Shown: in pieces, positions 1 to 64,000 of the stretch
Numbering within the stretch: the stretch's first letter is position 1
Layout of the letters: each line of letters opens with the position of its first letter
Source of the DNA: Actinomycetota bacterium
GTDB taxonomy: Bacteria > Actinomycetota > Acidimicrobiia > IMCC26256 > PALSA-555
NCBI GenBank assembly: GCA_003140175.1
Contig: PLJD01000007.1
Span: forward strand, 1 to 64,000
Length of the DNA: 64,000 nucleotides
Direction of reading: 5' to 3'
Notes under the pieces: model-generated
The model's database searches: none
Seen by the model: the letters and a program-made list of their open reading frames with translations, nothing else
Told to the model about the DNA's origin: nothing
Program-made: the position numbers and the translations under genes

Positions 1-108
1 TGGGAGCACGACGCGCACCTGTTCTACAAGCGGCTCCTGACCCTGCAGCGCTGCGGGGGTGGCAGCGTCGACCAGCTCGGCGAGCTCGCCTCGATCCTGC
101 TCGACTGA
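1..108 (+). CDS. acyl-CoA dehydrogenase, C-terminal end (partial)
   Basis: Frame 1 is open from the window edge to TGA at 106-108 (35 residues). It begins WEHDAHLFYKRLLTLQ, which matches the C-terminal helix of acyl-CoA dehydrogenases; the complete enzyme at 52296-53297 has TWEHDLHLFLRRA at the same point. The body of the gene, with the FAD and acyl-CoA sites, lies outside the window. Before the insertion at 249 this gene would have converged with the glycosyltransferase gene, whose original stop is predicted at 200-202. The family call rests on this short tail only. Confidence 0.72.
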   Translation, partial: WEHDAHLFYKRLLTLQRCGGGSVDQLGELASILLD

Positions 109-240
109 CACCCTCACCCGGACGCCCCGGCGCGCCGTGGGGTTCGCCAACCCGGGTCGCGTGGGGCGGCGAGACCCGAGATGGTTGGGGTGGCGATGCT
201 CAGCGCGACGCGGTGGCGTCGACGGCGGCGGGTCGCGGCT

Positions 241-248
241 CGGAGTTC
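241..248. repeat. left target-site duplication (8 bp)
   Basis: CGGAGTTC lies immediately outside the left inverted repeat and is repeated exactly at 2295-2302 immediately outside the right one. Joining the flanks across one copy restores an open reading frame for the glycosyltransferase gene. Confidence 0.9.
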
Positions 249-264
249 GGTAGTGGCTCAGTTT
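249..264 (+). repeat. left terminal inverted repeat
   Basis: GGTAGTGGCTCAGTTT, identical to the reverse complement of 2279-2294. Similarity continues imperfectly inward (GGGGTTCCGG on the left, TGAGGATTTCCG on the right, read inward). Confidence 0.9.
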
Positions 265-274
265 GGGGTTCCGG

Positions 275-943
275 CTACCAGTCGTCCGGGTGTTTCCAGG
301 AGCCTGGCGGGGTAAGCGGAAAGCCGTTCACCGTTGCGTCCACAATGCCGGGTAGCGGCGAGTAACGCAGGTGGCGCTTCCCGACCCGGAGGTACTTGGT
401 GGCGATGTTGCCGAAGACCTCCTGGCCTCGTCGGGGGGGAGCGGCGACGACAACCGGTAGGCCGTACGCCTCTTTGACTGCCTTGATCGTGGGGATGAGG
501 TCCGTGTCACCCGTCACGAGGATCTGGATTTGGGGAAGCGCAACGCCCTCTTCGGTGGGGTGGCCTGCCGCGTCGCGCATCATCTCGACCGCCAGGTTCA
601 CGTCCGTTTGCTTCTCTTTGTGGAACGTGACGGGAGTGCCACATTTGGGGCATTCCTCGGTCTTGGGGTCGTATTTGCCAAATCGCATGCTCAGGTTGGG
701 CGAGTGGGAGGCCACGGCTTCCAGCCACGTGTCTTGATGGGCACGCTTCTGCGAATCGAGCACGAAGCTTGTGCAGTATGTGACGCGCACAAGTCGAATG
801 GCCTCACCCATCTTGCTGCCGGCGTCGTGGGCGAGCATCTGGCACATGTGCTCGATATCCAGCCAGCGGTAGTCGAGGAGCTCAGCATCTTCCATGCCGT
901 GGTAGAGGTTTAGGCCATCGACATAGGCCACGGCTTCCAGCAT
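275..943 (-). CDS. NYN-domain protein (LabA/DUF88-like putative ribonuclease)
   Basis: A 222-residue protein with the NYN/PIN-like acidic site: YVDGLNLYHG near the N-terminus (Asp9, Asn12), QTDVNLAVEMM (Asp114) and LVTGDTDLIPTIKAV (Asp146, Asp148). NYN proteins of this type are metal-dependent RNases or are inferred to be. A CPKC pair at residues 98-101 adds a possible metal knuckle. The ATG at 943 is preceded by GGTGGAG at suitable spacing. It is divergent from the possible RNA and the wHTH-like gene, inside the insertion cassette. Acting as a nuclease on cellular or element RNA is inference. It is not a known transposase family, but a role in the movement of the cassette cannot be excluded. 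Confidence 0.88.
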   Translation of the reverse strand: MLEAVAYVDGLNLYHGMEDAELLDYRWLDIEHMCQMLAHDAGSKMGEAIRLVRVTYCTSFVLDSQKRAHQDTWLEAVASHSPNLSMRFGKYDPKTEECPKCGTPVTFHKEKQTDVNLAVEMMRDAAGHPTEEGVALPQIQILVTGDTDLIPTIKAVKEAYGLPVVVAAPPRRGQEVFGNIATKYLRVGKRHLRYSPLPGIVDATVNGFPLTPPGSWKHPDDW

Positions 944-971
944 TTGGGCTCCACCCTTGGTGTGTGGCTAG

Positions 972-1000
972 GTGACTTATTTCGCAGGCAGGTCTATGAT
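972..1000 (+). promoter_or_regulatory. candidate sigma-70-type promoter for the structured region
   Basis: GTGACT at 972-977 and TATGAT at 995-1000 with an exact 17 bp spacer. Predicted start is near 1007. It faces the hairpin-rich stretch and overlaps the divergent promoter region of the NYN gene. Confidence 0.5.
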
Positions 1001-1006
1001 TGTGGG

Positions 1007-1205
1007 TACATCCCCCAGGCGGGAGTCTGGGGACTCAGCGGGCCCCGCTTTGCGGCGGGGTCCCGCCGCGTTCGGGGCTAGTCCAGAAGCTCCGCCAACT
1101 GGGTCAGAGAAGCCCCTGGGGTTGCCGCCCCGGGGGTTTCCTCGTTCCCGAGGCTACTCCGCCTGTCTCCATCCATCAAGACACGGGAGACAGAGGGGTG
1201 GTGTT
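1007..1205 (+). ncRNA. candidate structured RNA inside the insertion cassette
   Basis: Three successive hairpins follow the candidate promoter: GAGTC-tggg-GACTC (1023-1036), an 11 bp stem with one bulge (1038-1048 with 1055-1066), and a 13 bp stem with a 6 nt loop (1109-1121 with 1128-1140). In the last stem two pairs are G-U wobbles on the plus strand and become mismatches on the minus strand, which favours a plus-strand RNA. A further inverted repeat CTGTCTCC/GGAGACAG (1163-1170, 1186-1193) precedes a T-rich run. I recognise no Rfam family. This could instead be a long leader or a set of protein-binding sites. Confidence 0.42.
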
Positions 1206-1212
1206 TTATCTC

Positions 1213-1241
1213 TTGTTTTGTCTCCGGGGGTCTGCTAGTTT
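1213..1241 (+). promoter_or_regulatory. promoter of the wHTH-like gene, predicted leaderless, with GTCTCC sites
   Basis: TTGTTT (1213-1218), a 17 bp spacer and TAGTTT (1236-1241) put the transcription start at about 1248, the A of the ATG, so the mRNA would be leaderless; no Shine-Dalgarno is visible. TGTCTCC occurs at about 1164-1170, inverted at 1186-1192, and again at about 1219-1225 within the spacer. This fits autoregulation. Confidence 0.5.
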
Positions 1242-1247
1242 GACTGC

Positions 1248-2057
1248 ATGGTCAAGACGACCCCGACGAAGAAGCTCAGGAGCCCTAGCTACCCATCCAT
1301 TGGCCTAGAGGAGGCGCTGAGGCGGGGGCGAGAGTTCTACGACCATGAGCGTCGGAACCCTGCGCCCGTAGACACCGTGCTCCACCATTGGGGGTACAAG
1401 CCCGGCAGCGGAGCGGGCGTTCTCGCCATCGCAGCGCTGCGGAAGTTCGGGCTGATCGAATATATCGGTACGGGTGCCCAGCGCAAAGCGCGACTCACAG
1501 ACCTCGCATTTCGCATCATTCTCGACCAGCGGGAGCCGTCGCCTGAACGTGACGAGGCCCTCCGCCAAGCCGCACTAACCCCAGCGATTCATTCGGACAT
1601 TCGGCGGAAGTTTCCGACTCCACCCCTGCCCTCCGACTCCACCCTGAGGCACTACCTGGTCTTCGACCGTCAATTCAATGAGAACGCGGTGACCCTCGTT
1701 ATCGACGAGGTCAGAGGTACATGGGCCTTCGCGAAGCTCGACGAGTCTGGTACCCTGCCTGACGGTGACGCGAGCATGGAGTCTCAAGTGACCCAACCCG
1801 TGAATTCCACCGTGGACCGGATTCTTGGCCGGGAAGGTGTTCCGCCCATGCCGGCGACTGCCCATGCTGGCCGCTCGCTACAGATCCCGCTTCCTGGTGG
1901 CGGAGCAGCCACCTTGGTGACCTCCCGCCCGATTACCAGCCAGGAATGGGCGACACTCCGTACCGTGATCGACGCGATGGAAGCGAGCTTTGTGGAGGCG
2001 CCGCCGCCGGTCCATACCAATGACGCCGACCACTCCACAGGAGCGGACGAGGACTAG
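1248..2057 (+). CDS. hypothetical protein with a probable N-terminal winged-helix region
   Basis: A 269-residue soluble protein I cannot assign to a named family. Residues about 20-90 (LEEALRRGREFYDHER... AIAALRKFGLIEYIGTGAQRKARLTDLAFRIIL) read like a winged-helix domain: helices followed by a GLI(E)Y strand and a basic wing. Residues about 95-150 hold a second predicted helical segment with KFPTPPLPSDSTLRHYL. The C-terminus is low complexity and acidic (HTNDADHSTGADED). It lies downstream of a leaderless-type promoter with repeated GTCTCC motifs. Its stop is adjacent to the stop of the convergent zinc-knuckle gene with no gap (2057/2058). Regulator of the cassette is the simplest inference; a DNA-end-binding role is also possible. 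Confidence 0.8.
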   Translation: MVKTTPTKKLRSPSYPSIGLEEALRRGREFYDHERRNPAPVDTVLHHWGYKPGSGAGVLAIAALRKFGLIEYIGTGAQRKARLTDLAFRIILDQREPSPERDEALRQAALTPAIHSDIRRKFPTPPLPSDSTLRHYLVFDRQFNENAVTLVIDEVRGTWAFAKLDESGTLPDGDASMESQVTQPVNSTVDRILGREGVPPMPATAHAGRSLQIPLPGGGAATLVTSRPITSQEWATLRTVIDAMEASFVEAPPPVHTNDADHSTGADED

Positions 2058-2237
2058 CTACTTCCCGTCAGTTGCCTCACGCACCGTGCGGGCAGCCGCC
2101 TGGTTGGCATCCTCGGGAGCAGCCTGGCACGTGCACGGGTTCGGGCCCATGTAGATGGCCTCGCGCTCGCCGGTGTCGGGGTCGACATGGAAGTTGCCTC
2201 CGCATGTCGCGCACTCCCGAATCTCAAGGTGCTTCAC
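2058..2237 (-). CDS. small CxxC zinc-knuckle protein
   Basis: The longest ORF (73 aa) opens with TTG at 2279, but that codon lies in the terminal repeat. A GTG at 2237 gives a 59-residue protein MKHLEIRECATCGGNFHVD and looks more natural. The motifs CATCG and CTC (NPCTCQ) could bind one zinc ion. Family unknown. It is convergent with, and directly abuts, the wHTH-like gene, and ends about 40 bp from the right inverted repeat. Start uncertain. Confidence 0.6.
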   Translation of the reverse strand: MKHLEIRECATCGGNFHVDPDTGEREAIYMGPNPCTCQAAPEDANQAAARTVREATDGK

Positions 2238-2278
2238 AACCACCACGATACCCCGGCAGCGTGCGGCGGAAATCCTCA

Positions 2279-2294
2279 AAACTGAGCCACTACC
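2279..2294 (-). repeat. right terminal inverted repeat
   Basis: Reverse complement of the left repeat, 16/16 identical. Bases 2290-2292 supply a TAG stop that truncates the glycosyltransferase. Confidence 0.9.
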
Positions 2295-3576
2295 CGGAGT
2301 TCGGGGCGCGACGACTCGACCAGTGCCGCCATCCGGCGTCGAGCGCGACCGCGGCGAGCACCACGATCGAGACCTCGGCCGGGGCGCGGAAGCGGATGAT
2401 GCCGTACGCGCCGGCAGCCAGCAGGGTCACGAGCACGACCGGCATCACCAGGGGCCAGCGGGTTCGCCGCTGCCGGCCGAGCACGACGAACCCGACGATC
2501 GCGAGGGGCGCCAGGAGATAGAAGGCGCCGATCCCCGCCCACGACGCCTCGACCGGGCGCCCCTCGACTCGGTCGAAGCGGGCGGTCTGGAACGGCTCGT
2601 AGAGATCCCAGATCCGCCCCACCCGGGCCGCGACCACGACCGGGAGCCGGCCGAGGTGGTCACGCATGTAGGTCAACGCCGCGTGATCCTGGCGGGCCGA
2701 CAGGACCGAGGGGTCCGTGGACGGCGGGACGGCGGTCGAGCAGCCCAGGCTCCAGTAGCCGAGCTCGGGGCCGTGGTAGGTGGCGTCGCAGTTGGCGCCG
2801 AGCAGCAGGCCGCCGTCGCCGGTCGACAAGGTGGTGGGCTTCTGGAAGGTGACGAGGTTGCGCACCACCCAGGGGGACACGACCACCCCGGCCACGACGA
2901 TTCCGAGGACCGCGAGCCCGACCCGGGCCCGGCCGGACCGCGAGCGGGTGATGACCACCGCGGGGACGAGGATCAACAGGACGAAGAACGACAGCTCGGA
3001 GCGGGTCAGCGCGGCGAGGCCGCACCCGACCCCGAGGAGCGTGGCGCTCACCCAGCTCGGCGAGCGCAGGAACCGGTACGTCGCGAGCAGGATCAGCGCG
3101 GTGAAGAGGATCGCCAGCGTCTCGGACATCACGATCCCGCTCGGGATCCACAGGTTCGGGTACAGCGCGGCGAGCACCGCGGCGATGATCCCCACCCGGC
3201 GACTGACGACGACCTCGCCCAGCCAGCCGATGACCCCGACTGCGACCGCGCCGAGGACCGCCATCGTCATGCGCTGGGGCACGGTCCCGCCGTGGATGCC
3301 GAACAGCCAGGTGGCCGGGACCTCGACGAGCGCGGTGAGGGGCGGGTGCAGCGCGCTGACACCCCCCACGACCGGGGTCTGGAACCCGTGCCCGGCGACG
3401 AGTTCGCCGGCCTGACCGACGTAGTAGAAGGCGTCGTAGAAGTTTCTGGTGTCGTACCGGGTGACCGTGAGCACGTACACGACGCGCAAGACCAGCCCGA
3501 CGACGCTGATCCCGAGCAGCGCCGCGACGAAGCGGCGGGACCCCGCGTCGCGGGTCGGCGGGTCTGCTCCCGTCAT
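2290..3576 (-). CDS. GT39-like membrane glycosyltransferase (PMT/ArnT type), 3' end altered by insertion
   Basis: A 428-residue polytopic protein. The N-terminal TM segment is followed by an extracytoplasmic loop with RYDTRNFYDAFYY, the position of the acidic catalytic motif in GT-C enzymes, then roughly ten more hydrophobic segments. Such enzymes move a sugar or similar group from a polyprenyl-phosphate donor. The start overlaps the stop of the thiolase-fold gene as ATGA, so it is translationally coupled to a catabolic operon. The last codons (APNSG-stop) use the inverted repeat of the cassette; the uninterrupted gene would have ended EPRPAAVDATASR at 200. Loss of this short soluble tail need not abolish activity. 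Confidence 0.85.
   Translation of the reverse strand: MTGADPPTRDAGSRRFVAALLGISVVGLVLRVVYVLTVTRYDTRNFYDAFYYVGQAGELVAGHGFQTPVVGGVSALHPPLTALVEVPATWLFGIHGGTVPQRMTMAVLGAVAVGVIGWLGEVVVSRRVGIIAAVLAALYPNLWIPSGIVMSETLAILFTALILLATYRFLRSPSWVSATLLGVGCGLAALTRSELSFFVLLILVPAVVITRSRSGRARVGLAVLGIVVAGVVVSPWVVRNLVTFQKPTTLSTGDGGLLLGANCDATYHGPELGYWSLGCSTAVPPSTDPSVLSARQDHAALTYMRDHLGRLPVVVAARVGRIWDLYEPFQTARFDRVEGRPVEASWAGIGAFYLLAPLAIVGFVVLGRQRRTRWPLVMPVVLVTLLAAGAYGIIRFRAPAEVSIVVLAAVALDAGWRHWSSRRAPNSG
2295..2302. repeat. right target-site duplication (8 bp)
   Basis: CGGAGTTC, exact copy of 241-248. Confidence 0.9.
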
Positions 3577-4790
3577 CGCCCGCGGGTCAACAGCAGGGCT
3601 CCGGCCAGCGGCCCCCCCCCCGCGCAGGCGACCCCGATCTCGGGGTCGCCGGGGACCTGGCGCTCACCGCCCTCCCCCCACAGCTGCAGGCACGCCTCGT
3701 GCAAGAACCCGAACCCGTGGAGGCGGCCGGCCGAGAGCTGCCCGCCGTGGGTGTTGAGCGGCAGCTCACCCTCCCGGGCGATTCGCTGGCCCCCTTCGAC
3801 GAACGGGCCGGACTCCCCCTTGCCGCAGAACTGCATCGCCTCGAGCCAGCACATCGTGATGAACGAGAACCCGTCGTACATCTCCGCCAGCTGGACGTCA
3901 CTGGGCCGCAGGTCGGTGCGCTCCCACAACTGGGTGCCGGCGTCCTGGCACGCCATCGTGGCGAGGTCGTAGTACTGATCCCACGCCGGTCGGCCGTGGA
4001 ACGCGGTCCCGACCGCCTCGACCTCGATGGGGGGCTTGCGGAGGTCGGCCACGGTGTCGCGACGCGACACGATCATCGCCGTCCCGCCGTCACAGGGCAC
4101 GTCGCAGTCGAAGAGGCACAACGGCGACGAGATCATCCGCGCCGACAGGTAGTCGTCCATCGTCATCGGATCGCGATAGATCGCCTTCGGGTTCACCGTC
4201 GCGTTGCGTCGGGCGTTGAGCGCGATCTGGGCCAGCTGCTCGCGGGTGGTGCCGTACTCGTGGAAGTGGCGGTTGGCGAACATGGCGATCCACACCGCGG
4301 CGGACGGTGCCGAGAACGGCAGGAGCCATTCCATGAACCCGGTGGCCCGGAATCCGCCGCTGCGGCTATCGCCGCCCGGCATCACCGCGGCGCGGCCCTT
4401 CGTGCCTTGCGCGCTGCCTTCGAAGACGGTCCGGAAACACAAGACATGACGGGCCAGCCCGGCGGACACGGCCAGGATCGCGTTGATCACCGCACCGAGC
4501 TGACCGGGAAGCTCAAGCCCGCCGGCGTACCAGCTGAGGTTCAGGCGCAGCGCTTCCTGCACGTCGGTGACGCCCGCCCCCGAGAACCCGGCCGGGTTCT
4601 CCATGCCACCCGGGTACGTCGAGATTCCGTCGATGTCGGTCGGGTTCAGTCCGGCGTCGGCGATCGCGCCGAGGCAGGCGTCGACGGTCAGTTCGAGCGG
4701 GTCTCGGTAGAGGCGTCGCCCGATGTCGGACTGTCCAATGCCGCTCAGGACGGCTCGGCGCTCGCCGAACAGCTCGTCGGACTCGGTCAC
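3573..4790 (-). CDS. thiolase-fold protein (lipid-transfer/SCP-x group) without nucleophilic Cys; putative aldolase
   Basis: The annotated ORF reaches 4949, but GTG at 4790 has GAGGAG upstream and yields 405 residues starting MTESDELFGERRAVLSGIG. Thiolase-superfamily landmarks are present: HEYGTTREQLAQIALNAR, EMYDGFSFITM, FCGKGESGPFVEGG and NTHGGQLSAGRLHG. At the place of the usual ENACxSG nucleophile it reads LSWYAGGLELPGQ, with no cysteine. Ltp2-type steroid side-chain aldolases share this Cys-less thiolase fold and need a DUF35 partner, and a DUF35 gene lies 58 bp upstream. Retro-aldol C-C cleavage of an acyl-CoA is therefore plausible, substrate unknown. The C-terminal HGFGF replaces the GHPxGATG of true thiolases. 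Confidence 0.85.
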   Translation of the reverse strand: MTESDELFGERRAVLSGIGQSDIGRRLYRDPLELTVDACLGAIADAGLNPTDIDGISTYPGGMENPAGFSGAGVTDVQEALRLNLSWYAGGLELPGQLGAVINAILAVSAGLARHVLCFRTVFEGSAQGTKGRAAVMPGGDSRSGGFRATGFMEWLLPFSAPSAAVWIAMFANRHFHEYGTTREQLAQIALNARRNATVNPKAIYRDPMTMDDYLSARMISSPLCLFDCDVPCDGGTAMIVSRRDTVADLRKPPIEVEAVGTAFHGRPAWDQYYDLATMACQDAGTQLWERTDLRPSDVQLAEMYDGFSFITMCWLEAMQFCGKGESGPFVEGGQRIAREGELPLNTHGGQLSAGRLHGFGFLHEACLQLWGEGGERQVPGDPEIGVACAGGGPLAGALLLTRGR

Positions 4791-4848
4791 GCGGGTGCTC
4801 CTCGTCTCGGGGGACGCCGGCTCAGGCTCGCCGGGGTCGGGGCGTCGC

Positions 4849-5277
4849 TCACGGCGCGGGCTCGAAGAGCGGGATCCACACCTCGTCCTCAACGTGGGGT
4901 TCGAAGATGACCTGCACCGCCATGCCGATGCGGACGTCGTCGGGCGCACAGTTGACGATGTTGGTGGTCAGGCGCAGATCGTCCTGCTCGACCGGGTGAA
5001 CGATGGCCAGCACGAACGGGACCTCCGGGCCGGGCATCCAGGGCTGATAGTTGATCGAGAACGCCAGCACCTCGGCCCGCCCGGACACCGCCTCGACGCC
5101 GATGTCCTTCGACCAGCACTTCGGGCAGATCACCGCGGGGGGATGCAGGTAGTAGCCGCACTGGCGGCACCGTTGGAAGCGCAGCTCGTCGTCGCGCCCG
5201 CCCTGCCAGAAATGGGCGTTGCGGTCCGTGATCCGGGGCAGGATCCGGAACGGGACGTCACCGGTGGTCGTCGTCAT
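4849..5277 (-). CDS. DUF35 OB-fold/zinc-ribbon acyl-CoA-binding protein
   Basis: The protein starts at ATG 5277 (MTTTTGDVPFRILP), 20 bp inside the 3' end of the CMD-like gene, giving 142 residues. The N-terminal helical hairpin is followed by a rubredoxin-like zinc ribbon CRQCG...CPKC and an OB-fold β-barrel. DUF35 proteins bind acyl-CoA and act as obligate partners of thiolase-fold or hydratase subunits, such as ChsH2. The gene directly precedes the Cys-less thiolase-fold gene, its likely partner. The longer ORF to 5430 is out-of-frame reading of the CMD gene. Confidence 0.88.
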   Translation of the reverse strand: MTTTTGDVPFRILPRITDRNAHFWQGGRDDELRFQRCRQCGYYLHPPAVICPKCWSKDIGVEAVSGRAEVLAFSINYQPWMPGPEVPFVLAIVHPVEQDDLRLTTNIVNCAPDDVRIGMAVQVIFEPHVEDEVWIPLFEPAP

Positions 5278-5635
5278 CAGACTCCTCTTCGAGGTCACGC
5301 TCGGGGTCTCGGGCCGACTTGAAACCTCGGCGGGCGTGCGGGATCGCCTCGACCGCGGGCAGCAGCCCGAAACCGGGGCACGACAGCATGATCGAGCCGA
5401 GGATCTCATCCCAGGTGGCGCCAACCTCACCAGCGAGGCGGGCGTGGCGCTCGACCCCCTCGTGGTTGCGGAGCACGACCGTGCAGACGAGGCGGATGAG
5501 CTCGTGGGTCTTTCGATCGGGGGCCGAGAGCGAATCGATCTGGCTCATCCACGAGTTCTGGGCTTCGTGGAGCGCAGGGAAGACCGCGTGGAGCGGCTCC
5601 TCGAAGGGGAAGGTCCAGTCGTCGCGGGGCGCCAT
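5258..5635 (-). CDS. carboxymuconolactone-decarboxylase (CMD)-like protein lacking the CxxC pair
   Basis: A 125-residue single-domain protein with the CMD/AhpD helical core: KTHELIRLVCTVVLRNHEGVERHARLAGEVGATWDEI. AhpD-type members carry a redox CxxC before the conserved His. Here the segment reads VCTVVLRNHEGVERHARLA, with a single Cys, so peroxidase activity of the AhpD type is unlikely. The acidic C-terminus DLEEESDDDD is unusual. It is encoded between two DUF35 genes, 2 bp after one and overlapping the next, so it belongs to this operon. A lactone or keto-acid decarboxylase or a binding role is inference. Confidence 0.8.
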   Translation of the reverse strand: MAPRDDWTFPFEEPLHAVFPALHEAQNSWMSQIDSLSAPDRKTHELIRLVCTVVLRNHEGVERHARLAGEVGATWDEILGSIMLSCPGFGLLPAVEAIPHARRGFKSARDPERDLEEESDDDDHR

Positions 5636-5637
5636 GA

Positions 5638-6036
5638 TCAGGCGGGGACGAAGACGGGGACGGTGGTCGACTCGTCGAGCTCGCGATAGGCGACCCGCAG
5701 CGCCATCCCCACCGTGAGCGCGTCGGCGTCGCAGTCGACGACGTTGGTCATCATCCGAGGTCCCTCGGCGAGGTCCACCACGGCGGCAACGTAGGGGACC
5801 CGCTCACCGAACGGCGGCAGGTCGTTTTCGTGCACGACCGACCAGGTGTACAGGGCGGCCTGGCCGCTCGCTTCCTCCCAGTCCACGGCGGTGCTCCAGC
5901 ACGCGGGGCAGAACGGACGAGGGTAGAAATGGGCTGCCCCGCAGTCCGCGCAGCGCTTGATGAGCAGCCTGCCGTCGCGGGCCGCGTCCCAGAAGGGCTC
6001 GGTCTCGGGATCGGGCGCCGGAAGGTCGAAGCGCAC
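5638..6036 (-). CDS. DUF35 OB-fold/zinc-ribbon protein
   Basis: A 132-residue protein of normal DUF35 length: DLPAPDPETEPFWDAARDGRLLIKRCADCG, a second knuckle CPACW, then the OB barrel ending TTVPVFVPA. All four zinc-ribbon cysteines are present. This is the second DUF35 gene in the operon, 9 bp after MaoC, so it may pair with MaoC (as ChsH2 with ChsH1) while the other DUF35 pairs with the thiolase-fold subunit. That pairing is inference. Confidence 0.88.
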   Translation of the reverse strand: MRFDLPAPDPETEPFWDAARDGRLLIKRCADCGAAHFYPRPFCPACWSTAVDWEEASGQAALYTWSVVHENDLPPFGERVPYVAAVVDLAEGPRMMTNVVDCDADALTVGMALRVAYRELDESTTVPVFVPA

Positions 6037-6045
6037 GCCCGGGCG

Positions 6046-6474
6046 CTACCGGGTCGGCAGCGCGGCGACGGCCACGCCACTGACCTTGGCCTCGCCGTTC
6101 CCGTTCACCACCTCGCAGTCGAGGTCGACCCGATGCTCACCGTGCTCGTCGTACTTCTTCTTCACGGTGATCCGGGTCGCGAGCTGCTCGCCGGGCCAGG
6201 TCTGCTTCGTGAAGCGCACCTTGTAGACGCGCAGGCTGCCGACCCCGACGTAGTCGGTGAGCGCCTTGCCGAGCATCCCCATCGTGAACATGCCGTGACC
6301 GAAGACGCTGGGCAGGCCGGCGGCTTGGGCCTGGACCTCGTCGTGGTGCATCGGGTTGAAGTCCCCCGATGCGCCGGCGTAGCGCACCAGATCGGTGCGG
6401 GACAGCTCGTGGCTGAACTCGGGCGCCTGGTCCCCTTCGTGGATGTCATCGAAAAACAGCGGGTTGTCGGCCAT
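6046..6474 (-). CDS. MaoC-like (R)-specific enoyl-CoA hydratase
   Basis: A 142-residue hot-dog protein starting MADNPLFFDDIHEGDQAP at ATG 6474. The hydratase-2 motif is visible: DLVRYAGASGDFNPMHHDEVQAQAAGLPSVFGHGM, with Asp and His of the D-x4-H dyad. It hydrates trans-2-enoyl-CoA, giving the 3-hydroxyacyl-CoA for the next steps. It is the first gene of a six-gene minus-strand operon. Its start is 57 bp from the divergent P450 start, with a palindrome between. The 751-aa ORF in this frame is antisense noise upstream of the ATG. Confidence 0.9.
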   Translation of the reverse strand: MADNPLFFDDIHEGDQAPEFSHELSRTDLVRYAGASGDFNPMHHDEVQAQAAGLPSVFGHGMFTMGMLGKALTDYVGVGSLRVYKVRFTKQTWPGEQLATRITVKKKYDEHGEHRVDLDCEVVNGNGEAKVSGVAVAALPTR

Positions 6475-6497
6475 GACGGCGCAGCGTGCTCGTCCCC

Positions 6498-6511
6498 TGA
6501 CAGCCCTGTCA
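6498..6511. promoter_or_regulatory. palindromic operator candidate TGAC-N6-GTCA (divergent MaoC/P450 promoter)
   Basis: TGACAGCCCTGTCA has 6 bp perfect arms. On the minus strand it overlaps TTGACA, a consensus -35 for the MaoC operon. The same 14 bp layout occurs at 50044 and 55704. A TetR-type repressor is a reasonable guess. Confidence 0.55.
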
Positions 6512-6531
6512 ACTCGTGGGAGGCTCGCGCC

Positions 6532-7842
6532 GTGGGGCAGGCCGGGCCGGTCGACGTCGAGCCGATGCCGCCCCGGGTCGCGGGGCATCTGCCCTGGGTG
6601 GGGTCGGGCGTGGCCCTGCTGCGCGACCCAACCCGGTTCTTCGCTGCCGCTCGCCAGCGCCTCGGCGACACGTTCGTGGCCGACGTGTTCGGCTTCCGCC
6701 TGTTCTGCGTGTTCTCGCCGGATGGGGTGCGGCGCGTCTACGAGGTCCCCGAGCGCGAGGCGAGCTTCGGGCTCGCCACCTACCGGCTCATCGGGTTCAA
6801 GCTCCCGCCCGAGCTGCTCGCCGGGCGCCGGACGACGCCCCATCACCTCTTCGGGGCGCAGCGGGTCGAGGGCTACCTGGCCGACCTGGAGCGGGCAGTC
6901 GACCTCGAGCTCGACGCGTTGGGCGACGGAGGGACCTTCGAGGTGTTCGCGGAGTGCCGCCGCCTCGGGCACCGGCTCGGGTTCGCGTCGTGGGCCGGGA
7001 TCGAAGCCGCGTCGCCTCGCTACCTCGAACGGCTGGTCCGTCTCTTTGACCGCATCGACAGCAGCGAGGCGTTCGTCCGTCCCGCGCAGGCGTTTCGCAC
7101 CTGGGCGACCCGCCGCGCCGGCGAGCGGCGGGCGATGCACGGGATCGAGGCGGTCGTCGCCGAGATCTGGGCGCAACGCCAGGCGCAGCGCGCAACGCGG
7201 GGCGACTTCCTCGAGCAGCTCGTCGCCTCCTACGCCGACCTGGCACCCGACGAGCAGCTGGTCGGCGCAGCCCGCGACGTGATCATGCTCCACGTCGGCG
7301 CCCAGTCGAACCTGTACGCCGCGTTGGCGTGGACCCTCGTGCACGTCCTCGCCGATCCGGAGGTGCTCGACCGGGTCCGCGGCGGCGACGACGCCTACCT
7401 GGAGCGCTGCGCGAGCGAATCGATCCGCCTCGCCCAACGGTCGATCACGCTGCGCGAGGTGCTGCGCCCGATCGAGGTCACCGACGAGGAGCGGACCTAC
7501 CGGCTGAGCCCGGGGACGTTCCTCACCACCATGCTGAGCGTGACGAACACCACCGCGGCGCCCGGCCTCGACCGCTTCGACCCCGCCCACTACGACGGGC
7601 GTCGCCTCGCACCGAGCGTCGCGGTGCCCACCAAGGAGGTGGTGAGCACGTTCGGGCACGGGCCGCACGCCTGCCCCGCGGCTCGCTTCTCGATCTCGGC
7701 GATCCGCATCGCGGTGCGGCGTCTCGTCGACGCCTACGACCTCACCTCCGACGGTGCACACCCCGAGCCGCGCCGCCGGCAGCTCGGGGGCGTCGCACGC
7801 GCCGCACGGCCGCTCTCGGTCCGGTACCGGTCCCGCGCGTAG
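6532..7842 (+). CDS. cytochrome P450
   Basis: GTG at 6532 is 8 nt after GGGAGG and yields 436 residues beginning MGQAGPVDVEPMPPRVAGHLPWVG. The K-helix motif ESIR is at about residue 296 and the heme-thiolate loop FGHGPHACPAARF has Cys at about 381. The I-helix reads MLHVGAQSNLYAALAW, without the common AGxxTT, similar in style to CYP51/CYP7-like groups with a small polar set. It probably hydroxylates a hydrophobic substrate with external ferredoxin partners; none is in the window. It heads a plus-strand operon with an isochorismatase-like gene, two SDRs and an amidohydrolase, divergent from the MaoC/DUF35/thiolase operon. Confidence 0.93.
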   Translation: MGQAGPVDVEPMPPRVAGHLPWVGSGVALLRDPTRFFAAARQRLGDTFVADVFGFRLFCVFSPDGVRRVYEVPEREASFGLATYRLIGFKLPPELLAGRRTTPHHLFGAQRVEGYLADLERAVDLELDALGDGGTFEVFAECRRLGHRLGFASWAGIEAASPRYLERLVRLFDRIDSSEAFVRPAQAFRTWATRRAGERRAMHGIEAVVAEIWAQRQAQRATRGDFLEQLVASYADLAPDEQLVGAARDVIMLHVGAQSNLYAALAWTLVHVLADPEVLDRVRGGDDAYLERCASESIRLAQRSITLREVLRPIEVTDEERTYRLSPGTFLTTMLSVTNTTAAPGLDRFDPAHYDGRRLAPSVAVPTKEVVSTFGHGPHACPAARFSISAIRIAVRRLVDAYDLTSDGAHPEPRRRQLGGVARAARPLSVRYRSRA

Positions 7843-7852
7843 CCTGCCCGCT

Positions 7853-8476
7853 GTGCCCGTGGACCTCGCCGAGCTCCTCGACCCGCCCCACACCGCGGTG
7901 CTGACGATGGAGCTGCAGCGAGGCGTGGTCGGCGACCGCGCCACGATCGCCGCCCTCGCCGAGGTCGTCGAAGCACGCGGGGTGGTCCCCGCCGCGGCAC
8001 GGGTCGTGCGGGCCGCCCGGGGAGCCGGCGCCAAGGTCGTGCACTGCATCGCGGAGTTCCGCCCCGACCGGGCCGGCTCCAACGACAACGCGCCGCTGCT
8101 GCGCGCGATCGCGAAGGGCCCAGCCCATCTCCTCACCGGCAGCGAGGACACCGAGCTCGTCGCCGAGCTGGGCCCCGAGCCGTCCGACCTCGTCGCGGCG
8201 CGCCGCCACGGCCTCACCCCGTTCCCCGGCACGAGCCTCGACCAGCTCCTGCGCAACCTCGGCGTGCGAACCATCGTCGCCACCGGCGTGTCGCTGAACA
8301 TCGGCGTGACCGGGCTGGTGATGGTGGCCGTCGACCTCGGCTACCGCTGCGCCGTCGTCACCGACGCGGTGGCCGGCGTCCCCGTCGACTACGCCGACGC
8401 CATGCTCCAGCACACGGTCGCGCCGCTCGCCACGCTCGTCACGAGCGAGCAGGTGACGGCGACGTGGACCCGATGA
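7853..8476 (+). CDS. isochorismatase-fold protein with degenerate catalytic triad
   Basis: The start is GTG 7853 (or GTG 7859), 10 bp after the P450 stop; about 207 residues. The fold signature is clear (AAARVVRAARGAGAKVVHC, FPGTSLDQLLRNLGVRTIVATGVSLNIGVTG). The cysteine-hydrolase triad is replaced: the first-strand Asp is Glu (LTMELQRG), the Lys before the GT loop is Arg (ARRHGLTPF), and the nucleophile Cys of TNxCV is Gly (LNIGV). It probably does not act as a cysteine hydrolase; a scaffold, ligand-binding or new activity is possible. Co-transcribed with P450 and SDR genes. Confidence 0.85.
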   Translation: MPVDLAELLDPPHTAVLTMELQRGVVGDRATIAALAEVVEARGVVPAAARVVRAARGAGAKVVHCIAEFRPDRAGSNDNAPLLRAIAKGPAHLLTGSEDTELVAELGPEPSDLVAARRHGLTPFPGTSLDQLLRNLGVRTIVATGVSLNIGVTGLVMVAVDLGYRCAVVTDAVAGVPVDYADAMLQHTVAPLATLVTSEQVTATWTR

Positions 8477-8540
8477 CCCGGCGGACCCGCCACCGCCGGC
8501 CGGCACCCGCGCGTCCGGACGCTCAGACTGCGAGTCGCGC

Positions 8541-9329
8541 ATGAGCACCGCCGCCAACCTCGATTTCGACCGGCTCCTCGCCGACCAGGTGGCGCTCATC
8601 ACCGGCGCGGCGTCGGGTCAGGGCCGAGCCGCGGCGCTCCTGTTCGGCGCGCAGGGGGCGAAGGTCGTGATCGCCGACGTCAACGACGACGGCTCGGCCG
8701 AGACGGTGCGTCTGCTCGAAGAGCGCGGCGCGGAGGGAATCGCGGTGCACGCCGACGTGTCCCTGCGGCCCGACATCGACCGCATGGTCGAGGCGACCGT
8801 GGAGCGCTTCGGCCGCCTCGACGTCCTCTACAACAACGCGGCCGTGCAGATGAGCGGCCGCCTGGTCGACTGCACCGAGGAGGAGTGGGATCTCACGATC
8901 GCCACCAACCTGTCGGCGATCTTCTGGGCGTGCCGGGCGGCGCTGCCCGCCCTCCTCGACGGGGGCGGGAGCATCATCAACACCGCGTCGACGCTCGGCC
9001 TCATCGGCTCGGAGGGCTACGCGGCGTACGGCGCCGCGAAAGCCGGCCTCGTCCTGCTCACCAAGCAGCTCGCGGTCGAATACGGCCCGGCCGTGCGCGC
9101 CAACGTCATCGCACCCGGCTCGATCGACACCCCCCGGTTCCGCAAGGTGCTCGAGAAGACCCCCGGCGCCGCGCAGTTCGTCGAGGGCCTCGAGCGCACG
9201 ATCCCGGTGCGCCGCCTCGGCACCGCCGAGGACGTCGCGGCGATCGCCCTGTTCTTGGCCAGCGACCAGTCGGCCTACATCAGCGGCGCCGTACTACCCG
9301 CCGACGGTGGACTGGCGGCGCTGCGATGA
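8541..9329 (+). CDS. short-chain dehydrogenase/reductase (SDR)
   Basis: A 262-residue classical SDR: cofactor loop TGAASGQG, NNAA, catalytic Ser in INTASTLG, YGAAK and the C-terminal DGGLAALR. An acidic residue after the second strand (IADVND) favours NAD. Likely oxidises a hydroxyl introduced by the P450 or during β-oxidation; substrate unknown. Its stop overlaps the next SDR start as ATGA. Confidence 0.93.
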   Translation: MSTAANLDFDRLLADQVALITGAASGQGRAAALLFGAQGAKVVIADVNDDGSAETVRLLEERGAEGIAVHADVSLRPDIDRMVEATVERFGRLDVLYNNAAVQMSGRLVDCTEEEWDLTIATNLSAIFWACRAALPALLDGGGSIINTASTLGLIGSEGYAAYGAAKAGLVLLTKQLAVEYGPAVRANVIAPGSIDTPRFRKVLEKTPGAAQFVEGLERTIPVRRLGTAEDVAAIALFLASDQSAYISGAVLPADGGLAALR

Positions 9330-10087
9330 GCCTCACCGGGGTGGCGCTAGTCACCGGCGGCGCGGCCGGACTCGGCGAGGCGATCGTGCACCGGCTCGCC
9401 CGCGAGGGTGCGACCGTCGTGGTCGCCGACGTCGACGGTCCCGGTGCCGAGCGGGTCGCCGCCGCGGTCACCGCCACCGGCGGGCACGCGGCCGCGGTCT
9501 CCTGCGACGTCACCTCCCGGGCGCAGGTCGACGACGCGGTGCGCGTCGCCGCGAACCTCGGTCCGCTGCGGGTGTTGATCTTGTCGGCCGCGATCGAGAG
9601 CCGCCGGAGCGTCCTCGACTGCTCCGACGCCGACTGGCAACAGATCCTGGACGTGAACCTCAAAGGCCCGTTCCTCTGCATGCGCGCCGCGATCCCGCAC
9701 CTGGTGGCCAACGGCGGCGGCTCGGTCGTCGCGCTGGGCTCCACGCTGGGTCTCATCGTGGCGCCCGGCCACCCGGCGTACTGCGCGAGCAAGGGCGCGC
9801 TCGTGAACCTCTGCAAGCAGGCGGCCATCGAGCATGCGCCGGACAAGGTGCGCGTGAACGTGGTCGCCCCTTCGGCGACCGACACCGGGCTGTTCATCCG
9901 CTTCTCCGAGCAGGCACCCGACCCCGAGGGGCTCCGCCGCCACATCGCGGAGCTGAACCCGATGCACCGGCTCGGCACCGCGCAGGAGGTGTGCGACGCG
10001 GTCATGTTCCTGGCGTCCGACGCGTCGACCTACACCAGCGGGTGCGTGATCCCGATCGACGGCGCGCTGGCCGCCCGACGGATGTGA
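9326..10087 (+). CDS. short-chain dehydrogenase/reductase (SDR)
   Basis: ATG 9326 overlaps the previous stop; 253 residues. TGGAAGLG cofactor loop, VADVDG (NAD preference), catalytic Ser in VALGSTLG and YCASK. The NNAG strand is altered to LSAAI. The C-terminus IDGALAARRM resembles that of its neighbour, so the pair may have arisen by duplication or may act in sequence on one substrate. Operon member. Confidence 0.92.
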   Translation: MSLTGVALVTGGAAGLGEAIVHRLAREGATVVVADVDGPGAERVAAAVTATGGHAAAVSCDVTSRAQVDDAVRVAANLGPLRVLILSAAIESRRSVLDCSDADWQQILDVNLKGPFLCMRAAIPHLVANGGGSVVALGSTLGLIVAPGHPAYCASKGALVNLCKQAAIEHAPDKVRVNVVAPSATDTGLFIRFSEQAPDPEGLRRHIAELNPMHRLGTAQEVCDAVMFLASDASTYTSGCVIPIDGALAARRM

Positions 10088-10120
10088 ACCCGATCAGGCC
10101 CCGCTCGGAGGCAGCTCACG

Positions 10121-11191
10121 GTGCATAACGGGCTGCGTATTCTCGACGCGGACGCACACGTCGTCGAGCCCGGCGAGCTGTTCCGCGCGTGGACGCCGGC
10201 CGGCCGAGCGGTCCTGGATCTACCCGCGACGACCCCGATCGAGCTGTGCGGCGACTCGTCGCGGCTCGCCGACCAGCTCGAGCACGGCTTCGACGCCGCG
10301 TCGTACCTGCGGGCCATGGATGCCCAGCACATCGACGCCGCGGTGCTGTTCCCCTCGATGGGACTCTTCGTCCCGTTCCTCCCCGAGCTCGACGCGCAGG
10401 AATCGGCCGGCGCGTGCCGCGCCTACAACGAGTGGGCCGCGAGCTACTGCGCGGTCGCCCCGCGTCGCCTGAGCGCGATCGGGGTGGTGCCCCAGCGCGC
10501 ACCGGCCGCGGCGGCCACCGAAGCCCGCCGGGCCGCCCAGCTCGGGCTCGTCGGCGTCCTCGTGCGCCCCAACCATCTGGCCGACGAGTATCTCGACCAC
10601 GCCGCCTACGACCCGCTCTACGACGTCTTGGAGGAGACGGGTCTGGTGCTCGGCGTCCACGAGGCGCTCGGGGTGCGTGCCCCCACGATCGGGCGCGACC
10701 GGTTCGAGGGCTTCGCCGCCCGCCACGCCTGCTCGCACCCCCTCGAGCAGATGGCGGCCGCCACGGCGTTGCTGCTCGGCGGGGTCTGCGAACGTCACCC
10801 GAGCCTGCGGATCGCGTTCTTAGAGTCCGGAACGGGCTGGCTCCCGTACTGGCTCGCCCGCCTCGACGAGCACCGCGAGTGGATGCAGACCAGCGAGTGC
10901 TCCGGGCTCTCGCTCGCGCCGAGCGAGTACTTCGACCGCCAGTGCGTCATCTCGTCCGATCCCGAGGACACCCTGGCCGGGTTCGTCATCGACCGGGTGG
11001 GCGCCGACCACGTCATGTGGGCCAGCGACTTCCCCCACCCCGACGCCGCGTTCCCCGACGCGGTCGAGCAGTTCCTCGCCCACCTCGGCGGCGTCGACCT
11101 CGACGCCGCCGCCCGTCGGGTGCTCTGGGACACGCCCCTCGCCTTCTACCGACTCGCCGACCGCTTCGAGCCCCAGGAGGCGCGCCCATGA
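10121..11191 (+). CDS. amidohydrolase-2 family TIM-barrel metal hydrolase/decarboxylase
   Basis: GTG start at 10121 with GGAGG 9 nt upstream; 356 residues. Metal-site landmarks: ILDADAHVVEP (first-strand Asp/His), GVHEALGV, HACSHPLEQM, FLESGTGWLPYWLARLDEH and MWASDFPHPDA. Members of this family (PF04909) are hydrolases or decarboxylases of cyclic and aromatic acids, and several occur beside P450 and DUF35 genes in steroid-type clusters. The last codon overlaps the next gene (ATGA). Confidence 0.9.
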   Translation: MHNGLRILDADAHVVEPGELFRAWTPAGRAVLDLPATTPIELCGDSSRLADQLEHGFDAASYLRAMDAQHIDAAVLFPSMGLFVPFLPELDAQESAGACRAYNEWAASYCAVAPRRLSAIGVVPQRAPAAAATEARRAAQLGLVGVLVRPNHLADEYLDHAAYDPLYDVLEETGLVLGVHEALGVRAPTIGRDRFEGFAARHACSHPLEQMAAATALLLGGVCERHPSLRIAFLESGTGWLPYWLARLDEHREWMQTSECSGLSLAPSEYFDRQCVISSDPEDTLAGFVIDRVGADHVMWASDFPHPDAAFPDAVEQFLAHLGGVDLDAAARRVLWDTPLAFYRLADRFEPQEARP

Positions 11192-12156
11192 CCGCTGACC
11201 CTGCGCCGTGGCGGCGGCGATCGACGCGCCGCCCCGCCGAGACCGAGACTGCGTCGGCGTCACCGACGCCGGCCGACCGGCCGGCGCCCGTCGCCCCGAC
11301 CAGCCCGGCTCGGCCGGAGGCCGCCGGGCGTCGGCTCCCGCTGCTCTCCGCGCTGCCCCTCGTCGCGCTCGTCGTCGCGGGCGGCCTGCTCCCCGCCGGC
11401 GTGGTGTCGCGCCAGACTCGGAGCCAGGCCACCCGGGTCTGCACCCAGGCCGGCGCCTCGTTCGCGGCCCTGCCCGCGCCCACCACCCTCGCCGTCGCCG
11501 AGGCCGGAATCGCCAGCTGGCTGACCGGCAAGTACTCCAAGCAGCTCGACCCGAACGCGTTCAGCCCCCTGCCCGCCGCGGTCTTCGACGTCGAGACCAG
11601 CTTGGGGGACGTGAGCACCGCCTTGAGTGCCAGCGACGGGCCGGGGGCGACCCACGCGATCCGCCAGACCCGCGCCGGCCTCGCCAACATCGACCACGCC
11701 GCCAAGAAGTTGCGGCTCCTACGGTGCTCGAGCCCCGCGTTCGGTCGCACCTACGTGAACCAGCTCGCGTCGCTGGTCACCTCGACACTCGCCCTGACTG
11801 GGAACTTCACGACGGACGCCAACGCCGCCTGCCTTCGTTTCGACACCAAAGCGGTGCAGCTCGAAAAGACCCTGAATCCCAGCAGCTCGTCGAGCATCCA
11901 TGCCTACCTCGCGCGACTGCAGGGGCCGTACCAGGCCCTGCAGGTCGACCTCGCGGCGGTACGGCCGCCGGCGGGCTCCGAGCAGCGGTTCTCGACGTTC
12001 CAGGCGTCGATCACCCGGGCGATCCAGGAGCTCGAGTCGGACAGCTCGGCGCTGAGCTCGGGGAACGAGACCCAGTTGCGCCAGCTCGGCACCGAGCTGA
12101 ATACGCTGGGCGACACGGTCAGCCAGGAGGCGAGGGCCCTCGGCCTGACCTGCTGA
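11188..12156 (+). CDS. single-pass membrane protein with coiled extracellular domain, unknown function
   Basis: ATG 11188 overlaps the amidohydrolase stop and follows AGGAGG; 322 residues. A cytoplasmic Pro/Thr/Ala-rich tail (about 1-47) is followed by one TM segment (LLSALPLVALVVAGGLLPAGV) and a helical extracytoplasmic domain with five cysteines, including a terminal LTC. No enzymatic motif seen. The translational coupling suggests it serves the catabolic operon, for example in sensing or envelope association, but this is unproven. Confidence 0.82.
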   Translation: MTADPAPWRRRSTRRPAETETASASPTPADRPAPVAPTSPARPEAAGRRLPLLSALPLVALVVAGGLLPAGVVSRQTRSQATRVCTQAGASFAALPAPTTLAVAEAGIASWLTGKYSKQLDPNAFSPLPAAVFDVETSLGDVSTALSASDGPGATHAIRQTRAGLANIDHAAKKLRLLRCSSPAFGRTYVNQLASLVTSTLALTGNFTTDANAACLRFDTKAVQLEKTLNPSSSSSIHAYLARLQGPYQALQVDLAAVRPPAGSEQRFSTFQASITRAIQELESDSSALSSGNETQLRQLGTELNTLGDTVSQEARALGLTC

Positions 12157-12284
12157 GTTGACCGTCGGCGCTACCCATGACCGACGCGCGCGGCACGTGA
12201 CCGCGCTCGACCGCCCTGCGGGGTCGACGCCTCGACCCAGCCGGCTGGCCCGCCGCCAATGGAACCCGGGGCGCCTCCGGTACG

Positions 12285-13034
12285 GTGACCCCCGTGTCGA
12301 AGAAGAGCAAGTCTCGCCAAACCCGGCGGTACTCGTCGCCGTCCCGCCCGAAGGGCGGCGGCGCAAAGGGCGGCACCTGGCGCAAGATGGGCTCGAAGCG
12401 GCAGCGATCAGCCACCTGGCCGTGGGCGCTGGCGCTGTCCATCGTGATCGCCGGAGGCGTGGCGCTCATCGCGCTCGGTGGCGGATCGACCTCGTCGTCG
12501 TCGTCCTCGTCCGGCAGCGGGAGCAACGGCCCGCTACTCGCCACGGTCGCCAGCTTCGACAACGGCTCGCCGGGCCCCAACACGACCGTGGACGGCATCA
12601 AGTGCGAGACCAGCGAGCAGCTGCTCTTCCACGTCCACTCGCACCTGGCGATCTTCGTCGACGGTCACCAACGCAGCATCCCGATGGGGATCGGGATCGC
12701 GCCGCCCCGCCAGACCGAGGCCGGTGCCACGGGCTCGTTCGTGGTCGCGGGCACCTGCTTCTACTGGCTGCACGCCCATACCTCCGACGGCATCATCCAC
12801 ATCGAGTCCCCGATCCAACGCACCTACACGCTGGGGAACTACTTCGACATCTGGCGCCAGCCGCTCGGCCCGAACCAGGTCGGGCCGGCGCACGGGAAAG
12901 TCACCGCCTATCGCAACGGGCAGCTCTTCACCGGCAACCCGCGCAACATCACGATCGGCGCCCACATCGTGATCCAGCTCGACGTCGGCACGAACGTGCC
13001 GTTCAAGAACTTCACCGCCTGGGACGGCCTGTAG
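12285..13034 (+). CDS. membrane-anchored histidine-rich extracellular protein
   Basis: GTG 12285 (or GTG 12294, MSKKSKSRQ) gives about 249 residues. A basic N-terminus and one TM segment (WALALSIVIAGGVALIAL) are followed by a Ser/Gly linker and a globular domain with LLFHVHSHLAIFVDG and YWLHAHTSDGIIHIESP, then TYTLGNYFDIW. The HxHxH and HAHTSDG...H clusters look like a metal site (copper or iron). Similar LHTHD-containing exported proteins occur in archaea and actinobacteria without known function. About 128 bp separate it from the preceding gene, so it may have its own promoter. Confidence 0.8.
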   Translation: MTPVSKKSKSRQTRRYSSPSRPKGGGAKGGTWRKMGSKRQRSATWPWALALSIVIAGGVALIALGGGSTSSSSSSSGSGSNGPLLATVASFDNGSPGPNTTVDGIKCETSEQLLFHVHSHLAIFVDGHQRSIPMGIGIAPPRQTEAGATGSFVVAGTCFYWLHAHTSDGIIHIESPIQRTYTLGNYFDIWRQPLGPNQVGPAHGKVTAYRNGQLFTGNPRNITIGAHIVIQLDVGTNVPFKNFTAWDGL

Positions 13035-13092
13035 GCACCCGACGCCATGGTCCGCGGCGGCGCCGAGAGCCCGCACACGGGCGGCGGGTGGG

Positions 13093-13917
13093 TCAGGACT
13101 CCGAGCGTTGGGTGGCCGCGAACGTCGCGGAGAGGGCCCGCGCCTGGTCGATGCGAGGCATGGCCGACAGCATCCGGTAGCCCTCATGGTTGGCGGCCCC
13201 CGGCATCATTTCCATCTCATGGCCGAGCGCGTCGAGGACCTCGACCGCCACCTCGTCGGGCGACATCGCGGGGCGGGGCAGCTGGTTGGGGTCGTGGTCG
13301 AAGGACCGCCGGAAGTTCGGCGTGTCGATCGCGGGGCCGACCACGCCGAGGACGTCGATCCCCCGTGCCCGCCATTCTTCGTGCAACGCCTGGGCGAGGG
13401 TGAGCATGAACGCCTTCGTCGCCGAGTACACGGCGAGGCCGGCCGTGCCCGCGACCCCCGCGCCGGAGCCCATCAGCACAATTCCGCCCCGCCCGCGCTC
13501 CACCATGGACCGGCCGAAGTGGTCGCAGCACGTGATGGGCGCCTCGACGTTGATCGCCACCTGCTCGGACGCGTGGTCACGGCCCTCGTCGAGGAAGGGG
13601 CCGACGAAGGATCCGGTGCCGTTGAAGATCACGAGGCCGACGTCGACGTCGTCGGTCACCGGTCGCAGACCGGCGAGGAAGTCGGGGGAGCCGAGGTCCA
13701 GCACGGCGGCGCGCGCCTCCACTCCGAAGTCGGAGCGCAGCGCGGCCGCCACGGACTCGATCGGCCCGGCTCGTCGGGCCGCGACGACGACGTTCAGACC
13801 GCGCCCAGCCGCGTCGCGCGCAAACGCCTCCCCGAGGCCCTCCGAGGCACCCAGGACGACCGACCAGGGCCCGTAGCACGCTCGAAACGGCTCGGTTCCC
13901 GGCTCGACCGCTGCCAT
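13093..13917 (-). CDS. SDR family oxidoreductase
   Basis: The ORF opens at 14052, but ATG 13917 (MAAVEPGTEPFRACYG) follows GGGG by 6 nt; ATG 13929 is an alternative. 274 residues. LGASEGLGEAFA is the cofactor loop, FNGTGSF replaces NNAG, and YSATKAFM carries the catalytic Tyr/Lys. The C-terminal extension HEMEMMPGAANHEGYRM is typical of membrane-associated fabG-like relatives. Monocistronic, divergent from the TrpF-like gene. Confidence 0.88.
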   Translation of the reverse strand: MAAVEPGTEPFRACYGPWSVVLGASEGLGEAFARDAAGRGLNVVVAARRAGPIESVAAALRSDFGVEARAAVLDLGSPDFLAGLRPVTDDVDVGLVIFNGTGSFVGPFLDEGRDHASEQVAINVEAPITCCDHFGRSMVERGRGGIVLMGSGAGVAGTAGLAVYSATKAFMLTLAQALHEEWRARGIDVLGVVGPAIDTPNFRRSFDHDPNQLPRPAMSPDEVAVEVLDALGHEMEMMPGAANHEGYRMLSAMPRIDQARALSATFAATQRSES

Positions 13918-14063
13918 GAAAGACCCCATTCGTCGCTCGCGCGCGGTGGTCTCGCGCTCGGCGCGCAGCATACGCAGGGGCACCCGAGGACGGGCACCGG
14001 AGACCCCGTCCCGAGCGCCCGGTGGAACGCGGCGGCGCGGGCTCGGTGCCATGCTGGGTTTCC

Positions 14064-14744
14064 GTGCTCGTGCAGCTCTATGGGATCACCACCATCGATG
14101 ACGCGCTGCTCTGCGTCGACGCGGGCGCCGATCACGTCGGCCTCGTGGTGCGCGAGGGCCACGAAGCCTGGGACGAGATCGACCTCGAGACCGCGCGCAC
14201 GATCCTCGCCGCGCTCGAGGGACGCGTGCAGCGCGTCGTGTGCACGCTGGCCACCGGGCTCGACCAGGTCCGTCACACCGCCCGGACGACCCGACCGGAC
14301 ATCCTCCACCTCGCGCGAGCCACCCGCTTCGAGCCCGACGAGCTCGCTGACCTTCGACGGGAGACCGGCCTACGCCTCATGTGCACGGTGCCGGTCACGG
14401 GCCCCGAGGCGGTGGGCCTCGCCCGCCGGTACGCGCCCGTGGCTGACTACCTGCTGCTCGACACCACGCACCCCACCAGCGGGGTCGTCGGCGCGACTGG
14501 GTTGACCCACGACTGGGCGCTGAGCGCGGAGATCGTCCGCGCAGTCCAGACTCCGGTGATCCTCGCCGGCGGCCTCGGGCCCGACAACATTGGCGAGGCG
14601 GTACGGCGCGTCCGTCCCGACGGCGTGGACTCGGAGACGAACACCAGCCGGCCTGACCACCGACGCGGCAAGGATCCCGACCGGGTTCGGCGCTTCGTCG
14701 GGCGAGCCCGCTCGGCGGGGCAGGAGACCTCTTACGAGGCGTGA
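14064..14744 (+). CDS. TrpF-like (phosphoribosylanthranilate isomerase-like) TIM barrel lacking the catalytic Cys
   Basis: GTG 14064 gives 226 residues. The barrel signatures of TrpF are recognisable: DAGADHVGLVV, LLLDTTHPTSGVVGATGLTHDW (with the catalytic Asp) and VILAGGLGPDNIGEAV. The first strand reads VLVQLYGIT where TrpF has K(I/V)CG, so the general-base cysteine is missing, and the phosphate loop ends GVDSETNTSRPDHRRGKD. No trp genes are nearby. It probably acts on a different phosphorylated or ketose-like substrate. Its 3' end overlaps the convergent TMEM175 gene by 13 bp. Confidence 0.82.
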   Translation: MLVQLYGITTIDDALLCVDAGADHVGLVVREGHEAWDEIDLETARTILAALEGRVQRVVCTLATGLDQVRHTARTTRPDILHLARATRFEPDELADLRRETGLRLMCTVPVTGPEAVGLARRYAPVADYLLLDTTHPTSGVVGATGLTHDWALSAEIVRAVQTPVILAGGLGPDNIGEAVRRVRPDGVDSETNTSRPDHRRGKDPDRVRRFVGRARSAGQETSYEA

Positions 14745-15340
14745 TGGGCGCGCCCGAACACGGAGCTCTCCACGACATAGAACACCGTGATCGCCCCGTA
14801 GAGGACGCAGGCGCTGGTGGCGCTCACCAGCGCCACCACAGTCGCCGCGAGGTACATCCCGGGGCCGGGCAGGTAGCTGCGCGTGATGCCGCGCACGACC
14901 GCCTCATCGCGGTCGGCGCGCAGCAACCGGCCGCCCCGCGACGCGTAGAGCCAGATCACGTTGAACATGACCGCCGTCACGGTCAAGGTCACGCCGTAGG
15001 TGACCGCCGCGGTGGACGCGCCGTGCATCCGGATCTGTTCGGCGAGGAGGCGGGTCGGGAACGGGATGAACGCGACACAGAGCAGGAACAGCACGTTCTG
15101 GAGCAGGAAGGCTCGGTCCACGATCCGGAGCTGGTTGAACAGCGTGTGGTGATTCACCCAGATCACCCCGATGGTCACGAAGCTCACCGCGTACGCGGCG
15201 TAGGACGGCCAGATCCGGAGGAGGTCATGGCCCAGGTGGGTCGTGCCACTCGAGACTTGCGAGTCGACGCTCAAGATGAGCAGCGTCGCCGCGATCGCGA
15301 ACACCCCGTCGGCAAACGTCTCCAACCGGCTCGTCCCCAC
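14732..15340 (-). CDS. TMEM175-family (DUF1211) potassium channel-like protein
   Basis: A 202-residue membrane protein opening MGTSRLETFADGVFAIAATLLILSV, the RxxxFxDGVFAI motif of TMEM175 pore helix 1, followed by about five more TM helices. Bacterial TMEM175 proteins form tetrameric K+-permeable channels. Convergent with the TrpF-like gene. Confidence 0.88.
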   Translation of the reverse strand: MGTSRLETFADGVFAIAATLLILSVDSQVSSGTTHLGHDLLRIWPSYAAYAVSFVTIGVIWVNHHTLFNQLRIVDRAFLLQNVLFLLCVAFIPFPTRLLAEQIRMHGASTAAVTYGVTLTVTAVMFNVIWLYASRGGRLLRADRDEAVVRGITRSYLPGPGMYLAATVVALVSATSACVLYGAITVFYVVESSVFGRAHHAS

Positions 15341-15477
15341 CCGGGGAGGCTACGGCGCACCCGGCGGACCATCGGATGGGGCGGGTGAGCCGCCCGGTCC
15401 CCGCGGGCTCACCCGCCGTCGGTTGCCGACGGACCGCACCCCGCGCCAGCATCGCCACCCACCCCGAGGAGCCCGGC

Positions 15478-16275
15478 ATGGACACCGTCATGATCGACGA
15501 GCTTGCCCCCCACGTGCAGCGGATCACGCTGAACCGCCCCGAGCGCCTGAACGCCCTCGACTACCCGCTGGCCGGCGACCTGCACGACGCGCTCGACGAG
15601 GTCGGATCCGACAGTGACTGCCGCGTCGTCGTCCTGACCGGTGCGGGTCGGGGCTTCTGCGCCGGCCTCGACCTTCAGGACTTCGGCCAGCCACCCCCGC
15701 CGGGGACGCATCGCAGCGCCCACGCCGGCGTCGACGGCCAAGCCTTCCTCGCCAATCTGCCCATCCACATCCGCGGCACACCCCAGATGGTCATCGCGGC
15801 CGTGAACGGACCCGCCTTCGGTGGCGGCCTGTCGCTCGCGCTGGCCGCCGACCTGCGCATCGCGGCGCGATCGGCGACCTTCTGCTCGGCGTTCATCAAG
15901 ACCGGGTTGACCGGAACCGACATCGGCGTGACTTACCTGCTCCCCCGCCTGATCGGAGCGTCGCGCGCCTTCGACTTGATCGTCACGGGGCGGACCGTGG
16001 GCGCCGACGAAGCCGACCGGCTCGGCCTGGTCTCGCGAGTGGTCGACGACGCCGCGCTCGGCGACGCGACGTTCGAGCTCGCCACCCAGATTGCGTCGTA
16101 CACAAAGCTCGGGCTCTTCATGACGAAGGAAGTGATGTGGGCGAACCTCGACACGCCGAACATGGCCACCGCGATCGCGCTCGAGAACCGCAACCAGATG
16201 ATCGCGGCCCAATCGAGCGAAGTGCGGGACTACATGCAGGCCTATTCGCAGCGGCACCGCGACAAACGGAGATGA
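15478..16275 (+). CDS. enoyl-CoA hydratase/isomerase (crotonase) family
   Basis: ATG 15478 follows GAGGAG; 265 residues. Oxyanion-hole segments GRGFCAGLDLQDFG and NGPAFGGGLSLALAADLRIA are intact. The first active-site Glu of classical hydratases is replaced in the KTGLTGTDIGVTYLLPRLIG region, so isomerase, hydrolase or another crotonase chemistry is possible. The next gene start is 4 bp downstream but that gene is broken. Confidence 0.9.
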   Translation: MDTVMIDELAPHVQRITLNRPERLNALDYPLAGDLHDALDEVGSDSDCRVVVLTGAGRGFCAGLDLQDFGQPPPPGTHRSAHAGVDGQAFLANLPIHIRGTPQMVIAAVNGPAFGGGLSLALAADLRIAARSATFCSAFIKTGLTGTDIGVTYLLPRLIGASRAFDLIVTGRTVGADEADRLGLVSRVVDDAALGDATFELATQIASYTKLGLFMTKEVMWANLDTPNMATAIALENRNQMIAAQSSEVRDYMQAYSQRHRDKRR

Positions 16276-16279
16276 CCCG

Positions 16280-16402
16280 ATGAGCGGACCCAGGGTGCGG
16301 GCCGGCGTCTTCCTCGGCGACGGCACCTACGAAGTGCGCGAGTTCCCCGCCCCGATCGCCCCGCCGGGCGGCGCGGTCCTGGCGGTCGAGGCCGTCGAGG
16401 CC
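16280..16402 (+). pseudogene. zinc alcohol dehydrogenase, N-terminal fragment
   Basis: ATG 16280 opens MSGPRVRAGVFLGDGTYEVREFPAPIAPPGG...VLAVEAVEA, the first 40-odd residues of a medium-chain zinc-dependent dehydrogenase. Where GxCGSD (zinc ligand Cys) should follow, the sequence turns into unrelated, frame-shifted DNA. The catalytic and cofactor domains are absent. A deletion has joined it to a VOC-domain gene. Confidence 0.65.
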
Positions 16403-16431
16403 CGGCCGAGCCGAGTGGGCCGGTCCGCGGC

Positions 16432-16794
16432 CAGCTGTCGTCCCTCCAGATCCCCGCGATGGACGTGGTCGAGTTCGGCGCGTTCTACGAACGGATCTTC
16501 GGCTGGCGCATCGAACGACCCCATCCCAGCCTCGAAGCACCCGGCCTCATCGGCCAGTGGGTGACCGACCGGCCCGCGGCCCCGGGCCTGCTGGCATGGA
16601 TCCACGTCGATCGCATCGACGCCAGCCTGGAGCTGGTTCGCACCAACGGGAGTGAAGTCCTCGACCCTCCAGTCCCCGACGGGCCGAACCGCTGGCTCGC
16701 CACCGTCCGCGATCCGGGAGCGAACCCGCTGGGGATCTGCAGCACGGAACTCGCTGAGCCGAGCATCGCCTGCCCCTCGACCGCCGGGCGCTCA
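16432..16794 (+). pseudogene. VOC (glyoxalase-fold) gene without clear start or stop
   Basis: The translation GQLSSLQIPAMDVVEFGAFYERIFGW... WATVRDPGANPLGI covers one VOC module (about 105 residues). The natural N-terminus (QIPAMD strand) extends upstream of the only ATG (16459) and has no start codon; it is out of frame with the ADH fragment. No stop appears at the domain end, and the frame stays open to 17328 through the antisense DoxX-like gene. One frame over, a TGA occurs just after the domain, so an indel may have removed the stop. Could still be expressed as a 289-aa readthrough, but I doubt it. Confidence 0.55.
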
Positions 16795-17196
16795 CGAGGG
16801 CGCCGCTGCGTCGTCGATCCGAGCCGCGCCGCGCCGGACCCGCAGCGCCCACCACACGAGCGGCAGTTGCAACGGGAGCCGTCCCCACGCCAGGAATTGG
16901 TCCAGCGTCGAGGCTCCACGCGAATCCACGGCCATCTGCAGGTTCGCGGGGAACACCACGACGAACAGCACCGCGGCCAACGTCGCCCCGACGCGGCGGG
17001 TGCGGCGATTCGCGACCGCCGCGGCGCACGCGAGCTCCGCCGCACCGCTCATCAGCGTCCAACTCCTCGCGGAACCAGGAAGCACCCGAGGGACGATCGA
17101 GTCGTAGAAGCCGGGCGCGACGAAATGCGTCGTACCGGCCGTGGCGAGGAGCGCGGCGAGCGTCGATGCCGCCGACGGTCGCCAGCCGATTCCCAT
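16792..17196 (-). CDS. DoxX/MauE-like four-TM membrane protein
   Basis: ATG 17196 (MGIGWRPSAASTLAALL) is chosen over the ORF start at 17325. 134 residues with HFVAPGFYDSIVPRVLP, SGAAELACAAAV and FVVVFPANLQMAVD, the typical DoxX-like small membrane protein pattern. Function of these proteins is poorly known (quinone or redox related in some). Its end overlaps the decayed VOC gene. Confidence 0.8.
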   Translation of the reverse strand: MGIGWRPSAASTLAALLATAGTTHFVAPGFYDSIVPRVLPGSARSWTLMSGAAELACAAAVANRRTRRVGATLAAVLFVVVFPANLQMAVDSRGASTLDQFLAWGRLPLQLPLVWWALRVRRGAARIDDAAAPS

Positions 17197-17385
17197 GATG
17201 CAGGATCCCACACCCGTGACGGCCCGGCGCGTCGCCGATCGACCCGGGACGCGGTGAGTAACTCGCGAGTGAACGCCGGCCGAAGTGGTCGGGCTGACCT
17301 GGCCCGACCCGTCGACGACCGGCAATAATCCCCCGATGCAGCATGAGGCAGGTTCGACGATGCTGGCTGGGTCGGCGCGCTAGCC

Positions 17386-18771
17386 ATGGGCCGACCGATC
17401 TCTCGTCGTCAGTTCGTCCAAGCCGGCGCGGCGCTCGGTGCAGGCCTCGGAGCGTCGCTGGCCCTCCCCCCCGGGATGGCCGGGGCGCTCGACGCGGCCA
17501 CCCACGCGCCGCTTCGCCGCCCGGGCTCGCTGCCCAATCGGCACCTCCCGGCCGGCACGAACGCGGTACCGCAGATCGACCACATCATCGTCTTGATGAT
17601 GGAGAACCATTCCTACGACAACTATCTCGGCCTGCTCGACCGCGGTGACGGCTTCACCCTCGACAAGGCGCATCAGCCGACCGCCGCGAACGCCGAGACC
17701 ACCGGGGACTTCGTCCACGCGTTCCCGATGGCGAACGCGTGCCAGTCCAATGGCCCGAGCCAGTCGTGGAACAGCAGCCACGTCTCCTACAACGGCGGCC
17801 GCAACGACGGGTTCGTGCGAGGCAGCGGCCCCGTCGCGATGGGCTACTTCTCAAGCGAGCAGATTCCGTTCTACTACAGCCTCGCCAAGACCTTCCCGCT
17901 CTGTGACCGGTGGTTCTCCTCGGTTCTCGCCCAGACCTACCCGAACCGGCGCTTCCTCATGGCCGGAACCGCGTACGGAATCGTGAGCACGGATACCAAG
18001 TATCTGCTCGGCCCGTCACCGGCGAACGGGACGATCTTCGACCAGTTGAACGCGCACGGGATCTCGTGGCGGGACTACTTCAACGACCTGCCCCAAGTCG
18101 GCCTCTTCAAATCGGTCTTCACCGGCAACCAGGACAAGATCCACCCGATCGCCCAGTACTACGCCGACGCCGCAGCTGGGACCCTGCCCGCGGTGAGCTT
18201 CGTCGACGCCGAGTTCGAAATGGAGTCCGAAGAGGACCCCCAGGACATCCAAGTCGGGGAAGCCTTCGTGTCGCGGGTCATCCACGCCGCCATGCAAGGC
18301 CCGGGCTGGGACAAGACCGTCCTGATCTGGACCTACGACGAGGGCGGCGGCTACTACGACCACGTGCCCCCGCCGCGAGCGGTCAAACCGGACAACATCC
18401 CGCCCGATATCCAGGTCCCTCCCGATCAGCCGGGCGGCTACGACCGGTACGGGTTCCGGGTTCCCGCCGCCATCGTGTCGCCCTACGCGCGGCGCGATTA
18501 CGTGTCGCACGTCGTTCACGACCACACGTCGATCTTGAAGCTGATCGAGACCAAGTGGAACCTGCCGGCGCTCACCTACCGTGACGCCAACGCCGACGAC
18601 CTCCTGGACGCGCTCGACCTGCACGGCACACCGGCGTTCCGTGAGCCGCCCAAGCTGGCTGAGCCCGGCGCCACCTCACGACCCTCGAATTGCCTCCCGG
18701 GTCAACCCGGGCCGATTCCGCCGCCGGGTGCGGTGACTCCACCCCCGCGGGCGCACGTCAAAGCCGGCTGA
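17386..18771 (+). CDS. TAT-exported phosphoesterase (phospholipase C / acid phosphatase family)
   Basis: 461 residues. Twin-arginine leader SRRQFVQAGAALGAGLG, then DHIIVLMMENHSYDNYLG (metal-binding and nucleophile region), WTYDEGGGYYDHVPPP and VHDHTSILKLIE, all landmarks of PF04185. Predicted to be exported folded and to hydrolyse phospholipid head groups or phosphomonoesters outside the cell. The Pro-rich C-terminus (PGPIPPPGAVTPPPRAH) may span the wall. No good Shine-Dalgarno precedes the ATG; TAAT-rich sequence near 17325 may be promoter. Confidence 0.9.
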   Translation: MGRPISRRQFVQAGAALGAGLGASLALPPGMAGALDAATHAPLRRPGSLPNRHLPAGTNAVPQIDHIIVLMMENHSYDNYLGLLDRGDGFTLDKAHQPTAANAETTGDFVHAFPMANACQSNGPSQSWNSSHVSYNGGRNDGFVRGSGPVAMGYFSSEQIPFYYSLAKTFPLCDRWFSSVLAQTYPNRRFLMAGTAYGIVSTDTKYLLGPSPANGTIFDQLNAHGISWRDYFNDLPQVGLFKSVFTGNQDKIHPIAQYYADAAAGTLPAVSFVDAEFEMESEEDPQDIQVGEAFVSRVIHAAMQGPGWDKTVLIWTYDEGGGYYDHVPPPRAVKPDNIPPDIQVPPDQPGGYDRYGFRVPAAIVSPYARRDYVSHVVHDHTSILKLIETKWNLPALTYRDANADDLLDALDLHGTPAFREPPKLAEPGATSRPSNCLPGQPGPIPPPGAVTPPPRAHVKAG

Positions 18772-18818
18772 ACCAATCGGTGCGGTCGCGCCGAGGCTGC
18801 CACGGCCGCCCGGGCGCC

Positions 18819-19688
18819 TCACGAGCCCCGAGCGAGTGTCACGGCGAAGGCGTCGGCGCGGTCACGAAGCGTCGCGACGTCCAAGCGCGCGCCCAACGTG
18901 TTGAAGGCGAGCACCCCCGAGAAGTCGTCGTCGAACCCGACCAGGTCGGCGGCGTCCCACCACGCGGCGTGTCGATAGGACGGGACCCGCGCGGTGTAGG
19001 CCGCCAGATACGCCGCGGCGGCATCGACGCCGTCGACGAGGGCCAGGTTGGTGCGGGTGTGCGCGACGTCGATGCCCGGCGGGCCCAGGCTCGCGGACGC
19101 CCAATCCACGATCCCGCTGATCGCGCCATGTGACCAGAGCACGTTGCCCGGGTGATAGTCGCGGTGCAGGAACACGGCCGACGCAGCCGGCTCCGGACCT
19201 CGCACGATGTCGAGGAGGGCCGCCCACGCGGCCGGCGCGCTCGTCCACGCCGGGATGGCAAGCCCACCGGGGTCGAACCAGTGCTGGGATGTTGGCAGGT
19301 CGCGGGGCACGGTCGCCGTGTGGAGCGCCGCCGCCGGCGCCGCGAGCCGACCGACGTCGAGGTCGCGCACGACAGACGCCCCCGGGACCCGGGTCATCAA
19401 CACTGCGGGACACCCGGCCCGGCGCCCTGACCGGTCCCCCGCGATCGGCTCGGGAACAACACCTCCGAGGACCGCCCGCCCGGCCTTGAGTGCCCGCATC
19501 TCGTTGCTCACCACGTCCGGGTCTTGGTCGAGGAGGTCGGGGCGATCCCAGCGGCGAAGAACCAGCGCTCGACCGTCGGCCTCGACCAGGGTGAGATCGG
19601 AAGAGACGCCGAAGTTCAGGGAGCGAACAGCTCGAACGTTGCTGGTCCCGGTCGCCTGCACGATCCAGGCCCGCCCGGCCTCGTCCAC
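18819..19688 (-). CDS. aminoglycoside phosphotransferase (APH)-fold kinase
   Basis: 289 residues with the catalytic loop FLHRDYHPGNVLW (Asp and Asn) and the metal-binding IVDWASASLGPPGIDVAH. N-lobe RALVLRRWDRP carries a probable nucleotide Lys replacement by Arg. Substrate unknown; the family phosphorylates antibiotics, choline and many metabolites. Convergent with the phosphoesterase gene. Confidence 0.88.
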   Translation of the reverse strand: MDEAGRAWIVQATGTSNVRAVRSLNFGVSSDLTLVEADGRALVLRRWDRPDLLDQDPDVVSNEMRALKAGRAVLGGVVPEPIAGDRSGRRAGCPAVLMTRVPGASVVRDLDVGRLAAPAAALHTATVPRDLPTSQHWFDPGGLAIPAWTSAPAAWAALLDIVRGPEPAASAVFLHRDYHPGNVLWSHGAISGIVDWASASLGPPGIDVAHTRTNLALVDGVDAAAAYLAAYTARVPSYRHAAWWDAADLVGFDDDFSGVLAFNTLGARLDVATLRDRADAFAVTLARGS

Positions 19689-19751
19689 GAATGCAGGGTA
19701 CGACCGATCCGCCGGCGGGCCAGTCGACGGTCGCCTCTCCCCGGGTGGTCG

Positions 19752-19993
19752 TTACCGGGGGTCGACTCGGTCGAGATTCCACTGCCGGCCGACCGAGCAC
19801 AGCCACGCCGAGTCGTCGTCGGCGGGGGGTAGCACGAAGCGGCTGATAGGGCGCTGGCCGCCTTCGTGGTCGCTGTACAGCAGATGGATCGTCAGGCGAT
19901 CTCGCGCTGCGATCGCGTCGCGGAGCTGGCGATAGCCAGGACGAGCGTGCCGCCGGCGGTCGCCAGCGAGGAGATCGTTGACCAGTCCGCCAT
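19752..19993 (-). pseudogene. internally deleted conserved hypothetical gene
   Basis: Two halves of one recognisable actinobacterial hypothetical protein are joined in different frames. ATG 19993, preceded by GGGGGA, opens MADWSTISSLATAGGTLVLAIAS and hits TGA after 33 codons. The frame ending at 19752 reads RDRLTIHLLYSDHEGGQRPISRF... WNLDRVDPR, which resembles the C-terminus of the same kind of protein as I recall it. The middle, normally well over 100 residues, is missing. Confidence 0.6.
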
Positions 19994-20058
19994 GGTCCCC
20001 CTGGAGGTTACGGGCCGGCCGCCCCGTCCGACCCGCTCGAGCGGCTGGCGCGCCGAGG

Positions 20059-21519
20059 TCACCCGAGCGGCAAGGGCGCGACGTAGTAGGCGGCGGCGGC
20101 GGTCCGGAGATAGCCGCCATCATCGTCGGACACGGTGGCGACGTGGGTGTTGCACGCCGTTCCGGTGCTCAGTCCGTCGGTTGTGCAGAAGGAGGACGGG
20201 TTGGTGATTCCGTCGTGGTCGGCGTCCGTGTTCGTGGTGCTTCCCGTGGTGGCTTGCCCGTACAGCACCGCGATCGCGCCGACGGTGGTGAGCTCGTTCG
20301 GATGGGCGAAGAAGTACTCGGCTTTGTTGTCCTGGTAGTGGCCGGGGGTGTTGTTCTCGGATCGTGACCACTGGTTGCCGAGCGGGACCTGCCAGACGAT
20401 GGCCCGTCGTCCGGTCGTCGAGGTCACCGCGCTGAGGTACTGCTCCCAGCGAGTGAAGTCGGGCAGGGTGACGTTGCGCTGGTCCCAAAACGCGTTGGAC
20501 TGCCCGAGCACGTACTTCGCGTAGCCCGCGTCGCGGTTGGCGACGTCGTTGAAGACGAGGTTATACGTGGAGGTCCCGGCGGGCGCCGACGTCACCCCGC
20601 TGGCCGCCGCGAACGATCCCGCGAGGTCACCTTGTGTCGTGCCGTTCAGCGCGGCACTGGGGTCGCTGCCGATGTCCGGTCCGGTGGACCAGTTGCTGAC
20701 GTGGAACCCGAGCTCGACGTTGGGGGCGTACCGATCGCGGAGATGCAAGAGCGCGAGGTTAAAGCCGCGCCACGTGTTGGGGTAGGCGGCGACGTCGGCG
20801 TTCCCGCTGCTGGCAACCGAGGCGCGCAGCAGGTTCGGATCATTCCCGGTACCGGTGCAGTACCCGTAGCAGTTATCGGCTGGGTCGAGCACCGCCTGTT
20901 CGGCGTAACCCGACAGGTCGGGTTCCACCTGGACAATGACCGTGCCGCCGTACCCGGCGAGGCCACCGACCGTGGTCGAGCCCAGTCGCTGCAGCAGCGT
21001 GGTGAAGTCCTGGTAGTAGGCCGCCATCAACGCAGTGGTGTTGAGGTTGGTGAGGTCCTGCCGGGCCTCGCCGCAGCTCCCGCATGGGCCGGTCGACTGC
21101 AGGAGCATGTAGTAGGTGAGAACGGGGATCGCGCCGCGTGCTTTGGCCGCCTGGGCGTAGAGCAGCGGGAACTGCGCGTTGGCGTTCCAGGTCTGCCAGC
21201 CCCCGCCGGTGTTCACCCCACCGGCTAGGTACTGATACGCGTAGTCGAACGGCACGCCGGTGCTCGCGACCCATCCGGAGGGGGCGAGGTCGTCGGTCGA
21301 GGCGGCCAGACCGATTCCGAGCCGGTCCGGCAGCCCGGCCGGCAGCGCCCCGGGAGGGGTCATCGCCGGTGGCGTGGTGGGCGGGGGCGTCGGCGGCGGT
21401 GTCGTCGGTGGCGGGGGCAGCGGGGCGCAGGCCGTGACCAGGATCCCCAGCAGCCCGAGCGCGACCGCGACCCGCCGGCCGGCGGAGCCGGTCAGCCGGC
21501 GGGGACGAGGCACGGGCAT
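20059..21519 (-). CDS. secreted lipoprotein, putative glycoside-hydrolase-like TIM barrel
   Basis: 486 residues. Signal peptide with lipobox LVTAC, a Pro/Thr spacer (PPPPTTPPPTPPPTTPP), then a domain with RLGIGLAAS, GVNTGGGWQTWN, IPVLTYYMLLQS, TVIVQVEPDLSGY and LGFHVSNW, in the order expected of a β/α barrel with an acidic strand end (VEPD). Near the C-terminus NTDADHDGITNPS looks like a calcium loop. I know of similar actinobacterial proteins but of no demonstrated activity. Cellulose or other polysaccharide hydrolysis is inference. Confidence 0.8.
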   Translation of the reverse strand: MPVPRPRRLTGSAGRRVAVALGLLGILVTACAPLPPPPTTPPPTPPPTTPPAMTPPGALPAGLPDRLGIGLAASTDDLAPSGWVASTGVPFDYAYQYLAGGVNTGGGWQTWNANAQFPLLYAQAAKARGAIPVLTYYMLLQSTGPCGSCGEARQDLTNLNTTALMAAYYQDFTTLLQRLGSTTVGGLAGYGGTVIVQVEPDLSGYAEQAVLDPADNCYGYCTGTGNDPNLLRASVASSGNADVAAYPNTWRGFNLALLHLRDRYAPNVELGFHVSNWSTGPDIGSDPSAALNGTTQGDLAGSFAAASGVTSAPAGTSTYNLVFNDVANRDAGYAKYVLGQSNAFWDQRNVTLPDFTRWEQYLSAVTSTTGRRAIVWQVPLGNQWSRSENNTPGHYQDNKAEYFFAHPNELTTVGAIAVLYGQATTGSTTNTDADHDGITNPSSFCTTDGLSTGTACNTHVATVSDDDGGYLRTAAAAYYVAPLPLG

Positions 21520-21646
21520 GGCGACTCCGGATGGACGATCTCCCCACTCTTGTCGGCCGGGACAGGCCCCAGACTGAAGCCCTGATCGAGAGCCGAACCC
21601 AACCGGCGATGCCCGTCCGCTCGGGCCGCCCCCTCCGGCGGGCGCC

Positions 21647-22684
21647 TCACAGGGGGAGGTCGAACACCTCCAGGACCTCGATCGCTCGGATGCTTCGAAC
21701 CAGCAGCGCCCGACACAGCTCGACGTGGCGTGGGTCCTCGACGGTCAGCGCGCCGGCGGCAATGACGGGATAGACGAAGCCCAGCATGGCCCCGTGCCGA
21801 TACATGTCCCACGCCCAGCGTTCGTCGGGCTTGATGCCATGGTCGGCGAGGTCGGCGAGATAGGTGGAGAACGCGTCCTCGTACCCTTCGCTGCCCCCGA
21901 TGTTCACGCTCTGCGTGATGAGGTACGCGAGATCTCGCGGGGCCGCTGAGCGGTCGACTAGCTGCCAGTCGACGGCGATGACCTCACCGTCCGGCGTGAA
22001 GAACAGGTTGTCGAGGCGCCAGTCGGCGTGCGAGAGCACGAGCGGAGGTTCGGAGAGCCGTGCGAACAACGCCGGGATCTTTGCGACGTAGGTGTCGCCG
22101 AAGGTCTGGACGGCGGGGCTGATCGCGTCGGGGAACAGCTCTTGTAGGCGTGGCCAGGCGAGCTCGTAGGCCATCGCGACGGCCCCGGGGTACGGGTCGT
22201 CGCAGAGGCGGGAGAGCCAGCCGACCTCCGCGAGGGTGGGATCATCCCAGAAGCAGGCATGCAACCGCGCCAGGGTGCGGATCGCCGCCCGCGCCTCGCC
22301 GAGGGTGCAGCCGACCACTTGATCCAGCGCCCGGCCGCGCGGCGCGACGTCTTCGAGGAGTAGCACCGTGTCCTGCGTCCCGGGATCGTGAGCGGCGTAG
22401 TGACAGGCCGGATGTCCGATCGTGGTGCGGTCCGAGAGCTCGGTGTAGAACCCGACCTCGCGCCCGTACATGTTCAGCACCGCCGCGACGAACCGAGTCT
22501 CGTCCGTCGGCGCGGCCAGCTTGGCGATGACCGTCGACTCTCCGTCGAGGTCGAGTCGGAAGAGCTGCCCGACCAGGCCCACGCCGACCCCGAGTGGTGT
22601 CGGCGTGACGCGCGTGATCGGGCGTCCCAGCGCCTCGCTACACCATTCCGGGGTGAGCTCGGCGACCGTCGTGGGAATTTTCAC
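21647..22684 (-). CDS. APH-fold/EcKL-like phosphotransferase
   Basis: The start is set at GTG 22684, which overlaps the SDR stop as GTGA; the ATG at 22711 would lie inside the SDR gene. 345 residues: STVIAKLAAP (nucleotide Lys), LLLEDVAPRG, the catalytic loop LSHADWRLDNLFF and AVDWQLVDRSAAPRDLAYL. Arrangement and length match the ecdysteroid-kinase-like/DUF1679 group, which phosphorylates steroid or terpenoid alcohols in some organisms. Third gene of an operon with a ferritin-like oxygenase and an SDR. Confidence 0.85.
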   Translation of the reverse strand: MKIPTTVAELTPEWCSEALGRPITRVTPTPLGVGVGLVGQLFRLDLDGESTVIAKLAAPTDETRFVAAVLNMYGREVGFYTELSDRTTIGHPACHYAAHDPGTQDTVLLLEDVAPRGRALDQVVGCTLGEARAAIRTLARLHACFWDDPTLAEVGWLSRLCDDPYPGAVAMAYELAWPRLQELFPDAISPAVQTFGDTYVAKIPALFARLSEPPLVLSHADWRLDNLFFTPDGEVIAVDWQLVDRSAAPRDLAYLITQSVNIGGSEGYEDAFSTYLADLADHGIKPDERWAWDMYRHGAMLGFVYPVIAAGALTVEDPRHVELCRALLVRSIRAIEVLEVFDLPL

Positions 22685-23466
22685 TCGGGGTCGAGTCCGG
22701 TGAGCAGCCACTCGGTGAGCCGTCGGGGGGTCTCGGTGAAGAGCGGAAACACCGCGTCCCGCCGGGGAAGCCGGACGTGGCGTCGGCCGTGCTCGATCGC
22801 CTCGACCAGGGAGACGGCGACGCGGTCCATGTCGAGATCAGCCGCCAGATGCAAGGTTTCGAGGCGCTGCAGGGCACGACGGGTCGGCTCGTGGACACGC
22901 AGACTCTCCATCATCGTGCTGTCCACCGGGCCGATCTCAACCAACGTCGTCGTGATCGGCGTTCCTTTCAGCTCGGCGCGCAACGATGCGGTGAAGTGGC
23001 TGAGTCCGGCCTTCGACGTCGAGTATGGAACGAGACCGGGCAGCGCGTTGGTCCCCGCGAGCGACGAGACGTTCACGATGTGGCCTCGGGCCTGGGTACG
23101 CATGTATGGGATAGCGGCGCGGCTCATCAGCATCGGTGCGAGCAGGTTGACCATGATCAGCTCACAGATGCGTTCCGACGCCAGCTCGGTGAACGTCCCG
23201 GTGAGGTCGAGCCCGGCGTTGTTCACGAGGACATCGATGGGACCGTCGGCCGCGATGCGGCGGACGAGTTCGGTGATTCCCTCCGCTTCGGCGAGATCGG
23301 CCGGATACGCGTCGCCGCCGAGGTCGGCGGCCAGTTTCGCGATCGGATCCTGCGACCGGGCGACGAGCGCCACCCGCGCGCCTCGGTCCGCGACGAGTGC
23401 GGCGAGGCGGGCCCCGAGACCGCGAGACGCGCCGGTGACCACGCCCCGAGCCCCCGCCAGCTTCAG
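22681..23466 (-). CDS. SDR family oxidoreductase, probable CTG start
   Basis: The ATG/GTG-based ORF begins at 23442 inside the first β-strand (MVTGASRGLG). Eight codons upstream a CTG at 23466 overlaps the preceding TGA as CTGA and restores the strand: MKLAGARGVVTGASRGLG. With it the protein is 261 residues, with NNAG, NVSSLAG and YSTSK intact. NADPH is suggested by VARSQ after strand 2. Operon with the ferritin-like gene upstream and the kinase downstream. Confidence 0.85.
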   Translation of the reverse strand: MKLAGARGVVTGASRGLGARLAALVADRGARVALVARSQDPIAKLAADLGGDAYPADLAEAEGITELVRRIAADGPIDVLVNNAGLDLTGTFTELASERICELIMVNLLAPMLMSRAAIPYMRTQARGHIVNVSSLAGTNALPGLVPYSTSKAGLSHFTASLRAELKGTPITTTLVEIGPVDSTMMESLRVHEPTRRALQRLETLHLAADLDMDRVAVSLVEAIEHGRRHVRLPRRDAVFPLFTETPRRLTEWLLTGLDPE

Positions 23467-24602
23467 ACGGGTGCTCCCGCTTGGCGATCGCTCTCGATCG
23501 CGTTCAGCTCGGAGTATTCAGCGCTGGTATCGACAAAGTCCTCGTACTCGATCACACCCATGTCACGGAAGCGGTCGCGCAGCCAGGGCCGGCGTTCGTC
23601 GAGCAGCCCGAGCTTCTTGCAGTTCGGCACGATCTTGGAGAACAGCATCCGCTGGAACAGGAGCTCCTCCTCGTTGTTCTGCCGAATAAAGTACGGGACG
23701 ATCGCCCGAGCGGACACGCCGAGGCGCTCCCAAACCTCCTGATGGAGAAACCGGTCGCGCATTCGCAGTGTCCCGTCGTAGACGAACTCCTGGCGCTCAC
23801 GAAGCTCGGGTCCGGTCAGGTCCCGGTATGCCTCTTGCAGCGAGAGGACGCCGAACGCGACGTGGCGAGCCTCGTCGCTCATCACGTATCGGATCAGCTG
23901 CTTCAACAATGGCTCGGAGGTCGTCTTGTACATGGCACCGAACGCCGCGAGGGCGAGGCCCTCGATGAGGATCTGCATGCCGAGATAGGTGATGTCCCAG
24001 CGGGAGTCGGCGAGCACGTCGTCGATCAACGCTCGTAAGTGGGCGTTGATCGAGTAGCGGGTGGCGGTCTTCTCGTCGAGGTAGCGGGCGAAGACTTCGA
24101 CGTGGCGCGCCTCGTCCATCACTTGCGTCGAGGCGTAGTACTTGGCGTCGATCCACGGGACGGTCTCGACGATGCGGGCCGTGCACAACAGGGCGCCTTG
24201 TTCGCCGTGCAGGAACTGGCTGACCCGGTGTGAGAGGTTCTCCATGGCGTAGCGGGTGATCTCTGGTTCGCCCCACGAGGCGACCGGTGACCCCGGCTCC
24301 TCGACGAGCGACCGGACGTACTGCATGCGGCGGTCGTTGCGCGAGAGCTCGACCGCGGTTCGCTCCGGATCGACGTCGATCGACCAGTCCAGGTCGACCG
24401 TGCCGTTCCATTGCGCGATCTTGGCTTTCTCGTAGAGCTTGTCGAGCGCGGGTCGGGAGCCCTTCGCGTAGTCCCAGGTGAAGGTGGCATCGAACGCCGC
24501 GCCGACCGGGTGCAGCAGCTCCCCGTCGTCGGCGGTCGCAAGGGCGAGGATGGCCTCGAGATCGTCGTGGGCACGCGGGCTCGGCACCCCGATCACCTCC
24601 AC
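23463..24602 (-). CDS. ferritin-like di-iron protein (R2/AurF-like oxygenase)
   Basis: 379 residues, helical throughout. Di-iron ligand motifs: EQGALLCTARIVE, VMDEARHVEVFARY and YVMSDEARHVAFGV, i.e. two E-x2-H repeats plus preceding Glu residues. Proteins of this size and pattern include N-oxygenases and hydroxylases for aryl or lipid substrates. First gene of an operon with an SDR and a kinase-like protein, so hydroxylation, oxidation and phosphorylation of one molecule is a coherent but unproven scheme. Confidence 0.85.
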   Translation of the reverse strand: MEVIGVPSPRAHDDLEAILALATADDGELLHPVGAAFDATFTWDYAKGSRPALDKLYEKAKIAQWNGTVDLDWSIDVDPERTAVELSRNDRRMQYVRSLVEEPGSPVASWGEPEITRYAMENLSHRVSQFLHGEQGALLCTARIVETVPWIDAKYYASTQVMDEARHVEVFARYLDEKTATRYSINAHLRALIDDVLADSRWDITYLGMQILIEGLALAAFGAMYKTTSEPLLKQLIRYVMSDEARHVAFGVLSLQEAYRDLTGPELRERQEFVYDGTLRMRDRFLHQEVWERLGVSARAIVPYFIRQNNEEELLFQRMLFSKIVPNCKKLGLLDERRPWLRDRFRDMGVIEYEDFVDTSAEYSELNAIESDRQAGAPV

Positions 24603-24911
24603 CCCCAGCTTCAGGTCACCCGATCCTCGCGCGTGTCCCTGCCCGCGTCGATAGCTCGAGCCAGGCCACGAGTCCGATCATCGCTGCGTGGCTGATCGGT
24701 CATCGCACGCGGGGTCGCGGGAGCCGACCCACGATCTCGGGCCCCGACCAGGGGCCGGGTCTCCCACCTCGACGGACGGACGCGTGGGGTTGTCAAGCCG
24801 GGGTTCGGTCCGTGCCCCCGGCCAGGCGTCGTGACCGCCGGGTCGTCGCGATCTGCTCGCGCCGACCGCCGAAACGTCTATTGGCCAGTCACGGCCCGTC
24901 CGGCGCGGCCC
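24603..24911. other. 309 bp non-coding stretch
   Basis: Upstream of the ferritin-like gene and downstream of DUF2231. On the minus strand TTGACA (near 24794-24799) could be a -35 for the ferritin operon, but I see no matching -10. No convincing gene. Confidence 0.4.
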
Positions 24912-25481
24912 TCAGCTGGTGTTGTCGCTGTGCTTGATGTCCGTCTCGGACTTGTGCCAGACCGGGCTGTCGCCGGCTGTCTCCACGTTGAACCCGTAGT
25001 CGAAGGCCAGCGAGCCGCCGAGCGTGCCGCCCATGATGGTCAGGAAGGCAGCGACGAGGGACAGCACGAGCGAGACGACCGGGGTGGAGGAGTGGCCGGG
25101 GTAGGCGAGGATGCGGGTGCCGAGGTTGGCCAAGACCAGCACGGTGACGGTGACCATCGTCAGCGCGTGGGCGTTGGCAGTGCGGCGGGCCTGCGTTCCA
25201 GCCTCGGTGGAGCGCAGCCAGTCCCAGAATCCGGTCAGTGCTGCGAGGAGGGAGACGGCGCCGCCCGCCACGAGGACGAACGTGCCCGCCCGGTAGAAGT
25301 CGCGGGCCCAGCGCTCATGCTGTCCGGCGACGGAGATGACGTCGAAGGCGGCGGCGATCATGTATGCCCCGACGGGCACATCGGTGAGCGGCGGGTGCAG
25401 GGGCTTGCCGGCCCAGCCTCGTAGTCCCTTGAAGGTGCGGCCGCGAAGGGTCAGTGCCGGACGGAACGAGAGGTGACGCAT
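24912..25481 (-). CDS. DUF2231 four-TM membrane protein
   Basis: 189 residues with GKPLHPPLTDVPVGAYMIAAAFD, the diagnostic HP-x-DxP-x-G opening of DUF2231, and four hydrophobic helices (about 38-52, 70-90, 108-125, 132-155). Soluble C-terminus WHKSETDIKHSDNTS. Function unknown; often near redox or stress genes. Confidence 0.87.
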   Translation of the reverse strand: MRHLSFRPALTLRGRTFKGLRGWAGKPLHPPLTDVPVGAYMIAAAFDVISVAGQHERWARDFYRAGTFVLVAGGAVSLLAALTGFWDWLRSTEAGTQARRTANAHALTMVTVTVLVLANLGTRILAYPGHSSTPVVSLVLSLVAAFLTIMGGTLGGSLAFDYGFNVETAGDSPVWHKSETDIKHSDNTS

Positions 25482-25886
25482 TGTGATCTCCTGTCACGGG
25501 ACAGCGGTTCGGCGTTCTCGGTCGGGGTTGGAGGTGGCGTGAGCTCGTGCGCAGAGTTCCTGGCGGGGGCGGGGGTCGACTCGGAGCCCGCCGCGGAGCG
25601 CCGACGTGACCGTACGCGACCCGACGGCTTGGGCGACGCCGTCGTGGACGACAACACCACCCGGCTCCCCGACTGCCTGTTCTCCGCCGTCTCCGGGGGG
25701 CGATCGCGATCTCGTCTGGCCCAAGCCTGGCGCTGAGTGTCTCCCGGCACCGACCCTCGCGGCTGATCTGCGGCCGACCACCGACTGGGGCGCTCTCCGG
25801 GCGGCCCACTCAGCGACCGAGACCACCCAGTTGTGGGCGGAGCTGACCGAGCAGCCCGTGAGGTCCCGAGCCAGGAGAATTCACGC
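25482..25886. other. 405 bp without a convincing gene
   Basis: Overlapping ORFs of 87-110 aa occur on both strands but none has family resemblance, a good ribosome site or consistent codon use. It probably holds the divergent control regions of DUF2231 and the MerR gene. Confidence 0.4.
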
Positions 25887-25908
25887 TTGACCTTGCCACG
25901 GTGTGAGG
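25887..25908 (+). promoter_or_regulatory. MerR-type operator/promoter
   Basis: TTGACC (25887-25892) followed by the imperfect dyad CCTTGCCACGGTGTGAGG (25891-25908), about 20 bp before the MerR ATG. The layout of a -35 box merging into a dyad is typical of autoregulated MerR/TipA-like promoters. Confidence 0.55.
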
Positions 25909-25927
25909 GCGGATCACTGAGGTCGTC

Positions 25928-26766
25928 ATGTTGAACATCGGAGAGTTCGCCCGACTCGGACAGGTCTCGCCCCGGATGCTGCGCCACTACGACGAGCTGG
26001 GATTGCTCCAGCCCAGCCGGGTCGACGCGGCAACGGGATATCGGTCCTATGCCGTGGCCCAGCGGAGCCGGCTCCACCGGCTCCTGGCGCTGCGGGATCT
26101 CGGCTTCAGCCTCGAGCAGATCGGCGGGCTGCTCGATGCGGAGCCTCCGCTCGATCAGCTGCGGGGCATGCTGCGCATTCGCCAGGCCCAAATCGAGCAG
26201 ACCGTGGCCGACGAGCAAGCCCGACTCCGCCGAGTCGAAGCGCACCTCCGAGCACTCGAAGGGAGCACCATGATGAACAGTCCCAACGTCGTCGTCAAGA
26301 CCACCGAGGCGATGCGGATCGCACAGGCCTCCGCCACTGCGCCCGGGTTCGGGTCTGAGAACCTGGGGCCGGTCTTCGGCCGACTGCTTCCGGATGTGTT
26401 GGCCCACCTCGACCGGGCTGGTGCCCGACCCGGTGTCTGCGTCGGATGGTATGAGGAACCCAACGACGACAGAGTGTCGTGCTCCACGCCGGCTTCGATC
26501 TCGGCGACCAGACTGTCTCTGACGATGGCCCGGTCCGGGTGGAGGAGCTGCCGAGCATTGAGGTGGCATCAGTCCTGCACCATGGGTCTATGGAAAACGT
26601 CGAGCCGGTCTACGAGGCCTTGGTGGGCTGGAGCGAAGACAGCGGCGATCGCCTCGCCGGGCGCAGCCGCGACCTCGATCTCGATCTCGATCTCGATCTC
26701 GAATGGCACGATAACAACCCCGCGGCGAATGTGACCGAGCTCCAGATGCCCATCGCCCGCCCGTAG
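25928..26766 (+). pseudogene. MerR-family regulator with GyrI-like domain, frameshifted
   Basis: The first frame gives MLNIGEFARLGQVSPRMLRHYDELGLLQPS, an intact MerR HTH with a coiled dimerisation helix, then an effector-domain start up to WYEEPNDDR. At about 26472 the frame breaks. The GyrI-like domain continues in the +2 frame (LHAGFDLGDQTVSDDGPVRVEELPS... NVTELQMPIARP, stop 26766). One missing base in AGAGTGTCGTG explains it. As written, a 268-aa hybrid would be made with a useless tail. A sequencing error is the alternative. Effector would be a hydrophobic cation or drug, by family. Confidence 0.75.
26674..26702 (+). repeat. CTCGAT hexanucleotide microsatellite
   Basis: Four perfect CTCGAT units plus CTCGA. 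In the GyrI-domain frame it encodes an (Asp-Leu) run, RDLDLDLDLDLEWHD, lengthening a β-strand. In-frame by unit size. Confidence 0.85.
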
Positions 26767-26832
26767 CCACCCCAGCACCGAAGCCCCGGTGGTCACCTCG
26801 TTCACGAGCACCGAACAACCGGCCGCGATCGG

Positions 26833-29499
26833 CTAGTCACCAAGCGTCGTCGATCGTGCGACGGGCTCCACCGGCACGCTCCTGCGAGCCAGCAGGGCAG
26901 CGGCGTGATCGAGTTCTGACCCCCCACCGGGTTCACCGGCACGGCGGATGCGCCGGCGGGATCGGCCCGGCCGGGCTCCGAGGTCTCGGGACCCGACGGT
27001 GCTGGTCGCGGACCGCCGACGACGCGGGCTCGTCGGTAAGGAACTGGTCGCGGCCAGCGCCGAGCCCCGTTCGGGGGCGCTGGCCGCAGCGCCGACGCCA
27101 GCGCGGAGCAGCGTCGGGAGTATCGCGAGCGCGATGAGGTAGATGCCCAGCGCCAGGGCCAGCACGACACCGAAGCCGAACGTCATGGCGAGGATGGTCG
27201 ACAGCACCGAGCCGATGACCGACGCGAAGCCGCTCACCGCCCATCCCCACGCGACGTACTCGCGGGCGTGGTCGGTGGTGCGGGCGACCGCTCCGAGGCC
27301 GAGCGGCATGAACATGCCCAGGCAGACACCGAGGGGGGCGAGCACCGCGAGCGCGACCAGGATCCGGGCCGCCAACGGCCAGCTCAACAGCGCGGTGGTC
27401 AGCGGCATCAGCCCGAAGAGGTAGAAGAGCGTCAGCGCCGTGATCGCTGCGACCAGCACTGGTGCGACGCTCGCGCCCCGGTCCTTGAACCGCTCGCTCA
27501 GGTACGCGCCGACGCCGGTGAAGATCAGGAGCGACATGAGCGTCACGGTGAGCGAGTAGGTCGGGTAACCCAGGAAGAGGGTGAGCCGCTCGATCAGCGT
27601 CACCTCGAAGAAGATGAACCCGAGGCCCAGCAGCCCGAAATAGGTGGCCGACCGACGTTTGTGGGGCAGCGCCGACCAGGTCTTTCGAATGGCCAGGAAC
27701 GGCAGGAGGAGGAACACGGCCGCGAGCAGCACCGAGATGCCGAGCAGGAGGACAAGGACACGTTCACCGATCGCCTCTTCAAAGTCGTGGGGATCGATCG
27801 GCTTGGTGAAGTCGCGCAGAACCTGGGTAAAGGACGTGAAGTGCCAGAAGAACGGCTGGTTGTCGGTGACGGGCCGCACGTCGAACGGGTAACTGTCATA
27901 GAAGGAGTCGATCCGGCTGCCCGGCGTCCGCACGAGCTTGCTGACCTCGTTCGCCTTGCCCGCATGACCGGGGGCGTAGAGGAGCGAAGCCCCGGGAATG
28001 GTCGGAATCGCGGCCAGGAAGCGGTCCACGTCGGTCGCCGTGAACGCCTGCCGCTTGACGAGGATGGTGGTGAGTGACCGGCCCAGCACATCAGCGGATG
28101 AGGTCGCGACGAGGATATGGTCGGTCGGGTCGTGGATCCCGAGCTTGCCAAGCGCGCTCCTAGCGGTCGCGACGTAGCGCAGGGTCCGATTTGGCTTGTC
28201 GAACTCGCCGAACTGGACGGCCAGGATCCCATTCGGGGCGAGGTGGTTGAGGCTGCTGACCACGGCGTTCGTCGTGTACAGATAGCTCTCCGAGAGCACG
28301 AACGCGTCGGCGGTGGCCGCGTTCGTTGCTGAGTAGCTGTCCGGGGCGGGGAACCAGACGAGGTTGTACTGCTTGTCGCTTCGCGCGAGGTAGGAGCGAC
28401 CGTCGCCGTTGACGTAATGGACCTTCGGATTCTGTGCCAGATGGCCGTCGTACGACGCGTACTTGTCAGTGACCAGCGAGTAGGTCACGGGGTTGAGCTC
28501 TACCGCGTCGATGTGGCCGGCGTTGAAGTAGAGGGAGGTGAGGATCTCGTTGCCGCCCGCGGCACCGATGATCAAGACGCGGCGGGGCGGCTTGCCTGCC
28601 ACCGCGAACGGGAGCTTGCGGGGGTCCGTATTGAAACGGGTCAGCGTGGCCGGGTTGCCGTCGTAGCGGTAGATGGCCGAGCCGAGCAGCCCATCGTGGA
28701 AGAGCAGCCGCTCGTTACCCAAGTTGGTGACGTCAACCCGGAAGATTGGGCTCCAGGCGGAGTAGATCGTGTTGGCCGACGTGAGGCTGGTCTTAGTGGC
28801 GTCGTCGCGCTGCTCGGGTAAGAGCTGGGGCTGAACGACGAGCGTGCCGAGGACGACGACGAGGACGGCACCGACGCCGATGGTTCGTCGGTAGTCGCGG
28901 ACGGCGATCAAGAGTCCCGCCAACGCGAGGATGAGGCCGGCGAGCATGATCGTGGCGGGCGGGCCGATCGACCCGATCAGCGCGACGACGACCGCGCAGG
29001 CCAGACCCGCGCCGAGTAGGTCGGCGAAGTAGAGGCGACCGATCCGGTCCGAGCGTCGCGCGAAGAGCGTCGCCACGATCACGCCCACGGCGAGGAACGA
29101 GCCGAAGATCGCGACGCAGATCACCAGCAGCCGGACCACACTCGAGACCTGCGCCCGTGTGCCGGAGCTCCAGATGTTCAGCGTGTCGATCGACACCCGG
29201 GCGACGACGATGTAGCCGATCACGACCGTGACCGCGCCGCTCAGAAAGCTCCAGAGCAGGACGGTGTTCGTCTTTGCACGCCGGATGCGCCCCGAGATGG
29301 TGACGATGACACCGCCGGATCCAATGCCGAGCAGGGCGAGGCCGATGACGAGATACGTGTAGTAGTAGAAGAGCTTGAAGGAGATGACCCGCGTGTAGCT
29401 GATCTCGAGCAGCAGCGCGGCGAAGCTGGCCGCGAAGATCTCGAGGCCGTAGGCGCGCAGCCCCGACTCGGCAGGCTCCGTGCCGGGGTTTGCGGTCAT
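26833..29499 (-). CDS. large membrane protein with spermidine-synthase-like domain
   Basis: 888 residues. The N-terminal ~7 TM helices are followed by a soluble Rossmann methyltransferase-like domain (RVLIIGAAGGNEILTSLYFNAGHIDAVELNPV, residues about 300-400), then another ~8 TM helices and a basic cytoplasmic tail. TM-embedded spermidine-synthase homologues are common in actinobacteria and usually lack proven polyamine activity. ATG 29499 has GGAGGG upstream. Monocistronic. Confidence 0.85.
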   Translation of the reverse strand: MTANPGTEPAESGLRAYGLEIFAASFAALLLEISYTRVISFKLFYYYTYLVIGLALLGIGSGGVIVTISGRIRRAKTNTVLLWSFLSGAVTVVIGYIVVARVSIDTLNIWSSGTRAQVSSVVRLLVICVAIFGSFLAVGVIVATLFARRSDRIGRLYFADLLGAGLACAVVVALIGSIGPPATIMLAGLILALAGLLIAVRDYRRTIGVGAVLVVVLGTLVVQPQLLPEQRDDATKTSLTSANTIYSAWSPIFRVDVTNLGNERLLFHDGLLGSAIYRYDGNPATLTRFNTDPRKLPFAVAGKPPRRVLIIGAAGGNEILTSLYFNAGHIDAVELNPVTYSLVTDKYASYDGHLAQNPKVHYVNGDGRSYLARSDKQYNLVWFPAPDSYSATNAATADAFVLSESYLYTTNAVVSSLNHLAPNGILAVQFGEFDKPNRTLRYVATARSALGKLGIHDPTDHILVATSSADVLGRSLTTILVKRQAFTATDVDRFLAAIPTIPGASLLYAPGHAGKANEVSKLVRTPGSRIDSFYDSYPFDVRPVTDNQPFFWHFTSFTQVLRDFTKPIDPHDFEEAIGERVLVLLLGISVLLAAVFLLLPFLAIRKTWSALPHKRRSATYFGLLGLGFIFFEVTLIERLTLFLGYPTYSLTVTLMSLLIFTGVGAYLSERFKDRGASVAPVLVAAITALTLFYLFGLMPLTTALLSWPLAARILVALAVLAPLGVCLGMFMPLGLGAVARTTDHAREYVAWGWAVSGFASVIGSVLSTILAMTFGFGVVLALALGIYLIALAILPTLLRAGVGAAASAPERGSALAATSSLPTSPRRRRSATSTVGSRDLGARPGRSRRRIRRAGEPGGGSELDHAAALLARRSVPVEPVARSTTLGD

Positions 29500-29911
29500 G
29501 GGCCCTCCGTCGAGGCGCTATCACAGCCACCGCCGCGCGCCAACTCATGGGTGACCGTGGCCGCGGTCCCCCAGGATGGCCGACGGTCACTCCCACGCGG
29601 CGACGACACGGGGCGGTGATTATGGCAGACCGAGCGCAGTTCGTCCCGCCCCGCGGTGCCGGCACGGCGGCCGCTCGCCACCCGGTCAGCCGAGGGTTTG
29701 TGCTTCCGGGCAGTCGAACGGGCTCTCCAGTCCGGAGCAACGACCAGCAGCCACACTGTCCGGGGATCGAGCCCTACCCCGGGCCGAGATGAGGTCACGT
29801 TACGCCTCAAACATATTTACCAGGCTGCCGAGCAAGGGATGTTCCGGGAAACACGTGACGCCGAGCCGACCAGCGGGTCACGAGACCCGGGTTCGGACGG
29901 GCACCGGTCGG
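29500..29911. other. 412 bp non-coding stretch
   Basis: Lies between the spermidine-synthase-like gene start and the secreted-protein gene stop. It should contain the promoter of the former (minus strand). A short AT-richer patch (CTCAAACATATTTACC) is the only notable feature. No gene supported. Confidence 0.4.
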
Positions 29912-30469
29912 TTAGCAGGGCAGTTTGGTCGTCTCGACACCGGACACGCCCTGCAGCCCCAAGGCGCGGAGGTCCCGCAGACCCTTCGCGGTTGACCCCG
30001 AGCCATTGACCCCGGCGAAGATGTGTAGGTACTTGCCCTTGACGCCTTCGGCGTAGGCAGCCCCTCCGGCTTTGCAGATCACGTGGAGTTGAGCAACGAG
30101 ATAGGGGGAGTTGAAGGCGAGTGGTGCTCCCTTCTTCGCGTTGACGATCGCGAAGATCTGGAGTGTTCCGTCACTCGATTCGCACGACGCCAGGTAGGTG
30201 TTGTGCTTGTTGAAGAAGGCGCTCTGGGTCTTTGTGCCGCAGGTTTCCCCTAGAAGGTTCCCGTTCTCGAGGGCGCCCCCGTGCGTGCTCGCATAAAGGT
30301 AGGTCGCGATGAACCCATCACCGGTGGCCTGCGCGTTCGCCCGAGGGCTGCTCGTTGCCGCCGCGGCACCGCCAGCGACCGTTACCGCGCCGAGCGCGAC
30401 CGCCACGCAGGCGACCAAACGTCGCTTTATCCCGCACCCCCGAAGCCGTCGCCCGTCGCCCCCGACCAT
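29912..30469 (-). CDS. secreted protein of unknown function
   Basis: Met at 30469 gives 185 residues (MVGGDGRRLRGCGIKRRLVACVAVALG...). A Sec signal peptide ends near AAAATS. The mature part has four cysteines (GETCG, ASCES, HVICKAG, KLPC), suggesting two disulfides, and no known catalytic motif. The longer ORF reaches into the tRNA-derived repeat at 30541 and is not credible there. It sits just outside the left end of the island, so its original promoter may have been separated from it. Confidence 0.7.
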   Translation of the reverse strand: MVGGDGRRLRGCGIKRRLVACVAVALGAVTVAGGAAAATSSPRANAQATGDGFIATYLYASTHGGALENGNLLGETCGTKTQSAFFNKHNTYLASCESSDGTLQIFAIVNAKKGAPLAFNSPYLVAQLHVICKAGGAAYAEGVKGKYLHIFAGVNGSGSTAKGLRDLRALGLQGVSGVETTKLPC

Positions 30470-30540
30470 AGGCCCCAGCAGCGCATGTGCGAGGACCAGG
30501 CCGCGAGGTTCGAAACCCCGCTTGAGCAGGGAAGACAGCT

Positions 30541-30582
30541 TGGAGGCGGCGGTGGGAATTGAACCCACGTCCAGGGTTTTGC
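30541..30582 (-). repeat. attL: orphan 3' fragment of tRNA-Cys
   Basis: 42 bp identical to 43660-43701 (minus strand from GCAAAACCCTGG to CCGCCTCCA). Diverges at once on the inner side. TGAGCAGG occurs exactly 10 bp outside this copy (30523-30530) and also 10 bp beyond the other (43642-43649), so the related region may be longer. Confidence 0.9.
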
Positions 30583-30721
30583 CGGGCGCTCCGGATCGTC
30601 CAGACCGTCTGTGGCGTCGCGTTTGGGCTGGTCACGCCCGGGTTGGCGTCCGGCTGGTCGGTCGAGTCCTTGCGCGTCAATCCCAGTCCGTGATTACTCG
30701 CGTGATTAGTCGAAGGCCCTC

Positions 30722-30859
30722 TCACCTGACGCTGAGCGGTTGCTCGACGGGGCGCTGCAAGGTGGCCCGGGCGACGAGTTTGCGCCACCCTGGGATCGCC
30801 AACACCGGGATGGACCCGCCGGCGACCAGCTCGTAGGTCTTGGAGCGGGACCGCCCCAA
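30722..30859 (-). pseudogene. excisionase-like HTH gene relic
   Basis: The frame reads LGRSRSKTYELVAGGSIPVLAIPGWRKLVARATLQRP, the core of excisionase-type MerR-like HTH proteins (AlpA/Xis, HTH_17). Immediately upstream in frame is a TAA preceded by REPLEAA, which looks like the missing first helix. A TTG start at 30859 would give a 45-aa truncated protein. Its place beside attL fits a former xis. Confidence 0.6.
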
Positions 30860-30934
30860 TTAGGCGGCCTCGAGAGGCTCGCGTCGCAAGGCCGCCAGCA
30901 AGGGAGGCCTCAACGGGCGACAGCCCATCACCAG

Positions 30935-30947
30935 TGACATAGTGTCA
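30935..30947. promoter_or_regulatory. palindrome TGACA-TAG-TGTCA upstream of the serine hydrolase
   Basis: 5 bp perfect arms, 33 bp before the GTG start. It resembles the TGAC-N6-GTCA motif of the chromosomal operons but with one base less between the arms. Probably an operator. Confidence 0.42.
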
Positions 30948-30979
30948 GCGGCGACTCGCGCCGCCCAGCGGGGAGCGCT

Positions 30980-32206
30980 GTGAAGATCAATCCCGACGCT
31001 GCCGGGTTCGACGGCAGCCGACTCGAGCGGATCGACGAGCACCTGCGCACGCGGTACCTCGAACCGGGAAAGCTCGCCGGCTGCCAGGTCGTCGTCGCCC
31101 GCTCTGATCAGATCGCGCACTCCAGCTCGCTCGGCCTGATGGATCGCGAACGGGCGCGCCCCGTTCTCGACGACACCATCTGGCGGCTCTACTCGATGAC
31201 CAAGCCCATCACCGGCGTCGCGCTCCTCACGTTGTACGAGCGGGGCCTGTTCCAGCTCAATGACCCCGTGGACCGCTTCCTTCCGGAGTTCCGCGACATG
31301 AAGGTGGTCGAGCGGCTCGACGGTGAGACGAAGCGCTTGGTGGACGCCGAGCGGCCGATCTCGGTGCGAGACGCGATGATGCACATGACCGGCATCGGCT
31401 ACGGCCCGCCCGAGGCCCGTCTCGACCTCGCCGCCATCGCCGGCGGGAAGCCCGCGCGGGGTCTCGGCAAGGGTGCCACGCTCGAAACCCTCGTCGCCGC
31501 TCTCGCCCAGGAGCCGTTGCGATTCCATCCTGGCGCCCATTGGCTGTACTCGTGGTCGACCGACGTGTGTGCGCGTCTCGTCGAGGTGATCTCCGGCGAG
31601 CGCTTCGACCGCTACCTGCAGACCACGATTTTCGACCCGCTCGGCATGGTCGACACCGGTTTCTTCGTGCCGGAGGGGAAGGCGGACCGTCTCGCCGCGC
31701 TCTACACCCGCGACGCGAGCAAGCAGCTCACCCTGCTCGACGACCCCGAGCGGAGCCGCTCGTTGCGGATGCCCTCCCTCTTGTTGGGCGGAGGAGGACT
31801 CCTCGGCACGACGGCTGACTACCTGCGGTTCTGCCAGATGCTGGTGAACGGCGGGCAGCTGGGTGGGGCCCGAGTGCTCGGGCGCAAGACCATCGAGCTG
31901 ATGGCCGGAAACCACCTGCCCGGCGGCGGGACGCTGCGCGACTTCGCGTTCCGGGGTGGTTACGGCGAGGTCGGCTTCGACGGCATGGGCTTCGGGCTCA
32001 CCGTCGCCGTCAGCGACGGGCCGGTCGCGACGGCGGCCGAGGGCACCCGAGGTGAGTACATGTGGGGCGGGGCAGCCTCGACCCTGTTCTGGATCGATCC
32101 AGTCGAGGAGCTCGTCGTGATCTTCATGACCCAGCTGATCCCGTCCGGCACGTTCAACCTCCGGGGCCAGCTGAAGGCGCTCGTCTACTCGGCGATCGCG
32201 CATTGA
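30980..32206 (+). CDS. class-C β-lactamase-fold serine hydrolase (esterase EstB type)
   Basis: GTG 30980 with GGGGAG before it; 408 residues. Catalytic Ser/Lys in LYSMTKPITG (S-x-x-K), Tyr in WLYSWSTDV (Y-x-S) and the KTG-like WGGAAST near the C-terminus. No signal peptide, so cytoplasmic. Such proteins are esterases more often than β-lactamases. First gene of the island cargo; could release acids that feed the downstream CoA pathway (inference). Confidence 0.9.
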   Translation: MKINPDAAGFDGSRLERIDEHLRTRYLEPGKLAGCQVVVARSDQIAHSSSLGLMDRERARPVLDDTIWRLYSMTKPITGVALLTLYERGLFQLNDPVDRFLPEFRDMKVVERLDGETKRLVDAERPISVRDAMMHMTGIGYGPPEARLDLAAIAGGKPARGLGKGATLETLVAALAQEPLRFHPGAHWLYSWSTDVCARLVEVISGERFDRYLQTTIFDPLGMVDTGFFVPEGKADRLAALYTRDASKQLTLLDDPERSRSLRMPSLLLGGGGLLGTTADYLRFCQMLVNGGQLGGARVLGRKTIELMAGNHLPGGGTLRDFAFRGGYGEVGFDGMGFGLTVAVSDGPVATAAEGTRGEYMWGGAASTLFWIDPVEELVVIFMTQLIPSGTFNLRGQLKALVYSAIAH

Positions 32207-32218
32207 GCGGGGCAGCTG

Positions 32219-32338
32219 ATGGTGGACCTCGTTTCATTGCTCGTCGCGGCGCTACAGCTCCCGCCCGCTGAACGTGACGACTCCTCGGTCGGCATCGAGC
32301 GTCTCGTCGACACCTTCCGAACCACGGAGGACCAATGA
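32219..32338 (+). CDS. small ORF, 39 aa, coupled to the dienelactone hydrolase gene
   Basis: ATG 32219 with GGGG 7 nt upstream; translation MVDLVSLLVAALQLPPAERD...RTTEDQ. Its TGA overlaps the ATG of the next gene (AATGATG). Not in the ORF track. No known family. It might be a leader peptide that couples translation. Confidence 0.4.
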   Translation: MVDLVSLLVAALQLPPAERDDSSVGIERLVDTFRTTEDQ

Positions 32339-33096
32339 TGGACGCGCCGATGATGGCCGACACCGTGACCTTGGTGGGCGCCGGCGGCGACGATATCGAG
32401 GCGTACTTCGCTCGCCCGCTCGGCACTGGTCCGTATCCGGGCGTGGTCGTCATCCACCACATGCCCGGCTTCGACCGCTCGATCAAGGAGATCGTGCGAT
32501 CGTTCGCGGTCTCGGGGTATGCGACGGTGTGCCCGAATCTCTTCCATCGCTACGCGGCAGGCGCCACGGCGGGCGATGCTGCGGCGGCGGCGTTCGCAGC
32601 CGGCGGGGTGCCGGATCCGCGGTGCGTCGCCGACGTCGACGCCGGTGTGCGCTACCTGCGCGCGCTGCCGTATTCGAACGGGCGCGTCGGCGTCGTCGGT
32701 TTTGCTCCGGAGGACGGCAGGCGTATCTGGTCGCGTGCAGCCTCGATCTCGACGCCGCCGTCGACTGCTACGGGGGCCGCGTCATCGCCGCCGACGACGA
32801 GCTCACGCCGCAGCGGCCGGTCGCGCCGATCGATCTCACGCCGCAGCTTCACTGCCCGCTGCTCGAGCTGTTCGGCGCCCAAGACGAGAATCCGTCGCCT
32901 ACACGTTGCGCGCATCGAGCGGGAGCTCCGGGTGCACGGCAAGACGTTCGAGTTCCACACCTTCGAGAACGCCGGTCATGCCTTCTTCTCGAGCGAGCGC
33001 CCGAGCTATCGCGTCGAGGCAGCAAAAGAAGGATGGAAGCGCCACTGGGCCTTCTTCGGGCAGAACCTCGCCAACGGGGTCGCGTCCAGATCATGA
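32335..33096 (+). pseudogene. dienelactone hydrolase-like gene with two compensating frameshifts
   Basis: ATG 32335 (or 32338) follows GGAGG. The outer frame encodes the N-terminus (GPYPGVVVIHHMPGFDRSIKEIVRSFA) and the C-terminus (GKTFEFHTFENAGHAFFSS, catalytic His). Between about 32703 and 32896 the homologous sequence is in another frame: GGRQAYLVACSLDLDAAVDCYGG and LLELFGAQDENPS, including the segment of the nucleophile Cys (expected GFCSGG) and the catalytic Asp. One base seems lost before and one gained after. As written the protein would lack two of the three catalytic residues; either decay or two sequencing errors. Confidence 0.7.
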
Positions 33097-33172
33097 AGAC
33101 GATGCAGTGGCCAGACCCGCCCACAACCCATACGTTCCGCGCCGCTGGCGCGAGATTCGCCTGAGCGGGCCC

Positions 33173-34342
33173 GTGACCGAGCACGCGCTGCGCGCCGCAG
33201 CCGCCATCGTCGGGGTCGCCGACGCCGTGTCCCCGACTGGTGAGCTCGACCTCCACGGCCGGGTCCTCGAGGCCAAGGTGGTCCGTGAAGCACTCGCCGA
33301 CGCCGGTCTCACGATCGGCGACGTCGACGGCATCTGCTACGGCGGTTCGGCGCCAGGCGTCGCGGAGTATCTCGGGATCCAGCCGCGCTTCATGGACGGG
33401 ACGATGACGGGAGGGTCGAGCTACGAACTCCACGTCGAGCACGCGGCCGCGGCGATCGCCTCCGGGTTGGGTGACGTCGTCGTCGGGCTGTACGCCGCGA
33501 CGCCGCGCTCGGATCGCGCCCGCCGAGGCGCACGCGGGCGCCTCGGCACTCCGCCCGGGCCGAACCCCATGTTCGAATGGGAGATGCCGTACGGATTGCG
33601 GCTGCCCATTGGAGCCTACGCACTCGCGGCGAGCCGCCACATGGCCGTGTACGGCACGACGTCCGAGCAACTCGCGCAGATCGCGGTCGACGCCCGCCGC
33701 TGGGCGTCGATGAACCCGCGCGCGCGATACCAACAGTCGATCACGATCGACGACGTGCTCGCGTCACCGATGCGGGCGTCGCCGTTGCACCGGCTCGACT
33801 GTTGTCTCGTCACCGACGGCGCGGGCGCGTTCGTGATGACTTCGGCGGCGCGAGCTCATAGCCTCGCGAAGCCTCCCGTCTACGTGCTCGGCGCGGCGTC
33901 GTGCAGCGATCACTCGATGATCACCGCTATGCCCGACCTCACGGTCACCGCCGGCGCCATCTCCGGTCCGGCCGCGTTCAAGCAGGCGGGGATTACGACG
34001 GCCGACGTCGATGTGCTCATGAGCTACGACTCGTTCACCATCACGGCACTGTTGCACCTCGAAGACCTCGGATTCTGCGCCAAGGGCGAGGGTGGCGCGT
34101 TCGTCGAGGACGCCAAGCTCGGCCCAGGCGGCGCGCTGCCGATGAACACAAACGGCGGCGGATTGTCGTACACGCACCCTGGGCAGTACGGCATGTTCTT
34201 GCTGGTCGAAGCGACGCGGCAGTTGCGCGGTGAGTCCGGCGAGCGCCAGCTGCGCGGTCCACAGATCGCCGTCGCGCACGGATCGGGTGGGGTACTTTCG
34301 ACCATGGGGACGGTCGTGCTCGGCGCAGAGGCGACGAGATGA
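33173..34342 (+). CDS. thiolase-fold protein without nucleophilic Cys (putative Ltp2-like aldolase)
   Basis: GTG 33173 starts MTEHALRAAAAIVGVADAVSPTG; 389 residues. Superfamily landmarks AVYGTTSEQLAQIAVDARR, LMSYDSFTITALLHLEDLGFCAKGEGGAF and NTNGGGLSYTHPGQYG. The usual Cys site reads DGTMTGGSSYELHVEHA, without Cys. The next gene, overlapping as ATGA, is DUF35, the arrangement of Ltp2/ChsH2-like retro-aldolases. It heads the eight-gene operon of the island. A related but distinct homologue lies at 3573-4790. Confidence 0.86.
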   Translation: MTEHALRAAAAIVGVADAVSPTGELDLHGRVLEAKVVREALADAGLTIGDVDGICYGGSAPGVAEYLGIQPRFMDGTMTGGSSYELHVEHAAAAIASGLGDVVVGLYAATPRSDRARRGARGRLGTPPGPNPMFEWEMPYGLRLPIGAYALAASRHMAVYGTTSEQLAQIAVDARRWASMNPRARYQQSITIDDVLASPMRASPLHRLDCCLVTDGAGAFVMTSAARAHSLAKPPVYVLGAASCSDHSMITAMPDLTVTAGAISGPAAFKQAGITTADVDVLMSYDSFTITALLHLEDLGFCAKGEGGAFVEDAKLGPGGALPMNTNGGGLSYTHPGQYGMFLLVEATRQLRGESGERQLRGPQIAVAHGSGGVLSTMGTVVLGAEATR

Positions 34343-34743
34343 GCCCGCTGCTCGAGCCGCCGGCGTCGGACGAGGTCGCGCCGTTCTGGGACGCGACGCG
34401 ACGCGGCAAGCTCGTCCTGCCCTGGTGCCGGTCGTGCGAGCGGCCGTTCTGGTATCCACGCGCCACGTGTCCACGATGTCTCGGCGATACCGTGGAATGG
34501 CGCCAGGCGCGCGGCGACGGCACCGTGTATGCGGTGAGCGTCCAGCACCAGCCCGGACCTGGACGCGACGCCGCCGACGGGCCGTACGCGGTCGCGCTCA
34601 TCGACCTCGACGAGGGCGTGCGCGTGATGGGCAACGTCCTGGCGTGCGCGGCCGCGGACGTCCACGTCGGCATGTCGGTTCGCGTCACTTGGCAGGCCCT
34701 GTCTGACGGAAGGCAGCTCCTGCAATTCGCACCCCGAGAGTAA
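34339..34743 (+). CDS. DUF35 OB-fold/zinc-ribbon protein
   Basis: 134 residues, start overlaps the thiolase-fold stop (ATGA). Zinc ribbon CRSCE...CPRC, then OB barrel (VYAVSVQHQPG, PYAVALIDLDEGVRVMGNVL). Expected partner subunit of the preceding gene product. Followed after 9 bp by GGAGG and the acyl-CoA dehydrogenase. Confidence 0.9.
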   Translation: MSPLLEPPASDEVAPFWDATRRGKLVLPWCRSCERPFWYPRATCPRCLGDTVEWRQARGDGTVYAVSVQHQPGPGRDAADGPYAVALIDLDEGVRVMGNVLACAAADVHVGMSVRVTWQALSDGRQLLQFAPRE

Positions 34744-34752
34744 GGAGGAACC

Positions 34753-35964
34753 ATGCCGATGCAGATCGACCTCGGCCCGACCGCGAGCCACTTCCGCGAG
34801 GAGGTGCGGCAGTGGCTGCGAGTGAACCGTCCATCCAACGTGGAGGCGGTGCAGTCGGAAATCATCGGTGGTGGGCCCGACTACGACGACTGGGCGAAAC
34901 GTCTGCACGAGGCGGGGCTGATGTGCGTGGGTTGGCCGAAGGAGTACGGCGGACGCGGTCTCGGTGGGGTCGAGGTCGCGGTGATGAACGAGGAGTTCGG
35001 CCGCGCGGGTCTGCCCCGCGCCACCCGCGGAATGGGCGAATGGCTCGTCGGCCCGTCGATCATCGTGCACGGCACCGAGGACCAGAAGGCGCACTTCCTA
35101 TCGCGGATCGTCGACGGCACGGACCGCTATTGCCAAGGCTTCTCCGAACCCGACGCGGGGTCGGATCTGGCCGGGCTGAAGACGCGCGGCATCGTCGACG
35201 GCGACGAGATCGTGGTGACCGGCCAGAAGGTGTGGACGTCGGGAGCACACCGGGCGACCATGATGTTCTGTCTTTGTCGAACCGATCCCGACGCGCCGAA
35301 GCACCGGGGTATCTCGTACGTGCTCCTGCCCATGAAGAAGCCCGACGGCTCCTCCAATGGCTTCGAGCTGCGACCGATCCGCCAGATCACCGGCAACAGC
35401 AACTTCAGCGAGACGTTCATCACGGAAGCGCGCGCCCCATTGTCCAACGTCATCGGTGGGGTGAACAACGGCTGGCGCGTCACGATGACGACCCTTGGGA
35501 ACGAACGGGGCGGCAACGCCACGACGCAGCATGCGCAGTACGAGCGCCAGTTTTGGCGGATCGTCGACGAGGCGCGGCGTCTCGGCCGCGCCGACGACTC
35601 GATCGTCCGCCAGGAACTGGCATGGGCGTACACACACGTCGAGATCATGCGGTTCGCGGGTTTGCGCACCCTCTCGGAGGTCGTCGCACACAAGGAGCCT
35701 GGGCCCGCGGCGTCGATCAACAAGATGTTCTGGTCGGAGTACGCGCGCGACCTAAACGAATGGGTGATGAACCTCCGCGGCGCGCACGCGATGGTGAGGC
35801 CGGACAATGAGGGATACGCGCTCGACCGTTGGCAAAGCGACTTCCTCGGCAGCCGCTCGAGCACGATTTGGGGCGGAACGGCCCAAGTGCAGCGCAACAT
35901 TGTCGGCGAGCAGGTGCTCGGTCTCCCGAAGGAGCCGAGCGGCGACGAGGAGCGGACCCGGTGA
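34753..35964 (+). CDS. acyl-CoA dehydrogenase
   Basis: ATG 34753 with GGAGG 5 nt upstream; 403 residues. [21 protein letters not shown] and [12 protein letters not shown] (FAD-binding β-domain), [16 protein letters not shown], and C-terminal [24 protein letters not shown]. It introduces the α,β double bond into the CoA-activated substrate. Unlike the chromosomal set at 51-53 kb it has no second subunit, so it may be a homotetramer. Its stop overlaps the ligase start (GTGA). Confidence 0.93.
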
Positions 35965-37514
35965 CCGACGAAGCCTTCGTGCAGGCCGCGCAGTGCGGTA
36001 TGACGCTCGCGTACTGGGCCGCTCGTCAGCCCGATCGCGTTGCGATCGTCTCCGAGCAGGGCAACCGGACCTTCGGTGAGCTGAACGCGAACGCGAACCG
36101 GCTGGCCCGAGCGCTACAGGCACGGGGGATCGGCAGTGGCGACGCGATCGTGCTCATGATCGCGAACCGGGCGGAATTCGCGGAAGTGGTTGCCGCCTCG
36201 CAGCGCAGCGGCTTGCGCTACACGCCGCTCAACTGGCACCTGACCGCCGACGAAGCCGCCTACATCGTCGGTGATTGTGGAGCGCGCATCCTCGTGGCCG
36301 ATGAGCGCTTCGCCGGCGTCGCGCGCGCGGTCGCGACGCGCGTCGCCGGGCTGCGCGTCCTTCTTGCCGTGGGCGGTGAGATCGAACCCTTCGAGCGCTA
36401 CGACGATGTGATCGCAAATGAGGCGGGCGTCGACATCGGCGACCCGGTGCTCGGCGGGTCGCTGCTGTACACGTCGGGCACGACCGGGCGACCGAAGGGT
36501 GTCCACCGTGCGCGACCGATGGCCGACGCCGTCACGCCGTTCGGCTACGTGCCTGGCGAGACCCTGCATCTCTGCACGGGGCCGCTGTACCACGCAGCGC
36601 CGCTGGGTTTCTCGCTCGCGGTTCCCTTGAGCGCCGGCGCGGGTGTCGTGTTGATGGACGGCTGGTCAGCCATGGAGACCTTGCGCTTGATCGAAGCGCA
36701 TCGGATCACGCATACGCACTTGGTGCCGACGATGTTCCACCGGCTGCTCTCGATGCCCGCCGAGGTTCGCGACCGCGCCGACGTGTCGTCGCTGCGGCTC
36801 GTGCTGCACGGCGCTGCACCATGTCCCACCTGGGTGAAGCGGTCGATGATCGAGTGGTGGGGTCCGGTGTTGTTGGAGTACTACGCCGCGACTGAAGGAC
36901 TTGGCACCTGGGTAACGAGCGCGGAATGGCTGGGCAAGCCGGGCACGGTCGGCAAGCCCAGACCGCCGGACACGATTCGTGTGCTCGACGAGCAAGGCCA
37001 GGATTGCCGCCCCGGTGTCGTCGGCGCCGTGTATCTGAAGGCTCCCGCAGCGACCCGCTTCGAGTACCACAACGCTCCCGCGAAGACGGATGCGAGCTAT
37101 CGCGGCGATCATTTCACGCTCGGCGACGTCGGATATCTCGACGACGACGGCTACCTGTTCCTCACCGACCGCTCCGCGAACCTCATCATCTCGGGCGGCG
37201 TCAACATCTATCCAGCGGAGGTCGAGGCCGATTTGCTCGCGCATCCGGCCGTCGGCGACGTCGCCGTGATCGGTGTGCCCGACCCCGACTGGGGCGAGAT
37301 CGTGCTGGCGGTCGTCGAGCTGCAAGAGGGCAGCGTACCGTCGGAACGGCTCGCACGGGAGCTCATCGAGCATTGTCGGGAGCGCCTGGCGCACTTCAAG
37401 TGCCCGCGCCGCGTCGACTTCACCGATCAGCTGCCGCGTCACGACAACGGCAAGCTCTACAAGGAACGGCTGCGTGACGAGTACCGAACCGATGTGCTAG
37501 GGATCGCTCAATGA
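35961..37514 (+). CDS. acyl-CoA synthetase (AMP-forming)
   Basis: GTG 35961 overlaps the previous stop and has GAGGAG upstream; 517 residues. P-loop [52 protein letters not shown] and the catalytic Lys near the C-terminus ([14 protein letters not shown]). Activates a carboxylic acid to the CoA thioester, the entry step of the island pathway. Its stop overlaps the SDR start as ATGA. Confidence 0.94.
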
Positions 37515-38395
37515 GCTGCATCTGCGAAGGTCGCGTCGCGATCGTCACGGGCGCCGGCCGCGGCATCGGGCGGAGCCACGCGCTCGAGCTCGCCAGGGAG
37601 GGCGCGCACGTCGTCGTGAACGATCTCGGTAGCGCGGTCGACGGCATGGGAACCGACCGCGGGCCGGCGCAGGTCGTTGTCGAGGAGATCCGTGCCGCGG
37701 GCGGCATGGCGATCGAGAACATCGACGACGTCTCGACCTGGCCGGGCGCGCAAGCAGTAGTTGCGAGCGCGATCGAGTCATTCGGTCGGCTCGATGTCGT
37801 CGTCAACAACGCGGGCATCCTGCGCGATCGCATGATCGTGAACATGACCGAAGAGGAGTGGGACGACGTCATTCGAGTGCACTTGAAGGGCACGTTCGGC
37901 CCGACCCACTTCGCCGCCGCGTACTGGCGCGAGCGCTCGAAAGCTGGTGAAGCGGTCGACGCGCGCGTGATCAACACATCGTCGACCTCGGGACTGTTCG
38001 CGAATCCCGGACAATCGAACTATGGCGCAGCCAAATCCGGAATCGCCACGTTCTCGATCATCGCGGCGAAGGAGCTCGGCCGTTACGGCGTGACCGTCAA
38101 CGCGATCGCACCGGGAGCGCTCACCCGGATGACCGAGGCCCTCTCGGGATCGCGTGCCGCGCCCCAGGTTGGTGAGTGGAACGAGCGCGCGCCCGAGAAC
38201 ATCGCGCCCCTCGTGACCTGGCTCGCCAGTCCGGAGTCTGCCGCCGTCACCGGTCAGGTGTTTCTCGTATCAGGAGGCCGAATCGCGATCTCGACGGGAT
38301 GGGGCCGCGGCCCGGGCGTCGACCGCGGTGCCCGCTGGGAGCCCACCGAGCTGGGCGCCGTGGTCCAGAAGCTGATCGCGGAGGCACAGAGCTGA
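37511..38395 (+). CDS. SDR of the MFE-2/17β-HSD4-like group
   Basis: 294 residues. [59 protein letters not shown], catalytic Ser in INTSSTSG and YGAAK. The ILRDRM...TEEEWD segment is shared with the (3R)-hydroxyacyl-CoA dehydrogenase domain of multifunctional enzyme 2. Expected to oxidise the product of the MaoC hydratases. A clear paralogue lies outside the island at 50188-51105. Confidence 0.93.
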
Positions 38396-38417
38396 TGCGG
38401 ACGTTACGGTCGGCGCC

Positions 38418-38921
38418 ATGACGCTCGAGCGCTTTCCGATCGAAGCCGGGCACGTGATGCTGTTCGCCCGGAGCATCGGAGACCCAAATCCGATCTACCG
38501 CGACGACGAGTACGCAGGCGCGAGCGAGGTGGGCGCGATCATCGCACCGCCGACGTTCGTGCAGGCGGGCGCGCAGTTCGACGACAGCTACCCGTTGCGA
38601 CCCAAGATCGGCGTCCCGTGGTTCGGCTCAGGCCGAGCGCCGACGAGCGCGCCGCGTGAGTCGCGCCCCGGCGGCGGCAGTGGTGGTGGCGGCGGCACCG
38701 GCTTGCACGCGGAGCAGCACTACCTCTACCACCGGGCGCTCCGCGTCGGCGACGTGCTCACCGCCACCAGCCGTCCGGGCGAGCGATGGGAGAAGGAGGG
38801 CCGACGCGCAGGAAGGCTCCTGTTCTCCGAGACGATCACGGAGTTCCGTGACCAGAACGGCGAGCTCGTCGTGACAGCCCGCGCTGTCGGGGTGCGGACC
38901 GAGCGAGTAGTGGAGGCGTGA
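38418..38921 (+). CDS. MaoC-type hydratase subunit, FAS1-like N-terminal domain
   Basis: ATG 38418; 167 residues. FPIEAGHVMLFARSIGDPNPIYRDDEYA and IIAPPTFVQAGAQFD match the non-catalytic MaoC_dehydrat_N hot dog. A Gly-rich insert (PGGGSGGGGGTG) precedes LHAEQHYLYHRALRVGDVLTATS. These pair with a short catalytic MaoC subunit, here the directly following gene. Confidence 0.88.
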   Translation: MTLERFPIEAGHVMLFARSIGDPNPIYRDDEYAGASEVGAIIAPPTFVQAGAQFDDSYPLRPKIGVPWFGSGRAPTSAPRESRPGGGSGGGGGTGLHAEQHYLYHRALRVGDVLTATSRPGERWEKEGRRAGRLLFSETITEFRDQNGELVVTARAVGVRTERVVEA

Positions 38922-39344
38922 ATGGCGTTGTCGGCGAGCAAGCTCCAAGTCGGGCAGACGTTCTCGGCCGTCGTCGTCGAGGATCTCAGCCGCACGCAGA
39001 TCGTGCAGTACGCGGGCGCGTCGGGCGACTACAACCCGTTGCACACCGACGAGACCTTCGCGACGGAGGTGACGGGATACCCGAGCGTCTTCGCGCACGG
39101 AATGCTGACCATGGGCATGACGGGCCGCATGGTGACCGACCTCGTCGGCGACGGACGGCTCCAGAGCTTCGGTGGCCGTTTCCTCTCGCAGGTGTGGCCG
39201 GGTGACGATCTGACGACGACGGCGAGCATCGATGCGATACATGGCGAAGCGGGGGGGCCGGTGGTCGAGTTGTCGTTGCGCACCGTGAACCAGGACGGTA
39301 TGCAGGTCTTCACCGGCTATGCGACGTCGCGGGTCGACCCGTGA
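38922..39344 (+). CDS. MaoC-like enoyl-CoA hydratase, catalytic subunit
   Basis: ATG 38922 directly follows the TGA of its partner. 140 residues with QIVQYAGASGDYNPLHTDETFA, carrying the Asp/His dyad, and AHGMLTMGM. Heterodimer with the preceding subunit (HadAB/ChsH1-H2 style) is expected. Stop overlaps the next GTG as GTGA. Confidence 0.92.
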   Translation: MALSASKLQVGQTFSAVVVEDLSRTQIVQYAGASGDYNPLHTDETFATEVTGYPSVFAHGMLTMGMTGRMVTDLVGDGRLQSFGGRFLSQVWPGDDLTTTASIDAIHGEAGGPVVELSLRTVNQDGMQVFTGYATSRVDP

Positions 39345-40126
39345 AGCTCGACGCGCGAGTCGCACTCGTCACCGGCGCGAGCCGCGGGATCGGCGAAGCG
39401 ATCGCGCGGCGCTTCGCCGCCGAAGGGGCGGCCGTTGCGGTGTCGGCACGAACCATCAACGAGGGAGACCATCCGCTGTCGGGAAGCATCACGAGCACCG
39501 TCACGTCGATCAAGGACGCCGGCGGTCGCGCCGTTGCCGTGGCGGCCGACCTGGCCAGGCCCGAGGATCGCCGCGTTCTCATCGATTCGGTTGAGCGAGA
39601 GCTTGGCGCGATCGACATTCTCGTCAACAATGCCGCTGTTACCTACTTCGAACCCACCGAGACGTTCTCGGCGCGTCACTACGCCTTGATGCTCGAAGTA
39701 CAGGTTCGAGCGCCGTTCGAGCTCGCGCAACTCGTTCTCCCGGGCATGCGCGCCCGCAAGCAAGGGTGGATCCTGAACATCTCCTCGGGCGCGGCTCGCC
39801 ATCCGGAGGGCCCGCCCTATAACCGGCGCATGGGCGCCGGCACCGTGTACGGCATGTGCAAGGCCGCGCTCGAGCGATTCACGTCGGGTCTCGCGGCAGA
39901 GATGTACGAGGACGGGATCGCGGTCAACGCGCTGTCGCCCTCGGGTCTCGTGCCCACACCCGGCGTCGTGTACCACGGTCTCGATCGCGGCGTACCCGCG
40001 GACGCATTGGAACCTGCCGAGGTGATGGCAGAAGCGGCGCTCGCGCTGTGCAGCGGCGATCCGGCCGCGTTGACCGGTCGAATCACCTATGCCCGACCCC
40101 TCCTCGCGGAGTTCAGCACCAGCTGA
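39341..40126 (+). CDS. SDR family oxidoreductase
   Basis: GTG 39341; 261 residues. TGASRGIGEAIARRFAAEGAAVAVSART (Arg after strand 2 favours NADP), NNAAVTYFEPTETFS, NISSGAARHPEG and YGMCK. The substrate loop is longer than in the preceding SDR. Last gene of the island operon; no terminator hairpin is obvious after it. Confidence 0.92.
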   Translation: MKLDARVALVTGASRGIGEAIARRFAAEGAAVAVSARTINEGDHPLSGSITSTVTSIKDAGGRAVAVAADLARPEDRRVLIDSVERELGAIDILVNNAAVTYFEPTETFSARHYALMLEVQVRAPFELAQLVLPGMRARKQGWILNISSGAARHPEGPPYNRRMGAGTVYGMCKAALERFTSGLAAEMYEDGIAVNALSPSGLVPTPGVVYHGLDRGVPADALEPAEVMAEAALALCSGDPAALTGRITYARPLLAEFSTS

Positions 40127-40251
40127 TCGCCGGGCACCTTAGGTTGTCCTCTCCCCGTGTTCTAGCGACACATGGGGTATCCGCGCTCCAATAGAACGGG
40201 CGGCGCACCCTTCTGCTTGTCCACCACAGACGAGCTGAAGGAGTACGCCGC

Positions 40252-40440
40252 CTTGACTGTCGATGATGCCCTGTTTCGGTTCCGGCTTCGGGTCTTCGCG
40301 TTGGCTGAGGAGCTGGGCAATGTCCGGTTGGCGTGTCGGATCATGGGGGTTGGTGCACCCCTCGACGTATTACCGCTGGCGAGCCCAGGCGTTGCGCTTC
40401 GGGCTCGAGATCTTGCGGCCTCGGGACCCGGTTCGAGTCG
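40252..40440 (+). pseudogene. IS481-like transposase N-terminal relic, frameshifted
   Basis: TVDDALFRFRLRVFALAEELGNVRLACRIMGV runs in one frame, then HPSTYYRWRAQALRFGLEILRPRD in the next. Together they form the HTH region of an IS481/IS3-type transposase. The DDE core is absent. Marks an old IS insertion inside the island, between the operon and the distal genes. Confidence 0.6.
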
Positions 40441-40605
40441 ACGCCCTGCGCCGTCGCAACTGCGCGCGACGTGACTCCGTCCCGCGATCAGCGATGGGCA
40501 TCCAGTCCGTAGCGATCGAGCGCTGCTCGGATCTGGCTGAGCCACTCTGTGCCCAGTTTGGCCCGTTCGGGAGTTGGTCGTCTCGAGAGGAGGGAGGTGG
40601 AACGG

Positions 40606-40857
40606 GTGACCGAACTCGATATCGATCTGATCGCCGACCTCAACGCACAGGACGACGAAGGGCTTGGCTGGACCACCCTCGCGGACGCACGCGAACCGGA
40701 CCGTGTCCAGCCCGGCGTTCTGCTCTTGGCGGGCAACCCGTCCGGCCGAGCTGTCGTGCGTGTCGTGACCGTCGACGACGACGGTCAGGTCCACTTCGAG
40801 GTCCTTCCTGGGCCGGTAGCCAAGGACCTTCACCTGATCGACCGCACGGTCGCCTGA
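40606..40857 (+). CDS. small conserved hypothetical protein
   Basis: GTG 40606 is 8 nt after GGGAGG and gives 83 residues: MTELDIDLIADLNAQDDEGLGWTTLADAREPDRVQPGVLLLAGN... VVRVVTVDDDGQVHFEVLPGPVAKDLHL. Predicted all-β after a short helix. Resembles small actinobacterial proteins of unknown role that I have seen near recombination genes. Confidence 0.65.
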   Translation: MTELDIDLIADLNAQDDEGLGWTTLADAREPDRVQPGVLLLAGNPSGRAVVRVVTVDDDGQVHFEVLPGPVAKDLHLIDRTVA

Positions 40858-41231
40858 CTCGGTTCGAAGAGGACTGGGCTCCGGCGCGAGCCCGATGATG
40901 GCCGTCGGTAGCCCAATCACCGTCCGAGGGCGTCCCGGCCGCGAAGTTTCGGAAGCACTCGACCGATGGCTTCTGCGGCGGCGCGATCGTTCAACCTGGA
41001 GCGGCGCGTGTATGAAGGCCATCGGGTAGTCCGCGAGCGGCGGGTAGCGGGCTCCGAGTCGGCTGCGGATGCCTTGGCCGAACCGCTACGAGGGCTGGAC
41101 CGAATCGCCGTGGCGGTAGCCCGGGACGATCCCGAGTCGCGCGTCGCTGCGTGTCGGGCTATCGACGTGAGTGTCCGGCGGCGTCCCTTTTGGCCCTCAG
41201 GGTGGCCGGTGGTCGGGTCGACATAGGGGGT
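40858..41231. other. 374 bp without a supported gene
   Basis: Overlapping ORFs on both strands (40966-41226 plus, 40917-41354 minus), none with family resemblance. The minus-strand tail NDRAAAEAIGRVLPKLRGRD looks protein-like and may be a gene relic. Contains the promoter region of the diguanylate cyclase. Confidence 0.35.
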
Positions 41232-43010
41232 ATGACAACTGAGGTCCGGCAGGCGGCACTCGAGGCGCCCCGGCCGGTGGGGGTTCGCCGGTGGTGGCCG
41301 CGGGGCAGCGCCGCCACCGATGACCGCCCGGTGCAGCACGAGATGACGCCGCACCGCCAGGTGCAGCTGTTGTGGCTAGTCACAACCTTCGCCGTCGTGG
41401 CCGTCGCGGTCGTCACGCCGCTCGCCCTGCACGGCGCGAAGAACGGCCTGAACACCGACACCCAACGGCTGGTACCCGCGTCGACGGAGCTGACGAACAC
41501 CATCGGGAACTACACCGCCGGGGCCGCGGAGCTGTTGATAGTCGCCCAATCGACGGATGCCGCGACACGCTCGGATGGACTCAATGAGCTGACCACCTTC
41601 GACACCGCTGCAAACGCGGCGTGGAGGAACTACCAGCGCTTCGCGGCCAACCTGCCCGGAGAGACGAAGCTCCAGACACGGGTCAAGCTCGACACCCAAC
41701 AGCTCTCAGCAGCGGGCCTCGCGTTGCTCACCACGCAGACGAACTCGCCCGCCGCGGTGGCCGCGTTCACCGCTGTCGGCGACCGTCAACACCAAGACCT
41801 GGACCAGATCCAGAGGCTCTATCAGGCGCGCATCAACGCATCGGTGACCAGCGCAGATCACCAGTTCAATACGAGCCAGGCCGCCCTGCTGATCGTCCTC
41901 ACGATGGCGCTGGTCCTCATCATGATCGGGTTCCACATCAGAACTCACAGGGTCCGGCGTCGAGAACGCATTCAGGTCGAGGGGAATCGCATCGTCAAAC
42001 TCGAGTCGGGACTCCAACGGGCCCTCGAGATGGCCCACTCCGAGCAGGACTGCTACACGCTGATGCAGAACGCCATCCAGCGGAACTCGCCGAGCCTCCC
42101 GTCCGAGTTCCTCGTCGCCGACTCGAGTCGAGCCCACTTCCGCCAGGTCATCATCACCGGCGCCGAGGGCGGACCGGGCTGCCCCGTCATGTCGCCCTAC
42201 GACTGCCCAGCCACCGACCGGGGACAGACCCAGACGTGGCCCAGCAGCTCCGCGATCGACACGTGTCCCTATCTCCGGGACCGCGACACCGGCCCCTGCT
42301 CGGCGGTGTGTGTCCCGGTGAGCATCGCGGGTCAGACCGTCGGCGTCGTGCACGCCACCGGGCCCGACCACGATCCGCCCGTCCCGTCCACGACCGCGGA
42401 CCTGGAGCTCATCGCCCGCAAGACGGGTGAGCGCATCGGCATCCTCCGGGCGTTCAACCGCAGCGAAAACCAAGCTCGCACCGACCCGCTGACCGGTCTG
42501 TTGAACCGTCGCAGCCTCGAAACCGCGGTCCGCGACCTCACCGCGGAGGCCCATCCGTACGCGGTCGCCTACGGAGACCTCGACCACTTCAAGTTGCTCA
42601 ACGACGTTCATGGCCACGACACCGGCGACCGAGCCCTGCGCCTCTTCGCTCGGGTGCTGCGCGACAGCGTGCGACCCAACGACATCGCCGCCCGGTACGG
42701 CGGCGAGGAGTTCGTCGTCGTCCTACCCGACTGCACCATCGCCGACGCATACGCAGTCATCGACCGGGTTCGGGCCCGACTCGCCGACGCTCAGCACGGC
42801 GGGACCGTCCCCTCGTTCACGGTCAGCTTCGGACTCGCGCCCGGGGAACCCAACCTGGCCTTCGGAGAGATCGTCGAGCAGGCCGACGCCGCGCTCCTCC
42901 AAGCGAAAGCCGAGGGCCGCGACCGAGTCATCCTCGCCGGCCAGCACGACCAAACGCCAGACCCGGGGTCGGCACCCAAGCCCGCCCCCGAACTGCACGC
43001 GACCGCCTGA
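41232..43010 (+). CDS. membrane diguanylate cyclase with Cys-rich GAF-like domain
   Basis: ATG 41232; 592 residues. TM1 about 46-66, an extracytoplasmic four-helix sensor region, TM2 about 217-236, then a GAF-like domain with five closely placed cysteines (GCPV, DCPA, TCPY, PCSAVC), then GGDEF: DPLTGLLNRRS, YGDLDHFKLLND, the active site YGGEEF and the inhibitory site RPND five residues before it. It should make c-di-GMP with product inhibition. The cysteines may hold a metal or sense redox state. Island cargo, near the integrase. Confidence 0.92.
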   Translation: MTTEVRQAALEAPRPVGVRRWWPRGSAATDDRPVQHEMTPHRQVQLLWLVTTFAVVAVAVVTPLALHGAKNGLNTDTQRLVPASTELTNTIGNYTAGAAELLIVAQSTDAATRSDGLNELTTFDTAANAAWRNYQRFAANLPGETKLQTRVKLDTQQLSAAGLALLTTQTNSPAAVAAFTAVGDRQHQDLDQIQRLYQARINASVTSADHQFNTSQAALLIVLTMALVLIMIGFHIRTHRVRRRERIQVEGNRIVKLESGLQRALEMAHSEQDCYTLMQNAIQRNSPSLPSEFLVADSSRAHFRQVIITGAEGGPGCPVMSPYDCPATDRGQTQTWPSSSAIDTCPYLRDRDTGPCSAVCVPVSIAGQTVGVVHATGPDHDPPVPSTTADLELIARKTGERIGILRAFNRSENQARTDPLTGLLNRRSLETAVRDLTAEAHPYAVAYGDLDHFKLLNDVHGHDTGDRALRLFARVLRDSVRPNDIAARYGGEEFVVVLPDCTIADAYAVIDRVRARLADAQHGGTVPSFTVSFGLAPGEPNLAFGEIVEQADAALLQAKAEGRDRVILAGQHDQTPDPGSAPKPAPELHATA

Positions 43011-43039
43011 CCTGCGCCGCCCTTCGGGAAGCAGAACCC

Positions 43040-43489
43040 TCAGTTCCGCCCCGCACGCTGGGAATGGACCTTTCGGATCGTCAACGCCGACAAAGGTTGG
43101 GTAGCTACGCGCGCCTCATCGTCGAGAAGCTGGGCGGAGCAACGGTCCAACTCGGCTGGCGTGATCCGATCGATCCACCGATGCCCGAATGTGGGCACAG
43201 GATCCAAGATCCCTCGGTAGCCAATTCGGGTATTGGGACTTAGGTCACGCGTCGAAGCGTCCCACCACACCTCGACCAACTCAGCGAACCGAACGGTCCG
43301 GCTCGAGCCACCTTGGCCGGCAGCCGCGTCGCCGAGAAGCTCCGCGAGGCGCCGTTCGGCGTCGCGTCTGGACCCGCGTGCGGTCTCGTATCGGTATCGG
43401 CGCTTTCGATTGGCGTCGAGGCCCGCATACACCGCCACTTGGTACGTCGTTCCCTGGGGCCCTCGCCGTGCTCGGATGTATCCCCGCAC
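43040..43489 (-). pseudogene. truncated tyrosine-recombinase (phage integrase), N-terminal part
   Basis: 149 residues: MRGYIRARRGPQGTTYQVAVYAGLDANRKRRYRYETARGSRRDAERRLAELL (arm-binding AP2-like domain), then a SAM-like core-binding domain (TVRFAELVEVWWDASTRDLSPNTRIGYRGIL... TPAELDRCSAQL). It stops at ALTIRKVHSQRAGRN, before the catalytic R-H-R-H-Y domain. 170 bp from the tRNA-Cys 3' end, the usual place for an integrase. Loss of the catalytic half immobilises the island unless helped in trans. Confidence 0.82.
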
Positions 43490-43659
43490 TTCGCCTCCCG
43501 AGCCGCGCGTCTGGCAAGCGCCTCAGACACCGCCGACTCGAAGACATCACCCGGACTCCCGCCACGTGATGGGCAATTGATGGGCAGACGCCGGCCGTCG
43601 CCAGCCGATTCAGCCCGCTCAAACGGCATGAAAACTGCCGCTGAGCAGGACGAATGCTG

Positions 43660-43701
43660 TGGAGGCGGCGGTGGGAATTGAACCCACGTCCAGGGTTTTG
43701 C
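43660..43701 (-). repeat. attR: 3' part of tRNA-Cys
   Basis: Perfect 42 bp copy of 30541-30582. It begins at the GCA anticodon and ends with the encoded CCA. Confidence 0.9.
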
Positions 43702-43734
43702 AGACCCTTGCCTGGGCCACTCGGCTACGCCGCC
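43660..43734 (-). tRNA. tRNA-Cys (GCA)
   Basis: Cloverleaf fits: acceptor GGCGGCG/CGCCGCC, D stem GCC/GGC, anticodon stem AGGGT/ACCCT with loop CTGCAAA (anticodon GCA), T stem GTGGG/CCCAC with loop TTCAATT, discriminator T and an encoded CCA. 75 nt with CCA. Its 3' part is the integration site of the island and was restored by it. Confidence 0.95.
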
Positions 43735-43801
43735 GTCACGCCACCCGGTCGGGCGGCAGGACCGATGAGGCTATCGCTTCATTGCGAGCGGCTCCCTGCC
43801 G

Positions 43802-44743
43802 ATGATTTCGTCCGTGGAACAACCCATGTCCGTCGAGCTCGTGGGTGTTCGACGCAGCTTCGGACCGGTGGTGGCAGTCGACGAGCTCTCGCTGAGCATC
43901 CCGTCGGGCTCGGTCACCGTGCTGTTGGGACCCAACGGAGCCGGCAAGACCACGGCGGTCCGGCTGGTGACGGGCGCGCTCGGCGCGGATGGGGGGACCG
44001 TGCGGGTATTCGGGCTGGACCCGGGCGGAGCGGACGGCACCGCGGTCCGACGCCGTTGCGGTGTGGTCCCGGCCCGCCCGGCCCTCTACGACCGGCTTAG
44101 CGGCTACGACAACCTGCGCTACGGCGCGGAATTGTTCGAGGTGGAGCCCTCGCTCGTCGACGACCGAATCCACGACGCGGCAACGCGCTTCGGGATCGCC
44201 GACGTCTTGGCGACACGGGTGGGCGGGTACTCGACGGGTATGCGCGCCCGGCTCGCGCTCGCCCGGGCCGTGCTGCACGAGCCGGATCTGTTGTTGCTCG
44301 ATGAGCCGACGGCGGGGCTGGACCCTGAGTCGGCCCGGATCGTGCTCCACCTGATCGACGAGCTCGCGGAGCGGGGCACGGCGGTTCTGATGTGCACGCA
44401 TCTACTCCTCGAGGCCGAAGGCCTCGCCGACCAGATCGTGGTGCTCGACCGGGGCCGCACGCTCGTGTCGGGTTCCCCGGCCCAGCTGACCCGCCGTTAC
44501 TGGCCGGCGGCGCGGGTGGTGCTCGACGCGGACGACCCTGGCGTCCTTGATCGGGCGCGCACCCTGCCGTTCGTCCGTTCGTATCGGCGCAACGGCACGG
44601 CAACCGTGGACCTGAGCGAACCTGGCCGGATTCCGGACCTCGTCGATGCGCTCGTCGCCGCGGGCGCGCGGCTGCGCCGCGTCGAGCCTCAGACGCCAAG
44701 CCTCGAGCAGTTGTACTTCACGATCCGCGAGCAGGGATCGTGA
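43802..44743 (+). CDS. ABC transporter ATP-binding protein
   Basis: 313 residues (Met at 43826 also possible). Walker A LLGPNGAGKTTAV, signature YSTGMRARLALARA, Walker B LLLLDEPTAGLDP, switch His in CTHLLLEAEGL. C-terminal substrate-independent domain. Pairs with the overlapping permease gene as an ABC-2 exporter. Cargo unknown. Confidence 0.93.
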   Translation: MISSVEQPMSVELVGVRRSFGPVVAVDELSLSIPSGSVTVLLGPNGAGKTTAVRLVTGALGADGGTVRVFGLDPGGADGTAVRRRCGVVPARPALYDRLSGYDNLRYGAELFEVEPSLVDDRIHDAATRFGIADVLATRVGGYSTGMRARLALARAVLHEPDLLLLDEPTAGLDPESARIVLHLIDELAERGTAVLMCTHLLLEAEGLADQIVVLDRGRTLVSGSPAQLTRRYWPAARVVLDADDPGVLDRARTLPFVRSYRRNGTATVDLSEPGRIPDLVDALVAAGARLRRVEPQTPSLEQLYFTIREQGS

Positions 44744-45570
44744 GGGGCCGGGCTCGCCGGTCGCGAGCGCTCGTGATTGCCCGCACCGATCTGCGCCAGC
44801 TGCGTCAGGCGCGCGACTTCTGGGTGCCGCTGGCGGTGATCGCCGGCCTGTTCTTCGTGGTGATCCCGGCGGTGCTGCTCACGATCATCACCCATGTGTC
44901 CGACGTGCGTCTGGTCCAGCAGCTGAGCAGCGTCGTCGGCAGCCTGCCCAAGCAGCTCCGGGCGAGCGTCAAGGGTGACGCCGCCCCGGCTCAGGCGTCC
45001 TACGCGCTCGCCGTGTACCTCTTCGCCCCGCTGGCGATCATCGTCCCGCTCACCGTGTCGTCGGCGGTGGGTGCCAACACGGTCATCGGCGAGCGCGAGC
45101 GTGGCAGCGGCGAGTTCCTCGCCCACTCCCCCGCTCGGGAGCGCGACATCTACCTGGGCAAGCTCGTGGCCAGCCTGGTGCCGGGCTACCTCACCGCGGC
45201 CGTCGGGTTCGGCCTCTACTCCCTGGTCGTGAACCTCACCGTGGGCCCCCAGGTCGGCGGCTGGTTCTTCCCGACTCCGAACTGGTGGATCCTGGTCTTG
45301 TGGGTCCTCCCGCCGTTCATCGCCCTGGCGCTGGCGGTCATCCTTGCCATCTCGGCGAAGGTCTCGAGTGCGGCGGCGGCGCAACAGGCGTCGGCGCTCG
45401 TGACCCTGCCCCTGGTGCTGATCGCCTACACGGTGGCGAGCGGGACGCTGTTCCGCACCGAGCTGGCCGCGTTCCTGATCGGCGCGCTGGCGTGGGTCGG
45501 GGCGGGCTTGGCACTCTGGCAGGGTTCGCACGCGGTGCGACGGGAGCGGCTGCTCGGCCTGGGCAGCTGA
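44740..45570 (+). CDS. ABC-2 type transporter permease
   Basis: GTG 44740 overlaps the ATPase stop. 276 residues, six TM segments, with the cytoplasmic GERERGSGEFLAHSPARERDIYLGKL segment between TM2 and TM3 typical of ABC-2/ABC-transport-related permeases (NatB-like). Confidence 0.9.
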   Translation: MRGRARRSRALVIARTDLRQLRQARDFWVPLAVIAGLFFVVIPAVLLTIITHVSDVRLVQQLSSVVGSLPKQLRASVKGDAAPAQASYALAVYLFAPLAIIVPLTVSSAVGANTVIGERERGSGEFLAHSPARERDIYLGKLVASLVPGYLTAAVGFGLYSLVVNLTVGPQVGGWFFPTPNWWILVLWVLPPFIALALAVILAISAKVSSAAAAQQASALVTLPLVLIAYTVASGTLFRTELAAFLIGALAWVGAGLALWQGSHAVRRERLLGLGS

Positions 45571-45608
45571 TCGGCGACCTCCGCCGCCCGCGAGCCGGAG
45601 GGAGGAAC

Positions 45609-46601
45609 GTGGCGCGCGTCGTCGTCTGCGTGGCGATGCTCGGCGCGACGCTCACCGTCGCCGGGCCGGCCGCGGCGGCGACGAGCCCGAGCCGCGAACC
45701 CTTCGCGGTCGCGACCCGCGTCGTGACCTTCGTGGACACCACCCGATCGACGCCCGCGGTGGGGGCGACGCCGGCGAGCCCGCAGCGCCGTCTGGTCACG
45801 CATCTGTGGTATCCGGCGGCGGGAGCTCCGCTCGCCGCGGCGCCACCCAACAGTCCGCCGCTCCAGCGCCACGCGCCGTATCCGCTCATCGTCTTCGCCC
45901 ACGGCGACGCCGGCCATGCCCTCGATTACGACCCGATGCTGCGCCACTGGGCCGCGGCCGGCTACGTCGTCGCCGCGCCCGACTTCCCCGTCTCGAGCCG
46001 CAACGGGACGGCGGGGGTCGCCGACGTGGCGAACCAGCCCGGCGACCTGAAGTTCGTCATCCGCAGCGTGCTGCGCTTCGATCGAGCCAAGCGGGGGCTG
46101 GGCCGGGTGATCGACGCGCGCCGCATCGGGGTGGCAGGCCACTCGCTGGGCGCGGCGACCGTCGTCGCGCTCGTCGAGCGCTCCTGTTGTGCCGACCGAC
46201 GCGTCCGGGGCGCGATCTCGTTCTCGGGGCTCGCGCTCCTTCCCGGCGAGGACTACCCGCGCCCGTCGGTTCCGCTGCTCCTCGTGCACGGCACCGCCGA
46301 CCGGAACGTCCCCTACGCCGCCAGCATCCATCTCTATGCGGCCGTCGGCCCGCCCCGCTATCTCCTGACCCTCCTCGGGCGTGGCCATCAGTCCTGGCCT
46401 CGGGGGACCGGGCCCGTCGACGCCGCGGTGCTGCGCGCCACGCTGGATTTCTGGACGGTCTACCTGCGGGGCGACCACGCGGCGGTCCCCGCCCTCGAGC
46501 ACGACGCCGCAGTGGCGGACCGCACCACCATCCAGGCCGACCCGGCGTCCCCCGGGCGGTCCCACCGCTTCGCCAAGAGCCCCGGGGGGCGGGCCGCGTA
46601 G
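45609..46601 (+). CDS. secreted α/β-hydrolase (platelet-activating-factor acetylhydrolase-like)
   Basis: GTG 45609 after GGAGGGAGG; 330 residues. Signal peptide ARVVVCVAMLGATLTVAGPAAAA, oxyanion strand PLIVFAHGDAG, nucleophile GVAGHSLGAATV, Asp in LLLVHGTADRNVPY and His in GRGHQSW. Full catalytic triad. Probably an extracellular lipid esterase. Same strand as the following CoA genes, 11 bp away. Confidence 0.88.
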   Translation: MARVVVCVAMLGATLTVAGPAAAATSPSREPFAVATRVVTFVDTTRSTPAVGATPASPQRRLVTHLWYPAAGAPLAAAPPNSPPLQRHAPYPLIVFAHGDAGHALDYDPMLRHWAAAGYVVAAPDFPVSSRNGTAGVADVANQPGDLKFVIRSVLRFDRAKRGLGRVIDARRIGVAGHSLGAATVVALVERSCCADRRVRGAISFSGLALLPGEDYPRPSVPLLLVHGTADRNVPYAASIHLYAAVGPPRYLLTLLGRGHQSWPRGTGPVDAAVLRATLDFWTVYLRGDHAAVPALEHDAAVADRTTIQADPASPGRSHRFAKSPGGRAA

Positions 46602-46612
46602 CATCGAGGCCC

Positions 46613-48022
46613 GTGACCCCCGGTGTGCAGCTCCTCGCCGTCGGGGCGGCGGCGCCGAGCTGGCGCCTGGCCGCCACCGAGGTCGGCGCCGCGTGGGGCC
46701 GTCCGGGCGGACGGGGCCAGGCCGCGGTGTGCGCCCCCGACGAGGACACCCTCACGCTGGCCGCCGAGGCGGCCCGCCGGGCGCTGCTCGCCTCGGGCCT
46801 CCAGACCGACATCGTGGACGGGCTCTGGTGGGGCACCAGCCGGCCACCCTTCGCCGAGGGACCGAGCCACGCGGTGCTCGCCAGCGCGGTCGGCCTGTCG
46901 CACCGCTCGGGCGGCGCGCTCTTCGCCGGCTCGTCCCACGCCGGAATCGAGGCGCTGTTCGGCGCCGCCGACGCGGTCGGAGCCGGCACGGTCCGGGTGG
47001 CGCTGGTGGTCGTCTCCGACGCCATCGTGCCCGGGCTCGGGACGAGCTGGGAACCCCGCGCCGGGGCCGGCGCGGCGGCGCTCGTGCTCGTGTCGCACGG
47101 CGGCGCGGCGTCGCTGGGCGCCCGGGTCACCCGCACCCATCCCTACCTCGACCGCTACCGGGGCGACGACGAGACCGCCACCCGGGATCTCTACGACCCG
47201 CGCCTGTTCCGCGAGGAGATCTTCTTGCCCGCGATGCGCGAGCTCGGCGAGCAGCTCGGCACCAACGACATCGACCGGTGGTCGCTCCCCGACCCCGACG
47301 GGCGCCTCGGCGCCGCGCTGGCCCGCCAGCTCGACGCGGGGACACCGGCGTCCGCGTCGGTGTACGCGGCCCTGGGTGACACGGGAGCGGCCGCGGCGCT
47401 GCTCGGCGGGGTGTGCGCCCTCGACGCGGCGGGCACGGTCGGGATCGTCGGCTGGGGCGGCGGACGCGCGACCGGCGTCACCATCACCGCCCGCGAGCCG
47501 GTGCCGGGCGCTGCCGCGGTGGCCGACGTGCTCAAGGGTGGTCGACCCGCGACGTACGCCGCGGTGCTCCAGGCCCGACGTCAGCTCGTCGCCTCTGGCG
47601 AGACGGTCCCGATGGGCGTACCCCCTCAGAGCGCGCAGTTCGTGCGCGGCGCCGACGAGATGCTCGGCCTGCTCGGGGCCCGCTGCGTCGACTGCGGGAC
47701 GATCAACACGCCCCCGTCGATCCACCCCCACTGCATCAGCTGCGGCAGCGCCAAGTTCGTGCTCGAGCCGCTCGCCCGCCACGGCCGCGTCTACACCTTC
47801 GTCGTGAACCAGACCATGCCGGCCCCGTTCGTCGCACCCTTGCCGCTGGCGGTCATCGACCTCGACGACGGCGCCCGCGTCATGCTCCAGGTCACCGAGC
47901 ACGAAGGGACCCTCGAGATCGGCAGCGAAGTCGAGCTCGTCGTGCGCCGCTACGCGCACGAGCGGGGCGCCCCGGTCTACGGCTACAAGGCGCGCCCCTA
48001 CGCGATCCGGGAGGACCAATGA
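46613..48022 (+). CDS. HMG-CoA-synthase/KAS-like domain fused to DUF35
   Basis: GTG 46613 (MTPGVQLLAVGAAAPSWRL); 469 residues. Residues about 1-310 are thiolase-superfamily (initiating-synthase fold: AAEAARRALLASGL, GGALFAGSSHAGIEAL, GTVGIVGWGGGRATG); residues about 340-469 are DUF35 with CVDCG...CISCG and an OB barrel. The nucleophile position reads AGSSHAG, with no Cys, so the N-terminal half may be structural or lyase-like. Its stop overlaps the true thiolase gene as ATGA, suggesting a complex. Confidence 0.86.
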   Translation: MTPGVQLLAVGAAAPSWRLAATEVGAAWGRPGGRGQAAVCAPDEDTLTLAAEAARRALLASGLQTDIVDGLWWGTSRPPFAEGPSHAVLASAVGLSHRSGGALFAGSSHAGIEALFGAADAVGAGTVRVALVVVSDAIVPGLGTSWEPRAGAGAAALVLVSHGGAASLGARVTRTHPYLDRYRGDDETATRDLYDPRLFREEIFLPAMRELGEQLGTNDIDRWSLPDPDGRLGAALARQLDAGTPASASVYAALGDTGAAAALLGGVCALDAAGTVGIVGWGGGRATGVTITAREPVPGAAAVADVLKGGRPATYAAVLQARRQLVASGETVPMGVPPQSAQFVRGADEMLGLLGARCVDCGTINTPPSIHPHCISCGSAKFVLEPLARHGRVYTFVVNQTMPAPFVAPLPLAVIDLDDGARVMLQVTEHEGTLEIGSEVELVVRRYAHERGAPVYGYKARPYAIREDQ

Positions 48023-49197
48023 GCTGGAACCGGGTCGCGGTGGTCGGTGCGGGGCTCATCAAGTTTGGGGAGCTCTTCGACCAGAGCTACGAGCAGATGG
48101 CCGCCGGCGCGTTCGCCGCCGCGGTCGACTCGGTCGATCACGGCTTCGAGCCCTCGCAGGTTGAGGCGGCGTTCGTCGCCACCCAGCGGGGCACGCTCTG
48201 GGGCCAAGAAGGCATCGGTGGGAACACGGTGCCGTCGGCGATCGGACTGGCCGGGATTCCGTGCACGCGGATCGAGAACGCGTGCCCGTCGGGGTCGGAT
48301 GCATTCCGCGTCGGCGCGATGGCCGTCGCGAGCGGCGTCCATGACGTCGTCCTCGTCATCGGCGTCGAGAAGATGCGCGACAAATCGGCCGAGGAGGGTC
48401 TCCTCGCCCGCGCCGCGGCGGGCCACCCGATCTTCACCCGTGGTGAGACCGCGCCGGTGCTGTTCGCACCGTTCGCGACGCGTCACATGCACGAGTTCGG
48501 CACCACGCGCGAGATGCTGGCGTCGGTGGCGGTGAAGAACCACTACAACGGCGCCCGCGACCCGTACGCGCACTTCCAGAGCGAGATCACGGTCGAGGAC
48601 GTCCTGGCGTCGCCGTCGGTCTGCTCCCCCCTCCATCTCCTCGACTGCTGCCCGCAGACCGACGGGGCGGCAGCCACGCTGCTCGTGCGAGCCGACATCG
48701 CCGAACGCTTCACCGACCATCCCGTGTACGTAGCCGGCTTCGGTGTCGCCACCGACCATCCGTACCTGCACGAGAAGTCCAGCTTCGTGGGCCTCAAGGC
48801 GACCCAGCTCGCCGCCGAGCGCGCGTACGCGATGGCCGATGTCAGCCCGGCTGACATCGACTGCGCCGAGGTACACGACTGCTTCACGATCACCGAGATC
48901 CTCGACATCGAGGACCTCGGCTTCGTCGACAAAGGCAAGGGCGGCGTCGCCTCCCTGGACGGGGAGACGTCGCTCACCGGGCGGATCCCGATCAACACCT
49001 CGGGTGGGCTCCTCGCCAAAGGGCACCCGATCGGCGCCACCGGCGTCGCCCAGCTCACCGAGTGCTGGTGGCAGCTGCGGGGCGAAGCCGGCGACCGGCA
49101 GGTGGAACTCCGCCACGGCAACGCCCTCCAGCACAACGTGGGTGGGCGGGGCTCGGGCGTCTCGGTGATCAACATCTTGACGACGAACCAACCGTGA
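48019..49197 (+). CDS. SCP-x-type thiolase with catalytic Cys
   Basis: 392 residues. Nucleophile ENACPSGSDAFRVGAMAV, HEFGTTREMLASVAVKNH, AEVHDCFTITEILDIEDLGF and NTSGGLLAKGHPIGATGVAQL. Both Cys and His sites are present, so it is a competent 3-ketoacyl-CoA thiolase, in contrast to the two Cys-less relatives in this window. Overlaps the crotonase start as GTGA. Confidence 0.92.
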   Translation: MSWNRVAVVGAGLIKFGELFDQSYEQMAAGAFAAAVDSVDHGFEPSQVEAAFVATQRGTLWGQEGIGGNTVPSAIGLAGIPCTRIENACPSGSDAFRVGAMAVASGVHDVVLVIGVEKMRDKSAEEGLLARAAAGHPIFTRGETAPVLFAPFATRHMHEFGTTREMLASVAVKNHYNGARDPYAHFQSEITVEDVLASPSVCSPLHLLDCCPQTDGAAATLLVRADIAERFTDHPVYVAGFGVATDHPYLHEKSSFVGLKATQLAAERAYAMADVSPADIDCAEVHDCFTITEILDIEDLGFVDKGKGGVASLDGETSLTGRIPINTSGGLLAKGHPIGATGVAQLTECWWQLRGEAGDRQVELRHGNALQHNVGGRGSGVSVINILTTNQP

Positions 49198-49988
49198 TCC
49201 GCTACGACGTGGGAGACGACCACGTCGCACGGCTCACCCTGGACCGTCCTGAGGCCAAGAACGCGCTCACGATCGAGATGCGCGACGAGATCGTGGCCCG
49301 CGTCCAGGCGGCACGCGCCGACGCCGCGGTGCGGGCCTTGCTCATCACCGGCGCCGGTGACGCCTTCTGCGCCGGGATGGATCTCAGCGCCTCGACGATG
49401 TCGAAAGCCGCCGAGCCCGGCTTCGAGACCCGCAGCACCGCCGAGGCGCTGCGCGTCGGAGTGCAGCGCTTCATTCAGGAGCTCTGGGAGCTCGACAAGC
49501 CGACCGTCGCCGCGGTCAACGGCGCCGCGGTCGGACCCGGCGCGCACCTGGCCCTGGCCTGCGACTTCGTCCTCGTGCACGACGACACCCGGTTCCTCTG
49601 GACCTTCGCCCGCTGGGGCCTCGTCGTCGACGCCGGCGGGGCCTACCTACTCCCCCGCCTCGTGGGCCTGCCTCGAGCGAAAGCGATGGTGATGCTCGGC
49701 GACGGCGCCCGCGGCGCGGAAGCCGTCGACCTCGGCCTCGCCTACCGCTGCGTGGCGAAAGACGAGCTCGGCGCGGTCGCGACCGACCTCGCGGCGCGCC
49801 TCGCCGCCGGTCCGACGCGCTCGCTCGGCCTCTCCAAACGGCTGCTCAACATGAGCTTCGAGACGTCCTTGGAGCGTTCCCTCGAGCTCGAAGGCGCCTA
49901 CCAGTCACTCGCCGCCACCTCCACCGACCTCGTCGAGGGCATGGCCGCCTTCCGGGACCGCCGCGACCCCAACTACACCGGCCGCTGA
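49194..49988 (+). CDS. enoyl-CoA hydratase/isomerase (crotonase) family
   Basis: GTG 49194; 264 residues. GAGDAFCAGMDLSAS and NGAAVGPGAHLALACDF form the oxyanion hole; TFARWGLVVDAGGAYLLPRLVG holds an Asp where one catalytic Glu is usual. C-terminal helices FETSLERSLELEGAYQSLAATS. Operon with the thiolase. Confidence 0.92.
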   Translation: MIRYDVGDDHVARLTLDRPEAKNALTIEMRDEIVARVQAARADAAVRALLITGAGDAFCAGMDLSASTMSKAAEPGFETRSTAEALRVGVQRFIQELWELDKPTVAAVNGAAVGPGAHLALACDFVLVHDDTRFLWTFARWGLVVDAGGAYLLPRLVGLPRAKAMVMLGDGARGAEAVDLGLAYRCVAKDELGAVATDLAARLAAGPTRSLGLSKRLLNMSFETSLERSLELEGAYQSLAATSTDLVEGMAAFRDRRDPNYTGR

Positions 49989-50034
49989 CGGCGCGGCCGA
50001 GGACCACCCAGCCGGTGCCGCGGCGGGGTTCCAG

Positions 50035-50058
50035 TAGGATCCCTGACGCCCACGTCAG
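50035..50058 (+). promoter_or_regulatory. -10 element plus palindromic operator TGAC-N6-GTCA before the SDR/ACAD operon
   Basis: TAGGAT (50035-50040), then 3 bp, then TGACGCCCACGTCA (50044-50057; extended arms CTGACG/CGTCAG). The operator would cover the transcription start. Matches the layout at 55693-55717. Confidence 0.6.
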
Positions 50059-50187
50059 AGAGCCCGGGACGCGCCAGCGACCGGAGCCGACCTGGTGCGC
50101 TCCGAGCGGAGCGTGACGTCACCGACTGGCGGCGACAGGGCCGCGATCGCGCGCAGCGACGCGCCGAGGCGAGCAGGAGAGCCAAGC

Positions 50188-51105
50188 ATGGGAGTGTTCG
50201 ACGGGAAGGTTGCGGTCGTCACCGGCGCCGGCCGGGGCATCGGCCGAGCCGAGGCGCGCCTGCTCGCCGCGGAGGGCGCCGCGGTCGTCGTGAACGACCT
50301 CGGCGGGGAACGTTCCGGGGAGGGTGCGGACCAGCGGCCAGCCCAGCAGGTGGTCGACGAGATCACCGCCGACGGCGGTCGGGCGTCCGCGAACTACGAC
50401 GACATCTCGAGCTGGGACGGCGGTGCCGCGTTCGTGCAGCAGGCCGTCGACGAGTTCGGGCGTCTCGACGTCCTCATCAACAACGCCGGGATCCTGCGCG
50501 ACAAGATGAGCTTCAACATGACCGAGGAGGAATGGGACGCAGTCATCCGCGTCCACCTCAAAGGTCACTTCGTCCCCGCCCGACACGCCGCCGCCCACTG
50601 GCGGGCGGTGAGCAAGGAGACCGGCCAGCCGGTCGGCGGCACCATCGTGAACACCGCCTCCGAATCGGGCCTGTACGGCAATGCGGGACAGCTGAACTAT
50701 GCGGCGGCGAAGGCCGGGATCGCGTCGATGACGATCGTGCTCGCCCGCGAGCTGGACCGGATCGGTGTGCGGGTCAACGCCATCGCTCCGGTGGCGAGGA
50801 CCCGTCTCACCGAGGACCTCGCTGGCGGCGCGATGGAGGCCAAGGACGGCGGCTTCGACGCCTTCGCACCCGAGAACGCCGCCGCGGGTGCGGTGTGGCT
50901 CGCCTCGCCGCTGGCGGACGGCATTACCGGCCAGGTGCTGAAGATCCAGGGCGGCGTCGCGCAGATCATGGGGGGCTGGCGGCCGGTCACCGAGGTCACC
51001 GACGACCAGCCCTGGTCGGTCGCGACCCTGGCGGAACGCCGCGACGCGCTCTTCGCCCGCTCCGATCCGGGCGTGCCCCCGTTCTTCCCGCCGGTGGAGG
51101 CTTGA
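50188..51105 (+). CDS. SDR of the MFE-2/17β-HSD4-like group
   Basis: ATG 50188 with AGGAGA upstream; 305 residues. [59 protein letters not shown], catalytic Ser in NTASESG and NYAAAK. Paralogue of the island SDR at 37511, including the ILRD(K/R)M...TEEEWD segment. A (3R)-hydroxyacyl-CoA dehydrogenase role is likely. Confidence 0.93.
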   Translation: MGVFDGKVAVVTGAGRGIGRAEARLLAAEGAAVVVNDLGGERSGEGADQRPAQQVVDEITADGGRASANYDDISSWDGGAAFVQQAVDEFGRLDVLINNAGILRDKMSFNMTEEEWDAVIRVHLKGHFVPARHAAAHWRAVSKETGQPVGGTIVNTASESGLYGNAGQLNYAAAKAGIASMTIVLARELDRIGVRVNAIAPVARTRLTEDLAGGAMEAKDGGFDAFAPENAAAGAVWLASPLADGITGQVLKIQGGVAQIMGGWRPVTEVTDDQPWSVATLAERRDALFARSDPGVPPFFPPVEA

Positions 51106-51108
51106 GGG

Positions 51109-52290
51109 GTGCAGCTCTCGTTCGGGCCCGAGGTCGAGGACTTCCGGGTCGAGCTGGTCGCGTTCCTCGACGAGCACGTGCCCGTCGAGGCGCGGACCGG
51201 CTTCGACATGATGGACAGCGGCGCCGAGGACCGAACCGAGGTCATCCCCGAATGGGCGCGACGCTGGCAGGCCACCCTCTTCGACCACGGCTGGATGATC
51301 CCCGGCTACCCGGCCGCGCTCGGCGGGCGAGACGCGACCCCGATTCAGACCCTCGCGTATCTCGAGGAGATGGCCCGGCGTCGTGTGCCCCGGTCGTTGC
51401 ACTTCCCCGGGTACGCGATCGTGGCGCCGAGCCTCCTCGAGTTCGGCAACGCTGAGCAGCAGGCGCTCATCCCCGCCGCGATCCGAGGCGACACGATCTG
51501 GTGCATCGGGATGAGCGAGCCGGACGCCGGCTCGGACCTGGCCGGCCTCTCGACGCGCGCGGAGCTCGACGGAGACCGCTTCGTCGTGAACGGTCAGAAG
51601 GTCTGGACCAGCTACGCCACCGTCGCCCAGAAATGTTTCGTGTACGTGCGCACCGACCCGACCGCACCCAAGCACAAGGGCATCAGCCTGCTCATCGTGG
51701 ACATGGACACGCCCGGGATCGAGATCCGGCCCCTGCGCCATCTCAGCGGCGCGGCGAACTTCGCCGAGGTGTTCTTCACCGACGTCGAGGTCCCGGCCGC
51801 CAACCTGGTGGGGGCCCAAAACGACGGCTGGCGGATCACCCAGGGGTCCCTCGCCCACGAGCGAGCCGGACTCTGGGTCGAGGGCGTGTCGCGGCTCGAG
51901 TCGACGGTGCAGTCCCTCGTCGACCTGGTCCAGCGTCGGGGCCTCACCGCCGACGCGGGGGTTCGGCGGCGCGTCGCCGCGTTCTACGAGCAGGCGGCGT
52001 CGCTGCGCGCGCTGGGCTACAAGGGGTTCGCCAGCTTCGCGCAGGGCTCGTCCGCACCCGAGCACTCGTACATGAGGCTGGCGACCGCGGAGCTCGGCAA
52101 GGCGACCTACGAGCTCGGGATGGAGCTCCAAGGCGCCGACGCGGCCACCCGCGACTCGGAGCGGGGCGAGGAGAACGGTCGGTGGGTCAACATGTTCTTC
52201 ATGAGCTTCGCCAACACCATCGCCGGGGGCACCAGCGAGATTCAGCGCAACATCATCGCCCAGCGGGTCCTGGGCCTCCCCCGCGCGTAA
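51109..52290 (+). CDS. acyl-CoA dehydrogenase, larger subunit
   Basis: GTG 51109, 3 bp after the SDR stop; 393 residues. [56 protein letters not shown] and C-terminal NTIAGGTSEIQRNIIAQRVLGLPRA. In sterol-degrading actinobacteria adjacent unlike dehydrogenase genes encode α2β2 enzymes for bulky CoA esters; the following gene fits the second subunit. Confidence 0.93.
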   Translation: MQLSFGPEVEDFRVELVAFLDEHVPVEARTGFDMMDSGAEDRTEVIPEWARRWQATLFDHGWMIPGYPAALGGRDATPIQTLAYLEEMARRRVPRSLHFPGYAIVAPSLLEFGNAEQQALIPAAIRGDTIWCIGMSEPDAGSDLAGLSTRAELDGDRFVVNGQKVWTSYATVAQKCFVYVRTDPTAPKHKGISLLIVDMDTPGIEIRPLRHLSGAANFAEVFFTDVEVPAANLVGAQNDGWRITQGSLAHERAGLWVEGVSRLESTVQSLVDLVQRRGLTADAGVRRRVAAFYEQAASLRALGYKGFASFAQGSSAPEHSYMRLATAELGKATYELGMELQGADAATRDSERGEENGRWVNMFFMSFANTIAGGTSEIQRNIIAQRVLGLPRA

Positions 52291-52295
52291 CGGCC

Positions 52296-53297
52296 ATGGA
52301 CTTCACCCTCTCCGACGAGCAGCAACTGCTGCGCGACACGGCCCGCACCCTCCTCGCCAAGGAATGCCCACCGTCACTGGTCCGCGCGCACATCGACGAC
52401 CCGGCCGCCGCCGACGAGCTGTGGCTGCGAGTCGCGGACTTCGTCGCGCTCGGCGGCGGACCACTCACCGATCTGTGCCTGTTTGTCGCCGAGACCGGCT
52501 CCGTCGCCGCACCCGGGCCGTTCTTCGCGACCGCCGCGCTGTTCGCGCCGCTGCTCGCGGCGATCGACCACGAGCTGACCCCGGCGGTGCTCGCCGGGGA
52601 GACGACCGGCACGGTCGCGCTGGCCGGCGCGGACGGGGTCTGGGCGGCCAACGACGAGCCGGTGAAACATTTTGTCCCCGAGTTGGACCGCGTCGACTGG
52701 GTCGCGGTCATCGAGGCGGGCCCGACGGTGCGGGTCGTGCCCACCGACGAGCTCCCCCACCGGCTGCTCGCCACCATCGACTGGTCGCGGCGGCTGTTCG
52801 AGCTCGACAGCGCGGCGCTGCCCGGCACCGCCGCTCGGCTCGACGCGGCCACGCTCGACGAGGTCGTCCGGCGCGCCACGGTCGCGCTGGCCGCCGAGCA
52901 GGTCGGGACGGCGCGGCGCCTCTTCGACATGGCGCTCGAGTACGCCAAGCAGCGCATCCAGTTCGACGTCCCGATCGGCTCCTTCCAGGCCATCCAACAC
53001 AAGCTGGCGAACGTCTCACTGGAGGTCGAGCGGGCCGACAGCGCGGTGCAGTACGCGGCGATGGCCGTCGATGCGCTCGACGACGACCGCCGGCGAGCCG
53101 CGCACGTCGCCAAGGCCGCGGCGGGAACCGCCGCGACCCACTCGGCGAAGGACAGCATCCAGATCCACGGCGGTATCGGGTACACGTGGGAGCACGATCT
53201 GCACCTGTTCCTGCGCCGCGCGTACGGCTCGGAGGCGTGGCTCGGCCCGACCGGGTGGCACCACGACCGTCTCGCCGACCTGCTCTTCAACGCCTGA
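52296..53297 (+). CDS. acyl-CoA dehydrogenase, smaller subunit
   Basis: ATG 52296; 333 residues. FTLSDEQQLLRDTARTLLAKECP, then a shortened middle β-domain without the SEPxAGSD motif, then RIQFDVPIGSFQAIQHKLANV and QIHGGIGYTWEHDLHLFLRRA. The missing flavin-side motif and short length match β subunits of heteromeric FadE enzymes. Convergent with the ligase gene at 53319. Confidence 0.9.
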   Translation: MDFTLSDEQQLLRDTARTLLAKECPPSLVRAHIDDPAAADELWLRVADFVALGGGPLTDLCLFVAETGSVAAPGPFFATAALFAPLLAAIDHELTPAVLAGETTGTVALAGADGVWAANDEPVKHFVPELDRVDWVAVIEAGPTVRVVPTDELPHRLLATIDWSRRLFELDSAALPGTAARLDAATLDEVVRRATVALAAEQVGTARRLFDMALEYAKQRIQFDVPIGSFQAIQHKLANVSLEVERADSAVQYAAMAVDALDDDRRRAAHVAKAAAGTAATHSAKDSIQIHGGIGYTWEHDLHLFLRRAYGSEAWLGPTGWHHDRLADLLFNA

Positions 53298-53318
53298 CCC
53301 GCCATCTCGCCGGGTGGC

Positions 53319-54836
53319 TCAGATGCGGGCCGGGCGGTCCGACCAGTGCTGCTCGCGCAGCACCCGCTTGAGGACCTTGCCGTTGGGTTGGCGGGGCAGC
53401 TCGTCGACGAGCTCCACGAAGGCCGGAACTTTGAAATCGGCGAGTCGAGCCCGGCAGAACCCGATCAGCGCCTCGGCGCTGGTCGGGGTGCGGGTCTCGA
53501 CCACGGCCATCAGCACCTCGCCGAGCCGCGCGTCGGGCACGCCGAACACCGCGCAGTCCACGACGTCGGGGTGCGTGTAGAGGACCTCCTCGACCTCTCG
53601 CGGGTACACGTTCACGCCGCCCCGGATGACCAGGTCGACTGCCCGGTCGGTGAGGAACAGGTACCCGTCGGCGTCGACATGGCCGACGTCCCCGACTGTG
53701 AACGCGTCGTCGCGCCACGCGTCGGCGGTCTTGGCGGCGTCGTCGTGGTAGTGGAACCGGGTCCCGCCCGGCGGTCGCACGTAGACGACGCCGGTCTGAC
53801 CGACCGGCACCTCGTGCCCGTCGGGGTCGAGAACCCGGACCTCGATGCCGGGCCAGGGGGTCCCGACGCTGCCCGGCCGGGCCAGCCAGTCCGCCATCGA
53901 GATGCGGGTCGCGCCGCCCTCGCTCATCCCGTACAGCTCGGCGATCTCGGCCGGCGCGAGCGCGTCGATGATGCGCTGCTTCACCGGCACGGGGCAGGGC
54001 GCGCCGGCGTGGACGATGAGCTGCAGTGACGACAGGTCACGACGACGGCGTTGCTCCTCGGGAACCTCGAGGATGCGGATGAAGTGGGCGGGGACCATGA
54101 ACGTGCGGGTCACGCGGTGCCGCTCGACGAGGTCCAGCCAGGCGGCCGCGTCGAAGGACTCGAGGATCACGGTGGTCGCGCCGACGTAGAGCGCGGCCAT
54201 CGCCCAGCCGCCCGGGCCGGCGTGGTACGCCGGGCCGGTGACGATGTAGACGTCGTTGGCGCTCCAGCCCCACAGGGCGAGCTGGCCTCGCATGTTCTGC
54301 CCGGCGCGGCTCCGGTCGGGGCGGCCGTGGATCACCCCCTTCGGCCGCCCGGTGGTCCCCGAGGTGTAGAAGATCGGCGCGTCGAGCGCCTCGATCGTGA
54401 GGGGCGGCCCGTCACCGTCACGGGCGATGGCCGTCACGTACTCGTCGGGCACGAGCAGCAGCTCGCAGCCGGTCGCGCCGGCGCGGGCGGCGGCGGACAC
54501 CGCGGCGAGGTCGCGGTGCGCGACGAGCAGCCGAGCCTGGGAGTCCTCGAGGATGTAGGCGAGCTCGTCGGCCTTGAGGTGCCAGTTGACCAAGACCACC
54601 GGTGCGTCCAGCTTCGTGGCCGCCGCCCAGGTCTCGAAGAACTCGAGCCCGTTGGGCAGCATGATCGCCACCCGGTCCCCCGCCCCGACCCCTCGGCGGG
54701 CGAGCGCGTGGGCGAGTCGGGTCGTGCGCGCGTCGAAGTCGGCGAAGCTGCGAACCGTGTCGCCCGCCACCAGCGCGGGCCGCTCCGGGGTGGCGCGGGC
54801 GTGCGCGCTGATTCCGAGCCGGGGCTCGTCGACCAT
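53319..54836 (-). CDS. acyl-CoA synthetase (AMP-forming)
   Basis: 505 residues. P-loop [55 protein letters not shown] and C-terminal LPRQPNGKVLKRVL with the catalytic Lys. Starts 22 bp after the HDO-like gene stop. Expected to activate a carboxylic acid for the dehydrogenase/hydratase steps. Confidence 0.94.
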   Translation of the reverse strand: MVDEPRLGISAHARATPERPALVAGDTVRSFADFDARTTRLAHALARRGVGAGDRVAIMLPNGLEFFETWAAATKLDAPVVLVNWHLKADELAYILEDSQARLLVAHRDLAAVSAAARAGATGCELLLVPDEYVTAIARDGDGPPLTIEALDAPIFYTSGTTGRPKGVIHGRPDRSRAGQNMRGQLALWGWSANDVYIVTGPAYHAGPGGWAMAALYVGATTVILESFDAAAWLDLVERHRVTRTFMVPAHFIRILEVPEEQRRRRDLSSLQLIVHAGAPCPVPVKQRIIDALAPAEIAELYGMSEGGATRISMADWLARPGSVGTPWPGIEVRVLDPDGHEVPVGQTGVVYVRPPGGTRFHYHDDAAKTADAWRDDAFTVGDVGHVDADGYLFLTDRAVDLVIRGGVNVYPREVEEVLYTHPDVVDCAVFGVPDARLGEVLMAVVETRTPTSAEALIGFCRARLADFKVPAFVELVDELPRQPNGKVLKRVLREQHWSDRPARI

Positions 54837-54858
54837 GGGCGCGGCCGCTGCCGACGGG

Positions 54859-55635
54859 CTACGCCCGCAGCGCGCCCGGCTCCTCCAGCCAATGGTTGAG
54901 CGCCACCGTCCGCGCGTTGCGACACATCAAGACGTGCTCGATGGCCCGACGGATGCGACGCTGCTGTCCCGCGGTGCTCGCCACCTGACGGAGAAGGAAG
55001 TCGGCCATCCGGCCGTGGTCCTCCTCGGCGTAGGCGTGCACCTTGAAGTTCTCGACCTCGATGTCGTAGTGCTGGCGCATGCCCTCGTACATCATCTTGG
55101 CGTAGTTCGTGGACGCCGCGAACCGCTCCCCGGCCCAGCCGAACGCGGCGAGGCCCTCCTCGTACGAGCGTCGCATGTAGTAGAGGGTCGTGAACACCGA
55201 CCCGACGCTCTCGGGCATCGCCCGGTACGAGGCCAGCTCGTCGTCGGTGATCCCGAGCTGGCGGGCCCAGGTGACCTTCATGTCGACGTGGTTGTGGTCG
55301 CCGGTGTAGCCGGTCTCGTCGGCGAGGTTCTGGAGCCAGTGGGCGAAATGCTGGCTGGAGCCGAGCTGGAGGGAATCGGCGTCGGGAGCGAGGCTCACGA
55401 TGGTCCCGAACTCGGTCGTGTACCACTTGCCGAGGAAGTAGTACTCCTTCGCGAGCCGCCCCAGGAGCTCGAGGGACAGGGTGCCGTCGGCGACGCGTTC
55501 CCACACCAGGTTCTTCTCGGTGGCGACCTCGGCCTGGAGCGCTTCGAGTGACGACATGAACTCGTCGACGCCCAGCGCCGGGCCGTTCTCGGCGTCGGCG
55601 CCCCGAATGTCTCGGAACTCACGGTGCTCGGACAC
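54859..55635 (-). CDS. heme-oxygenase-like di-iron protein (iron-containing redox enzyme family)
   Basis: GTG 55635 directly after GGGAGGGCCC; 258 residues, all helical. Metal-ligand pattern: EYYFLGKWYTTEF, HFAHWLQNLADE and FKVHAYAEEDHGRM (H-x3-DH-like final motif). These HDO enzymes use O2 for C-C or C-N cleavage (UndA, CADD and N-oxygenases are examples). Its operon partner is an acyl-CoA ligase, and it is divergent from HyuB/HyuA. Reaction unknown. Confidence 0.82.
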   Translation of the reverse strand: MSEHREFRDIRGADAENGPALGVDEFMSSLEALQAEVATEKNLVWERVADGTLSLELLGRLAKEYYFLGKWYTTEFGTIVSLAPDADSLQLGSSQHFAHWLQNLADETGYTGDHNHVDMKVTWARQLGITDDELASYRAMPESVGSVFTTLYYMRRSYEEGLAAFGWAGERFAASTNYAKMMYEGMRQHYDIEVENFKVHAYAEEDHGRMADFLLRQVASTAGQQRRIRRAIEHVLMCRNARTVALNHWLEEPGALRA

Positions 55636-55692
55636 GGGCCCTCCCTCGATCCCGACCAGGCCCGGTCGGGCGCTCCTCGGCAACGTCGGGTT

Positions 55693-55717
55693 TAGGATAG
55701 ACGTGACACCGGCGTCA
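55693..55717 (+). promoter_or_regulatory. -10 element plus palindromic operator TGAC-N6-GTCA, divergent HDO/HyuB promoter
   Basis: TAGGAT (55693-55698), then 5 bp, then TGACACCGGCGTCA (55704-55717). It lies between the divergent starts 55635 and 55746, so one regulator could control both operons. Confidence 0.6.
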
Positions 55718-55745
55718 GGTTCTGGGCCGGCCCGGGAGGAGCGCG

Positions 55746-57557
55746 ATGAACGTCGATCTGGTGCAGCTGGCAGGCAGCCGGGGTCGGCTCAGTGGGACGT
55801 CGGTCGACCCGGTCACCGCCGAGGTTGTGCGGGGCGCCATGGAGACCATCTGCTTCGAGATGGCGACCTACGTGTCGCGCACCGCGACGACCCCGATCCT
55901 GAACCAGAGCAACGAGCGCAACGCCACGGTCTTGGACGCCCGGGGCCGCCTCGCCGCCTTGTCGGTCGGGATCCCCCAGTTCATGCTCACCTCGACGCTG
56001 CCGGTCCGGTTCGCCCTCGAGTTCCTCGGCGTCGACGAGTTCCGGGAGGGCGACGTCTTCGCCGCCAACGACCCGTACCACGGCGGCGGGCATCTGCCCG
56101 ACTACAACGTCTTTGCGCCGGTGTTTGCCGACGACGGCCACGGCGGGCGCCGGATGGTGCTGATCGCGAGCATCCAGTGCCACCACGGCGACACCGGCGG
56201 CGGCGTCCCGGGCGGGTACAACGTGACCGCGGGTGACATCTGGGGTGAAGGAGTGCGCTGGCCGGTCGTGAAGGTTCTCGACCGGGGCGTCGAGCGTCGC
56301 GACGTGCTCTACGCGTTGCAGACCAACAACCGGATCCCCGACTACATCGGTGACCTGCGAGCCCAGATCGGCGCCGCGCAGCTGGGCGCGAAGCGCCTGG
56401 GCGAGATCATGGACCGCTTCGGCGTGTCCGCCGTGGAGGCCAGCGTCGACGTGATGATCGACTACGCAGCCAAGCGGTTCCGCGAGGAGGTCACGCTGTG
56501 GCCCGACGGGGTGTACGAGGCCGACGCGTACGTCGACCACGACCCGCTCGGCCACCCCGACATCCACCTCCACGTCAAGATCACGGTCAGCGGCGAGCAC
56601 CTCACCATCGACTACACGGGGAGCGACACCCGCCAGGAGATCCAGGCCTGGTCGACCTACGGCAACACCCGCGGGTACACGGTGGCGCAGATCGCCGCGA
56701 TGATGGATCCCGAGATCCCCAAGAACGAGGGGTTCTTCGACCAGATGGAGCTGGTCGTGCCCCAGGGCTGCGTGCTGAACCCGCATCCCGGCAAGCCGGT
56801 GAGCGCCGGGACCCACCATCCGGGCGCCGACGTGGGCGAGGTCATCGCGGTGGCGATGCAGAACGTGCTGCCCGACAAGGCGGTCCCCCAGACCTACAAG
56901 ACGGGAATTCCGACCATCATCGTGGGGATCGATCCCCGGACCGGTCAGTCCTTCACCGACCATTCGGCGGAGGTGTACGCGGGCTGGTGCAACGCGGCCC
57001 GAGGGATGGACGCCTGGGGTGCCCAGAACGCGTCGTTCGGCAATCTGTGGAAGGCGACCGCGGAGATCAACGAGAGCCTCTTCCCGCACGTGCAGTGGTC
57101 TCGTGACTACCGCACCGACTCGGGTGGCGCCGGGCAGTGGCGGGGCCTGTGCGGCAGCCACTATGAGAAGGAAGTGCTCGTCGACGCGAAGGTGTACACC
57201 TACGTCGTTGGGATGAAGTACCCGATGCCGGGGATCTGTGGCGGCCAGCCGGGTGCCCCCAACGAGATGGTGATCCGGTACGGCTCCGACGACCCGTACC
57301 CGGTGCGCCACACCGCCGACTGGGTTCCCCTCGGCGCCGGCCAGCGGGTCATGTACGACTACGGCGGCGGCGGCGGGTGGGGCGACCCGCTCGAGCGCGA
57401 CCCGCAGGCGGTCCTCGACGACGTGCTCGACGAGTACGTGAGCGTCGAGGGCGCGACCCGCGACTACGGGGTCGTGCTGAGCGGATCGCTCGAGGATCTC
57501 ACCTTGGCGGTCGACGAGGACGCCACGGCGAGCACGCGCGTCTCGCGACGCGCCTGA
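55746..57557 (+). CDS. hydantoinase B / acetone carboxylase α-like protein (HyuB family)
   Basis: ATG 55746 with GGGAGGAG upstream; 603 residues. VTAEVVRGAMETICFEMATYVSRTA, NDPYHGGGHLPDYNVFAPVF, HHGDTGGGVPGGYN and GGQPGAPNEMVIR are HyuB hallmarks. The family forms complexes with HyuA and includes N-methylhydantoinases, 5-oxoprolinases and ketone carboxylases. Substrate here unknown. Confidence 0.92.
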   Translation: MNVDLVQLAGSRGRLSGTSVDPVTAEVVRGAMETICFEMATYVSRTATTPILNQSNERNATVLDARGRLAALSVGIPQFMLTSTLPVRFALEFLGVDEFREGDVFAANDPYHGGGHLPDYNVFAPVFADDGHGGRRMVLIASIQCHHGDTGGGVPGGYNVTAGDIWGEGVRWPVVKVLDRGVERRDVLYALQTNNRIPDYIGDLRAQIGAAQLGAKRLGEIMDRFGVSAVEASVDVMIDYAAKRFREEVTLWPDGVYEADAYVDHDPLGHPDIHLHVKITVSGEHLTIDYTGSDTRQEIQAWSTYGNTRGYTVAQIAAMMDPEIPKNEGFFDQMELVVPQGCVLNPHPGKPVSAGTHHPGADVGEVIAVAMQNVLPDKAVPQTYKTGIPTIIVGIDPRTGQSFTDHSAEVYAGWCNAARGMDAWGAQNASFGNLWKATAEINESLFPHVQWSRDYRTDSGGAGQWRGLCGSHYEKEVLVDAKVYTYVVGMKYPMPGICGGQPGAPNEMVIRYGSDDPYPVRHTADWVPLGAGQRVMYDYGGGGGWGDPLERDPQAVLDDVLDEYVSVEGATRDYGVVLSGSLEDLTLAVDEDATASTRVSRRA

Positions 57558-57583
57558 CCCAACCCGGATCTCCGCTCCACACG

Positions 57584-59644
57584 ATGGGCTATCGACTCGG
57601 CGTCGACGTCGGCGGCACGTTCACCGACCTGCTCTGCATCACCCCGACCGGGGACGTCGTGTTGGACAAGACGCCGACGACACCCGAGGACCAGTCGGGT
57701 GGCGTGATGAACGGCCTCGCGCAGCTCGCGGACCGGTTCGGGATCACCGTCGGTGAGCTCTGCGGCGAGCTCGACATTCTCGTGCACGGCACCACCACCG
57801 CCGACAACACGATGATCGAGATGAACGGCGCACCCACCGGCCTGCTGGTGACGGAGGGTCACCGCGACGAGATCGAGATGCGTCGGGTCCACAAGGAGCA
57901 GATCTGGGATCCCTCCTACCCCGCGCCGACCCCCATCGCGCGCCGGCGGGCCCGGATCCCGATCTCGGAGCGGATGAACTATCGCGGCGAGGTGCTCCTC
58001 GAGCTCGACGAGGAGGCCGTCCGGCGAGGAGTGCGTCGGCTGCAGGCCCTCGGCGTTCGATCGATCGCGATCATGTTCTTGTTCTCGTTCGTGAACCCAG
58101 CCCATGAGCGCCGAGCGGCCGAGCTCGTGCGCGAGGAGTTCCCCGACGTGGAGCACGTGTCGCTCTCCCACGAGGTCATGGCTCGAGGCCCGGAGTTCGA
58201 GCGGGTCTCCACGACGCTCGTCAACGCCTACGTCGCGCCCCGCATCGCCAGCTACGTGGAGAGCCTCCAGAGCAAGCTGCGCGCCGCGGGCTACGGCGGG
58301 TCCCTGCTGATCATGCAGGCCACCGGGGGGGTGATGCCCCCCGAGTACGTCTCCCGGCGGGCGGTCTCGCTGCTGGCGTCGGGTCCGACCGGGGGCGTCA
58401 TGGGCGCGACGCTCGCCGCCCACAACGTCGGCGTCCACGACTTCGTCGCGGTCGACATGGGCGGGACGAGCTTCGACGTGTGCCTGGTGCGCGGCGGCCA
58501 GCCGGAGATCAAGACCGACTGGAACTGGCGGTACCGCTACTACCTGGGCTTGCCGATGGTGGACGTGCAGAGCGTCGGCGCCGGAGGTGGCTCCATCGCC
58601 CGGGTGCGCCAAGGCGCGCTGCTCGTCGGGCCCGACAGCGCCGGGTCCGCGCCCGGGCCGGTCTGCTACGGGCGGGGTGGGCAGCGAGCGACGGTGACCG
58701 ACGCCGACGCGATGCTCGGCTACCTGCCCGCGTCGGGCTTCGCGGGCGGGCGGATGCGCCTCGACCTCGACGCGGCCCGCCAGGCCATCGTCCGCGACGT
58801 GGCGGAGCCCCTCGCGGTCGACCCGGTCGACGCCGCGTGGGGCATCGAACGAATCGTGAACGCGAACATGGCGAACTCCACCCGGCGGGTCCTGGCGTCG
58901 CACGGCGCCGACCCCCGGACCTTGCAGATGATCGCCTACGGCGGCAACGGCCCGGTCCACGCCTGGGCGATCGCCACCGAGCTTGGCATCGAGCGGGTGT
59001 TGGTCCCGAAGGCCGCGCCGGCCTTCTCGGCGCTCGGCGTGCTCGTCGCCGACTACGTGGTCGACCTGGTGCGGGCCTACGTCGTGCCGCTCTCCCAGGT
59101 CGAGCTCGAACGGGTCCGGTCGCTGATGAGCGAGCTGCGCGAGGAGGCCGCCACGGAGCTCGCGCCGACCGGCCTGCGCGACGACGACGTCGAGCTCGAG
59201 CTGTTCGCCCAGATGGCGTACCCGGGTCAGAACTTCGACATGAGTGTCCCGGTCCCGGAGGCCGAGACGCTCGGCGACGCGGGACTCCTCGACCTCGCCG
59301 AGCGCTTCCACGACCAGCACGAGCGGGACCGCGGCTTCTCGTTCCGCAACCAGCAGCCGACCCTGCGGGGGATGCGGCTCGTCGCCCGCGGCCGCACCCC
59401 CAAGCCGGACCACCTCGGGGAGGTGGGGAAACTGGCCCTCGCCGAGTCGGCCCGCCACGGCACCCGTCCCGCCCATTTCGGGCACGGGTTCGTCGACGCC
59501 GCCGTCTACGACGGCGCCGCCCTCGGGGTCGGTGCCGAGGTGCACGGGCCGGCGCTGGTGGAGGAGCCCTTCACGGTCGTCGTCGTGCCCCCGGGCGCGC
59601 ACGCCCGGATCGACGACGAGGGCAACTACGAACTCGAGCTCTGA
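57584..59644 (+). CDS. hydantoinase A / acetone carboxylase β-like ATPase (HyuA family)
   Basis: ATG 57584, 26 bp after HyuB; 686 residues. ASKHA-fold phosphate motifs YRLGVDVGGTFTDLL and DFVAVDMGGTSFDV, SVGAGGGSIARV, and AYGGNGPVHAWAIATELGI. Couples ATP use to activation of an amide or ketone carbonyl. The gene order HyuB then HyuA is seen in acetophenone-carboxylase-like clusters as well as hydantoinases. Confidence 0.93.
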   Translation: MGYRLGVDVGGTFTDLLCITPTGDVVLDKTPTTPEDQSGGVMNGLAQLADRFGITVGELCGELDILVHGTTTADNTMIEMNGAPTGLLVTEGHRDEIEMRRVHKEQIWDPSYPAPTPIARRRARIPISERMNYRGEVLLELDEEAVRRGVRRLQALGVRSIAIMFLFSFVNPAHERRAAELVREEFPDVEHVSLSHEVMARGPEFERVSTTLVNAYVAPRIASYVESLQSKLRAAGYGGSLLIMQATGGVMPPEYVSRRAVSLLASGPTGGVMGATLAAHNVGVHDFVAVDMGGTSFDVCLVRGGQPEIKTDWNWRYRYYLGLPMVDVQSVGAGGGSIARVRQGALLVGPDSAGSAPGPVCYGRGGQRATVTDADAMLGYLPASGFAGGRMRLDLDAARQAIVRDVAEPLAVDPVDAAWGIERIVNANMANSTRRVLASHGADPRTLQMIAYGGNGPVHAWAIATELGIERVLVPKAAPAFSALGVLVADYVVDLVRAYVVPLSQVELERVRSLMSELREEAATELAPTGLRDDDVELELFAQMAYPGQNFDMSVPVPEAETLGDAGLLDLAERFHDQHERDRGFSFRNQQPTLRGMRLVARGRTPKPDHLGEVGKLALAESARHGTRPAHFGHGFVDAAVYDGAALGVGAEVHGPALVEEPFTVVVVPPGAHARIDDEGNYELEL

Positions 59645-59645
59645 G

Positions 59646-60224
59646 GTGGCGGCGTCCGGGGGGCGTTTTCTCAGCGCCGAGGAGCACGCGGTCGTCGCGG
59701 CGGCCTGCGCCCGGCTGATCCCGGCCCGCGACCCGCATCCGGGTGGCGCGGCGGTGGGCTGCGCCGACTACATCGATGGGCTGCTCGGCGCGTTCGGCGT
59801 CGAGCCGCCGCGCATCTTCGCCGGTGGGCCGTTCTCGGGGCGCGCCGGGGGTGCGGCCGGGTTCGGCGACTTCCTCCCCCTCAGCCGCGTCGAGGAGCTG
59901 GCGTGGCGGACGCGGATCGAAGGCTCACGGGGGATCGCGGCGCGGGAGTTCAACGGGCCGGTGCGGGGCTGGCAGGAGGAGTACCGGGCGGGCGTCGCGG
60001 CGCTCGGCGCCGATTTCACGACCGTCGACGCCGCCATCCAGGACGCGCGCCTCGACGCGTTCCCCGACTTTCGGGCCGTGCTGTACCGCCACGCCTGCGA
60101 GGGTGCGTACGCCGCGCCGGAGTACGGCGGGAACCGTGACCAGGCGGGCTGGACCGCGATCGGCTTCCCCGGCGACGTGCAGCCCCGCGGGTACCGCGAC
60201 ATCGAGGTGAGCGGCCGTGCGTGA
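59646..60224 (+). CDS. gluconate 2-dehydrogenase subunit 3-like protein
   Basis: GTG 59646, 1 bp after the HyuA stop; 192 residues. FLSAEEHAVVAAACARLIPARDPHPGGAAVGCADYIDGLLG and NRDQAGWTAIGFPGDVQPRGY match the small subunit of GMC dehydrogenases. No twin-arginine leader is visible, unlike periplasmic relatives, so the complex may be cytoplasmic. Followed by its GMC partner. Confidence 0.85.
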   Translation: MAASGGRFLSAEEHAVVAAACARLIPARDPHPGGAAVGCADYIDGLLGAFGVEPPRIFAGGPFSGRAGGAAGFGDFLPLSRVEELAWRTRIEGSRGIAAREFNGPVRGWQEEYRAGVAALGADFTTVDAAIQDARLDAFPDFRAVLYRHACEGAYAAPEYGGNRDQAGWTAIGFPGDVQPRGYRDIEVSGRA

Positions 60225-60248
60225 CGCCGCCGCGGCCGGGCCCGTCGG

Positions 60249-61958
60249 GTGAGCGACGTCGACGCGGTCATCGTCGGGAGCGGACCCGCCGGCGCCACCG
60301 CCGCCGAGGTCCTCACCGGTGCCGGCTGGTCCGTCGTGATGCTCGAGAAGGGCCGGAACCACCTCTTGGCGCTCGACGAGCCGTACGGGCCGCTCGGCCA
60401 CGTCTCCAACGACGAGCTGAAGTTCCTGTCGCGTCACTTCCTCGGCCCCGACCCGTTCCTCGAGCCTCGCACGTTTCGCCACCGCGAGTCCGAGGGGGAC
60501 CGCATCTTCACCGGTGGCGTGAACAACTTGCCGTCCACGGTCGGTGGCGGCGGCTTCCACGCCGACGGCAAGCTGCCCCGCTTCCGAGAGGTCGACTTTC
60601 ACGCCCGCTCGGAGCTCGGCCCGATCGAGGACGCCGACATCGTGGACTGGCCGGTCGGCTACGACGAGCTCGAGCCGTACTACGCGGCCGCCGAGCGCCT
60701 GGTGGGCGTCGCCGGCGACCACACGGCCAACCCGTTCGCGGCGTGGCGTTCGGGGCCGTACCCGATGCCACCCGGGGCCGACATGTACTGCGCCGTCCTC
60801 ACCAGCGAGGCGGCGACGCGCCACGGCTTCCACCCGTACCGGGCGCCGACCGGCGTCAACAGCGTCGAGTACGACGGCCGCCCCGCGTGCAACAACTGCG
60901 GCTTCTGCGCGTTCTTTGGCTGCCCGATCGAAGCCAAGGGTGACCCGGTCGCGCCGCTGCGACGGGCGCTGCAGACCGGACGGCTCGAGCTGCGCACCGA
61001 GTCGTACGTCACCGACGTGCTCATCGAGCCGTCGGGTCGGCGCGCCCGCGGCGTGCGCTACCTCGACGCCGACGGGAGCCCCCACGAGGTCTCCGCCGGG
61101 ACGGTCATCTTGGGTGCGGGTGCGTTCGAGACCCCCCGGCTGCTCCTGCGCTCGGGGATCGGGAATCCCGACGTCGTCGGCCGCTACCTCATGTTCCATT
61201 TCCAGACCTATGTGCTGGGGATTTTCCCGTCCCGCCTCCACGGGCACCGGGGCCGCTCGGTCACTCACCTGATGGACGACCCGATCGTGCCCGACGACCT
61301 CGCCGCCGCCGCCGCTCGCGCCGCGGGCCTCCCCTACTTCCGGGGCGGCATCGTCGAGCACGGCAGCGGCTCCCACCCGATCGTCGAGGCGATCCATCTC
61401 CCGCCCGGCGCCGCGCACACGCGGCTGATGCTCGAGTCGCCGATGCGGGACCACATGGTCGCGTTCACGATGCAGGGCGAGGACCTGCCCCAGTCGACGA
61501 ACCGGGTCGACCTCGACCCGACGGTGCGCGACGTCTGGGGCGCCCCCGCGGGGCGGGTCACGTTCGCGCCGCACCGCCACGAGGCGGCGTGCGCGGCGCA
61601 CTGGGCGCCCCGCCTCGAGGCGGTGCTGCGCGACGCCGGCGCCGACTCGACCTTCTGGGTGACCTCGCCCCCCCTCGAGGACGCGCCGCGCCGGTTCGGG
61701 CGCGACCCGACGCCGATCTCGCGCCACATCATGGGCACCGCGCGCATGGGCACCGACCCGCGGACCAGTGTGTGTGACCCGTGGCAGCGGGTCCATGACG
61801 TGGAGAACGTGCTCATCACCGACTCGTCGGTCTTCCCGACGTCGACCGGCTACGGGCCGACGCTCACCATCGTGGCGCTCGCGCTGCGGGCCGCTCGAGC
61901 CCTCGCCGGACTCGACCCGCTGCGCTCCACGCGACCGCCCGACGCGCCGGGCTCGTAG
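60249..61958 (+). CDS. GMC-family FAD oxidoreductase
   Basis: GTG 60249; 569 residues. FAD Rossmann motif AVIVGSGPAGATAAEVL, VNNLPSTVGGGGFH, a Cys-rich CNNCGFCAFFGCPIEAK (possible metal or Fe-S site, common in this subgroup), GAGAFETPRLLLRSG and the C-terminal His/Asn region ISRHIMGTARMGTDP... STGYGPTLTIVAL. Oxidises an alcohol with electrons passed on via the preceding subunit. Last gene of the HyuB operon. Confidence 0.92.
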   Translation: MSDVDAVIVGSGPAGATAAEVLTGAGWSVVMLEKGRNHLLALDEPYGPLGHVSNDELKFLSRHFLGPDPFLEPRTFRHRESEGDRIFTGGVNNLPSTVGGGGFHADGKLPRFREVDFHARSELGPIEDADIVDWPVGYDELEPYYAAAERLVGVAGDHTANPFAAWRSGPYPMPPGADMYCAVLTSEAATRHGFHPYRAPTGVNSVEYDGRPACNNCGFCAFFGCPIEAKGDPVAPLRRALQTGRLELRTESYVTDVLIEPSGRRARGVRYLDADGSPHEVSAGTVILGAGAFETPRLLLRSGIGNPDVVGRYLMFHFQTYVLGIFPSRLHGHRGRSVTHLMDDPIVPDDLAAAAARAAGLPYFRGGIVEHGSGSHPIVEAIHLPPGAAHTRLMLESPMRDHMVAFTMQGEDLPQSTNRVDLDPTVRDVWGAPAGRVTFAPHRHEAACAAHWAPRLEAVLRDAGADSTFWVTSPPLEDAPRRFGRDPTPISRHIMGTARMGTDPRTSVCDPWQRVHDVENVLITDSSVFPTSTGYGPTLTIVALALRAARALAGLDPLRSTRPPDAPGS

Positions 61959-62179
61959 CCGGTCGGCTTCCCAAGGCCGGGTGCGCTCGGCGGACGGCGG
62001 GGACGCCCCTCGGGCCATCGGGATCCGGCACCCCCGTCCGGCCAACGTCCGTCCCGCTCCTGACCCTGGCGCGGCACCGCGAGGCGGTGCGGCGGGGACA
62101 TTTGGTGGGCCCCCGCGTGGTGCCGGGGCGGTCGAAGTCCGTAGGGTGTCGGCTTCGGGCCGGTTGGTTGGAGGTGGCG
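61959..62179. other. 221 bp intergenic region
   Basis: GC-rich, no clear gene. Probably carries the promoter of the ABC exporter; I see no good -10/-35 pair. Confidence 0.4.
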
Positions 62180-63103
62180 ATGATCGAGGCGCGTGGGCTC
62201 ACCAAGCGCTACGGGTCGACGGTGGCGGTCCAGGACCTGAGCTTCGAGGTCCAGCCGGGCCGGGTGACCGGCTTCCTGGGACCGAATGGCGCCGGGAAGA
62301 CGACGACGATGCGCCTCGCGCTCGGGCTCGACCACCCCAGCGCCGGGTCGATCACCGTGAACGGCCGACGCTTCGGCGACGTTCGCTTCCCCCTCCACGA
62401 GGTCGGCGCGCTCCTCGACGCCAAGTCCGTCCACGAAGGCCGCCGAGCCGTGGACCATCTGTGGTGCCTCGCCCAGAGCAACGGCATCTCCCGGGCCCGC
62501 GTGCGCGAGGTGATCGAGGCGGTCGGGTTGTCCAGCGTGGCTCGCAAGCGGGTGGGGACGTTCTCGCTGGGGATGAGTCAGCGGCTCGGCATCGCGGCTG
62601 CGCTGCTCGGCGACCCGCCCACGCTGCTGTTCGATGAGCCGGTGAACGGGCTGGATCCCGAGGGGATCGTGTGGATCCGCGAGCTCTTTCAGCGGCTAGC
62701 CGGCGAGGGGCGCACGGTGTTCGTGTCGAGCCACCTCATGAGTGAGATGGCAATCACCGCCGAGCACCTCATCGTGATCGGACGGGGGCGTCTCATCGCC
62801 GACGGTCCGATCCATGAGCTCACGAGCAAGACCGGCGGCCACGTCCAAGTCCGGTCACCGCACGCCGACCAGCTCACCACGCTGCTCGGCGAGCACGGGG
62901 CGCAGGTCGAACGCCAAAACGACGGCTCGCTCGCCGTGCGCGGCCTCGACGCCCCCGCCATCGGTGATCTGGCCGCCGAGCACCAGCTCGCCTTGCACGA
63001 GTTGACCCCCGAGCAGGCGTCGCTCGAGGAGACGTTCTTCGAGCTGACGAATGACACCGTCGAGTACCGCGCCGAACCCGCCGTGCCGACCCCAGGAGCG
63101 TGA
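62180..63103 (+). CDS. ABC transporter ATP-binding protein (daunorubicin/antibiotic exporter type)
   Basis: ATG 62180 with GGAGG upstream; 307 residues. Walker A FLGPNGAGKTTTM, signature FSLGMSQRLGIAAALL, Walker B TLLFDEPVNGLDPEG, VSSHLMSEM. The C-terminal domain HVQVRSPHADQL... LEETFFELTND is typical of DrrA-like proteins. Works with the overlapping permease. Confidence 0.93.
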   Translation: MIEARGLTKRYGSTVAVQDLSFEVQPGRVTGFLGPNGAGKTTTMRLALGLDHPSAGSITVNGRRFGDVRFPLHEVGALLDAKSVHEGRRAVDHLWCLAQSNGISRARVREVIEAVGLSSVARKRVGTFSLGMSQRLGIAAALLGDPPTLLFDEPVNGLDPEGIVWIRELFQRLAGEGRTVFVSSHLMSEMAITAEHLIVIGRGRLIADGPIHELTSKTGGHVQVRSPHADQLTTLLGEHGAQVERQNDGSLAVRGLDAPAIGDLAAEHQLALHELTPEQASLEETFFELTNDTVEYRAEPAVPTPGA

Positions 63104-63975
63104 GTCCCGTGGCGACGACTGTCGAGGCCAAGCCGCCCACTCCCCGCGACGCGCCCCACCCGAGCGCCGCCGCCGAGCTGCGGGCGGTGGTGGGCTCCGA
63201 GGCCACCAAGATCCGCTCGGTTCGCTCGACGATGTGGACGCTCCTCGTGGCGATCGCCGCCACCGCGGGGATCGGGTCGCTGATCTGTCTGGCCCGGGTG
63301 AGTCGCTGGGACCAGTTCGGACCACGCGAGAAGCAGATGTTCGACGCGACCATGTTCAGCCTCCGGGGCGTCTTCCTCGCCCAGCTGGCGATCGGGGTCC
63401 TCGGCGTGTTGGTCATCAGCTCGGAGTACAGCACCGGGATGATCCGCACCACGCTGGCCGCGGTTCCCCAGCGTCGCATCCTCCTAGTCGCCAAGGTCAT
63501 CGTGTTCGCGGTCGTCGCCTTCGTCGTCGCGCTGGTGGGATGCTTCGGCGCCTTTTGGGCCGGGCAGGCGATCCTGGCGGGCAAGACCTTCGTGACCGCC
63601 TCCGGCGCGACCATCCCGGCGGGGGTCTCGATCAGTTACCCGGGTGCGCTGCGAGCCGTCCTCGGTGGCGCGGTCTACTTGACCGCGATCGGCCTGCTGG
63701 GCCTCGCCCTGGGCGTGCTGTTGCGCCGCACCGCAGGTGCCATCGCGACCCTGTTCGGCTTGGTGCTCGTCCTCCCCGCGCTCGTCAGCGCGCTGCCGTC
63801 CCCGTGGAACACCGACGTCACCAAGTACCTGCCCAGCGACACCGGCATGGCCCTCTTCTCGGTGAAACACACCAGCGACCACCTGCACCCCGGGGCGGCG
63901 CTGGCCGTCCTGGTCGCCTACGTCGTGGCGGGGCTCGTCGTCGCGGGCGTGGCACTCGTCCGCCGGGACGCCTGA
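63100..63975 (+). CDS. ABC-2 type transporter permease
   Basis: GTG 63100 overlaps the ATPase stop (GTGA). 291 residues with six TM segments; SSEYSTGMIRTTLAAVPQRRILLVAKVIVF is the usual cytoplasmic coupling segment of actinobacterial ABC-2 permeases. Complete; ends 25 bp before the window edge. Confidence 0.92.
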   Translation: MSPVATTVEAKPPTPRDAPHPSAAAELRAVVGSEATKIRSVRSTMWTLLVAIAATAGIGSLICLARVSRWDQFGPREKQMFDATMFSLRGVFLAQLAIGVLGVLVISSEYSTGMIRTTLAAVPQRRILLVAKVIVFAVVAFVVALVGCFGAFWAGQAILAGKTFVTASGATIPAGVSISYPGALRAVLGGAVYLTAIGLLGLALGVLLRRTAGAIATLFGLVLVLPALVSALPSPWNTDVTKYLPSDTGMALFSVKHTSDHLHPGAALAVLVAYVVAGLVVAGVALVRRDA

Positions 63976-64000
63976 CGCCCGAGGGGCCCGGAATCCGGCC

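Follow-up and report, generated by a model that had tools for sequence, protein, structure and literature searches.

The first kilobases of the window, the whole 64-kb stretch of DNA analysed here, contain a segment that is built like a transposable element and encodes no transposase. This raises two questions, namely how the segment reached its site and what the genes inside it do. The segment spans positions 249-2294 (2046 bp) and ends in perfect 16-bp inverted repeats, GGTAGTGGCTCAGTTT, located at 249-264 on the plus strand and at 2279-2294 on the minus strand. No other perfect inverted pair of 16-mers, 40-6000 bp apart, is found in the 64-kb window, and 0.14 matches to the repeats would be expected even with 3 mismatches allowed. 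An exact 8-bp duplication, CGGAGTTC, flanks the segment at 241-248 and 2295-2302. When the segment and one copy of CGGAGTTC are deleted in silico, the frame of the glycosyltransferase gene at 2290-3576 (minus strand) is extended from 428 to 440 aa: it reads ...RRAPNS, continues through 13 new codons and stops at a TGA at 200-202. According to this empty-site reconstruction, the last 13 codons of the gene were cut off by the insertion. The repeats, the duplication and the restored reading frame had been described in an initial annotation of the sequence, and all of them are reproduced here. The gene content is also as described there: a NYN nuclease-like gene, a winged-helix (wHTH)-like gene and a cysteine-rich open reading frame (ORF) are present, and neither the ORF list nor searches with family models reveal a transposase inside 249-2294. 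The G+C content of the segment is 62.6%, compared with 69.8% for the window, and the third-position G+C is 0.72-0.78 in its genes, compared with 0.90-0.96 in neighbouring genes; the segment is therefore probably of foreign origin. No second copy was found in the genomes of the order. A search for an orthologous empty site gave no usable one, because homologues of the glycosyltransferase within the family share only 35-50% identity. Movement of the cassette itself was therefore not seen.

The end motif recurs in the genome to which the window belongs (4.2 Mb, 128 contigs). A 2104-bp element in this genome (L009 2431-4534) has the same ends except for one mismatch at position 9, is flanked by the duplication GGCTCAAA, and encodes, besides unrelated passenger ORFs, a transposase of 291 aa (36 bits to the Pfam IS1 transposase model, cut-off 24.1). 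In another case (G051), the exact cassette ends adjoin a decayed transposase. The motif was detected in 12 of the 58 genomes of the order, and a reversed-pattern control gave 0 hits. The elements found in the order include three with exact 8-bp duplications (L055, 547 bp; L056, 684 bp; L054, 36 bp) and a 1544-bp element with a 7/8 duplication (L057). Two candidate pairs of ~147 bp with poor ends (L019 and L021) had no convincing duplication and were excluded. When 397 genomes of the phylum (Actinomycetota) were searched for the transposase, more homologues emerged, mostly full-length, and most of these lie within 1.9-3.9 kb elements with group ends and exact duplications. Four homologues with good coverage are found on named alphaproteobacterial plasmids, from Mesorhizobium loti, Hoeflea, Methylocapsa and Acidiphilium, and exact duplications flank the element in three of the four. 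In viral contigs, the motif extended by GA has at least 120 matches, and 14 of 80 loci among the matches listed have both ends of an element together with a duplication. Since elements that have a transposase and exact 8-bp duplications are bounded by these ends too, autonomous relatives exist, both in the same genome (L009) and in many others. Such relatives had been asked for in the initial annotation.

At least 31 elements with group ends and an 8-bp duplication, exact in 30 and 7/8 in one, were collected from the same genome, the order, the phylum, plasmids and viral contigs, with the viral part taken among the matches listed. They range from 36 to 4224 bp in length. The consensus of the ends over 29 elements is GGTAGTGGGTCAGTTTGAA, in which positions 1-16 are nearly invariant except for position 9. 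Seventeen of the 31 contain a transposase gene and passengers, are 1862-4224 bp long and have exact duplications, and can be classed as transporter ISs (tISs). Another 13 have no transposase, like the cassette at 249-2294. Two elements of only 36 bp (L054 2949-2984 and L190 6179-6214) are little more than the two ends, joined by a few bases and flanked by the exact duplications CAGCTTCC and GGTCGCTG, respectively. L054 interrupts an IS1595-type transposase gene, and its removal restores the frame; L190 was the only 36-bp element found by a pattern scan of the viral contigs. These two elements suggest that transposition requires no internal sequence and that the 16-bp ends alone may suffice. 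We also note that TnpB genes are found between the same IS1-like ends in this genome (L013 2605 with L012 641-656, and L010 576-591 with L011 685-700); the 8-bp duplications are CGACACCT and CAATTTCG, and both elements are split over two contigs. TnpB cargo in a DDE-type cassette is unusual.

The transposases of the group share invariant residues D66, D140 and E205 in 18 sequences. Their best NCBIfam model is IS1 (transpos_IS1), at 59 bits against a cut-off of 100, and we therefore refer to the group as IS1-related and not as IS1 proper. The likeness to the IS1 family lies in the Pfam DDE_Tnp_IS1 match above cut-off, the conserved D-D-E, the NCBI annotation of the plasmid homologues as IS1 family transposase, and ends that begin with GGT, as the ends of IS1 do. 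Besides its score below the NCBIfam equivalog cut-off, the group differs from IS1 in its long passengers, in its 8-bp duplication, where IS1 itself usually makes 9-bp target duplications, and in its coding arrangement: the intact transposase copies are all in a single frame of ~280-300 codons, and not in the two frames joined by a frameshift of classical IS1. Single-frame IS1 relatives exist. In the searchable literature, we found no passengers in IS1-related elements and no description of this group, which may have been named earlier in ISfinder.

On the strength of these shared features, the segment at 249-2294 is very probably a mobile insertion cassette (MIC), a non-autonomous derivative of the IS1-related transporter-IS group, and its genes are passengers. 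As the terms are used in previous studies (PMC3129680, PMC9330008), MICs and tISs both carry passengers between IS ends, the former without and the latter with a transposase; they generate target duplications, and their movement is thought to be due to the cognate transposase. MICs and tISs are an already known kind of element. The noteworthy part here is the carrier, an IS1-related group with passengers in every transposase-bearing element examined, often of defence type. Because the ends and the length of the duplication are shared and relatives without a transposase are abundant, we infer that the cassette was mobilised in trans by a transposase of the group. In this process, the DDE transposase from a related element would act on the cassette by recognising its 16-bp ends, GGTAGTGG[G/C]TCAGTTT, and would cut the cassette out or copy it; insertion would then occur via an 8-bp staggered cut, into the last codons of the glycosyltransferase gene. 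The only intact transposase found in the same genome comes from an element whose ends have G instead of C at position 9, and the cognate enzyme may therefore be missing from this genome. Movement in trans was the first of three options considered in the initial annotation, and it is well supported by transposase-bearing relatives that have the same ends and exact 8-bp duplications.

The second option was a new type of element whose transposition involves the NYN protein or the wHTH protein, and these are indeed the only sizeable genes between the inverted repeats. The NYN gene (275-943, minus strand) encodes a ribonuclease-like protein of 222 aa, which matches Pfam NYN at 32.4 bits (cut-off 24.2) and PADLOC HEC-09 over its full length at 141.9 bits. 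Residues D9, D114, D146 and D148 are invariant across 9 homologues, and a zinc-ribbon-like CPKC motif is located within the NYN domain. Searching the PDB by sequence gave no match, and structure prediction without an alignment yielded an unusable model (pLDDT 33). Elsewhere, the NYN homologues stand alone, in chromosomal settings that vary from case to case and on many plasmids; they lack ends of this kind, and a scan of viral contigs found no homologue. This wHTH gene was found beside none of the homologous NYN loci examined, and the NYN-wHTH pairing is therefore so far unique to the cassette. Adjacency to tRNA genes, tried as a clue to the NYN protein, was dropped: a tRNA is present at just 2 of 10 homologue loci, at one of them 1.8 kb off. 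The end of one NYN homologue in the same family (L066 2113-3168) coincides exactly with another insertion of the group, which is 452 bp long with a 7/8 duplication and one imperfect end; this abutment is possibly a coincidence.

The wHTH gene (1248-2057, plus strand) encodes a protein of 269 aa with no family in Pfam, NCBIfam, PHROGs or PADLOC. Its AlphaFold2 model is confident for approximately residues 10-165, which form a winged helix followed by a helical bundle. The best likenesses of the model in the PDB include winged-helix repressors and other wHTH proteins, none of them significant, and the sequence gives weak matches to Csa3 (E 0.23). The model and the relatives point to a probable DNA-binding regulator or a partner of the NYN protein. 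A scan of genome contigs for the wHTH gene gave 2 loci. The closest relative, with 43% identity, is a passenger of a 3143-bp IS1595-family transporter IS (L053 1327-4469), which has a further passenger of 272 aa, ends that match at 17 of 20 positions and GAACTTGC as its exact 8-bp duplication. A viral contig holds another relative, which adjoins an IS1595-family transposase. The L053 element resembles the cassette in its wHTH passenger and the length of its duplication, and it differs from the cassette group in transposase family and ends. The wHTH gene is thus a recurrent cargo of unrelated IS types and not transposition machinery. Moreover, identical ends and 8-bp duplications are found on elements with an IS1-type DDE transposase, and neither the NYN gene nor the wHTH gene occurs in any other group element examined. 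Together with the IS1595-family setting of the wHTH relatives and the solitary NYN relatives, this makes a role of either protein in movement highly improbable.

As passengers of the cassette, the two genes may instead form a functional pair. HECs are single-gene candidates found through their embedding in Hma systems, and several of them, including HEC-06, are reported to be active (PMC12988326). HEC-09 is a computed candidate family in PADLOC-DB with putative activity, and one Pseudomonas study correlated it with phage susceptibility and not with resistance (PMC12447246). The NYN gene here differs from the Hma-embedded candidate in its position, divergent from a wHTH gene and inside a transposable cassette. 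Most likely, the NYN protein acts as a metal-dependent ribonuclease, the effector in a small module of anti-phage or toxin-antitoxin-like type, and is regulated or restrained by the divergently encoded winged-helix protein.

The third option, an RNA-based defence or toxin-like cargo, holds in part: the NYN protein qualifies as a candidate for defence (HEC-09), but none of the results demonstrates a mechanism based on RNA. The sequence that could encode an RNA is the divergent intergenic region of 304 bp at 944-1247, which contains GC-rich hairpins and three GTCTCC/GGAGAC motifs (at 1165, 1186 and 1220). If this region made an RNA partnering the NYN nuclease, in an RNA-based toxin-antitoxin or RNA-guided defence system, such an RNA could account for two observations, namely that the region folds somewhat better than shuffles on both strands (z ~ -2.7) and that a sigma-70-like promoter site, the one such site in the promoter scan, points into it (972-1000, plus strand). 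However, high G+C and two divergent promoters account for much of the folding, the region has no Rfam match and no relatives for covariation, and it contains just weak direct-repeat pairs in place of the tandem repeat array of a type III-like antitoxin. An RNA partner is therefore unlikely, and a structured leader within a regulatory region would account for 944-1247 as well as a separate RNA would. On the other side of the wHTH gene, the ORF list contains a 73-aa ORF (2058-2279, minus strand) whose stop abuts the wHTH stop. It has four cysteines arranged in pairs (CATC...CTC) and a coding-like codon G+C of 0.66/0.53/0.78, and is possibly a real gene by these sequence features. No relatives were found in the 58 genomes of the order, and no family match was obtained.

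The sister elements allow a further alternative to be weighed, in which the cassette genes are neutral cargo, trapped by chance between mobile IS ends and without a defence or toxin function. None of the 17 transposase-bearing elements is a bare IS, and the passengers amount to ~1-3 kb in each. Each of these elements measures 1862 bp or more, of which an intact transposase gene takes up ~0.85-0.9 kb, and passengers are therefore the rule in this sample. The rule is not a selection effect of the transposase search, because the search is blind to passengers. The transposase gene is truncated in three of the 17 (L133, L173 and L185). Strong PADLOC matches were found among the passengers of 9 of the 17 elements: a type I methyltransferase (L124), PDC-S13 (L125), HEC-06 (L126), RmrA (L128 and L133), PD-T4-9_C (L131), PD-Lambda-2_B (L137 and L185), and RmrT with RmrA (L138). 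In a control with flanking genes, 0 of 20 matched PADLOC at 30 bits or more. Four further elements with PADLOC matches have unverified duplications (L123, L166 and L196 with RmrA, and L170 with PD-Lambda-2_B). We note that the apparent defence enrichment is suggestive rather than measured, given the small size of the comparison and how common XRE/ImmA-type proteins are. Among the remaining passengers are SDH-type serine proteases, an aspartyl-protease-like protein, DUF6941-like proteins and a mycothiol S-transferase. Chance capture would fit the sister elements whose genes do not resemble defence genes (mycothiol S-transferase/DinB in L056; DUF2283-like by eye in L164; DUF6941-like in L009, L127 and L167), as well as the wHTH gene without a known family and the 73-aa ORF without relatives. 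It is at odds with the full-length HEC-09 match of the NYN protein and with the contrast between sister elements and flanking genes, and we consider it conceivable, if somewhat improbable. For the cassette cargo itself, we lean towards a defence or toxin-antitoxin role on these sequence matches.

Defence genes cluster and turn over fast, and the hopping of single small modules from genome to genome is less clear. We tentatively propose, at a likelihood that we put a little short of even, that the IS1-related group is a small carrier dedicated to defence and toxin-antitoxin modules. The autonomous members would always be loaded, and the transposase-less cassettes (NYN/HEC-09 with wHTH, TnpB and others), down to 36 bp of two ends alone, would be mobilised in trans among Actinomycetota, Alphaproteobacteria and virus-like contigs. 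The group would offer a simple route for module movement, with a 16-bp end, one small DDE transposase and exact boundaries that can be searched for, and genes without a family between such ends, for example the winged-helix gene, would be candidates for new defence components. Tn7-like transposons are similar in that their cargo is rich in defence genes (PMC8649781). By comparison, the elements of this group are far smaller (36 bp to 4.2 kb), with one DDE transposase and typically one defence-like module per element.

Two kinds of protein recur among the group elements. Predicted proteases are found as passengers in L173 (2630-3901), L184 (4452-5468) and L196 (4777-5619), and also in L129 and L140. 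They comprise proteins that look proteasome/Ntn-hydrolase-like by eye and others that are SDH-type serine proteases by Pfam, and it is possible that they are undescribed defence effectors. A small basic protein with the motif GRKGGLKGGKAR...EIAKKAAxARW is present in many elements with or without a transposase (L124, L125, L128, L129, L131, L132, L133, L173, L174, L177, L183 and L185), and was annotated as 'histone H1' by the depositors of the Mesorhizobium plasmid.
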